Positions 1 through 44,819 are shown, counted from the first letter of the stretch. The stretch: 44,819 bases of DNA from Candidatus Peribacteria bacterium (GCA_031276875.1 JAISMG010000023.1:1-44819), one strand, 5' to 3'. Made by a program: numbers and translations. The notes: generated by a model not told the origin, from the letters alone.

Positions 1-217
1 GAAAGATAACCTTAATGTCTGGATTCTTCCCCCGCAGGACTGCGGGGTCAGAATGACCATTACTGGTGGGATTGATGAATACCATAGAGAAAAATTTGCT
101 ATATGATGTTATTTGGACAACGATGAATTAGGTTATAAAAACTTTTCAATATACTGAAAACATATGTAATTTTTAATCAAATGCTCATTACGATGAAAAC
201 TTGCAATATATGAATGT
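1..217. other. Gene-free left edge with a palindromic element
   Basis: I see no gene here. Positions 22-57 hold a GC-rich palindromic unit (gattcttcccccgcagga...cagaatgac) that recurs almost unchanged inside the coding sequence at 44548-44583. The rest is AT-rich and featureless. Confidence 0.5.
22..57. repeat. Dispersed palindromic element, copy 1
   Basis: The unit begins gattcttcccccgcagga and ends agaatgac, and can fold on itself (CCCCGCA against TGCGGGG). A second copy with a few changes lies at 44548-44583, in frame inside a gene. It stands out by its GC content from the surrounding AT-rich DNA. Confidence 0.65.
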
Positions 218-1618
218 CTATTGGATACTGACGGTTAATCCTCAGATTTTTGCTGTTCCTAAATTGAGAGCAATATAGACGTTTCCTTTAGCTTGGGGAG
301 TGAGAGTAATGGTCGCTTTTCCTTGATTGACGATGACAGTAGAAACGGGGTTGATGTGAATGTTAGTATTGCTGGCAATAAGCAATAGTGGTTGGTTGAG
401 GGTTCCGTGGAACGGTTCATCACTGCCTTTGCGAGTAATATATACCGTGAAGGTCAAGCTATCGTCCAATGCTACAACTTCCCCAAACTGTTTTTCAATG
501 CGGAGGTCTCGTTTGTTGAGAAACTCTTTCCCTATCAAATCTACTTTACTTGTATCTAAGGTAAGCATTGAAGAAGTAGGAAGAGAAGGCTGAACGGGAA
601 CTGTAGGCGTGCTTGGTGGAGTAGGTACTATCGGAAGTGAAGGTTGAACAGGTTCTGGAGAAGCAGGATGTTCGTTGTTGTTCGTTCAGCTTTCTTCTTT
701 TGGTGGATTGGTTGATGGGTCAGTGGCTGGTGGTGGCGTTTGCGTAGGAAACGTTGCTTTGGCGTTTTCCAAAAGTGCGATAGGGTCTTTGGTGTATTGG
801 AATAATTGTACTCTACAGTAGCCTTTTTGGATGATTTCGTAGTGTCCTTGAGAAACTTCTGGGCAATTGGTAAAGACATAGGCGGGTCTTCATCAGGCGT
901 CTTTGTCGATTTCAAAGTGTACGTGATATCCTCCTAATGCTCCTCTCACGTTTCCTGTGTTTCCTATTTTTCAGATTTGTTGTCCTTTTTTGATGATGTC
1001 GCCTGCTTTAACAGTATAACTATGCATATGTGCATAAATAGCGTAAAGGATTTCTCCTTTGTATTTGAATTTTATTTTGACGATATTTCCATAGGCACTA
1101 TTGTATTCGGCAGCATAGACTTCTCCGTCTGCGATGGCATACAGAGGGGTTCCTTGAGCACTAGCAATATCTACTCCATAGTGAGCACCTACAGCTTGGT
1201 CTCGTCCGGAAGTATAGGATGCTCCTCGCAGAACGGTGTAAATATCTGTATAGGTTTTTTCATTTTGGTAGGTGACATAATCTGCTCCGTGGATGACAGG
1301 CAAGGTGGTGATACAGGAATTTGAAAGTGTGGAAAATTCTTGGGTTCTACATTCCAACGTGGATACTTTCATCAGAGGATAGACTAATGTGGTGTTGTTG
1401 GGGAGGTTCTCACCATTTCCAAAAAGGTAGGTGGTAGCCATAAAGACCATAGCCAAACATAATTCTCCAAAGTGTATCCAACCATTGGACAGGTGGTGGA
1501 CTGCTTTATAGACTTTTTCTACTCTTCTCCCTCTGTGTTGGTGAGAAATAATCCTCTTGCCGAGAGTTTCGTTAAATTTATTGTGGAGGGTTTCATAGAG
1601 TTTTCGTGGTTTTTTCAT
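218..1618 (-). CDS. M23-family peptidoglycan metallopeptidase, membrane anchored
   Basis: This 466-aa protein has a short basic N-terminus, a membrane segment at about residues 52-66 and a LytM/M23 peptidase domain. The zinc-binding pattern is visible: HYGVD near residues 146-150, HMH at 197-199 and HVH at 232-234, with the usual GNTGNVRG loop between. It would cut peptide cross-links of the wall from the outer face of the membrane. A Pro/Thr-rich linker (about residues 300-350) leads to a C-terminal beta-rich domain of unknown role. Five or more TGA codons are read as Gly; the first (971-973) splits the domain just before KIGNTG, so standard-code annotation loses the catalytic HxH. I prefer the ATG at 1618 over the TTG at 1630. 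Confidence 0.88.
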
Positions 1619-1653
1619 TATGCATTCCAAGAAGAAATAAATATTATAACTCT

Positions 1654-1682
1654 ATTATAAACATAAAACATAAATTTGTCAA
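1654..1682 (-). promoter_or_regulatory. Promoter for the M23 peptidase gene
   Basis: On the minus strand TTGACA (1677-1682) and TATAAT (1654-1659) are separated by 17 nt, both at consensus. They lie about 40 nt upstream of the ATG at 1618. Confidence 0.7.
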
Positions 1683-1874
1683 TTTTTTGGGTACTTTTTT
1701 AGGGAAAAATAACTATGAGGAGAGTTTTTTATAGGGATAAAGAGGAGAAAAAGCAGACTTTTAGAGTCATTCTGAGCGGAGCGAAGAAACCAGACATTAA
1801 GTTTATTAGCTTTCCCTCTGTTTTCGCCAATAACAATGTTCTTTTATCTTATGCTAACTTTTCCACTACAAATT

Positions 1875-2231
1875 TTACTTTTCCACTCCCGTTAATGTAG
1901 CACGAACGACTCGCCTCTGAAGGGTGGTTCCGATAGGAGTACACGTAATTAACGTCAAATGCTTTCCATATCACGGACTCAATACTCCCACATTTTCAGC
2001 ATACGTTTCAAATGAAGCTTCTACCGTATATGTATATCTTTCATAGGTTCACGATGCATTCTGCTGATACACCCAAATCACATCTTCAGAATGGAGTCTG
2101 AGGATTGCTTGAAAGATAGTTTTGTATCTTCACGTATCATTGGCAAAGTACGAACTATCCATTTCCCTAATAGGAACTACTGCACCAATTCAGGGCTCCT
2201 CCCCCCTTATCAGAGGGAACGATACTTTCAT
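1875..2231 (-). pseudogene. Truncated sortase-like gene lacking the catalytic His
   Basis: Reading TGA as Gly, this frame gives 118 codons whose C-terminal half is clearly sortase: GRYKTIF, IWVYQ, HLTLITCTP with the catalytic Cys at residue 97, and LQRRVVRA with the catalytic Arg. Sortases of this type normally have GHSSYF before the ND-GRYK segment; here the sequence is MDSSYF, so the catalytic His is missing. The part upstream is only about 24 residues and is built from a G-run-rich insertion (around 2190-2215), while a TAA at 2265 closes the frame. A full sortase needs about 200 residues plus a membrane anchor. I therefore read it as a decayed sortase. The only alternative I see is an active variant using a start I cannot find. 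Confidence 0.65.
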
Positions 2232-2367
2232 TTTTTCCTTATCAATGTGGAATTCCCTTACATCTTAACTTGATATTTCACTTGTCTTTCTTATGCTAGC
2301 AGTAGCTGTTCTTTCTTGTTGTTCTTTTCTCGTTTCCAAATCATTTACTTGGTAATCGTTTCGCTTG

Positions 2368-3375
2368 ATGTTCTATCTTCGACAGGAAAATTTCGACCCT
2401 AAATATCCCCAATTTCGTGTGTTGAAAGCTCAAAAAGAATTTTGAATTCAGCATTATCTTCTCTATGAATCACTGGAAACCATTATTGAAACTAGTAGTG
2501 GATATCCCAAAGCTCAGCATATTTTTCTGTTAGATGACCAGAGATTTCATTTTTTCAGCTTTGATGTCCAAGAAGTCTTTACCGAAAAAATTACCCTCCA
2601 AGCCCTCCAAACGCTCATTACCCAAAAAATTGCCCTTGCAGAAAAAACAACCAAAGAAGAATTCCTCTTTTCCCATATAGATATGATAAGCGTCAATGGA
2701 CAAGAAAAAAAATTTCTGCTAGGAGAAAAAGGAGAAATCAGATGTAAAATTATTCTCGTCTACCTCAATAGAACCACCTGTTTGGAATTTAATGATAAAT
2801 ACGGAAATTTCCATAACCAAAAAAATCTGGAAATTCTCCCGGAAAGTTTTCAGACCTTAAACTTTCTCAGAACCAATGACAAAAAAGAACATTTTCTATT
2901 GCTCTATATTAGAGATACTCATTGCAAAGGAATTTTGGTAGAAAACGGATTTTACAAACAAATGGAAAGTATCAATCTGGGATTTAATGCTTTGATGCAA
3001 ATGTACAAAGATAATGGGATTTCCAAATATCGATACAAACAGTACGAAGAAATCGAACAAAATCCTTTTGCAAAAAATCTTATAGTACAGACGTTGGAAT
3101 TTTATGCTCATCTGTTGTGTAAATGGATAGAAGAACAGCACTTCTGAGGAAATAATATTTTTGTGATTTCTCCCATTATGAAAAATGTTCATTTTATGGA
3201 GATATTCAATAAAGCGTATAGTGCGTACCATACGCAGCATTATATTGTTCCGTTTCATTTCCCTGAACAGATAGAACTCTTTGGTAAGCAGTGGGAACCT
3301 GAAGACATTGATGCATTGATTTATGTCAACACGATGAAGAAAAAAGAACTCCAAGAATGGAAAAAATCATGGTAA
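2368..3375 (+). CDS. Conserved hypothetical protein, 335 aa
   Basis: The frame runs from ATG 2368 through two TGA (Gly) codons, at 2444-2446 and 3145-3147, to TAA at 3373. I see no signal peptide or membrane segment, and the composition is that of a soluble mixed alpha/beta protein. A stretch near residue 105 (ISVNGQEKKFLLGEKGEI) and the preceding ITLQALQTLI-QKI pattern faintly recall actin-fold proteins of the FtsA/PilM type, but the ATP-binding motifs are not visible and I do not assign it. It ends about 25 nt before the promoter of the L1 gene, so it is a separate unit. Confidence 0.7.
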
Positions 3376-3399
3376 GGGGGTCATTCACACATTTTCTCC

Positions 3400-3427
3400 T
3401 TGAAAAGCTCAAGGAAATTGCTATACT
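3400..3427 (+). promoter_or_regulatory. Promoter of the rplA gene
   Basis: TTGAAA (3400-3405) and TATACT (3422-3427) are separated by 16 nt. About 65 nt of leader follows before the ATG and contains a short hairpin (GAAAG/CTTTC around 3446-3460) that could serve L1 autoregulation, though this is inference. Confidence 0.65.
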
Positions 3428-3497
3428 TTCGCTCACTGTGGCAGAAAGCTTTAGTCTTTCGCTAATGGACCACCTTTATTCCTTATCTTAATGCACA

Positions 3498-4178
3498 ATG
3501 ACACATCACGGCAAAAAGTACAACGAAGCCAAAAAACAGTTTGAGGCTCTGAAACTCTATCCTCTCACCGAGGCCATCAGCCTTCTCAAAAAAGCAAATT
3601 ATGCAAAATTTGATGCAACGGTAAATGTTGCTATCAAAACTAATGCAAATCCCAAGTACAATGACCAAATGCTCAGAGCGACCACCATTCTTCCTCACGG
3701 AACAGGAAAAACCAAAAAAGTTGCAGTGTTTATCAGTGAAGACAAAGTCGAAGAAGCCAAAAAAGCTGGTGCAGACCTTGCGGGAATGGACAGCATTTTG
3801 GAGCTTATCAAATCAGGGAAAACAGACTTTGATGTCCTGATTACCACACCTGACCACATTAGAGACCTTGCACCAGTAGCCAAACAGCTCTGACCAAAAG
3901 GATTGATGCCGTCTCCCAAAGCGGGAACCGTTGCGGTAGACATCACCCAAGCAGTCGAAGAAGTGAAAAAAGGGAAAATAGAATTCAGACTGGACAAAAC
4001 GGGAAATATTCACGCTGGAGTCGGGAAAGTCTCCTTTGATGACAAAAAACTAGAAGAAAATATTGCAGCATTGATGAAAGCGATAGAAGACAATAAACCC
4101 AGTGGAGTTAAAGGTAAACTAGTTAAAAAGCTGGTTCTAAGCACCACAATGAGTCCTGGAATTACTGTAGAATACTAA
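3498..4178 (+). CDS. rplA: 50S ribosomal protein L1
   Basis: The 226-aa product matches bacterial L1 in length and order: N-terminal YPLTEAISLLKK, the AGADLAGMDSILELI region, then the hallmark L-G-PKGLMPSPKAGTV and the C-terminal SPGITVEY. The Gly of L-G-PKGLMP is encoded by TGA (3891-3893), one of the clearest proofs of the altered code in this window. L1 binds 23S rRNA at the E-site stalk and often represses its own mRNA. The usual partner rplK is not beside it. The ATG at 3491 is out of frame, so 3498 is the start. Confidence 0.97.
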
Positions 4179-4190
4179 AAACATCTCCAT

Positions 4191-4227
4191 TAAAAAGCTG
4201 AACTAAACAGCACGTTCAGTTTTTTTT
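4191..4227 (+). terminator. Intrinsic terminator after rplA
   Basis: CTGAAC (4198-4203) pairs with GTTCAG (4214-4219), flanked by a run of A on the left and eight T on the right. It lies just after the L1 stop codon. Confidence 0.85.
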
Positions 4228-4316
4228 CTTTTCGGAGCATCTGCTGAGGCACTTTCAGTTGACTTTATACTACTTTTAAATATTTTTATATAAGTTTTAT
4301 TTATGTATAGGTAAAA

Positions 4317-5912
4317 ATGGGAAGTTCGCATACTCTTTCTGATGATTACCCAAGGAAGCATATGAATGTGATGAGAAAAAGTATCAATAGTATTGCTAAA
4401 TTTGCTAGCACTTTATTACAGTATCTGAACCAAACATCCTTAAAAAATGTAGAGCAACAGCAATACCATCTCTTACAGCATCTCATTCAAACCGCAACTA
4501 CTACAGAGTTTGGAAAACTTCATCATTTTGATGATTTGCTCAATGAAGGATGTAAATATCAGACTTTTCAAACTACAATCCCGATTAGTCATTATGAAGA
4601 TTTTTATGAACAGCGAATAGAACGTATGCTCAAAGGAGAACAACAGCTCACGACTCCTCACGATATTAGTATGTTTGCCAGAACGGGAGGAACTACCTCC
4701 AAAAAAGAAAAATACATTCCTCTCACCAAACAGTTTTTACATAAAAATCAGCTTTCTGGACCTTTATCCTTATTGCTTTTTTATCAGAAAGAACATCCTC
4801 ATTCCAATCTCTTTGCCGGCAAAACCATTACCATTAGCGGAGGGTTTTTCCCCAATCCTTTTACGAATGCTGAAAATGTAGGATTTATTTCCTGAATCCT
4901 CCAGAGGTTCACTCCTTGACTGATGAAATATTTCAAAACACCTCCTGAAACAATTTCACTCATCACAGACCGAGACGAGAAAGTACAGGCTATGGTCCAG
5001 CAAACTAAAGGAGAGCATATTACGGGAATGGCAGGTATTCCTCTGCGATGTAGTCATCTGTTAAAAGAAGTCCTCAAAGCTACTGGGAAAACCAATATTC
5101 ACGAAGTCCGACCCCATTTTGAAGTTTTACGGACGGGAGGGACACGATTTGAACCGTATAGAGCAGAATTTGATGCTCTTTGGGATAAAGAAAAAGTACA
5201 AGTGCGACAATCTTATAATGCATCGGAAGGATTTTTTGCAGTGCAAATGGAAGATAATGCTGATGATATGCTTCTCCTTACTCATCATTGAATTTTTTAT
5301 GAATGTATCCCTTTAACCGCCTATCATACCGCAATGGCTCTCCAGCAGCCTTTAGAACCACTTGCTCTTCCGTTATCCAATGTGAAACTAGGAGAAGAAT
5401 ATGTCCTTGTGATTAGTACAAGTGCAGGATTACGAAGATATGTCGTCGGGGATACTATCAGATTTACGGCTACTTCTCCTTACAAAATCCAGGTTACGGG
5501 CAGAACAAAATTTTTTATTGATGCATTTAATGAACATACACTTTTGGACCACACAGAAAAAGCTATTAAGCTGACTGAAGAAACCTTATCCTGTAAAGTG
5601 AAAGAATATAGTGTGGGAGCAAATGTAGATGAGAAAGCGAGACGTTATGAGTGGGTGATTGAATTTTCTCAAGCACCAGAGGATTTGGCGGTTTTTGAAG
5701 AAGTATTGGACCACAATTTACAACAGACAAATGATAATTATAGAGCTAAAAGACTAGAAAACTGAGGAATTCAAAGAAATAGAGTCTATCAAGGAAAAGA
5801 AGGAATTTTCAAAGATTGGTTTGCTCAAAAAGGGAGCTCTGGCTGACAATCTAAAGTTCCCAAACTTTCTACTACTATGATAGTAATTGATGAATTGAAA
5901 AAGCTGCTGTAA
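4317..5912 (+). CDS. GH3-superfamily acyl-adenylate-forming protein
   Basis: After joining four TGA-separated pieces, a 531-aa protein emerges with the GH3 signature: RTGGTTSKKEKYIPLT (ATP loop), YNASEGFFAVQ, RYVVGDTIRF, TGRTKFFIDAFNEH and the C-terminal NDNYRAKR. GH3 proteins adenylate carboxylic acids and transfer them to amino acids or other acceptors; in plants the substrates are hormones, while in bacteria they are mostly unknown. Length fits the family. Later ATGs at 4362 and 4371 (MRKSINSIAKF) fit the family start better than 4317 and have AAGGAAG shortly upstream. No biosynthetic partner genes lie nearby, so the substrate cannot be guessed. Confidence 0.88.
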
Positions 5913-6017
5913 AAAGCCAGCGGAACTCTTATGTAATTTTTTCCATTTCTTTATTGATTTCTTCCTTCAAAACTTTATACTTACCAATAATAACTTTTAC
6001 TTTTGTTTTTTTGTACT

Positions 6018-6872
6018 ATGGAACCGTCAATAACTCTCGACCCTACGAATATCCCTCCTCTAGGAGGAATTGCTCCCATTGCTCAGCCTGTGAAAAAGGA
6101 AGAACAACCTTTCAAACTCCTCGATAACGCACCCAATGACGTTTCTCTGGGAGGATTTTTTGGGAAATTGATGATTGGTGTGGTGATTGGAGGATGTATT
6201 TCAGCATTATTATTTGCAGTATTGAGTGCTGTAGGTGGATTGCTCGGTGGTGAAGGCGGAGCTCCTAGCTCCATTCTCGGGATTTTACTTGCATTTATCG
6301 GGTTCATTGCAGGGATGTTTGGCAATATGGGATTAGCTCTCCTCTACAATCTTTTTTTCAGCAAAAGATATTATACGCTAGGAAAAATGTTTGGACTGAT
6401 TTTCACCAGTTCTATCATTATTTTTGTGTTGTCTATTCCGCTATATTTCTTGTTTGCTGGAGGAGTTGCAACGCTATTTACGATTTTGGGATTTCAGATT
6501 TTATTTTCTTTTTTCATTACGTCCAATCTCATTGAATTTCTCGCACAACCCAATTATGCAGCGTCAAGTATGATGGGAAATACGCTCGGATTTGTTCTGA
6601 GTGTCGCTGTGTATTTAGCCATTATTAGCGGTTTGCAAGGACAAGAGTTAAATAATCAGATTTTTCTGTTTATGCTATTGCCTACGATTGTAGGGTATCC
6701 GGTAATTTTGTTTGGACTGGGACTTTGGGATGCTATCTATTATAAGTTTTTTGAATGGGGAAATAATCCATTTTATCTGCCATCATTAGCAGAACTCAGA
6801 AAAGACAGACAAGAAGAAGTAGAAGCAGAAGCAAAAAGCAGAGAAGAAGTAAATGTTGAAGTAGATACCTAA
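6018..6872 (+). CDS. Polytopic membrane protein, about six TM segments
   Basis: This 284-aa protein has a Pro-rich cytoplasmic N-terminus of about 50 residues, then about six hydrophobic segments between residues 50 and 250, and an acidic, highly charged C-terminal tail (EVEAEAKSREE). The pattern recalls Yip1-type membrane proteins but I cannot place it. It contains no TGA codon. I start it at ATG 6018, which follows a T-rich leader like those of the neighbours, and not at the earlier ATG 6003. Confidence 0.75.
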   Translation: MEPSITLDPTNIPPLGGIAPIAQPVKKEEQPFKLLDNAPNDVSLGGFFGKLMIGVVIGGCISALLFAVLSAVGGLLGGEGGAPSSILGILLAFIGFIAGMFGNMGLALLYNLFFSKRYYTLGKMFGLIFTSSIIIFVLSIPLYFLFAGGVATLFTILGFQILFSFFITSNLIEFLAQPNYAASSMMGNTLGFVLSVAVYLAIISGLQGQELNNQIFLFMLLPTIVGYPVILFGLGLWDAIYYKFFEWGNNPFYLPSLAELRKDRQEEVEAEAKSREEVNVEVDT

Positions 6873-6945
6873 TACCATCTACTCTTAAATAATAGAAATT
6901 CTGATGTCTCCAATTGTATTTCCCGTGTATCTCATCAAAAGTCAG

Positions 6946-7101
6946 TTAGCTTTCTGCCAGAAATTCATCAATTCTCACAAACGATTGCACATTCCAGCTT
7001 TGTTTTCACATTTTTTTGATAGGAGCAGTTTCAATGTTGTTTTCATCCTGAATGTCTCCAAAAATTTCTTCAATATCTAAAGCGTTATACGATAAAAACA
7101 T
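6946..7101 (-). CDS. Small hypothetical protein, 51 aa
   Basis: A short minus-strand frame starts at ATG 7101 and ends with TAA at 6946, using one TGA as Gly. The product is acidic at the N-terminus (ALDIEEIFGDIQDE) and mixed after that, without a membrane segment. Codon use looks like that of neighbouring genes, but no homology is recognisable, and it may be the remnant of a longer gene. Confidence 0.35.
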
Positions 7102-7191
7102 TGTGATGTATGCTTATTTTAATAAAAAATAAGCAGATGTTTTTATCAATAAGAAACCAATCGATAACATATTTGTAAAAAAATATATTTA

Positions 7192-7464
7192 TTAGATAAG
7201 TGCTGTTTGCCATTAGACCAAGAAGATATTGGTGTAATTATCCCTTTATCTACGAATAATTATGAATTTTCTCCTAATAACATTATACATATTAAACCAC
7301 GTATAAATCAAGAAGAATCAAGATATTGCTATAAATGATTTACTAGAAGAAATCGGTAAAATAGTACTACAGGTCATTGGGTAATTATCAATTCCAAAAA
7401 TCCTACAAAACACTTTAATCCTACTTCAAAAAAAGATTTATCTCTCTTGTGAAGACTTTTTTAA
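7192..7464 (+). pseudogene. Interrupted reading frame, remnant gene
   Basis: One plus-strand frame reads well on both sides of an internal TAA (7357-7359): DKCCLPLDQEDIGVIIPL before and TTGHWVIINSKNPTKHF after. No start codon precedes it. Two TGA codons fall in the frame as Gly. It resembles a small gene that lost its start and acquired a stop. I do not recognise the product. Confidence 0.35.
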
Positions 7465-7498
7465 TAATATTTTTGTAAACTAATTTTTAAACAAGAAG

Positions 7499-8701
7499 CT
7501 AGATTTGAAATTTTCCGTCCGCATAGATGACTTTTTGACTTCCATCAGCAAGAAAAGCTGTTACTGTTCTATCAGTAGTGGAAATAATATCGATATGCTC
7601 TGCACTTTGATTAAATCAGCGTTGTTTTCTCTCTTCTTCAGTAAGCGGAGAAAGGTCTACCGTACTGGTATCTTCATATGACCTTCCAATCGCCAAATGC
7701 GTATTTCCATATTTCCCTCCCATATTTTCATCATAAAGGGTTTCCCCCATAAACTTGGTAATACGTGAATGTCTTGCGTCTGTAAGACTAAATTCTCCTA
7801 TACTTTTGGTTCCCGGAATTTGGAAAATCTCTGTGAGAAGCTCTTTCCCTTCTTTGGCGTCAAATTCTTGTACTACGCCTTGATTAAAAACTAACTTAAT
7901 ACCATCAATCTTTTGTCCATATCTAAATAAAGGCTGATTGAATTGTATCCATCCTTGCGTTTCTCTTCGGTCAGGAGAAGTAAAAACCTCGAAAGACGGA
8001 ATATTTCTGCCTCCACCGCCTAGTCGTTGCCTATTTTCTCCAATAGTAATCCACAAATCCATATCGGCACCTTCCATATGTATTTTATCGATATATATAT
8101 CATTTAATTTCCTCCTGATGGTTTCGATTTCTGTTTGGGTTTTTTGTCGCTGTTGAATAGGATGTTCTTGGTCTAAATAACACGCTTGGATAATTTGTTG
8201 CCAATATGCTTCTGTAGTCATTCCTGCATCCTTTGCCATTGCAGGCGTTCCATACATTGCAACCGTTCGTGTCAGCTTCCCTTCTAATTCTTTTTGGGTT
8301 TGCCATTGTATATAAGGTTTACGAGACTGTCTTTTCAGTGTCAGCTTTTTGGGGTCAATACCTTGTAGTTCATATTTATCTGCTTCAGCGATAATGCTAA
8401 TGATGTGAGTCATTTCGTCGATTTTTCCTTTGAGAAACTGGGAAGGGAAAAAGCTGAGTTGCTGCGGTGTTGCAGTTTCATAATATGATTTGGCTACTCC
8501 ATCTGCGAGATATTCAAACATTGGAATAGCTCATGCTTCCAAAATGGATTGTTGCAGAGGCAAGTAGAATGGTTTAGCACATTCTGGAAGTTGTACAAAG
8601 ACTACTTCGCCTTTTTGTGCTCATTTTCCTCATCGGAGAGCGAATTTTACGAGTACGTCAGCGTACTTTCTGAGGAGTTCATTGCTAGGTTGATAAGTCA
8701 T
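7499..8701 (-). CDS. M29-family aminopeptidase
   Basis: The 400-aa product matches the thermophilic M29 aminopeptidases (AmpS/PepS type) over its full length. The N-terminus has the LLRKYADVLVKFAL-RGGKGAQKGE pattern; the catalytic part shows MDLWITIGENRQR, GRNIPSFEVFTSP, SIGEFSLTD, DENMGGKYGNTHLAIGRSY and EHIDI near the end, which carry the Glu, His and Asp metal ligands of the family. It removes N-terminal residues from peptides in the cytoplasm. Without TGA read-through the gene appears as a 301-aa piece starting at 8521; the true start is ATG 8701. It sits alone between unrelated genes. Confidence 0.9.
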
Positions 8702-8880
8702 AAGAATAGAGAATAACATTGATAAATAAAAGTCTTTTTTAGAATATATGTAAATCAATGAAAAATACAACCTTTTCAGAGTACAACCTCCTATGAACCC
8801 CTAATCACTCTAAGTGTAATTGTAATGCTTATTTTCCTTTCATACATCCATTCTTTACTATACTTTTCCCTTGGCATTGT

Positions 8881-9918
8881 TTACTGTGATTTTTTACTAG
8901 ATTTCCAATCTGCCCAAAATCCGTCCTCAAAACGCTGAATAAGAGAGGGTTCGAGCAATATTACTCAGATTTCTCTATTGTGGTCTAATGAAGTATCAGA
9001 CAAATTCATTGACCCCAAAAGCAAATACTTTTTGTCCACCAAAATCATTTTCGTGTGATTGTAATACGGTTGCAGTTTTCTGGCAACAGCTGGTCCAAAA
9101 TAGTTGACCACATCTGTATTGTCCAAGGTATTAGCAACGATAAGATGCATAGCTACTTTGGTAGACTGGCGACGCAGTATCTCCAATATAGCAGGGTCAA
9201 AAATATATTGCGTCTGAATGATAATGGACTCCTTCGCCCCAGAAAGCATTGCCTCCACCACTGCTCTACAGTTGATAGGACACACTACCAAATTGGGATG
9301 AAACTGTTCAGCAGCCAAAGGTTCGCCTTTCCAATCTTTTTCAAAAAGCTGATATAAACTCTCGCGTACTCCCGTATGCGTTGCGTAAAAGAAATGTTCA
9401 CGATTGGACGTAAAACTCGAATTCGTCAGATTTGCCGTTTGAATTCGGAAAGCTTTTTCATTTAGTAGCATTTTGCTATGGACATAGGTAGTTCACATTG
9501 CTTCATCCGACTGAATGTTGATATGCTCATTGCCAGAAAACGCAGTTTGTAGCTGTTTGAAGAAATTTTGAAATGCATTGTAGATGTTATTTTCAAGGAT
9601 AATACGTATAGGAATTCATTTTTGGGAAAGGGTTTGCAAGTGCTCTTTGAACGTGGGATGGGTAATTTCATAATTTTCCATCACGAGAAAATTTTCTGTA
9701 TCCGCGAGGAAGGTTTCATAGATGTGAAGAATGTCTGGATGAGGTCAAATGAAGAGTTCTCCAGTAAATGACTCTAATGCAGAGAAAAAAGCTGATGCTT
9801 CGAAACGGGAAATTTGTGATTTGGGAGTGTATCCTTCTCCGAGCTGAATATTGACGAAAAAGTAGCTACCAACTAGGAAAACAAATGTTATGAGAAAAGG
9901 AATTTGTTTTTTCTGCAT
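8881..9918 (-). CDS. Phospholipase D-family protein with N-terminal membrane anchor
   Basis: The 345-aa protein starts with a hydrophobic segment (residues 7-22) and carries two HKD-type motifs. The second is perfect: H288-T-K290...D295 followed by GSMNLS. The first reads H147-S-K149...E154 then TANLTNSS, with Glu where Asp is usual. PLD enzymes use the two His for a phosphohistidine intermediate; members include cardiolipin synthases and the Nuc endonucleases. The anchor and length suggest an outward-facing lipid- or nucleic-acid-acting enzyme, but the substrate cannot be read. The gene is divergent from the one starting at 10011, with overlapping promoters between. Confidence 0.87.
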
Positions 9919-9924
9919 TTTAAT

Positions 9925-9978
9925 TTGACAAATAAAAGGATAATAGGTATACTATATATGAAGCAAAAAAAATTACAA
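9925..9978. promoter_or_regulatory. Overlapping divergent promoters
   Basis: Plus strand: TTGACA (9925-9930), 17 nt, TATACT (9948-9953), driving the gene at 10011. Minus strand: TTGTAA (9973-9978), 16 nt, TATAGT (9951-9956), driving the PLD gene. The two -10 boxes overlap, so the promoters should compete. Confidence 0.7.
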
Positions 9979-10010
9979 GTGATTTTTACCTTTTCATTAT
10001 AATACCCATT

Positions 10011-11495
10011 ATGACTAACCATATGAATAAAGATATATATATTAAACCTAAAAAATGGAATAACAAGCTACCTCAGGTCAAGAAGAATTTCGAAAATGCT
10101 TGAAACGATGTACGAGAAATAAAAAACAATTGAGCACTTTTGGGAACTCATCTTTTTCAAGGGGTAAAAGGCTATCTTTCCAAGGAAAAAGAAGATATTT
10201 CTCAAACATTAAACCAAAAACCAGAAATATTGGATTATAGCAAAGAAGTTTTACACGATATTAAAGAACTCTGAAAATATACTTGAATGCTCGTGCGACA
10301 TTTACTAAAGTCAGGAGGATACACTCTTTATAGTGCTTTAGACTATGTAGATACTCAAATCAGTAAAACGGGATTATTGAGAAAAAAAGAAAACTCTGAA
10401 ATTTGGAATACAATAAAAGAAAAAGTAAGAAATAATACTGTAAAACTATTGATTGTGGCAACATTAGCAGGAGGATGAATATATAAAGGATATCAATTGA
10501 TAACTCCTTCACAAAACACTATCAACATAGAAAATTCTTTACCTTTTGAAAAACATACTCTTCCTTTTTGGGATGAAAACCCTGATTTTTTTGATACTAC
10601 ACTCTTTCATCAAAACTCATCAAAAGAAACACTAGCTCCTGGAATAACGATTATCCGTGATGCTGGAATTATTTTCTATGTGCTTCAACCAGAAGATTGT
10701 AAAGCAGAGTATCTCAAAGATGGGAAGATTTTTCGTGCAAATCTCAGCAAAAAACTAACAAAACTTCCAGAATTTTCCTATCTTTTAGAACTTCCTACCA
10801 AAAAAACTAAATCTTTTAATATCCCAATGAATGCAATAACAAATAACAAAAGATTTATCGAAAGAGGAAATTTTTATATTCCTCTGCCTCTTCATCCTGA
10901 TAATAGAACTATTTCTCCAGAAGATTTTGCCAATTATGCCTATGAAGCAATCCAAGAAATGAAAAGCTGACCCTACCAAAAAGAAATGGATACCCTCTTA
11001 CAAACCGTAAATGAGCAAGAACTGATTAGTGCAGCATTAGCATTTGCAAGAAGTGAAACAAGTGAAGCATATGCTCTTGCTAAAACTCCTATTGGTAGTG
11101 TAGAACTCCATCGTCGAGAAGAAGCCTACAAAACGTTTTCTTTTTCCTATTTTCATATCTTGATGGAAAAAGGAAAAGATGGATATGAATGACCAGGATA
11201 TAAAGCTAGAAAAAAACTCTGATTTACAGAAGGACAAACCTATCATCCCAAAAATGCAACTAAACTTTTTTTAGGATATTGGTTTGAAAAAGTAAAAGAA
11301 TTACAATCCAAAAAAACATTTGATAGAAATAAAGATGGAAAAATTGATGCAAGAGATATTTTTCCTTTGACAGAAGAGAATATTAGTATAGTAGGAAAAG
11401 TTTTCAATTGATGAAATGATTACGCTAAGAAATTATCTAAAAACTACAAAAATAGCAAAGAAATAATGAAAAATTCCTCAATACCTCATCATTAG
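10011..11495 (+). CDS. Membrane protein with EF-hand-like loop, 494 aa
   Basis: Several TGA-separated pieces join into one frame from ATG 10011 (a second ATG is at 10023) to TAG 11493, including a double TGA at 11409-11414. The N-terminal 140 residues are basic and look cytoplasmic, a membrane segment lies at about residues 145-162 (KLLIVATLAGG), and the rest would be outside. Residues about 438-449 read DRNKDGKIDARD, a canonical calcium-binding EF-hand/dockerin loop. The region before it (FARSET, SYFHILMEKGKDGYEGPGYKARKKLGF) resembles a lysozyme- or transglycosylase-like helical domain, but I see no decisive motif. Function is unknown. Confidence 0.75.
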
Positions 11496-11514
11496 TCGCT
11501 AAAAAATAATTAAC

Positions 11515-11605
11515 TAAAAGAAAAGCTCCAAATTCGGAGCATTGAAACAAATTTCACAAAATTGACTAATTTTTGAGGGAAAAGCAGACTTTTTTCATCT
11601 GCTTT
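11515..11605 (-). terminator. Two hairpins ending the minus-strand gene at 11604
   Basis: On the minus strand AAAGCAGA/TCTGCTTT (11581-11605) overlaps the stop codon of the coiled-coil gene. GCTCC/GGAGC (11525-11540) follows, then TTTTCTTTT. The second has the form of an intrinsic terminator. Confidence 0.65.
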
Positions 11606-12713
11606 ATGCTGCCATTTTTTGTTCTGATGGTTTAAATTTTACTTTTTCTGTCTTTTTCCCATTTCGATGAGTTAACATATGCCAACTTCTTCTGGTTCTT
11701 GTAAACTTTTCCTTCATATTCCACGTGCTTGGACGCCAAAAGTTCCAGTTCTTGGGATTGCCAGAAATTTTCGTATGTTTCACCGCATCGAACGTATCTC
11801 CCATCACATTTTCAATGACCTGTTCTGCACGATGAAAAAACTTGGCAGGTTTGCGAGCCAGCCATCGAGCAGCTTTAGGAATTCTTTTGTAAAGAGGCTG
11901 ACCTTTGGTAGATGACCGCGACCACGAAGGAGTATAAGATTGTTGAGTATTTATCATTGTTGTGGGAGTGTCGTGCTTTCTGAAGCCTGCAGTAAGCGTT
12001 TTTCCTATCTGTTTGGGAACTGTTTTGATATTATGTCCTAGATTTTTCCAAAATGATTTGGTAAAAAGCTGACTCGGTTCTGCTCCAATTTCTTCCATTT
12101 TCGCGTTTCGTCTATGAACGAAGGAGCCGACACCTCCAACCACAGAAGTTGCTGTTCCTACCACTCGATTCAAAGGATTTCGTGAAACATTACTTGACTT
12201 TTTTGGCGTTGATTTTTTCTTTGGAACGTTAGAGGTTGGCTTGTTTTCATTAGAAGAATTGATATATATATCGTTTTTAGGTTGGGAAGAATTCACCATT
12301 GGTTCTGGTTTTTGGAGTTGCTGTTCAAGGGCTTTGAGACGTTCTTCTTGTTCATTAATTTTTTTTGTAGCAATACTCTGTTGTTTTGTGAGCTCTTCAA
12401 CTGTGGTATTTCTTTCAGCAAGCTGTTTGTCTTTTTCGGCAAGTGCTTTGTTTTTTTCTTCAAGGAGTTTGTCTTTTTCAGTAAGTGTTTTGGTGATGTC
12501 TTGAGAAGTTTTTTCTGTTGAAGTTGAAGACGCAGGAGTAGCATTTTTATGTTTTTCTTTGGCAGAAAATTTCTCAGGAACAGAAGGTGTATCAGCTTTT
12601 TTTTCTGATTGCTCTGATTTGTTTGATTTCTCTGATTTTTCTGGTTTATTCGTGGGTGTTTTTTCTTCCATTTCTTCTGTAGGGGAAGTATTCGTTGGTT
12701 GTTCGTTAGCCAT
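11604..12713 (-). CDS. Basic coiled-coil protein, 369 aa
   Basis: The protein begins with a low-complexity Glu/Lys/Ser region, followed by a coiled coil with a KDKLLEEKNKALAEKDKQLAE pattern (about residues 78-135), and ends in a basic half rich in Lys, Arg and Trp (PKAARWLARKPAKFF, FWRPSTWNMKEKFTRTRRS). There is no signal peptide and no TGA codon. Such a layout suits a nucleic-acid-binding or scaffold protein, but this is inference. The gene lies 83 bp behind the shortened uvrB gene and has its own promoter, so its arrival may be connected with the loss of the uvrB end. Confidence 0.7.
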   Translation of the reverse strand: MANEQPTNTSPTEEMEEKTPTNKPEKSEKSNKSEQSEKKADTPSVPEKFSAKEKHKNATPASSTSTEKTSQDITKTLTEKDKLLEEKNKALAEKDKQLAERNTTVEELTKQQSIATKKINEQEERLKALEQQLQKPEPMVNSSQPKNDIYINSSNENKPTSNVPKKKSTPKKSSNVSRNPLNRVVGTATSVVGGVGSFVHRRNAKMEEIGAEPSQLFTKSFWKNLGHNIKTVPKQIGKTLTAGFRKHDTPTTMINTQQSYTPSWSRSSTKGQPLYKRIPKAARWLARKPAKFFHRAEQVIENVMGDTFDAVKHTKISGNPKNWNFWRPSTWNMKEKFTRTRRSWHMLTHRNGKKTEKVKFKPSEQKMAA

Positions 12714-12744
12714 TCTTCTTACTCATATGAATAAATACATTTCC

Positions 12745-12772
12745 AGTATACGAAAATCAGATTTATTTTCAA
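12745..12772 (-). promoter_or_regulatory. Promoter of the coiled-coil gene
   Basis: On the minus strand TTGAAA (12767-12772) and TATACT (12745-12750) are 16 nt apart, about 35 nt before the ATG at 12713. Confidence 0.65.
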
Positions 12773-12796
12773 TAGTATCTTGACAAAAATCTTTTC

Positions 12797-14401
12797 TTAC
12801 TCCCCTTCTCCAAATACTTCCTTCAAAATTTCCTTTTCAGGCTCTCCTTCAGGGACTTTGTGCAGGAATTCTTGCAAATGAGGTTTTTTATCCAAAAGGC
12901 GGTCTATCGACTGGAAGAGGAGCTGATATTGTCCTGATTTGGGATACACGTAGGTGATAGGGTCTAATAATCCCGTTGGTCTGATAATCTGCTCCACTAC
13001 TGCCTCGGAAAGTTCAATCTCATATTCCGCAGGAGTTGCCGAAAGAAAAATAGATTTCGCGTGTTTTTTCTGTTTGGAACGGAGATTTAAAAGCTGATTT
13101 TGCTCTCTGGCTGGTTTATGAATGAGGGAAGAACCTCCTGATGAAGGTCATAAGGTTTCCGTCTGTTTTAAGGTCTGAATATGGGTACTTGACACTAATT
13201 CTAAGGCATTACTCACTTGGTCGAGAGGAATATCTTCTAACGCTTTCCAATTTAGCAGTGCTTCCAATTCCTCGAAACGCAAAGGACGATGGTCAATAGC
13301 GGAAGGTAAACGAAATCCATATTTGATAAGATTATTTTTTCTGGCTCTATCTCCCTGTGCCATTGCGTGTAATTGAGGAATAGTCATATGGGACTCATCG
13401 ATGATGAGCAAAAAATCTTCTGGGAAATAGTCAAAAATCGTATTGGGAGCTTCCCCGGGCAATCTTTTATCAAAATACAGCGAATAATTTTCTATCCCAT
13501 TCACAAATCCCGTTTCTTTAATCATTCTAATGTCATATTCTACTCTCTTTTTCATTCTTTCTGCTTCTACCAATAGTCCTGCTTTTTCTAGCTCTTTGAC
13601 ACGCAATGTTTTTTCAGCATCCATCTGTTGGAGAATGGTTGCTATGTCGCTGGTATCTTGGAGATATTGCGTCGCTGGCCAGAGCATCATTTGTGTAGTC
13701 TGCTTTTTGAGTTCAAAGGTCAACGCGTCTCTAATTTCGATATACTCTAGAAAATCCTCATTGAAAAAGCATTTGTACACTATTTTTTCTGTGGAAGAGG
13801 AAATTTCCAGTACATCACCTTTGAGTTCAAACATTCAGGGTTCGAGTTTACCGTGCAAAGGTTTGTATTGCATATGCAGGAGCTGCTTTTTTATCTGTTG
13901 AAATTGATAACTTTGACCGACTTTGAGGAGTAAGCAATTGTCTCTGAAAAATCTTGCTTGCCCCAAACCATAGAGAGAAGAAGCTGACGCTACGACAATG
14001 ACATCTTCTCTGGAAAGCAAAGAAGCCATTGTTGCCAAGCGGTACATTTCGATTTCCTGATTGATAGTTGCTTCTTTTTCGATATAGGTTCAAGAAGCTG
14101 GAAGATAACTTTCCGGCTGGTAATAATCGAAATACGACACAAAATAATGCACAGCATTTTTTGGGAAAAAATGTTTAAATTCAGTAGAAAGCTGAGCTGC
14201 GAGCGTTTTATTGTGAGAGATGACGAGCGTGGGTTTTTGGACGTGTTGAATGATATTTGCCATTGTGAAGGTTTTTCCGGTTCCTGTCGCTCCTAGTAAG
14301 GTGATTTTTGTTTTCCCTTCTTCAAACGCAGAACGTATTGCGTGAATGGCTTCGGGTTGGTCTCCAGCAGGTTGATAATTAGCTTGTAGTTGGAACTGCA
14401 T
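12797..14401 (-). CDS. uvrB: UvrB-like excision repair protein lacking the C-terminal helicase part
   Basis: The 534-aa product follows UvrB closely from the N-terminus: [11 protein letters not shown], Walker [40 protein letters not shown], the [10 protein letters not shown] region, the DEAD-like [39 protein letters not shown] and IRPTGLLDP. UvrB normally has about 660 residues. Here the frame ends with TAA about 55 residues after RPTGLLDP, so motifs IV-VI of the second RecA fold and the UvrC-binding UVR motif are missing, and only 83 bp separates it from the next gene. An insertion of about 50 residues lies between RFEELEALL and FLSATP. I start at ATG 14401, not the TTG at 14407. Without the second motor half it could not act as a normal UvrB. 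Confidence 0.88.
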
Positions 14402-14429
14402 CAGCAATGAGAAGAATAAAGATGGTTGG

Positions 14430-14457
14430 AGTATAACAAAAGAGAAGAGAAAGTCAA
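14430..14457 (-). promoter_or_regulatory. Promoter of uvrB
   Basis: On the minus strand TTGACT (14452-14457) and TATACT (14430-14435) are 16 nt apart, about 29 nt upstream of the ATG. That an intact promoter remains argues that the shortened gene is still expressed. Confidence 0.65.
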
Positions 14458-14576
14458 AGAAAACTATTTCTCAAAAAATTATAATGCAAAATGCACCACT
14501 AATCAGTAAGATAATAAATATTCGTTTTACATCTTAAAAACATTAGTGATGCTAAGTACTACTCTCTTTACCTATG

Positions 14577-15110
14577 AAATGACAAGATTTCCCTTTCCCA
14601 TTTTTCCATAAATATTCAATAATTTCTCTTTCTCATTTGCAAAGTTGTCCCTTTTTTGTAGTAGAAAACAAGCTAATAGAAAGTATATAAAACTTCTACA
14701 AAATAGAGTAATGTATAGCCGTTTCTCTGAACTATTTAAACAGTGTCACGAGCATTGGTGAGTAGATGAAATTGTAGGATATACCCGTAATAATGGGGAA
14801 GAAATAAATGGTTTGTACAAGTACGGTGTATCATTTCATTCATTGCTATAAGAGAGAACGGGAATATTGGTTAAGACACGGGGAATATTGGTACAGAAAA
14901 AAGAAAGGAAAAAAAAGACAGCACTCGTTAATGTTCCCCTGATAGAAGCAAGAGCAGAAGAAATCGATAAACGTTTAATATTCGGACATTGGGAAGTAGA
15001 TATGATAGTATTACCAAAATGAGAGAAATGAGACTTAGTAAAATTGAAAAGAGCAACAAGGAGGCAGTAAAGCAAGCGATGATTAGTGCATTATCAGGAT
15101 ATAAGATAAC
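14577..15110 (+). pseudogene. IS30-family transposase remnant
   Basis: Pieces of a transposase lie in several frames. RKQANRKYIKLLQNRV (from 14663) leads to HEHWGVDEIVGYTRN, the helix-turn-helix region of IS30 enzymes. After an internal TAA the same frame resumes with VPLIEARAEEIDKRLIFGHWEVDMIV, where FGHWE-D carries the first catalytic Asp of the DDE triad. A further frame change gives KEAVKQAMISALSGYKI and then the homology stops, so the C-terminal D and E are absent. In-frame TGA codons (for example in HWGVDE) show that it was adapted to the recoded host. I see no terminal inverted repeats, and it is dead. Confidence 0.72.
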
Positions 15111-15138
15111 TTTCGTAGTGTTTTTTTTAAAAATTATT

Positions 15139-16680
15139 TTAGTAATAGCTATATCCAGCAGAACATTTTTCTTCACTATAATCCCAATAACACTGATTAT
15201 AATTTTTCCCGTTAAATTCTACTCCATTACAAACAAATTCATTTGTAAAAGAATTACAATAGTCTTCATCTGAACGAAAATACCCATATCCATTAGAGCC
15301 AAATGGATTATTATATTCACTACAATACTGAGTAGAATAAATAGAAGTAGAAGTGCTTCCTCCAGAAATAGATATTTCAGATTCTTTCTTTAATTGTCTC
15401 TGATAATAACCATTATTATTTATGATTGTAGAAGAGGACGCATAATCATATCGTTTTCCATTAATACATACTTTAGGAGAAGCTGATCATTCACAACTAC
15501 AAGAATAGGATTTACTACCATAACTCTCTGTAGTATATCAATGAGACATGGAAGAAGAAGAACTACTTGAACCTCAACAACTATTATCAGAATATTTATA
15601 AGAATAACTATAAGAAGAATTACATTTAGCACCACAAGTACCTAACTCAGCATTATAATTATAATCAGAATTATTACATTTTGGATATCCAACAGAATGT
15701 GTTAAAGTTCCATTATTACATTTTATAGTCACATCAATAGTATATCTCTTAGTAGCATTATAATCAGAATACATATGAATTTGACTATCTACAAGCTGAG
15801 GCACAGAAATAGAAAGAGCATTATATTTTGTATAAGTTTGACCAGAACAAATTCCAGTAGGAGTAGAAGCAAAATTACTTTTTACTTTCATATAATAATA
15901 TACTACATAGAAAGGTGGCATATTATTGTGGGGTTGATTACCACCAACTGAAGAAGTATTCTTAAGCCCAGCTTCTTTAACTTCTTGAGCAGATGAACTA
16001 CTATCATCTCCATTCTCCCAGTCAGTAAAAGAGTTAATAGTATGACTATGACTAGGCATTTCATTAGTGCTCAATTGATGTCTCACTTCACCATTATAAT
16101 TAGTGGAATAATCTTTATAAACATTATCAGCTTTCAAATTAAAAGTATAAGAAGAATAAGTACCTGCAGCAACTAGTGTTTTCCCTGCTAAATTAGGAGT
16201 ATATCCATCTAAATTTGTTCCAGATACCTGTCAAGAAATAAGACTTCCATCACACAATGCCCATCCATTAGCATTCATTACTGCTTTAGAAATTGTACCA
16301 TTAGTTGCAATAATCGTTCCAAGAGGAATTTGGTCAAAACCACTTAATTCTTGATTTTTCAACGACTCCAATTCAATTTGTAAATTTGCTAATTCACCAG
16401 ATAAGGTTGCATTCTCAGAAGATAAACTACTAATCGTACCCGATAATGTAGTAATTGTATCTGATAAATCTCCCACATATGTCAATAAATCATCCCATTT
16501 TTGAGCAGTAAGTTGATTGGAGGGAGAAGCTTGTGAAGTGAGAGTATTCAACGAAGAAGGTAAAGCTAATGTAATAATTGCTCCCCCAAAAATCACAACG
16601 GACACAAAAATCACTACACTGACCAGAGATTTCCAATACCGTTGCTTCTTATAGTGTTGAAAAAACGTTATTTTTTTCAT
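15139..16680 (-). CDS. Membrane-anchored surface protein with tail-collar-like domain
   Basis: This 513-aa protein starts with a basic stretch and a membrane segment (residues 18-40), then a coiled coil (LSDTITTLSGTISSLSSENATL, about 70-115). Next comes a domain of the phage tail-collar / microcystin-dependent type: IPLGTIIATNG, NGWALCDGS, YTPNLAGKTLVAAG, LSTNEMPSHSHTI and QPHNNMPPFYVVYYYMK. The last 250 residues are rich in Ser, Tyr, Asn and Cys (many YSCSCEG- or NQCYWDYSEEKCSAG-like pieces) and would lie on the outside. In phages this fold sits on receptor-binding fibres; on a cell it suggests adhesion, perhaps to a host bacterium. It follows the structured RNA at 16728-16896 at a distance of 47 nt. 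Confidence 0.82.
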
Positions 16681-16727
16681 TGAAATAGAAAAGAAAGAAT
16701 AAAAGCACCACTCAATGTCTTTTCAGA

Positions 16728-16896
16728 AAATAAAAAGACACCATAGAACGTGGTGCAATAACTTCAGACGGTAATATTGACAAGCAAACGACAGTTTGAA
16801 ATCTCACGAACTATAGTGTCGTTATGTCAAACTATACGAGATACTTGCCAAAAATAGTCCGGAGATTTTCCGCTACCGTTTTTGTGAAGTTATTGC
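16728..16896 (-). ncRNA. Structured RNA copy 1, about 169 nt, with promoter and terminator
   Basis: A 12-bp helix closes the molecule: GCAATAACTTCA at the 5' end pairs with TGAAGTTATTGC (16755-16766). Inside, ACGGTA/TACCGT, TTGGCAAG/CTTGTCAA and ATAGTTTGA/TCAAACTGT form further helices, leaving an apical loop with CACTATAGTTCGTGAGAT. The strand CGGACTAT can pair with ATAGTTCG of that loop, a pseudoknot. The 3' end is an intrinsic terminator, GCACCA/TGGTGT then CTTTTTATTTT. On the same strand TTGCAA (16925-16930), 16 nt and TACATT (16903-16908) place the start at about 16896, precisely the first base of the closing helix. A homologue lies at 28099-28270. I do not recognise a known family. Confidence 0.85.
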
Positions 16897-16902
16897 GACT
16901 TC

Positions 16903-16930
16903 AATGTACCTATTTCAAACTCAATTGCAA
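16903..16930 (-). promoter_or_regulatory. Promoter of structured RNA copy 1
   Basis: TTGCAA (16925-16930), a 16-nt spacer and TACATT (16903-16908), read on the minus strand. The layout is the same as in front of copy 2 (28065-28092), including the identical -35 box. Confidence 0.75.
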
Positions 16931-16965
16931 ATGAAAATTCAGATTTTTTTTAAATACATTTTCTT

Positions 16966-16993
16966 TTGATTTTCCTTCAGTGATACGTATAGT
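16966..16993 (+). promoter_or_regulatory. Promoter of sufC
   Basis: TTGATT (16966-16971), 16 nt, TATAGT (16988-16993), about 30 nt before the ATG at 17023. Confidence 0.6.
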
Positions 16994-17022
16994 TGATTTC
17001 GTTTACTTTATGAAACCATGTA

Positions 17023-17739
17023 ATGCTTGAAATACACAACCTCTCCGTTCAGATAGGAGAAAAAAAAATTCTAAATCAGATTTCTCTAGCCTTTGAACTC
17101 GGGAAAAATTACTGTATTCTCGGGAAAAATGGAAGCGGAAAATCTTCGCTCGCGATGACCTTGATGGGACATCCCACCTATACTATCACAGAAGGTGAAC
17201 TTTCCCTTGACGGTGAACATCTCACTACCCTTTCGCCTGATGAAAGAGCCAAAAGAGGGATTTTTCTCGCATTTCAGCATATCCCGGAAATTCCGGGCAT
17301 TAAATTATTTGAATTTCTCAAAGGGACGTATGATGTAGCACAAGGTCACACCACTACCTTTCTGGCTTTTAAAACGTTGATTGAACCTTTATTGGAAGAA
17401 TTGAAGTTATCAAAAGAATTTTTACGGAGAGACTTAAATGTAGGATTTAGTGGCGGAGAAAGGAGAAAATTTGAAATCTTGCAAATCAAACTCCTCCGTC
17501 CCAAACGAATTCTTTTGGATGAAATCGATAGTGGATTGGATGTAGACGCATTTAAAGTAGTTGCTTCTCGATTGGCAGAGCTCAATTCACAAGAAAATAC
17601 CTTTATTGTAATTACTCACATTTTTTCCATTCTGGAACGTTTGCCGATAGATGAAGTTATCATAATGAAAGAAGGAACCATAGCAAAAAAAGGCTGAAAG
17701 GAATTGGTAGAACAAGTGAAACAAAACGGATTTGAGTAA
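17023..17739 (+). CDS. sufC: SufC, ATPase of the SUF iron-sulfur assembly system
   Basis: The 238-aa protein is an ABC ATPase of the SufC type: Walker A GKNGSGKS at residues 34-41, FLAFQHIPEIPG in the Q-loop region (the PxxIPG element typical of SufC), signature FSGGERRKFE, Walker B ILLDEIDSGLD and the switch His in VITH. SufC works with SufB/SufD as a scaffold complex for Fe-S clusters in the cytoplasm. Only a short SufD-like gene is found in the window (19615-20238), on the opposite strand, so the operon is split. One TGA (Gly) lies 14 codons before the stop. Confidence 0.93.
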
Positions 17740-17781
17740 TTGCACAAGAAAACTCATTATTTATATTCTATATCTTCCATT

Positions 17782-18090
17782 ATGCACTCTTTAACTCCCA
17801 AACAACAGCTCGTTTATAAAACCTTACTCCACATTCCCAAAGGCAAAGTGATGACTTATGGAAGTTTGGGGAAATTTCTCGGCATACATCCCAGAGCAGT
17901 AGGAAAATTTTTGAGTAAAAATACGCAACCCGATATGTATCCTTGTTTCAAAGTTGTTGCATATGACGGCAAATTGAATGGTTTTGCCTATGGATTAGCA
18001 GACAAGGAAAAAAGGCTGAAAGCTGACGGTGTAGCGGTTATTGATGGAAAAGTGCCAGAGGAATATTTTTGGGAATTTCCTATTTCATAA
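17782..18090 (+). CDS. MGMT-family DNA-binding protein (alkyltransferase-like)
   Basis: The 102-aa product covers only the C-terminal DNA-binding domain of O6-methylguanine methyltransferases: IPKGKVMTYGSLGKFLG, the helix-turn-helix PRAVGKFLSKN and YPCFKVVAYDGKLNGFAYG. The alkyl-accepting Cys (residue 55) is present, but the family motif PCHRVV reads PCFKVV, so the His that activates the Cys is Phe. It may be a damage sensor rather than a full methyltransferase. I take ATG 17782 as start, since the upstream extension has no homology. It lies 42 nt after sufC and could be co-transcribed. Confidence 0.8.
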   Translation: MHSLTPKQQLVYKTLLHIPKGKVMTYGSLGKFLGIHPRAVGKFLSKNTQPDMYPCFKVVAYDGKLNGFAYGLADKEKRLKADGVAVIDGKVPEEYFWEFPIS

Positions 18091-18108
18091 AATTGCGTTA
18101 ATTTTGAC

Positions 18109-18136
18109 TTGACTTTATATAGCTAATAAGTATGCT
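18109..18136 (+). promoter_or_regulatory. Promoter of the PurM-like gene
   Basis: TTGACT (18109-18114), 16 nt, TATGCT (18131-18136), about 50 nt before the ATG at 18185. Confidence 0.55.
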
Positions 18137-18184
18137 GTACATATTCTTCTTAGAAAAGAAGCTTTTATTTATTACATTAATTCA

Positions 18185-19594
18185 ATGATAAACAAGGAAA
18201 ATACTCCCTATACAGAGAATTATGCTAAAGATGTTGTACAATCTGGGGATAGAGCATCAGGAAACTTTAACGTCACATGTAATGAGGCAAATGAAGGATT
18301 GAGTATCAGAGAATATTTACAAAAAATTTGACAAACGCGAACCGTTAACACGTGAAATAATGGTGTTTCCTCTGTAATTGAAAGTATAGATGGTGTAGGA
18401 ACAAAAGTACAAATCTACACCAATGTGTTTAATAATCTGATATCTATATTAGAAAAATGAGAAATTTCTGAAGAAGAGGTCTCTAAAACTGCAGTAACCT
18501 TACGAGAAAGAATGTTGCACGATCTCATTGCAATGAATGTTGATGATTTGAGAAATGGAGAAATGGCAGTTGCAGTAACAAATATTATTGATATTAACCA
18601 TTTACAAGGAATGTATGGAAAAATATTTGCTGATAGTATGGCAACCGCTATGGGAAACGTAATTAAGGAACTTGATATTGCAATGACGGCTGGAGAAACT
18701 GCAATATTGGGAGAACCAAAAAAAGTGCATACCTTCAATAAGTTACATCAAGAAACGGAAAATGAAATCAAAACAGTTTTAGGGGATACGTACGTATCAG
18801 AAGCACTTAAACAACAATTATTAGAGATTTTACAAAAAGCGGAAGAAAAAAGAAATGCTATTATGAAAGAAATAGAATTTAATATTTGAGGGACAGGACT
18901 GGGAATAAAGGAAGAAAAAGAAAAATTTGTAACATTACAAGCAGGACAAAAAGTGATAATGCTACAAGAACAACCTACAGATACCTGAATTATTGGACCA
19001 AGGTCTAATGGAATTACTGCTATTAGAAAATATATGACTCAGTTAGCAGGCGAAGGACGAGAAAATCTTTCTTTTGAAACATTTTTAGAAGAAATAGGAG
19101 AAAAAGCTGATAAGATACCAAACGATATCAAAACCGAATGTAAAGGATTAACAATGTGGGATATTGCTACAGGGAAAACTACCGTATTTAATCCCTTTGT
19201 ATCTAGAACACTCTTATGATGAGTTGAAGGAGAACCTATAGTAAAGATTTCTTCCCAAATTCACGTCACAGGAAATCCTGGAAGAAAGATTAAAGAAGGG
19301 ATCAAAAAAGAAGAAACCCAAAATTATTGAATTCAGTTAGATTTAAAAGAAGTTAAACTTCCTCAAATTATTGAGATATTACAACATACGTGTGATATTT
19401 CTGATGAACAAGCACTTTCTTCGCGAAATATGGGAATTCCTTATGTAGTAGTATGTGAATCATCAGATGTAAGTACTTTACTAGAAGAAGCACAAAAGGC
19501 TGGACATAGTGCAAAAGTTATTGGAGAAATTAGGGATAATCTTTGAGTTTATTTAGAGAACGTTTGAATTGGCAACACTTCTTTATGTATTTAG
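18185..19594 (+). CDS. PurM-superfamily (AIR synthase-like) protein
   Basis: Joined over several TGA codons, the 469-aa protein shows PurM-type motifs in order: YAKDVVQSGDRAS, SIDGVGTKVQIYTN, MLHDLIAMNVDDLRNGEMAVAVTN, AMTAGETAILGEP and, at the C-terminus, GIPYVVVCESSDVSTLLEEAQKAGHSAKVIGEI. PurM makes 5-aminoimidazole ribonucleotide in purine synthesis; relatives (SelD, HypE, ThiL, PurL) use ATP in a similar way. The protein is over 100 residues longer than usual PurM, with an extra region around residues 190-330. No other purine gene is near. The reaction may therefore differ from that of PurM. Confidence 0.75.
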
Positions 19595-19614
19595 TAACAT
19601 AATATTTTTTCTTT

Positions 19615-20238
19615 CTACGGTAAAAACTCATCAAATTTTTTTCTCTCTTCATTAGTCAGCTCAAAGTGTCCCAAAATCTGCTCCATATACGCTCAGGTTA
19701 ACATTTGTATGGCTGAAGATAAGGCTATGCCTTTACTTTGCATATAAAAAAGCTGCTCTGATGATAACTTGTGAATGCGGGCACCGTGAGAAGCTTGCAC
19801 GTCAGGAGAAGCAACCTTGAGTAGAGGCTGTAAAAAAGTGTGTTTTGCATTTCCTACTACAATCACTTCTTCCAATAACTGTCCCGCGACTTTTTCTACT
19901 CACGGAGCAATATCAATACTCCCCTGCATTTGTACGGATGCTCCTTCATACTGTAGACCAATGAGATGCACATTCACACTGGTATGAGAAGCTTGAAGTT
20001 TCGTTGCTACTTGAAGCGAACTCGCCACTACAAAAGCAAAAAGCTCTACCTTTGCGCCTGCTGCTGGTACTACCGTTAAAGAAAGCTGAGCATAATCCAA
20101 AAATACTGCATATGTTCCGACTGCATTTTCTGGGAAATGAAGCGTGAGATGATGGTTTACTCCTTGGAAAACGTCTATTTGTTTCTCCTTATCACGAAGA
20201 ATAGAAGTAGTTGTTGATGGATTATATCCTATTTGCAT
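19615..20238 (-). CDS. SufD/SufB-like Fe-S scaffold protein, short form
   Basis: The 207-aa product matches the core and C-terminus of SufB/SufD: NHHLTLHFPENAVGTY, VEVELFAFVV-like beta repeats, VEGKA-like GNAKHTFLQPLLKVASPDVQASHGARIHKLSSEQLFYMQSKGI, and the terminal helical part. The DVQASHGA segment corresponds to DVxCSHGA of the family, with the Cys replaced by Ala. Full SufB or SufD have over 400 residues, so this is a minimal beta-helix version that probably binds SufC. It lies directly after a small membrane protein gene (stop of that gene seven nt before this start) and converges with the PurM-like gene. Confidence 0.82.
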
Positions 20239-20244
20239 CTCCGT

Positions 20245-20565
20245 TTATGATGAAGTAAAGCCGTATTCTCCTTGAATATCTTCATAAAAATTTTCATTAA
20301 CATCTATCAAATCTGACAAATCCGCATAAAATTCCTCTTCTAAATTGTGGAGCGAAGAAGGCAAAAAAGCTGAATTTGTATCTCCTGTAGCGAGAAACAC
20401 TGCTCCAGAACTTTCATCAACATTTTTTTCTGTTGCTTCTATGGTAGAAATAGTTGTGGTGGAAGTAGGAGAAGAGATAAAATAATATACATAGACCAGA
20501 ACACTTCCTGCTACTACCATCAGAAATATTCAAAGCAATCGCAGTCGTCATAAGTACTTTTTCAT
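20245..20565 (-). CDS. Small membrane-anchored protein, 106 aa
   Basis: An N-terminal basic stretch MKKYLGRLRLL is followed by a membrane segment (residues 11-28) and an acidic Ser/Thr-rich outside part with LEEEFYADLSDLIDVNENFYEDIQGEYG. One TGA is read as Gly inside the anchor region, so the ATG at 20565 rather than 20520 is the start. It forms an operon with the SufD-like gene that follows after six nt. Function unknown. Confidence 0.65.
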
Positions 20566-20670
20566 TGCTATTGGGAAGAAAAAATAAAAGAAAATGCTTA
20601 TACTACGGATTGCATTATACCTATTTTCAACAGTAAATCAATCACCAACGATTTTTTCGTGCAAAAAGAT

Positions 20671-20698
20671 TTGACTTATAAAAAGAAAACATTATTAT
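20671..20698 (+). promoter_or_regulatory. Promoter of the repeat surface protein
   Basis: TTGACT (20671-20676), 16 nt, TATTAT (20693-20698), about 38 nt before the ATG at 20736. Confidence 0.6.
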
Positions 20699-20735
20699 TT
20701 ATGTGAACATAAAAATTTTTATCTTCTTATGCTCT

Positions 20736-22391
20736 ATGAAAATGAAAAAACTTCTTTGAGTAATTGTCGGGTTGGCAGTGCTTGTCGGACTTGGAAATGT
20801 ATCGCAAGCGGATTGTTTAGATGTGAGATTTGACAATGGCGATAGTATTTGTATTTCACTAGATAAAAGCTGAAATAGATACTACGCGAGTGTTCAAAAC
20901 AACTCTTCCCCTTCGCTGAGGTCGGTTAGTCTCAGATGTGAAATTTTATTGCCTAATCAGGTCTTGGAAGATTTGGGAGCGTGTAATGGATATTTTTCTT
21001 ATGCTTCCTCTAGAACGGAAAGAGTGAAAATGTATGTAAGATACGATAATCGTTATTTTGAGACGATAGATGCAGATTTTAATTTCAGTAATGGAACGTG
21101 GACTTCTGGTGGTGGCGGAGGATGAGGAGGAACAACGAGTAATGTTACTGTTTCAACTAATAGAAGCTCCCCTAGCACCAATGAACGAGTAAATGTTACC
21201 GTAAGAGCAGATAGAAACTATAATGATGTTATCTACTTTTCTCTGGAGTATCGAGATGGATATGCTTGGAAATCTGCTACAACTTCTGATTATAATGCTG
21301 ATAACTACTTTAATAATGGGTATAGATTTACTTATTCCGACTATGGAGAGAAAACCTTTAATAGTTTTATCAGATTTTACAGAAGTGCTCAGTATAGACT
21401 TTATGTAAGAGACTACCGTTGAAATAGAAATTATGTAGAATTTAACGTTGGCGGAGGATGAGGAACAACGAGTGATGTCACCGTTTCTACCAATAGAAGC
21501 TCCCCTAACACCAATGAACGAGTAAATGTTACCGTAAGAGCAGATAGAAATTATAGCGATTATGTCTACTTTTCTTTGGAGTATCGAGACGGATATGCTT
21601 GGAAATCTGCTACAACTTCTGATTACAATGCTGATAACTACTTTAATAATGGGTATAGATTTACTTATTCTGACTATGGAGAGAGAACTTTCAATAGTTT
21701 TATCAGATTTTACAGAAGTGCTCAGTATAGACTTTATGTAAGAGACTACCGTTGAAATAGAAATTATGTAGAGTTTAATGTTGGCGGAGGATGAGGGACA
21801 ACAAGTAATGTCACCGTTTCTACCAATAGAAGCTTTCCGGGTACCAATGAACGAGTGAATATTACCGTAAGAGCAGATAGAAATTATACTGATGTTGTTT
21901 ACTTTTCTTTGGAGTATCGAGATGGATATACTTGGAGAGCTGCTACAACTTCTGATTACAATGCTGATAGCTACTTTAATAATGGGTATAGATTTACTTA
22001 TTCTGACTATGGAGAGAGAACCTTCAATAGTTTTATTAGATTTTACAGAAGTGCTCAGTATAGACTTTATGTGAAGGACTACCGTTGAAATAGAAATTAT
22101 GTAGAGTTTAATGTTGGCGGAGGATGAGGAGGAACAAGTGTTAATGGGTTCAGTAGTTCAGAATATAGGAAAATCACCAATGTTTCCAGAATATGGAATG
22201 ATGTCGTAGCTGAACTGAAAAGAACTTATTACACCTTGAGAAATGATAGTTATTGGCAAAGATTGTCGGATACCTTGTATACCAATATGATAGACGTAGT
22301 AAATAACAGAAGTAATAGAGTTTTCTACAACTATAACGACTTTTTGAGAGCATTTAATGAATGGTTTAGATATACTTCTAATAATGTCTAA
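20736..22391 (+). CDS. Secreted surface protein with three 111-residue tandem repeats
   Basis: The 551-aa protein has a signal peptide (KKLLGVIVGLAVLVGLGNVSQA), a Cys-containing N-terminal domain and then three near-identical repeats. Each begins TSNVTVSTNRS, continues NERVNVTVRADRNY, YFSLEYRDGY, ATTSDYNAD, YFNNGYRFTYSDYGE-TFNSFIRFYRSAQYRLYV and ends RGNRNYVEFNVGGGGG. The beta-rich pattern suggests Ig-like folds joined by poly-Gly hinges. One Gly of each hinge and the Gly of DYRGN are TGA. After the repeats comes a helical domain (SSEYRKITNVSRIWNDVVAELKR). Tyr- and Arg-rich surfaces suit adhesion or a cell-envelope layer, but that is inference. Confidence 0.85.
21135..22133 (+). repeat. Three tandem 333-bp coding repeats
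   Basis: Units start at 21135, 21468 and 21801 with a period of exactly 333 bp (111 codons). They differ at scattered, mostly third positions and in a few codons near each unit start (SSPSTN, SSPNTN, SFPGTN). This indicates recent duplication or ongoing conversion. Confidence 0.9.
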
Positions 22392-22445
22392 AAAGGTGTA
22401 ATACACAGTATCTCTCTATAAAATAGATATATATATGATTTATCC

Positions 22446-22473
22446 TTGCAATGGTGAAAGAAAAAGGTATAGT
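22446..22473 (+). promoter_or_regulatory. Promoter of the Cys-rich protein gene
   Basis: TTGCAA (22446-22451), 16 nt, TATAGT (22468-22473), 45 nt before the ATG at 22518. Confidence 0.6.
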
Positions 22474-22517
22474 ATTAGTAATAGTTTTTCTTTTATCTTT
22501 CTTCATCCTTATTACAA

Positions 22518-24176
22518 ATGCCTTACACCAACCGTGAAACCTATGAATTTATCTCTCGCCAAACCAACGACCCTATCGTTGAATGGAAAAATTGCAAAGT
22601 CAGTAATTCCCACAGCACTGACGGGACACAGCATCTTTTCCCTATTTATCAGTCGGATATGGACTTTTATGAGAAGATTTCTCCGACGTTCAATGGGAAG
22701 AAATTCCTTATTCCCACGCCGACACTTTGTCCAGAAGAAAGAGCAAGAAGGAGACTAGCATTTAGAAATGAGAGAAAACTCTACCGCAGAAAATGTGATT
22801 TCTCAGGAAAATCGATTATTTCTATTTATAGTCCCGACAAACCTTTCAAAGTTTATGACCAGAAAATTTGGCGAAGCGACCAATGGAACACATTAGATTA
22901 TGGGAAATCATACGACTTCTCCACATCGTTTACAGAAAACTTTAGAACGCTTGCGTTGAGCGTTCCTAGACCTTCGTTGATTGGTGCAAATAACGAAAAT
23001 GCTGAATATATCAATCTTACTGCAGATTCCAAAAACTGTTATATGGTGATAGAATCTAGTAATGCAGAAAATTGTCTCTATGGATATCGATTACAGAAAT
23101 GTACCAATTGTATGGATAGTAATTTTTCAGCTTCTTGTGAATTGTGTTATGAAATCGATAATTGTTTTAACTGCTATCAGTGTTTTTATAGTATCAATAT
23201 GAGAGATAGTAGTGATTGCCGATATTGTAATACGTGTTATAATTGCACGTTCTGTTTTGGATGTGCAAACTTGCAAAATCAATCTTACTGTATCTACAAT
23301 AAACAAGTGTCCAAAGAAGAATTTCAGCATTTTGTGACAAGTCGTACCACGAATGATTATTTGAGTGTCCGAAATCAATATCCCGAAACCAAAAATCAGA
23401 TTAGACAGTCAGAACATTCTACAGGAAATTACCTTACGAGTACCAAAAATTGCCAATTCTGTTATGATGGATATGATGCAGAAGATTGTAAATACGGAGA
23501 ACATATTTGGAGAAATGCAAAGAATTGTATGGATGTGAGTACGATTGGTCGCGATGCAGAACTCATTTATGAATGTATCAATACCGCTCTTAGTGCATAT
23601 CATAATGCTTTTTCTACTATTTGTCGAAATGTTCACGATGTGTTGTATAGCGATTTGTGTTTTTATTCCCATCACTGCTTTGGTTGTGTCGGACTTCGCA
23701 ATCAGCAATATTGTATTTTCAATAAACAGTATGAAAAAGCTGAATATGAACGTCTCGTTGCTCAAATCATAGAGCAAATGCAAACAACGTGAGAACGAGG
23801 TGAATTTTTTCATCCTTCGCTTTCTCCCTTTGGATACAACGAAACGGTCGCAAATGAACAATATCCTTTAGAGAAAGGAACCTTTAGTCAATATGGCTAT
23901 CAATGGTCAGATTTTTCTTCTGATACCAAAATTCCTGCAAATATTGAACTCATTGACCCTAAAACATATACAGATGATGAACGGAAAACGCTCACTGATG
24001 ATGAACACATTACAAGTAAAATTCTGATATGTAGTGTGTCTGGGAGACCGTTTATTTTGCAAAAAATGGAGGTGGCTTTTTATCGTAAGTATCATTTACC
24101 GTTACCAAAAAAACATCCCGACATCAGACATCAGGAAAGAATGCAGATAAGGTCTAGCGAAATGTTTTATAGTTAA
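22518..24176 (+). CDS. Cys-rich protein of a type known from candidate-phyla bacteria
   Basis: The 552-aa product shows the layout of a family I recall from candidate-phyla (CPR) genomes, where it carries misleading names: CPEERARRRLAFRNERKLYRRKCDFSGKSIIS, SDQWNTLDYGKSYDF, SVPRPSL and YINLTADSKNCY, then a long run of spaced Cys pairs (NCLYGY, CTNCMDSNF, CELCYE, NCFNCYQCF, CRYCNTCYNCTFCFGC, NCQFCYDGYDAEDCKYG), each followed by aromatic residues. NLQNQSYCIYNKQ and GLRNQQYCIFNKQ are two internal copies of one motif. The Cys ladder suggests a beta-helix stabilised by metal or disulfides. There is one TGA, at 23790. No signal peptide is visible. Function is not known to me. Confidence 0.8.
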
Positions 24177-24248
24177 GGTATACCTCAGGGAGATTGTCCG
24201 TATCGGAGCGGAGAGAATATCACGAGAGACAAAAACTTGAAAATAGAG

Positions 24249-24276
24249 TTGAAAGTTAAAGAGAAAAGAGTATATA
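24249..24276 (+). promoter_or_regulatory. Promoter of the gene at 24312
   Basis: TTGAAA (24249-24254), 16 nt, TATATA (24271-24276), 36 nt before the ATG. Confidence 0.5.
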
Positions 24277-24311
24277 CTACATTAACATCTTTATTTTTTA
24301 CGTTCAATGCT

Positions 24312-25163
24312 ATGCCAAAAACTCAAACTACCACTACAAAAAAAACAGCCACAACAAAAAAGAAGCCCCTTACTTCCTCTCTTCCAAAGAGAACTATTCC
24401 TTCCAAAGCTCCAAAACTTCCTTCAAAAACTTCTTCAAACGTTGCTCCCAAAGCACCTCTTATTTCTCATCATCAGCTTTTATCCCACAAGGAAACCAAT
24501 AAAATTCCCAATTGGGTGTGGATTTTTTTTGGATGTTCGCTGTTATTGTTTTGTACTGCACTATATCGAGCAGTTTTACGCCCAAACAATCTGTCTCTCC
24601 TAGAACCAACAATCCCTAATGAACCATCATTAACAGAAACAGAAATGGTTTCTGAGGAACCTACTACAGAAGAAGTAGGAAGTGATGGAAATGTACGATA
24701 TCCTCCAGTAATTGAAGAGACACTGCCAGAAGTAACGTTGCCAGAAGAAGAACCCACAGCACAAGTTTCTGGTATAGCTTTTTTACAGCAGTTTTATCAA
24801 GTTTTTTCTCAGAGAGATATAACAACATTAAGAAATCTGATGGATACTCCATTGCAAAAATCAGCAGATATGAAGAGATTTTTCTCAGACTATAAAATCA
24901 CGCCATTTCTGGATAATATTGAACATCATCAAATCACTCCTTATAATATTAGTTTGGTAGATACTTCACCTTCAGGAGTAGAAGAATACAGTTATATGAT
25001 AGGATATCACCTTATTCCTCAGAATATTAACTTTGAAGAACAACGAATTGCAAAAATAAGATATACAGAAAGCTGACCTAAATTGGCAAGTATCCGCTGC
25101 GAAACGCCAAAATGTTCGTTCAATCCCTTTTTCCGACCAGAGAATTATGGATTAATTCAATAA
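24312..25163 (+). CDS. Single-pass membrane protein with outside alpha/beta domain
   Basis: This 283-aa protein has a Thr/Lys/Pro-rich cytoplasmic N-terminus of about 70 residues, one membrane segment (VWIFFGCSLLLFCTALY), an acidic Pro/Glu linker and a C-terminal domain of about 120 residues (GIAFLQQFYQVFSQRDITTLRNLMD), which looks like a small NTF2-like fold with conserved hydrophobic pattern. A TGA at 25074 is read as Gly. The ATG 24312 follows a T-rich leader; an upstream TTG in frame is less likely. Function unknown. Confidence 0.7.
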
Positions 25164-25235
25164 GATGAACATTTCGATAATGGTTCTTTTTACCATCAAC
25201 CCATAAAAATTTTTATTTTCAGACAGAACCACGTA

Positions 25236-26549
25236 ATGCCAGTTCCTTCATCACCTCAACAATACAAATTCCTGCATTTCTCCTTTATTCTCCTCATCTG
25301 TTCCATAGTCATAGGCATCACTCAGGAACTCATCACCATCTCTCAACCTCTTCAACCTCCTCCCTCCTTACCATCAACCCCCTATCCCACTTCATCAGCC
25401 TGTCATTCAACAAAGGATTGCAACCCCTCACATCTCATAGGTAAAAAGATAAAAAAGCGGGAAAAATCCCCTCATTTTTTCTATCTTGTAGCAGGAGGAG
25501 ATATTATGCTGTCTCGCAATATTGGCTACTACAATAAACAATCCTGATATGACCGCATTTTGGGGAGCGGAACGTATCATCCGATTTCCGCGTTTCCGGA
25601 ATGTGACGTGGAAAACTGTCTGCTTTTTTTTAATCTTGAAAGTCCGTTTAGCACCAATGATAATGATATTCAGCTCGGTGGATTTACCTTTAGAGCAAAT
25701 ATGAAAAATATCCAAGTGCTTCAACAACTTCGCACACCTTCCCAGAATGAAGAACAAGAAAAATCCCCCCTATCCCCTCCCGCAGTTCTGACGGGACAAG
25801 CTTTTCGTAAAGGGGGCATTCCACTGTTACTTTCTTTGGCAAATAATCACCTCATCAATGGTGGCTATCAAGGAATACGCACTACTCAAGACCTGCTCCG
25901 CGAAAACAATATTGCCCATATCGGAGCGGGAACTACTCCTGAAGAGGCGAGAGACATCTTTGTTTTGCACCTGAGAAAAAATTTGACTCTTTGTGCACAA
26001 GCCTATTCCTATGAAGGGAAAACCAATATCAAGGTCTGATGAGGCAAACTTTCTCGAAATCCTCTGGATGAAGCAACTATTCTTGCTGATATAGAAAAGA
26101 TGAAAAAACTGAATTGTGATGTGAAAATCCTTTCTCTTCATCGAGGAGCTGAATACAAAATCCATCCCAATCAACGACAAAGAAATCTGGCTCATACGCT
26201 GATTGATAACGGTGCAGATGTGATTTTGGGAGGGCACAGCCACATTCCTGGAGAAATCGAGTCCTATCGTGGGAAATACATTTTCTATTCACTAGGAAAT
26301 TTTATCTTTGACCAAGGACGAGGAAAAAAAGCTAGAGGAGCAGGATTTGACTATATTTTTGACTATCATTTACAACGTCAAACGGTGCCTACCTACCTTG
26401 CAATGCTTGCAGGATTGAAAATTATGAAACTTCCCACGGGAGTAAAAATTCTGCTGGATGACATAGCAATGACCAGTACCACTGACGGAATACATGCTCC
26501 TCTGGATGAAGAGACCTTTTCGTGAATGGTATCAATAATTAAGCAATAA
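25236..26549 (+). CDS. CapA-family (PGA_cap) metallophosphoesterase-like protein, anchored
   Basis: The 437-aa protein has an N-terminal membrane segment (FSFILLICSIVIGI) and then a calcineurin-like domain of the CapA type: VAGGDIMLSRN, FNLESPF, LANNHLINGGYQG, NIAHIGAG, LHRGAEYKIHP, GADVILGGHSHIPGEIE and YSLGNFIFDQG. CapA proteins are needed for poly-gamma-glutamate capsule export in bacilli; elsewhere they are surface phosphoesterases of unclear target. Four TGA codons are read as Gly, two of them adjacent (26037-26042). Residues around 178-195 (SPLSPPAVLTGQAFRKGG) are encoded by a palindromic insertion with C- and G-runs, absent from the family consensus. Confidence 0.87.
25764..25817. repeat. 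Palindromic insertion inside the CapA-like gene
   Basis: A run of six C at the left end faces a run of five G at the right end, and TCCCG pairs with CGGGA inside. It keeps the reading frame and adds about 18 residues. Confidence 0.5.
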
Positions 26550-26582
26550 CGATACACATTTTATTTTTTTTATTCTTTCCCT

Positions 26583-27272
26583 ATGCGATTAGACGTCTTA
26601 TTTCCTCGTGAATGCGTAGGTTGCCGCACCGTCGGAAGCTACCTTTGTCCCCAATGCAAAAAATCCCTTTATGCTCATCCGGAAATCTGCCCCTTTTGTC
26701 ATAAGCCTTCAGCAGATTTTCAGACCTGTTTTTCCTGCAAAACACATACTCCTGTTAAAGGGATTATCATAGGATTTTCTTATGAAACCTTACTCAAAAA
26801 GCTGATTATCAAAGTGAAATTTGGACATAAAAAGGACATTATTTCTTTTTTAGCGGAAAGATTGGCACTGCTCGTTCAAACCAATACGTTATTGAAAAAT
26901 CAGCATTCTCCACTGATTATTACCTTTGTTCCTAGCCACTGGAGAAGAAAATACTTGGAAAAGGGCTACAATCAGTCAGAACTTTTGGCAAAAGAGCTTG
27001 CAAATCAATTGGGATTGCCTATGCTTACGCTGGCAAAGAAATGCAAATACACACTTTCTCAACTCAAACTTTCCAGAGAACAAAGAACCAAAAATCTGAA
27101 CGACGCGTTTGTAGCAACAGGATTGGAACGTGTGCCTCGCAATGCCACGATACTTATCGTAGATGACGTGTTGACTACCGGTTCTACTATCACCCAACTT
27201 GCCAACGTCATTACCCAAAAAAGAAGTGACCTTACGCTCCGATGAGCAGTCCTTGCCAGAAATATGAGATAG
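26583..27272 (+). CDS. comF: ComF-family phosphoribosyltransferase-like protein
   Basis: The 229-aa protein is a full ComFC: an N-terminal four-Cys zinc module (CVGC, CPQC, CPFC, CFSC) and a C-terminal PRTase fold with VPSHWRRKYLEKGYNQSELLAKEL and the PRPP loop ILIVDDVLTTGST. ComF acts in uptake of single-stranded DNA during natural transformation, probably on the cytoplasmic side. Epibiotic candidate-phyla bacteria often keep com genes to salvage DNA, so the gene is expected. One TGA near the end is read as Gly. Confidence 0.93.
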
Positions 27273-27304
27273 TGCATACGTGAAACAAGCAATAGTAGCC
27301 ACAA

Positions 27305-27375
27305 AAGAGGATGGTGCAAAGGTAGCACGCTGGTCTCCGAAGCCAGAAATGGGAGTTCAATTCTCCCTCTTCTTG
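27305..27375 (+). tRNA. tRNA-Arg(CCG)
   Basis: The cloverleaf folds fully in 71 nt: acceptor AAGAGGA/TCTTCTT with one G-U pair, D-stem GTGC/GCAC, anticodon stem CTGGT/GCCAG with loop CTCCGAA (anticodon CCG at 27337-27339), five-nt variable loop, T-stem GGGAG/CTCCC with loop TTCAATT. The discriminator base is G, and CCA is not encoded. It starts 32 nt after comF. Confidence 0.92.
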
Positions 27376-27619
27376 AAGAAAAAAAGTTAATCAAGAACGA
27401 CAAACGAAAGTAGAAGAATTAATGAGAAAACAACAATTGGTAACCTTATCAAAAAAGAAATGAGAAATTTATGAATAACAGTGAGATAGAAGAATATATA
27501 TACACTAGAAAACTTTGAACGAGAAGGAGAAAGACAAAAGGGTACTTACTCTGTTACAAAAAATAATTACCCCTTGTAAAAAAAGGCATATTTGCTTGAA
27601 AAATTAACCAAAAAACAAC
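27376..27619. other. Gene-poor stretch with ORF debris
   Basis: Short frames such as KVNQERQTKVEELMRKQQLVTLSKKKGEIYE and ENFEREGERQKGTYSVTKNNYPL end quickly and follow each other in different frames. They look like remains of a decayed gene; I see nothing functional. Confidence 0.4.
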
Positions 27620-27806
27620 GAAAAAAATCTGACTTTTACATCAGCTTTTTTCAGGATACTGTCCTTCAATAGTATGATATATTACATATTTTCGAAAAGA
27701 AAACAAACTCGTTCGACCGATTAGTACTTCTTTGCTTTCCGCAGAACTGAACTTATACGTGGAACCTATCACATTTCGCAGCAAATACGAGACGGAATCG
27801 TCGCTA
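27620..27806 (-). pseudogene. Deleted and diverged 23S rRNA 3' fragment with its terminator
   Basis: Positions 27620-27725 are almost identical to 39660-39757, which hold the terminator hairpin, processing stem and last bases of the 23S gene. Beyond that the match is diverged: GATAGGTTCCACGTATAAG here against GATAGGCATCACGTGTAAG in the intact gene. The sequence then jumps to TTCATAGCGACGATTCCGT, which in the intact gene lies over 300 nt further inside. It is thus a 23S pseudogene with an internal deletion, not a tandem copy of the present gene. Confidence 0.75.
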
Positions 27807-28064
27807 TGAATGTAAAAGTTGTGAGCAAATTCCCATTCTCACTTTCACCTCAAATATTACAAATACTTTCTTATAATGGGTCAATTTAATCCCAGATCTT
27901 GCAAGCACCATATAAAATACATCTTCAACTGTTGATATATTATTATTTGTATCATTTAGATAAGGTATAAGTGATTCAACAGCAGTAGTCGACAACAAAT
28001 ATCCCGTTCTTTTACTGATTTCTATAAGCAAAATTTTGTTTCATATACAAAATCGCCAAAAACC

Positions 28065-28092
28065 TTGCAATCCCACCTGAAATCCATATATT
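28065..28092 (+). promoter_or_regulatory. Promoter of structured RNA copy 2
   Basis: TTGCAA (28065-28070), 16 nt, TATATT (28087-28092). Six bases later the closing helix of the RNA begins. Confidence 0.78.
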
Positions 28093-28098
28093 ACAGTT

Positions 28099-28270
28099 GC
28101 TTAAACTTTACTATTTCGGCTGAGAAGGTTCTCCGAACTATTCAGGCGGGTTTTACAAATGTTCATACACTGATCAAACGGCACTATAGCTCGTGAGATC
28201 TTCAGTGTATGAATTCGCTAGTCGGAACATCATGTAAGGTTTAAGCACCACGATTTATGGTGCCATTTTT
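28099..28270 (+). ncRNA. Structured RNA copy 2, about 172 nt
   Basis: The closing helix is GCTTAAACTTTAC with GTAAGGTTTAAGC (28234-28246). It differs in sequence from copy 1 but keeps pairing. TTTCGGC/GTCGGAA gives the second helix and TTCATACACTGA/TCAGTGTATGAA a 12-bp arm. The apical loop holds CACTATAGCTCGTGAGATCT, nearly the same as in copy 1, and TCTCCGAACTATT matches TCTCCGGACTATT there. CGAACTAT can pair with ATAGCTCG of the loop (one A-C mismatch). The terminator is GCACCACGATTTATGGTGC then CATTTTT. Promoter spacing, length and order of elements equal those of copy 1. The GrpE-like gene starts 21 nt after the end. Confidence 0.87.
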
Positions 28271-28291
28271 AATTCTTCTAAAATTACTACT

Positions 28292-29140
28292 GTGGAAACT
28301 CCAATAAAAGATCCCACTATTCACAAAGACCTTGGGAAATTAGCCTTAGAAATCTGGAAAGTGGAAAAAAGATTGCACAAATTAGACCAAAAGCTATCTG
28401 AGGACGATAAAAAAGGATTTTCTTTTCTAATGGAGAGAATTTACTCAGCTTTGGAAAAATATGGAATTCACATTACCGACAACACGGGACAGAAATATAT
28501 TGAGGGGATGAATGGAATTGATGTGGTTTCCGTAGAAGCACAAGAGGGATTAGAGCAAGTGATTTGAGAAGTTATTACTCCGACATTAGAAATAAACGGA
28601 GAAATTACCCAAAGAGCAAAAGCGATTATTAAAGATTTGAAAACTTTTGAGGAAGAAAAGGTAGTGCATAAGCAAGAAGAAAAGGCTGATACAAAGAAAA
28701 AAAAGAAAATCAACTGGAAAAAAATTGTCAGCTATGGTATTGTTGTAATAATTCTCCTCTGAGCTATTCAATATTTCTGCAAAGATAAGTTTCAATCAAA
28801 ACCAACAGAGCAAACTCCTATCAGTATCGCACCTCCTGTTGTAACTCCACCAGAACTTACAGGAGAAATACAAGCACCAGAAATAATTGAACCTACTCCC
28901 ATCGAAGAAAGCAAATATCCTCTGATAGATTTCAAAAGTATTATAGAGCAAAATCAGCTTTTTGAAAACAGACTTGATGAAATGCAAAATTTTACTCCGT
29001 ATGAAGTCTTCAAGACACTTGGGCTTCACCGAAAAACAGATAAAACAAAGTTTGGGATTACTCCGTGAAGTGCAAAAAATAATCTACAAATCAGAGATAT
29101 TCTCATTGAAGAACTTCGTCAACATATAAGTCATTCATAG
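28292..29140 (+). CDS. Membrane-anchored GrpE-like protein, first gene of the chaperone cluster
   Basis: The 282-aa protein starts with a helical region (LALEIWKVEKRLHKLDQKL) and a GrpE-like head: FSFLMERIYSALEKYGIHI-DNTGQKYIEGMNGIDVVSVEAQEGLEQVIGEVITPTLEINGEITQRAKAII, the pattern of the GrpE beta domain that opens the Hsp70 nucleotide cleft. Unlike ordinary GrpE it continues into a Lys-rich stretch, a membrane segment (IVSYGIVVIILLGAI), a Pro-rich linker and an outside domain (YEVFKTLGLHRKTDKTKFGITPGSAKNNLQIRDIL). Start is probably GTG 28292, as no ATG lies in the first 45 codons. Three TGA codons are Gly. It would tether the Hsp70 of this cluster to the membrane. Confidence 0.68.
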
Positions 29141-29165
29141 TTTTTATTTTTTATATCATATACTA

Positions 29166-29420
29166 ATGGTTTTACAAAGAAAAAACACTAACACTCTACA
29201 AGAAAGAAAACAGTTATCAAGTGGTATCACTTATGCTACCATCAATCCAAACTGAAATACGCAAAATAGTCAACAAAAAGCTTCAACTATTAAACAACCT
29301 CAAAAAAGTATCCCCAGTCATTCTCAATTAGATAATGTCTGAATTTTTGGACTCGTATTACTTGGAGGCTTTATAGCTTTTGCAGGATTTGTTGCACTAC
29401 TTGTGAATGTTATTGTTTAG
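29166..29420 (+). CDS. Small single-pass membrane protein, 84 aa
   Basis: A polar, Gln/Ser/Thr-rich N-terminal 55 residues precede a C-terminal membrane segment (IFGLVLLGGFIAFAGFVALLVNVIV), which makes it a tail-anchored protein. Two TGA codons are read as Gly, so standard annotation misses it. It sits 25 nt after the GrpE-like gene and 28 nt before the next gene. Confidence 0.7.
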
Positions 29421-29448
29421 TCAGCTTTTTTATCTCTTACTGTATAGT

Positions 29449-30003
29449 ATGATGAAAACACTTCTCAAATGCTTTGGACTCCTATTCATTCTAGCCATTA
29501 CCACCGCTCTTTGTCAGGGATATTACGAAAGCTGTTTTACAACTTATGGAGCTTTTGCAATGAGTGCGGGTGGGAACACTTGTAGATGTATGAATGGTTA
29601 TCATTTTGAAAATAAATTTGGAAGAACAACCTGTGTAAAAGACCCGACTTGTCAGGATTTATACGGTTGGAATAGCTACGGCATGGGGAATACTTGTTAT
29701 TGTAATAAAGGATACCACTTTGGAACAAGTTTAGGGAAAACGAGTTGTATAAAAGATCCTACTTGCACAGAACTGTATGGGTTTAATGCAAAAGAGAATT
29801 ACGATGGGACTTGCTCATGTAAAAGCTGATATTTTCGGAGAAACAACATCTCAGGAAACCTTTACTGTGAAAATGGTGACACAATTTGTAGAAATCAATT
29901 AGGAACTTTTGTGAGATACAATTCTCTCAGTAATATGTGCGAATGTAATGCAGGATATGTGATTACAAACGGAAAATGTACAAAGAAATCAACTTATCGA
30001 TAG
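29449..30003 (+). CDS. Secreted Cys-rich EGF-like protein, 184 aa
   Basis: A clear signal peptide (MKTLLKCFGLLFILAITTALCQG) is followed by three or four related units: TCRCMNGYHFENKFGRTTCVKDPTC, TCYCNKGYHFGTSLGKTSCIKDPTC, TCSCKS and CECNAGYVITNGKC. The C-x-C-x(2)-GY pattern with conserved Cys resembles EGF-like modules held by disulfides. Such a protein must act outside the cell, although it is encoded inside a chaperone operon. One TGA (29827) is Gly. Confidence 0.75.
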
Positions 30004-30028
30004 TCGTTTATTTCTTATTCATACCATT

Positions 30029-30697
30029 ATGGTCTTAAAAAGGACAGGAGAAGCAACTCCAAAACAAAAAAAGCTACAAAAAAATACTCCACAGACTCTT
30101 CCACCAGAAAGAGAGGAACAACATTTTGAGGAACAAAAAAAATCTATGGAAAAATCTCCTCACAATAAGCCAACATATAGTGTAATTATTGCCATTGTAG
30201 CAGTCGGTTTGGTAGTCGCCTGTTTTATATTTTCGTATCTACAGATAAAAAATCTCAAACAAGAAATTTCCGGTCTTCAAAGAGAAGTTTCCAGTCTTCA
30301 GAGAAAAAATACTTCTTTAGAAGCAACTATCAATTCATTAGATAATAGTGACTTTAGTATTATTGTGGCACAATATGATGGATCTTCATCAACTTCTAAC
30401 AATGTTTCTTGGATTGGTGAAAGATCTTTATGACTGCCAGAAGTTGCAAAAGGAAAACAATGTTATGTATTAGGATCAAGACTTTCTGGTGCAGATGGAG
30501 GAACAGTAAGAGGATTTCTAGGGAAAAATAGTTCCAATGGAATATATTATTTTGCTGAAAACTATCAAGCTGATGTTAACTTTTTTGAACAAAAAATAGA
30601 AATTAGCAAATTTAATGGTTCAGCTAATGTTAATCTTTCAAAAACAGAAAGAAATAATCTCTACTTTTCTATCACTCTTCTCTGTAAACAGATATAG
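30029..30697 (+). CDS. Membrane-anchored coiled-coil protein, 222 aa
   Basis: The N-terminus is charged and cytoplasmic, a membrane segment lies at residues 49-71 (YSVIIAIVAVGLVVACFIFSYL), then a short coiled coil (LKQEISGLQREVSSLQRKNTSLEATINSL) and an outside domain with WIGERSLGLPEVAKGKQCYVLGSRLSG and CKQI at the end. The TGA at 30431 is Gly. It lies 37 nt before the Hsp70 gene. Role unknown. Confidence 0.72.
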
Positions 30698-30734
30698 CTT
30701 TTTTTAACCTTTTTATCTTATCTTTATATCTACA

Positions 30735-33212
30735 ATGGCAAAATCAAACACTATTCAGATCGGAATCGACCTTTGAACGACCAACTCCGCAGTAGTGGTC
30801 AATCACAATGATAAATATGAAATTGTGAAAAACTCTGACCAAATGGACTACACCCCTTCCGTCTTCTGATACAATAAAGGGAAGAACCTCCAAGTGGGCA
30901 AGAAAGCCTATGAAAACCTTTTCCAATTTGCTACTGATGAGGAAGTGAAAAATTACAAAGCAGAAGTCAAAAGACTGATGGGGACGAAAGAAACGATTTA
31001 TTTCGAGAGAGTGGATCAAGAAATGTCGGCTGAAGAAGTGTCAGCAGAAATTCTCAAATATCTCAAAGAAGTAGTTCTCAGAAAATACCCTGACATCAAT
31101 ACGGAAGGAGTAGTGATTACTGTTCCCGCCTATTTCAGCACAACTCAGAAAGAAGCCACCAAAGAAGCAGGAGAATTGGCAGGATTTAGGCATGTAGTGC
31201 TAATACAAGAACCTATTGCGGGAGCAATGGCTTATGGATTTGATAATAAACTCAATGAAAACTGGCTTGTTTATGATTTAGGAGGAGGAACTTTCGATGT
31301 TGCAGTGATTTCTAGTAAAGATGGAGTCTTAACCGTAAAAGGACATAATGGAGATAATTATTTAGGAGGAAAAGATTTTGATAATCTGATTGTAAATAAA
31401 ATTATTATCTCTGCATTACAGAAGCAATACACTTTCGATGAAATTTCTCCTGATAGTAATAAAATCCTCTACAACAAGTTGAAATATTATGCAGAAACAG
31501 CAAAAAAAGAGCTAACCGATAGCAAAGAGACAACTATTGTTATTGATAATATCAAAGATGATGACAAAGAAGAGGTATATTTGGAATTAATTTTCACTAG
31601 AGCAGAATTTGAGAATCTAATTTCCAAAGAGATTACAAAATCTATAAAACTCTGTGAAAAAGCGATTTCAGAAAGTGGACTTACCAATAACGATATTCAC
31701 AAAATTATTCTCATCTGATGACCCACTCAGATTCCTTATATTAGACAAAGATTGCAGTCTGATTTATGAATTTCTGTTGATAGTTCAGTAGATCCTCTGA
31801 CTGTAGTAGGAAAAGGAGCTTGTATTTTTGGATCTTCACAACTCATTCCAAAAGGAGAACAAGCAGAGAAAAAAAGCTGAACTACTGCAAATATTACTTT
31901 GAATTACGAACCTGTCGTGTCGGATACCGATACAATGATTACAGGAACAATAAAAGGTATTGATAATGATGAAGAGTATTATATCCAAATTCAGAGTGAG
32001 GATGGGAAATATTCTAGTAATAAAATCAAACTCAAAAATGGAAAATTCATTGATACAGTGCTGGTCTCTGAGGGGAAGTCGAATGTATACTATATTTACC
32101 TGACCGATAACCAAGGAAATATCATCGAAACTGATACAGATTCTTTCGTTATCACTCACGGGGTCTCTATTGCAGGAACTCCACTTTCCCATAGTATCGG
32201 AGTCGTTTTGAACAAAAAAAGATTTTTGGGGGATGTAGAAGAAGAAACTATTGATAATGTCTTTGAAAGAGGAATGATTGTACCATTGGAAAAGACTCTG
32301 ACCTATCATACTGCCAGAGAACTCAAAAAAGGCGATATCGATAATGCTTTGCCTATTAGAATTTCTGAGTGAGAATCTAAAAAACCTGATAGAAATCAGT
32401 TAATTTGTGAGGTAATATTGAAAGGGCAAGACATTCCTTATTCTTTGCCTGAGGGAACAACCGTAGAATTGACTGTAAAAATTGATGTTTCAGGGACTTG
32501 CTCTTTATCAGCTTATTTTCCTGATATAGATTTCCTGATTGAGAAAGTAGGAAGAACTAAAGGAGATGAAAAGATTGATTCTAAAACATTGAAAGAAGAA
32601 ATTTTAAAAGAGCAGAAAAGGCTGAATGAGATGTGAGACTTACTGCCTAATGAAGATAAAAAGAAGCTGTTTGCTATCATCAATGAATTATCTGAACAAG
32701 CTGACAGTAAAGATGAAGATATAAAAAGAAAGACCAATAGTAAACTCAAATCTTTGAAGACTGAAATGGATACTTATGAAGATAGCACAGAATCGACTAG
32801 GCTCATCGAAGACTATTACAAAGCAATCAAAGATGTAGAGAAAATGAGCCAAGATTTATGAGGATATGATTTAATAAAAGACCAATTAGAAGCCCTGAAA
32901 AAAGAGTGAAAAGAAATAATCCAAGTACAAGATTGGGAGAGATTAGAAGCTATTGTAGATGAAATCCATGCATTAGAGGCTAGAATTATCTTTAATACTC
33001 CCGAAGGACTCAAAGGAATGTTAGGACATTTATATCAAATCAAAAATGAATCAACAGATATTGTCAGAGCAAATCAAATACTGAATAGGGCTTCTCAATA
33101 TGTAGCAACAAATGATATGGAGGGAATGAGACAATGTATTCACGAACTGCTAGAATTGATGCCAAGAAATGTGCAGGCTAACTTAGGAGCTATCGCTGGA
33201 ATATCCAAATAA
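30735..33212 (+). CDS. Hsp70 (DnaK-like) chaperone with unusual C-terminal half, 825 aa
   Basis: The ATPase domain is complete: GIDLGTTNSAVV (Gly of the loop is TGA, 30774-30776), EGVVITVPAYFSTTQ, LIQEPIAGAMAYG, LVYDLGGGTFDVAV, NGDNYLGGKDFDN, and ILIGGPTQIPYIRQRL. It is followed by an insertion, about residues 380-475 (TANITLNYEPVVSDTDTMITGTIKG...YYIYLTDNQGNII), with the look of an Ig-like beta domain, then a DnaK-type substrate domain (SHSIGVVLNKKRF, FERGMIVPLEKTLTYHTA) and a long helical tail ending in a TPR-like region. DnaK has about 610-640 residues. The tail and insertion suggest a specialised client or partner rather than general folding. Confidence 0.93.
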
Positions 33213-33239
33213 TCTTTTACTTCATCTTGTCACACTCCG

Positions 33240-34637
33240 ATGAATTTATCCCACTTACTTATGTCCCGTAATGCTTATTTAATTATGGGACTCAGCTCTG
33301 ATGCTGATGAAAAACTTTTGAACAAAAGACATAAAGAAATGCTGAACTATTTGAAGATTGATGAAATTCCTGAGTATGATGCAGATATTTCATTCATAGA
33401 TTACAAAAAAATTAGGACAGAGGAGATGATCAAAGAGGCTTTTCATACTTTGTCTAATCAGAAAAAGAAACTTTATCAGACTTTTTTCTGGTTTCAGCTG
33501 ATTGATAATAAAGATGAAAAGTGTTTTCGTAAATTCATAAAGGGAGAAGTGAATGAAGCCATCAATGAATGGGATGATCTCTACGAAACTACGAAGAAGT
33601 ATCACTACTTGAAAAATGGGTTGATTGCAGATCTTTTGCTCTTTGAACATCAGAAGCGATTCAAAGAACTCGGAGATTTCAATCAGGATGCTGAACAAAT
33701 TGTAAAGGCTTTGAATGAATTACTCCATTCAGAAAAGTTTCGGGCCGAATTCAAAGAAATTTTTAATCTTCATAATGAAATCCCTCTTCATACAGAAGTA
33801 CTCAATGAGTTCAAAAAAGAATTGCCTCAATACATTGCCGAAGCATTCTTTGATCTTTGTGAAGAATTAAAGAAACCAAAACTCTATAAGGAATATAGTG
33901 AAACTTTTAGATTGAATGCAAAAGAATTAGATGATAATGTAGAAGCAATGTCTTCAATCAAGATGATTGAGCAGAATCTCAAAGAAATTAAATCCAAAGA
34001 TTTATCTGATGACCTTGATGAAATCATTGCAGGGATTAACGATATTTCAGAAGAAGTAAAAAAATTGGATTATTTAGGATTAGAAAACAGTCCAAAGATG
34101 AAAAAATTAAAAGATGATTTTGCGAGTGAAGTAAGAAGTATGGCAATTAAGCTCTATAATGATTTGAATGATTCAGATAATTCCTTGAATTTCATCAATG
34201 AAGCAATAGCAATCGCCTATTCAGAAAACATAAAATCGAGATGTAAAGAGGATAAAAAGACGTTGGAAGAGAATATAACATGACTTATCCAGCAAGAACA
34301 TCAAACAAGAGTAGCATTAGATTGACCAATCCCCCTCCAAGACCTCAATATTTCTATTATTCAACTAAAAAAACTTGTTGCACAATGAGGAAAATTTAAG
34401 CAGTATAAGTACTGTATCTCTGTAATTCTTATGACTTTTAAAAGGTGAACTGATATTTATTTTATTCCACCTTGAAAATCAGGTTTTTCAGTAGCAATAC
34501 TACCAACTTTATGAACACTTTTACTTGGTTGGCGAGGGTTCCCACGATGACCAATTTATTCGTTGGAGTGTATCTTTTCTAATTTGTTTGGAGGGAAAGA
34601 TCTCACAACTGGAGTTATGTCCCATTTGTGAGCATAA
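33240..34637 (+). CDS. J-domain-like membrane protein without HPD, 465 aa
   Basis: The N-terminus has J-domain form: NAYLIMGLSSDADEKLLNKRHKEML, then a longer helix II-III link and IKEAFHTLSNQKKKLYQTFFWFQL, but the HPD tripeptide that triggers Hsp70 is missing. A helical middle part follows (about 290 residues). At the C-terminus are a short membrane region (SGFSVAILPTLGTLLLGW) and a motif FPRGPIYSLECIFSNLFGGKDLTTGVM that also ends other J-like membrane proteins. At least eight TGA codons are Gly, so the last 118 residues vanish under the standard code. It is a paralogue of the protein at 36650 and follows the Hsp70 by 27 nt, which marks it as its likely co-chaperone. Confidence 0.8.
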
Positions 34638-34666
34638 TATTTTTTACCATTTTACATTATTGCCTT

Positions 34667-35236
34667 ATGACTCTCGTAAAAGCTACTCCTAAAAGACAAT
34701 CACAAGGAACTTCATCAAGTTCTTATAATAACACCCCACAATATCAATCCCCAGAAAATCCATCTGACTCTTCTCGATGGTGTGGAAAACGATTCTTAGT
34801 GATTATAGGAGTAATTATTGTCATCAGTATTATTAGTAGTGTTATTGATAATAATTCAAGTTCCTCTTATAGAAATTCCTCATATACTTCATCTTACAAT
34901 ACCACAACAAATTCATGAGTCCCAGATGGATATTGTAAGGGGTCGGATTGAAATATTTATGCTAAACCTTTGCATTCTTACTGTGATGGAGGAAAGACTC
35001 CACAATGACGAGTTTGCAATGCTGGTTATACGGCTAAAAGCGAGAATAATGAAACTTGGATTCAAAGTTCTTGGTATTGTCAGTGCAATAAAAGTGTAGT
35101 AAGCTGTTCACAATATATCAGTTGTATAGAACCAAACGACTTATATGTTAATCAATATAGTCAATCTTCTGTGGATGTTTACAATAGAAAAGTAGAGGCA
35201 TACAATAGATGTCTGAGCGAAAAGTGTTCTTGTTAA
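34667..35236 (+). CDS. Cys-rich membrane-anchored protein, 189 aa
   Basis: A Ser/Gln/Pro-rich N-terminus, a membrane segment (RFLVIIGVIIVISIISSVI) and an outside part with spaced Cys (GYCKGSDGNIYAKPLHSYCDGG, RVCNAGYTAKSENNETW, WYCQCNKSVVSCSQYISC, CLSEKCSC). The Cys pattern recalls the secreted protein at 29449 (C-NAGY motif). Three TGA codons are Gly. Start is ATG 34667, after a T-rich leader. Confidence 0.72.
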
Positions 35237-35275
35237 ATCAGTTTTATCTTTCTTTTATATTTATACCTTATTATC

Positions 35276-35863
35276 ATGAAAAAATTCTACATCTTCTTGT
35301 GAATTGTGGCAATCATTGTAGCCCGAGTGCTTATAGCCGAATACAATGATGAAAAAAGTCTCTTAAAAGACTACACTACAAAAGTCAATGCTGAGAGCGA
35401 AAACAGAGCCAATATTTTATCTAAATACCAAGAAAGAGATACAAACTTAGCCCGCATTATTACCTTAGAAAAAGAAATAAATAACATCGCAGATAAGATG
35501 GCACAAACCGACTGTGCCAATCAAGATACTTGTCGTCAAGTAGACTTATGGAATTCTTTATATGATAAGCTGGATAATGCACGAGATGAAAAAGAGTCTC
35601 TAATGTCCAAATCAAAAACAGCTATATCTAAGCAGAATAAAATAAATAAACCAGATGAGCTTTGGTTATTGGATATGTTGGGATTTAATAACTCGGAAGA
35701 ATTAAGTAATAAACTTGCTTCTTATTCTGTACAGATAAACGATAAATTTATCTCAATAAACAGCAAAATCGATCAGATAGAGGCACTTGAAAAAGACTGC
35801 AATCATCCACCTGTTATAACTTGTACCTCATTCACTGAAATAGACCTTGAAAAAGAATGATAA
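35276..35863 (+). CDS. Membrane-anchored coiled-coil protein, 195 aa
   Basis: A short N-terminal anchor (KKFYIFLGIVAIIVARVLIA, with Gly from TGA) precedes a helical outside domain with coiled-coil stretches (LARIITLEKEINNIADKMAQ, LWNSLYDKLDNARDEKESL) and two Cys pairs (DCANQDTC, DCNHPPVITC). The gene ends GAA TGA TAA, so the product finishes with Glu-Gly. Function unknown. Confidence 0.7.
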
Positions 35864-35891
35864 AAATTTTTATATTATTAGCTTTTATATT

Positions 35892-36587
35892 ATGCTGAAA
35901 AGAGCCACCACATTACAACCTCATTCATCATCAAAATCTCGTCATGCTGAGGAGGGAAAAAAGACAGGATCGTCAAAGATTTCAACAAAATCAGGAGAAA
36001 ATACCACTTCTCCGACATCGTTAGACTTAAAAAAATGGAAACCAGTAATTATCACTGGAAAACGAGCTATTTATGGTTTATGGTGATATATTGTATTTTG
36101 TAGTATGAGTTTTTTATTTGCGTTTCTTTGAATTATAGATGTTGATAATACGGATGCATTGACGACATTAGATGTTCTCGATAGATTATGTTGGCTGACG
36201 GTATTGATTTTAGTTATTAGACGAGCATATAAAGCATATAAGAATTTACAACTTTCATGAGTAGAATGATTGCATTTCCAAAAAACTGGCTGGTTAATTC
36301 GATGATGGCTGATTATTATTGCAAATCGATATATGCCATACCAAATTGTTAGAGATCTCTTCAAAAAATATTACCAAGATGAAAAACATATTCCACGAAC
36401 TTTACTGTGATGGTGGTGGGGATTATGGGTTGTTTCTCACTTACTCATAACTTATCGACCAGAGGATGACGAGTCATGATTTATTTTCCTAATCGTTATA
36501 GGATTTATAGTTTCTTGTTTTCTCCTGATACAAATTATTAAAAAATTAAATACAGTTCAACAAGAAATTTTAGAAGAAAAGGTATAA
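35892..36587 (+). CDS. DUF4328-like polytopic membrane protein, 231 aa
   Basis: After a cytoplasmic Ser/Lys-rich tail of about 55 residues come four membrane segments. The sequence IIIANRYMPYQIVRDLFKKYYQ followed by LLGWWWGLWVVSHLL fits the DUF4328 family, whose function is not known. Eight TGA codons are read as Gly, including one in RGWLIIIAN. The frame ends in TAA at 36585, yet the next 35 bases read on as coiled coil (GIKEETTQLREQLEE, then TAG at 36626) in the +1 frame, so one base may have been lost from the AAAA tract at 36576-36582. Confidence 0.7.
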
Positions 36588-36649
36588 AAGAAGAAACCAC
36601 ACAACTTCGTGAACAGTTAGAAGAATAGATTTATTATCACCAACATCTT

Positions 36650-38362
36650 ATGTTTATCTCAAACAATGCCTACACTATTTTAGGACTGTCAACAAATACA
36701 GACGAAAAGGCTCTCAATAAGAGATATAAAGAGTTGCTACATTTTTTACAAATCTGAGAAGTTCCTGTTTACGATACTGATATTTCGTTTATAAACTATA
36801 AAAATAAGAGAACAATAGAACAGGTAAAAGAGGCATTTCATCACCTTTCAAACCAAAAGAAAAAAATGTATCAAACTTTTTTCTGGTTCCAACTAACAGA
36901 TACTACCGACAAAGACATTTTCAACACATATAAAGACCATCTAGAACAATACAAGACCCCCCTATTGACTGAACGAATACTTACTTTCAGAAACACTAAT
37001 GATTTTCATTGTCTCAAAAATCATCTTATAGGTTGTATCTTACTTTTTGAATACCAAGAACAATTTGGTTGAAAAAAATATTTTTTAGAAGATACCGCTT
37101 TAATAGCCGAGGAACGAGAAATACTACTTTCTAGCGAAAAATTCCGAAATCAATTTCAAGAAATTTTCAATCAACAAAATAATATTCCCATAGATCACAA
37201 ACATTTACAAGAATTTAGAAATGAATTGCCCCAATACCTAGCAAACCAAATTTTCGATATAGCAATAAAGCTGAATAGGTCTGATTTATACTCTGCTTTT
37301 ATTGATCGTTTTCACATCTCTGCCACTACTATTGAGGAAAATGAAATCATTAAACATATGATACAATACATTGAACATACAGTATCCGAAATCAAAGAAA
37401 CAAACACACAAAAAGATATAGAAACTATTATCCTTAAATCTAATCAGATTGAAGCAGAAGTAAAAAAATTTGATAGTTTATGACTATACAATCATGCAAA
37501 AATCAAAAATCTTAAAGATGATGTAGCAAATACTATCAGAAACATTTCCGTAGCCATCACTAATAAGTATAGTGAATATGAACATGCTCTCACCTTACTG
37601 GAAATCGCTATGAGAATAGCCTATTCTAAAAGTCTATCCATCAATATGGAGGAAGACCATAAAACCCTAGAAACTCTTCTTTTCTTATCTTGAAAAAAAA
37701 CCGACAAAAGTCTGGCTAAGAAAAAATGTCCTTTTTGTAGAGAAGAAATCTCCGAAAATCAAAAAAGGTGTCCATTTTGTGGAAGAATTTTAGCTGAAAA
37801 GGTTGTAATCAAAAAAATAGAACAACAAACAGAAAAATCCCCTATACCTAAAAAAGAACCTATCCCAGAAAAATCAAAGAAACCGAAGTGTCCTTTTTGT
37901 AAAGCAGAGATTGAGAAAAATACGGAATTCTGCCCTACCTGTGGAAGACAAATTATAGAAAATTTTTCTACTCCTAAAACACATAAATTATCTCAACAAG
38001 AAATTCTTAGAAAACACATTACACATATTAAATCATTATTGAGAACTGGACAGAGAAATTTAGCCATTCAAATAATGGACACTATTATGGAAGATTATAT
38101 TTTGAACGATAATGAGTGAAATTTATTAAACGAACTACTCACAGACCAAGAGCGAAGTTTACTGTTAGATACCGACAATCCTACAGATAAAAAATGTTCT
38201 CCATCGTGTAAAAAGACAGAAACTTCTACCTCTTCATATCAAGCTCCACAACATTCAACTTCAAAAGTTGACGATACAGAAGAGCTTTCTTTAAAAACAA
38301 AAATAATTCTGATAGTAATTTGATTAGTTGTCTTATTCGTTGCGATTTCGCTCTTTTCATAG
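36650..38362 (+). CDS. J-like protein with two zinc ribbons and tail anchor, 570 aa
   Basis: The first half is paralogous to the protein at 33240: NNAYTILGLSTNTDEKALNKRYKELL, VKEAFHHLSNQKKKMYQTFFWFQL, again without HPD. Then come two zinc ribbons, CPFC...RCPFCGR and CPFC...FCPTCGR, separated by a Lys/Pro linker, a helical segment and a C-terminal membrane anchor (KIILIVIGLVVLFVAISLFS). It may recruit clients or nucleic acid through the ribbons while holding the Hsp70 at the membrane, which is inference. Five or so TGA codons are Gly. Confidence 0.78.
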
Positions 38363-38387
38363 TCTTTTATTTTTAAATTTTATCGCT

Positions 38388-39524
38388 ATGCTACAAAAAC
38401 CACTCCTCCCCATCGGCTACTCCACCCAAGGAGAAAACATCAAATCCCGTGTCAGCAGAGTCCTCAACACGGAAATTTATAAACTCGTAAACGGTGGATA
38501 TCTCTATGTCATCACCGACACTCAACTTTCCGATGTCCCCAAAGACAAAATCAAAAAACATTCTCTCTTCGGAGTTAGAGTTGGATTAAATGAATATGTC
38601 AGCTTTTTCTCTCCTGAGGTTGAATTAGAAAACCTTTCAAAAATTAAAAAAAGTCTGACCAGCAGAATAGGATTTGAAGCTATCGCAGGAATGCACGACT
38701 TGAAAGAACTTTTTATGAAAGAAGTCATTGAACCGATAAAAAATCCTGAAAAATACAAAAAATACAAACTCTCAATCCCCAATGGAGTCCTCTTTTTCTG
38801 ACCTCCTGGATGTGGAAAAACATTTATTAGTAGAAAATTAGCAGAAGAAATCTGATATAATTTTTATGAAATCAAACATTCCGACTTAGCAAGTCCCTAT
38901 ATTCACGGTTCTACCTGAAAAATCGGAGAAGTATTTGCTATTGCAAAGGAAAACAAACCGAGTATTGTCTTCTTTGATGAACTTTCATGACTTGTCCCCA
39001 AAAGAGAAAACCTTGATAACGCCCATTACAAGGAAGAGGAAGTAAATGAGTTTCTCATCCAATTGAATGATGCCAGTAAACACCAGATTCTTGTTATCGG
39101 AGCTACAAACTTTCCGGATAGAATTGATACTGCTGTGATGAGAGCCGGAAGATTAGATAAAAGAATTTATATCTGACCTCCTGATTTTGAAGCTAGAAAG
39201 GAACTCTTTGAAATGTATCTTAGAGAAAGACCTCTTGAAGGCATTGATTTTGAAAAACTTACAGAACTAACAAACGGAACTACCACTGTTGGAAGTCCTA
39301 CCATTGGATTTTCTACAGGAGAAAGTAGTAGAAAATTTACGAAATCATATGTTGCCTCTGATATTCAGGTAATGTGCGATAATTTTGCTAGAAAAGCTTT
39401 GTCAAAAAGTAGTCCTATCACTATGGAAATTTGTGAAGCGGCGATTAAAGATTTTACTCCGTCTATTGCAGGAGAAGATTTGGAGTATTACAAATCGTTT
39501 ATTGAAGGATATCAGAGAGTATAA
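38388..39524 (+). CDS. AAA+ ATPase, last gene of the chaperone cluster, 378 aa
   Basis: An N-terminal domain of about 90 residues precedes a classical AAA module: Walker A GPPGCGKT at 138-145, whose first Gly is TGA (38799-38801), Walker B SIVFFDELSG, sensor GATNFPDRID, and MRAGRLDKR with the Arg finger. It ends with the small helical lid (YVASDIQVMCDNFARKAL). The type is closest to Cdc48/FtsH/proteasomal unfoldases. It has no protease domain and no membrane segment. As final gene of the Hsp70/J/GrpE cluster it would supply unfolding force, like ClpB for DnaK, but it belongs to a different AAA branch. Confidence 0.9.
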
Positions 39525-39654
39525 TATAAACCCGCTCTGAATGGGCATAATAACACAGTATAGGGCATCGCCCTATAAAACCCCGCAAAGCGAGTAATGT
39601 ATGTGAATGATTTTTGTTTTACCCTTACATGGTAACGGTCTCTATTTCACAAAC

Positions 39655-39690
39655 AACAAAAAAAATCTGACTTTTACATCAGCTTTTTTC
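39655..39690 (-). terminator. Terminator of the 23S rRNA gene
   Basis: AAAAAAGCTGA and TCAG followed by eight T, read on the minus strand, form a hairpin about 50 nt after the 23S end. The same hairpin occurs at 27620-27651 beside the 23S pseudogene. Confidence 0.7.
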
Positions 39691-39710
39691 AATACTGTCC
39701 TTCAATAGCA

Positions 39711-39736
39711 TAATATATTACATATTTTCGAAAAGA

Positions 39737-39745
<9 letters not shown>
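39711..39745 (-). other. 3' strand of the 23S processing stem
   Basis: aatatattacatattttcgaaaagaaaacaaact is the near-perfect complement of 42641-42675 across the 23S gene. The roughly 33-bp helix would loop out the 23S rRNA for cutting by RNase III. Confidence 0.8.
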
Positions 39746-42640
<2,895 letters not shown>

Positions 42641-42646
<6 letters not shown>

Positions 42647-42675
42647 GTTTTCTTTCGAAAATACTGTAATATATA
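42641..42675 (-). other. 5' strand of the 23S processing stem
   Basis: This pairs with 39711-39745 (see there). Upstream of it on the minus strand I see a possible -10 (TATATT) but no good -35, and a hairpin CAACGTTGGA/AACGTTG near 42702-42728. The stretch up to 42956 has no other feature. Confidence 0.75.
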
Positions 42676-42956
42676 ATACTATTGTTAAGGAACACATCTA
42701 CTAACGTTGAGGTTTCTTTTCCAACGTTGCAGGGTAAAAGATAATGATTTACTATCCAATTGCAAGAGAAAATTATGATTTTTTTTCATCAGGTAGAAAA
42801 AGCTATTTTTCAGATTTTTGGGGAGATTGTTAAAGTTTAGGATGATTGAAGATGGATAATTGAACAATGGCAATAAATCAGATTTATAAATTGCTGTTGT
42901 TTTTCTCATCCAAAACCCTACACTCCTCGTATACTTTTACTTTTCATCTCCCGATA

Positions 42957-43871
42957 ATGCAAAGTCTCCATCTCACCTCTTACATCGCTTCACCACTTTT
43001 TTTAGAAGAACTCCAAAAACAACACCTGCCTTATGACGCTCTTCTCACGGACATTACTTATGAAAACTCCCCGCTCCCGCTCTGTGACCTCCTCCACAAA
43101 CCCGCTCAACAATCACTACTCCCCTTCCGAGCAGAAGCTGTGGAAAAAGCCCAACAACCGCTAATTATCCTAGGACAACTTCCTCTTTCGTTTGTACAAC
43201 CGCTTTTGGATAAATTTCCAACCAAAGCATTTACGATTATCAATCTCTACGTGGGAATGGGAAGTTTGGGAAGAAAGCTGAAAGCTGAATTGGAAGATTT
43301 GCCCCTCCTACCTGCACAGCGGGAGAAATATGAACCTCTAGATGTCGTAAATGTATTCAGCATTTTGGAGCAACCTTTTACCAAATATCTGAGAATTCCT
43401 CATCTCCATTTCCCCGAAAGCATTTTTAGCACGAGCGATATCGCAATTATTGATAAAGAGATGAAAGATACCATCAATATCCTTTCTCTCAAAGGATACG
43501 GTTATGCAGGGGATAACGGGACTCTACTCGCCACAGGTGCAAATTTTTCTAGCTTGCTTCAGCTGGGAGATATTTTGCAGGCGGAAGGAAAAGGGATGGA
43601 ACTGTTTGTGATAAGTAAATTAACAGCAGAAGGTACAGAAGAACTCAGAAGTAGTCTCCACCGCACCAAAAAGCTGATACTCCTTATTGACCATTTGCCA
43701 TCTCCAGCGTTGCAGGAACGTATAACAACTAGATTGGAAAAAGCTGGATTAACACAGATTAGCATACAGTATTTGACGCCAGCATACGAAAAATTGACCA
43801 CTATATTTGATGAATTTTCCGCAGAACAAGCTGACTTTTCCGCTGATAAATTGGGAAAACGTCTAGAATAA
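42957..43871 (+). CDS. Transketolase C-terminal-like protein, 304 aa
   Basis: The last 150 residues resemble the C-terminal half of thiamine-diphosphate transketolases: KYLRIPHLHFPES, then GDNGTLLATGANFSSLLQLGDILQAEGKGMELFVISKL and LILLIDHLPSPALQERITTRLEKAG. The first half (LYVGMGSLGRKLKAEL) would match the middle pyrimidine domain, weakly. The thiamine-binding N-terminal subunit is not beside it, and without it no transketolase reaction is possible. There are no TGA codons. I take ATG 42957, which follows a pyrimidine-rich leader; ATG 42867 would add 30 residues. Confidence 0.5.
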   Translation: MQSLHLTSYIASPLFLEELQKQHLPYDALLTDITYENSPLPLCDLLHKPAQQSLLPFRAEAVEKAQQPLIILGQLPLSFVQPLLDKFPTKAFTIINLYVGMGSLGRKLKAELEDLPLLPAQREKYEPLDVVNVFSILEQPFTKYLRIPHLHFPESIFSTSDIAIIDKEMKDTINILSLKGYGYAGDNGTLLATGANFSSLLQLGDILQAEGKGMELFVISKLTAEGTEELRSSLHRTKKLILLIDHLPSPALQERITTRLEKAGLTQISIQYLTPAYEKLTTIFDEFSAEQADFSADKLGKRLE

Positions 43872-44088
43872 GTTTTCAAGTATGTTCTTCAAGTATTTTT
43901 TAGACGCTGTTTGAGTATTTTTTTGATATAATATTTATTTTTTTTCTAAATTGTCAATTATATATATATATGAAGATTTTGAAAATGCAAGTAGAAGTTG
44001 CTTCCAGACTGGTCAAATTCTTGCGTTTAAAATTTTTCTGAGTATAATAGAGAAAAAGAATTTTTATCTTCTTTATACTATTACACTG
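43872..44088. other. Intergenic stretch without recognisable gene
   Basis: AT-rich, with a short direct repeat TTCAAGTAT and a TATAAT at 43926-43931 that may belong to a promoter of the last gene; no clear -35 pairs with it. Confidence 0.4.
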
Positions 44089-44819
44089 ATGAAACAACTA
44101 CCAAGGGTCATACGTACCCACTCTACTATTGTAGGATTTAGTCTCCTCTTCCTCGCAGGAATAAGCGGACTTCTGCTTTCTCTTTCTCTTTCTTTTTCGC
44201 TTTCTGTTGAGGAGGTCATTTTGGAAGGAATGATTACAGAGGATAAGATTTCAGAAGATTGATTGGAAGATGTTTCTGATGAAATCCCAGACAACACAAC
44301 ACCTGATTCAACACCCAATGAGGGGCAACGCCCCGAAACAACCGAGCAAGGGGCAATTCCGCCAGAGCGGAGGACTCCGCCCCTTGACTCCATAGACGAC
44401 TCCACAGACGACGAGCAAGAAACCCCGCCCTTTGGTTCTGGGGATGAAATCTCAACACCCAACGAAACCATAAATACGGGTAGGGACGGTTCTTGAAACC
44501 GTCCGAATGAAACGGAAATGGGGAATGATGAAAATTGAACGGGAGAAGATTCTTCCCCCGCAGGATTGCAGGGGAAGAATGACGACGACCCCATTATGAA
44601 CGACGCAACGGATGATGAAATATCCAATTCAATAGGAGATGAGCAAGAGAACCCGCCCTTTGGCTCTGGGGATACCGTTTCACCCGTTGAAGGGTCAGGG
44701 GAGCTTGAAACTCCAGACGAGGACATTTTCCTTATAGAAGAGCCTAATGACTTTCAGACATTTGCTACTGCTACAGATATCGAACTTGCAGTATCAATCA
44801 CAGGAGCCAATCAGACCGT
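44089..44819 (+). CDS. Large acidic surface protein, 5' part only
   Basis: The frame starts at ATG 44089 after a T-rich leader and runs off the window. A membrane or signal segment (IVGFSLLFLAGISGLLLSLSLSFSLS) is followed by at least 180 residues rich in Asp, Glu, Thr, Pro, Ser and Asn, with repeated DEQETPPFGSGDEIS / DEQENPPFGSGDTVS. GC-rich palindromes lie within the coding sequence (ggggcaacgcccc, ggacggttc...aaccgtcc and the unit at 44548-44583). Three TGA codons are Gly. The acidic region is probably a stalk that holds a later domain away from the cell; GANQT at the window edge begins a new, more structured part. Confidence 0.75.
44548..44583. repeat. Dispersed palindromic element, copy 2, in frame within a gene
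   Basis: gattcttcccccgcagga...gaagaatgac matches 22-57 at most positions. Here it codes for DSSPAGLQGKND in the acidic region of the surface protein. Confidence 0.65.

Follow-up and report, generated by a model that had tools for sequence, protein, structure and literature searches.

The closest published kin of the locus described here are the HSP70/GrpE/DnaJ loci of Kaur et al. (2020, PMC7159879), which have other partners and represent an HSP70/GrpE/DnaJ theme of GAP1-N2 GTPase-centred predicted conflict loci in actinobacteria and firmicutes. As at the present locus, an HSP70, a GrpE and a DnaJ- or TPR-bearing protein occur together, with membrane features and a predicted conflict role; the difference is that here the core includes an AAA+ ATPase and a small transmembrane (TM) protein. 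A Pfam scan covering ten of the core and added proteins gave no match to GAP1-N2, a TRAFAC GTPase or an FNIII protein. A further Hsp70 homologue within a predicted defence system is CnuD of type III CoCoNuT, which is Hsp70-like, possesses degenerate ATP motifs and acts with McrB/McrC and RNases (PMC11090510), whereas the ATPase motifs of the Hsp70 described here are intact and McrBC is absent. The DnaK-DnaJ-GrpE system coupled to ClpB likewise employs an Hsp70, a J protein, an exchange factor and an unfolding AAA+ ring in series, but the present module has a single-ring AAA+ of the Cdc48/Vps4 type and a membrane tether, and lacks the HPD motif, the arginine at position 167 (R167) and the canonical interdomain linker. 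The mitochondrial import motor, which comprises mtHsp70, Mge1, Pam18 and the HPD-less Pam16, resembles the module in its membrane-tethered Hsp70, GrpE-type factor and HPD-less J-like protein; the motor also has an HPD-bearing J protein, its Hsp70 keeps the canonical contact, and it has no AAA+ partner. A literature search found no description of the five-gene module, many subscription papers lying outside its scope.

The window analysed is the whole 44,819-nt stretch of DNA from a Candidatus Peribacteria bacterium. Positions 28292-39524 of the plus strand carry 11 genes separated by intergenic gaps of 25-62 nt (starts at 29449, 34667 and 35892 were used for the gap lengths), with TGA read as glycine. 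Most of the 11 frames are fully open only under this code (code 25), and TGA codons fall at the invariant Hsp70 glycines 14, 328 and 329. Given that these glycines are invariant across all relatives, the code-25 reading is sound. A scan of the gene run for promoter-like sites was uninformative as to the absence of an internal promoter noted in the initial annotation (43 observed against 49.7 expected from shuffles). The features of the locus are as follows.

27613..27772, no strand given: left direct repeat, a degraded version of the 23S rRNA 3' end plus trailer
28292..29140, plus: GrpE-like nucleotide exchange factor (core), assigned from its predicted fold; C-terminal TM anchor, residues 145-163
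29166..29420, plus: 84-aa protein with one TM segment (local addition); no homologue in the relatives' modules
29449..30003, plus: cysteine-rich secreted or surface protein with 18 Cys (local addition); weak EB/EGF-like repeats
30029..30697, plus: 222-aa TM and coiled-coil protein, DivIC-like (local addition); PF04977 E 4e-7, TM 51-69
30735..33212, plus: second Hsp70, 825 aa (core); intact ATPase domain, altered substrate-binding and helical C-terminal regions
33240..34637, plus: J-like protein 1 (core); J-like helices at the N-terminus, no HPD, helical repeats thereafter
34667..35236, plus: small TM protein (core); extracytoplasmic tail with an SVDxYNxKVxxYN motif, from alignment with relatives
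35276..35863, plus: 195-aa protein with N-terminal TM segment and coiled coil (local addition); not in relatives
35892..36587, plus: 231-aa protein with three hydrophobic segments (local addition); not in the relatives' modules
36650..38362, plus: J-like protein 2, a duplicate of J-like protein 1; lacks HPD in its J-like N-terminus, has two zinc ribbons and a TM anchor at the C-terminus
38388..39524, plus: AAA+ ATPase, single ring, Cdc48/Vps4 class (core); aromatic pore loop PYIHGS, no protease domain
39651..39807, no strand given: right direct repeat, formed by the intact 23S rRNA gene's 3' end with its trailer
39736-42649, minus: intact 23S rRNA gene

The Hsp70/J/GrpE/AAA+ gene cluster reported in the initial annotation is borne out by the 11 plus-strand frames, by Pfam matches to Hsp70 and AAA and by the GrpE fold described below. 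The same annotation proposed a second, dedicated Hsp70 machine and called for a search for a separate housekeeping set. All three genes of such a set were located on other contigs of the host genome (1.23 Mb, completeness 68%), with dnaK on contig C28, an HPD-bearing dnaJ on C26 and grpE on C30, in agreement with that proposal. The possibility that the cluster Hsp70 is the sole dnaK of the genome is ruled out by the copy on C28. The bacterium itself is tiny and probably parasitic, and the cluster sits on an island next to its rRNA gene.

Comparison with relatives divides the gene run in two. The order GrpE-like protein, Hsp70 of about 830 aa, J-like protein, small TM protein and AAA+ ATPase recurs in distant genomes where contigs are sufficiently long. 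The second J-like gene and five of the small proteins occur in none of the relatives' modules, that of the same genus among them, and are local additions. The eleven genes thus do not form one conserved unit, as first supposed; conservation of gene order holds for the five-gene core and fails for the remainder, and only one small protein, the TM protein, co-occurs with the Hsp70. For the others, the lack of co-occurrence that the initial annotation had named as refuting evidence was observed. The core itself shows some variation: a profile search did not recover the TM protein in L018, L022 or the module from the same genus, L019 encodes a longer TM protein that opens with the same kind of motif, no GrpE-like gene was recognised upstream in L016, and in the same-genus module the AAA+ gene is located before the J-like gene.

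The module is patchily distributed. A profile of the J-like proteins detected it in 3 of 380 sampled Patescibacteria; two of eight genomes of the same genus possess it, as do 3/199 genomes of another phylum. A contig scan turned up relatives in a number of Patescibacteria, as well as in records that bear the labels Methylocystaceae, FCPU426, Obscuribacterium, thaumarchaeal MAG and rumen bacterium; these names are as labelled, and a single MAG contig may be misbinned, most of all the archaeal one. The Hsp70 tree intermixes Patescibacteria with other phyla, and the Hsp70s from Harrisonbacteria and Methylocystaceae are 59% identical while the two from this genus share 48%. A J-like query gave no tblastn matches in plasmids and phages, and no relatives were found among viral contigs and phages with an Hsp70 C-terminal query. 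On these sequence comparisons, the patchy occurrence is best read as the pattern of an accessory mobile module.

The GrpE-like protein had no match to the Pfam GrpE model at E 1, and two of its 16 relatives reached a GrpE model of NCBIfam (E 0.01-0.04). An AF2 model built from an alignment of the 16 relatives was of high confidence over residues 11-120 and showed the GrpE fold, in which a beta domain comes after long N-terminal helices. When compared to the PDB using Foldseek, the first matches were GrpE chains in 12 of 12 cases (E 0.0015 to 0.5). Homologues of this protein precede the Hsp70 in the relatives' modules, and their anchor is an N-terminal TM segment in most relatives and a C-terminal one in this genus.

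The two J-like proteins share 37-43% identity. The HPD motif expected between helices II and III is absent from all 14 aligned J-like proteins. In the predicted model, helices span residues 12-16, 24-39, 61-72 and 74-82, a pattern that fits a J-domain, and are followed by helical repeats. The J-like profile gave weak matches to the N-termini of true DnaJ proteins (E 1e-5 to 8e-4), and hhalign returned a probability of 74. A Foldseek search with the whole model yielded no J-domains among the 50 best matches, the helical-repeat matches being without meaning. The protein is therefore termed J-like, short of a proven J-domain, since its J identity rests on weak profile scores and the helix pattern of the model.

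The cluster Hsp70 matches the Pfam Hsp70 family (PF00012) with E 1e-84. A canonical Hsp70 occurs alongside the module Hsp70 in nearly all carriers. To our knowledge, coupling through HPD, R167 and the linker is regarded as a universal switch of Hsp70 machines. In DnaK, R167 is the partner of D35 in the HPD motif, and the linker residue L391 that of H33 (PMC13012618). Within the 24 aligned Hsp70s of modules and distant kin, the R167 position (DnaK numbering) is never arginine and is instead occupied by V, A, E, F, T, S, I or L, whereas the housekeeping DnaKs of carriers keep the arginine in each of the six cases where the motif was readable. A beta-rich insert of about 110 aa occupies the position of the interdomain linker, and the conserved hydrophobic sequence of the VLLLDV type is not present. 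The equivalents of K70, E171, D194, T199 and D201 are kept in 24/24. Loss of R167 and the linker from the Hsp70 and of HPD from the J-like protein, with the ATPase intact, suggests that the pair may still work via another contact and that their coupling has been rewired.

The AAA+ ATPase is matched by PF00004 (E 9e-33) and in part by Vps4_C, and its best NCBIfam model is CDC48. Its Walker A and B motifs, second-region arginines and aromatic pore loop are conserved across the aligned relatives; threading or extraction activity would be expected from established knowledge of the Cdc48/Vps4 class. In the window, the GrpE-like protein, the TM protein and J-like protein 2 each contain a strong hydrophobic segment, and the same is true of many relatives. 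Most modules contain at least one TM-bearing component, although which component is anchored varies. These anchored partners, and the conservation of the AAA+ beside the Hsp70, uphold the earlier view of a membrane-linked machine with an AAA+ partner. The accompanying description of two J-like membrane proteins applies in part: J-like protein 2 has a clear C-terminal TM segment, and J-like protein 1 has no strong one by hydropathy. For the cysteine-rich protein, the EB module match (E 2e-4) was under the curated cut-off and relatives gave weak scattered matches only.

The cluster is bracketed by 159-nt direct repeats, 135/159 identical and 12.04 kb apart, delimiting a unit of about 12 kb. The repeat pair would be explained either by an insertion that duplicated its target or by recombination of one rRNA copy with another. 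The bracketed unit contains no integrase, and no empty site was shown in the genus: four relatives yielded the 23S 3' end, with neither ComF nor tRNA-Arg adjoining it and with synteny broken. Serine recombinases or integrases lie close to the modules of L009, L011, L012, L013 and L019. Under a flank rule fixed beforehand, which took the three longest flanking ORFs in eight carriers (n=24), 5/24 were integrases or recombinases; around dnaK in the same genomes none occurred among the families listed, which are housekeeping.

Defence genes also occur in these neighbourhoods. A type III restriction-modification pair adjoins the module in L008, a DUF3644/PDC-S19 gene lies directly 3' of the AAA+ gene in L012, and a Fic gene (L019), a HerA/mad8-like ATPase (L022) and AAA_14/PDC-S01 genes (L023) are next to the module; the flanks also include a methyltransferase and a ShosT-like match. 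Distant Hsp70 relatives with a GrpE-like neighbour are found beside BREX genes on a Haliscomenobacter plasmid and near Zorya genes on a Polaromonas plasmid. These examples were partly picked by eye. Under the preset rule, PADLOC matches were only slightly commoner near modules than near dnaK, where the matches are housekeeping proteins. Defence genes share islands with many unrelated cargo genes, and such a neighbourhood is therefore weak evidence. Given the examples chosen by eye and how little the modules differed from the dnaK control, the probability that the machine serves defence or conflict is put at a little under one half.

Within the core, no nuclease or toxin effector was found. Among the core proteins only the AAA+ was matched by PADLOC, to IetA ATPase models, by virtue of the AAA domain that they have in common. 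Identity with IetAS was ruled out, as the AAA domain alone matches and no IetS-type partner was seen.

The core very probably constitutes a dedicated Hsp70/AAA+ protein-remodelling machine. The fuller explanation, in which this machine is horizontally mobile and membrane-tethered and has conflict as its likeliest purpose, is given an even chance. We infer that the core proteins form a physical complex acting on a client. The J-like and TM proteins would keep the machine on the membrane's inner face and present the client; the Hsp70 would grip it through its ATPase cycle, reset by its own GrpE, with coupling to the J-like protein by a contact other than HPD-R167-linker. The Cdc48/Vps4-type ring may then thread, unfold or extract the client, and as the ring has no protease the client would end up disassembled or handed over. 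The likeliest purpose would be the sensing or dismantling of phage or other mobile-element proteins at the membrane. In its most specific form, the proposal is of an immune or conflict system built on chaperones, where a tethered Hsp70 and non-HPD J partner capture proteins of an incoming mobile element for dismantling by the ring, using an undescribed J-Hsp70 coupling; this form is tentative and somewhat unlikely.

Membrane or envelope quality control is a rather unlikely reading: the Hsp70 and AAA+ would extract or refold misassembled membrane proteins, as a stress-fitness set carried on islands. It is consistent with the membrane anchors on the GrpE-like, J-like and TM proteins, with a Cdc48/Vps4-class AAA+ that has a pore loop and no protease, and with the lack of a toxic effector; however, very patchy presence, even inside the genus, and an island context are unusual for a general role. 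In its logic this activity would be comparable to eukaryotic Cdc48- or Msp1-type extraction.

The initial annotation suggested export, surface assembly or disassembly of proteins during life on a host cell as a possible task; on an export or surface-assembly reading, the small secreted and cysteine-rich proteins would be the clients. Signal-peptide, cysteine-rich and TM proteins are indeed interleaved with the core in one gene run here, but they are missing from all other modules, the same-genus one included. The core is also present in genomes that carry no episymbiont label (those labelled Methylocystaceae, Obscuribacterium, thaumarchaeal MAG and rumen bacterium), distant kin reside on plasmids, and nearly all other sampled Patescibacteria lack it. 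The tie to host life is not sustained by this distribution, export or surface assembly is improbable, and a defence or conflict purpose is the more likely of the two. A plain paralogous stress operon, a lineage duplicate of dnaK/dnaJ/grpE, has the identical three co-chaperone roles in its favour and is disfavoured as very improbable, for the Hsp70 is only about 30% identical to the host's own DnaK, lacks R167 and the linker, and groups with relatives across phyla and not with DnaK, the canonical partners being intact elsewhere.

A whole Hsp70 family that has lost the arginine and the linker, with a partner that has lost HPD and with the ATPase site kept, is a natural experiment on which elements of Hsp70 allostery are essential. 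A fixed link to a Cdc48/Vps4-type ring would constitute a bacterial Hsp70-Cdc48-like pairing outside ClpB. The occurrence of modules in culturable groups and on plasmids makes these proposals testable and, if the defence role is true, the unfolding of proteins at the membrane would serve immunity through components of the heat-shock machinery.

The eleven-gene cluster (28292-39524) is bracketed by a direct repeat consisting of the 23S rRNA 3' end and trailer, with one copy on each side and a tRNA gene immediately upstream of the left copy.

27305-27375, tRNA-Arg, anticodon CCG
27613-27772, left copy of the direct repeat
39651-39807, right copy of the direct repeat

An extra short scrap of 23S sequence is also present within the window, with 27792-27810 matching 40146-40164.

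Within a genome of the same genus, the core occupies a different genomic site from that of the window cluster and is found in the rearranged order GrpE-like, Hsp70, AAA+ and J-like (L047, 7312-13688), with ftsA-like and ftsZ-like genes directly downstream. No Hsp70 besides that of the module (L023) was found in the Gracilibacteria genome G407, whose housekeeping dnaK may be located on missing contigs. The thaumarchaeal MAG locus carries an additional Hsp70-like gene immediately upstream of the module (L022, 4698-6740) and a HerA-like ATPase downstream.

Opitutaceae and Kiritimatiellota (L026-L029) carry a divergent form, in which a GrpE-like protein and Hsp70 occur with J-like proteins that are long and an AAA protein of giant size (1225-1513 aa). 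On Sinorhizobium americanum plasmid C, a distant Hsp70 relative (L072, 8768-11284) is followed by an 1181-aa ORF, in a region lacking a gene table in the record.
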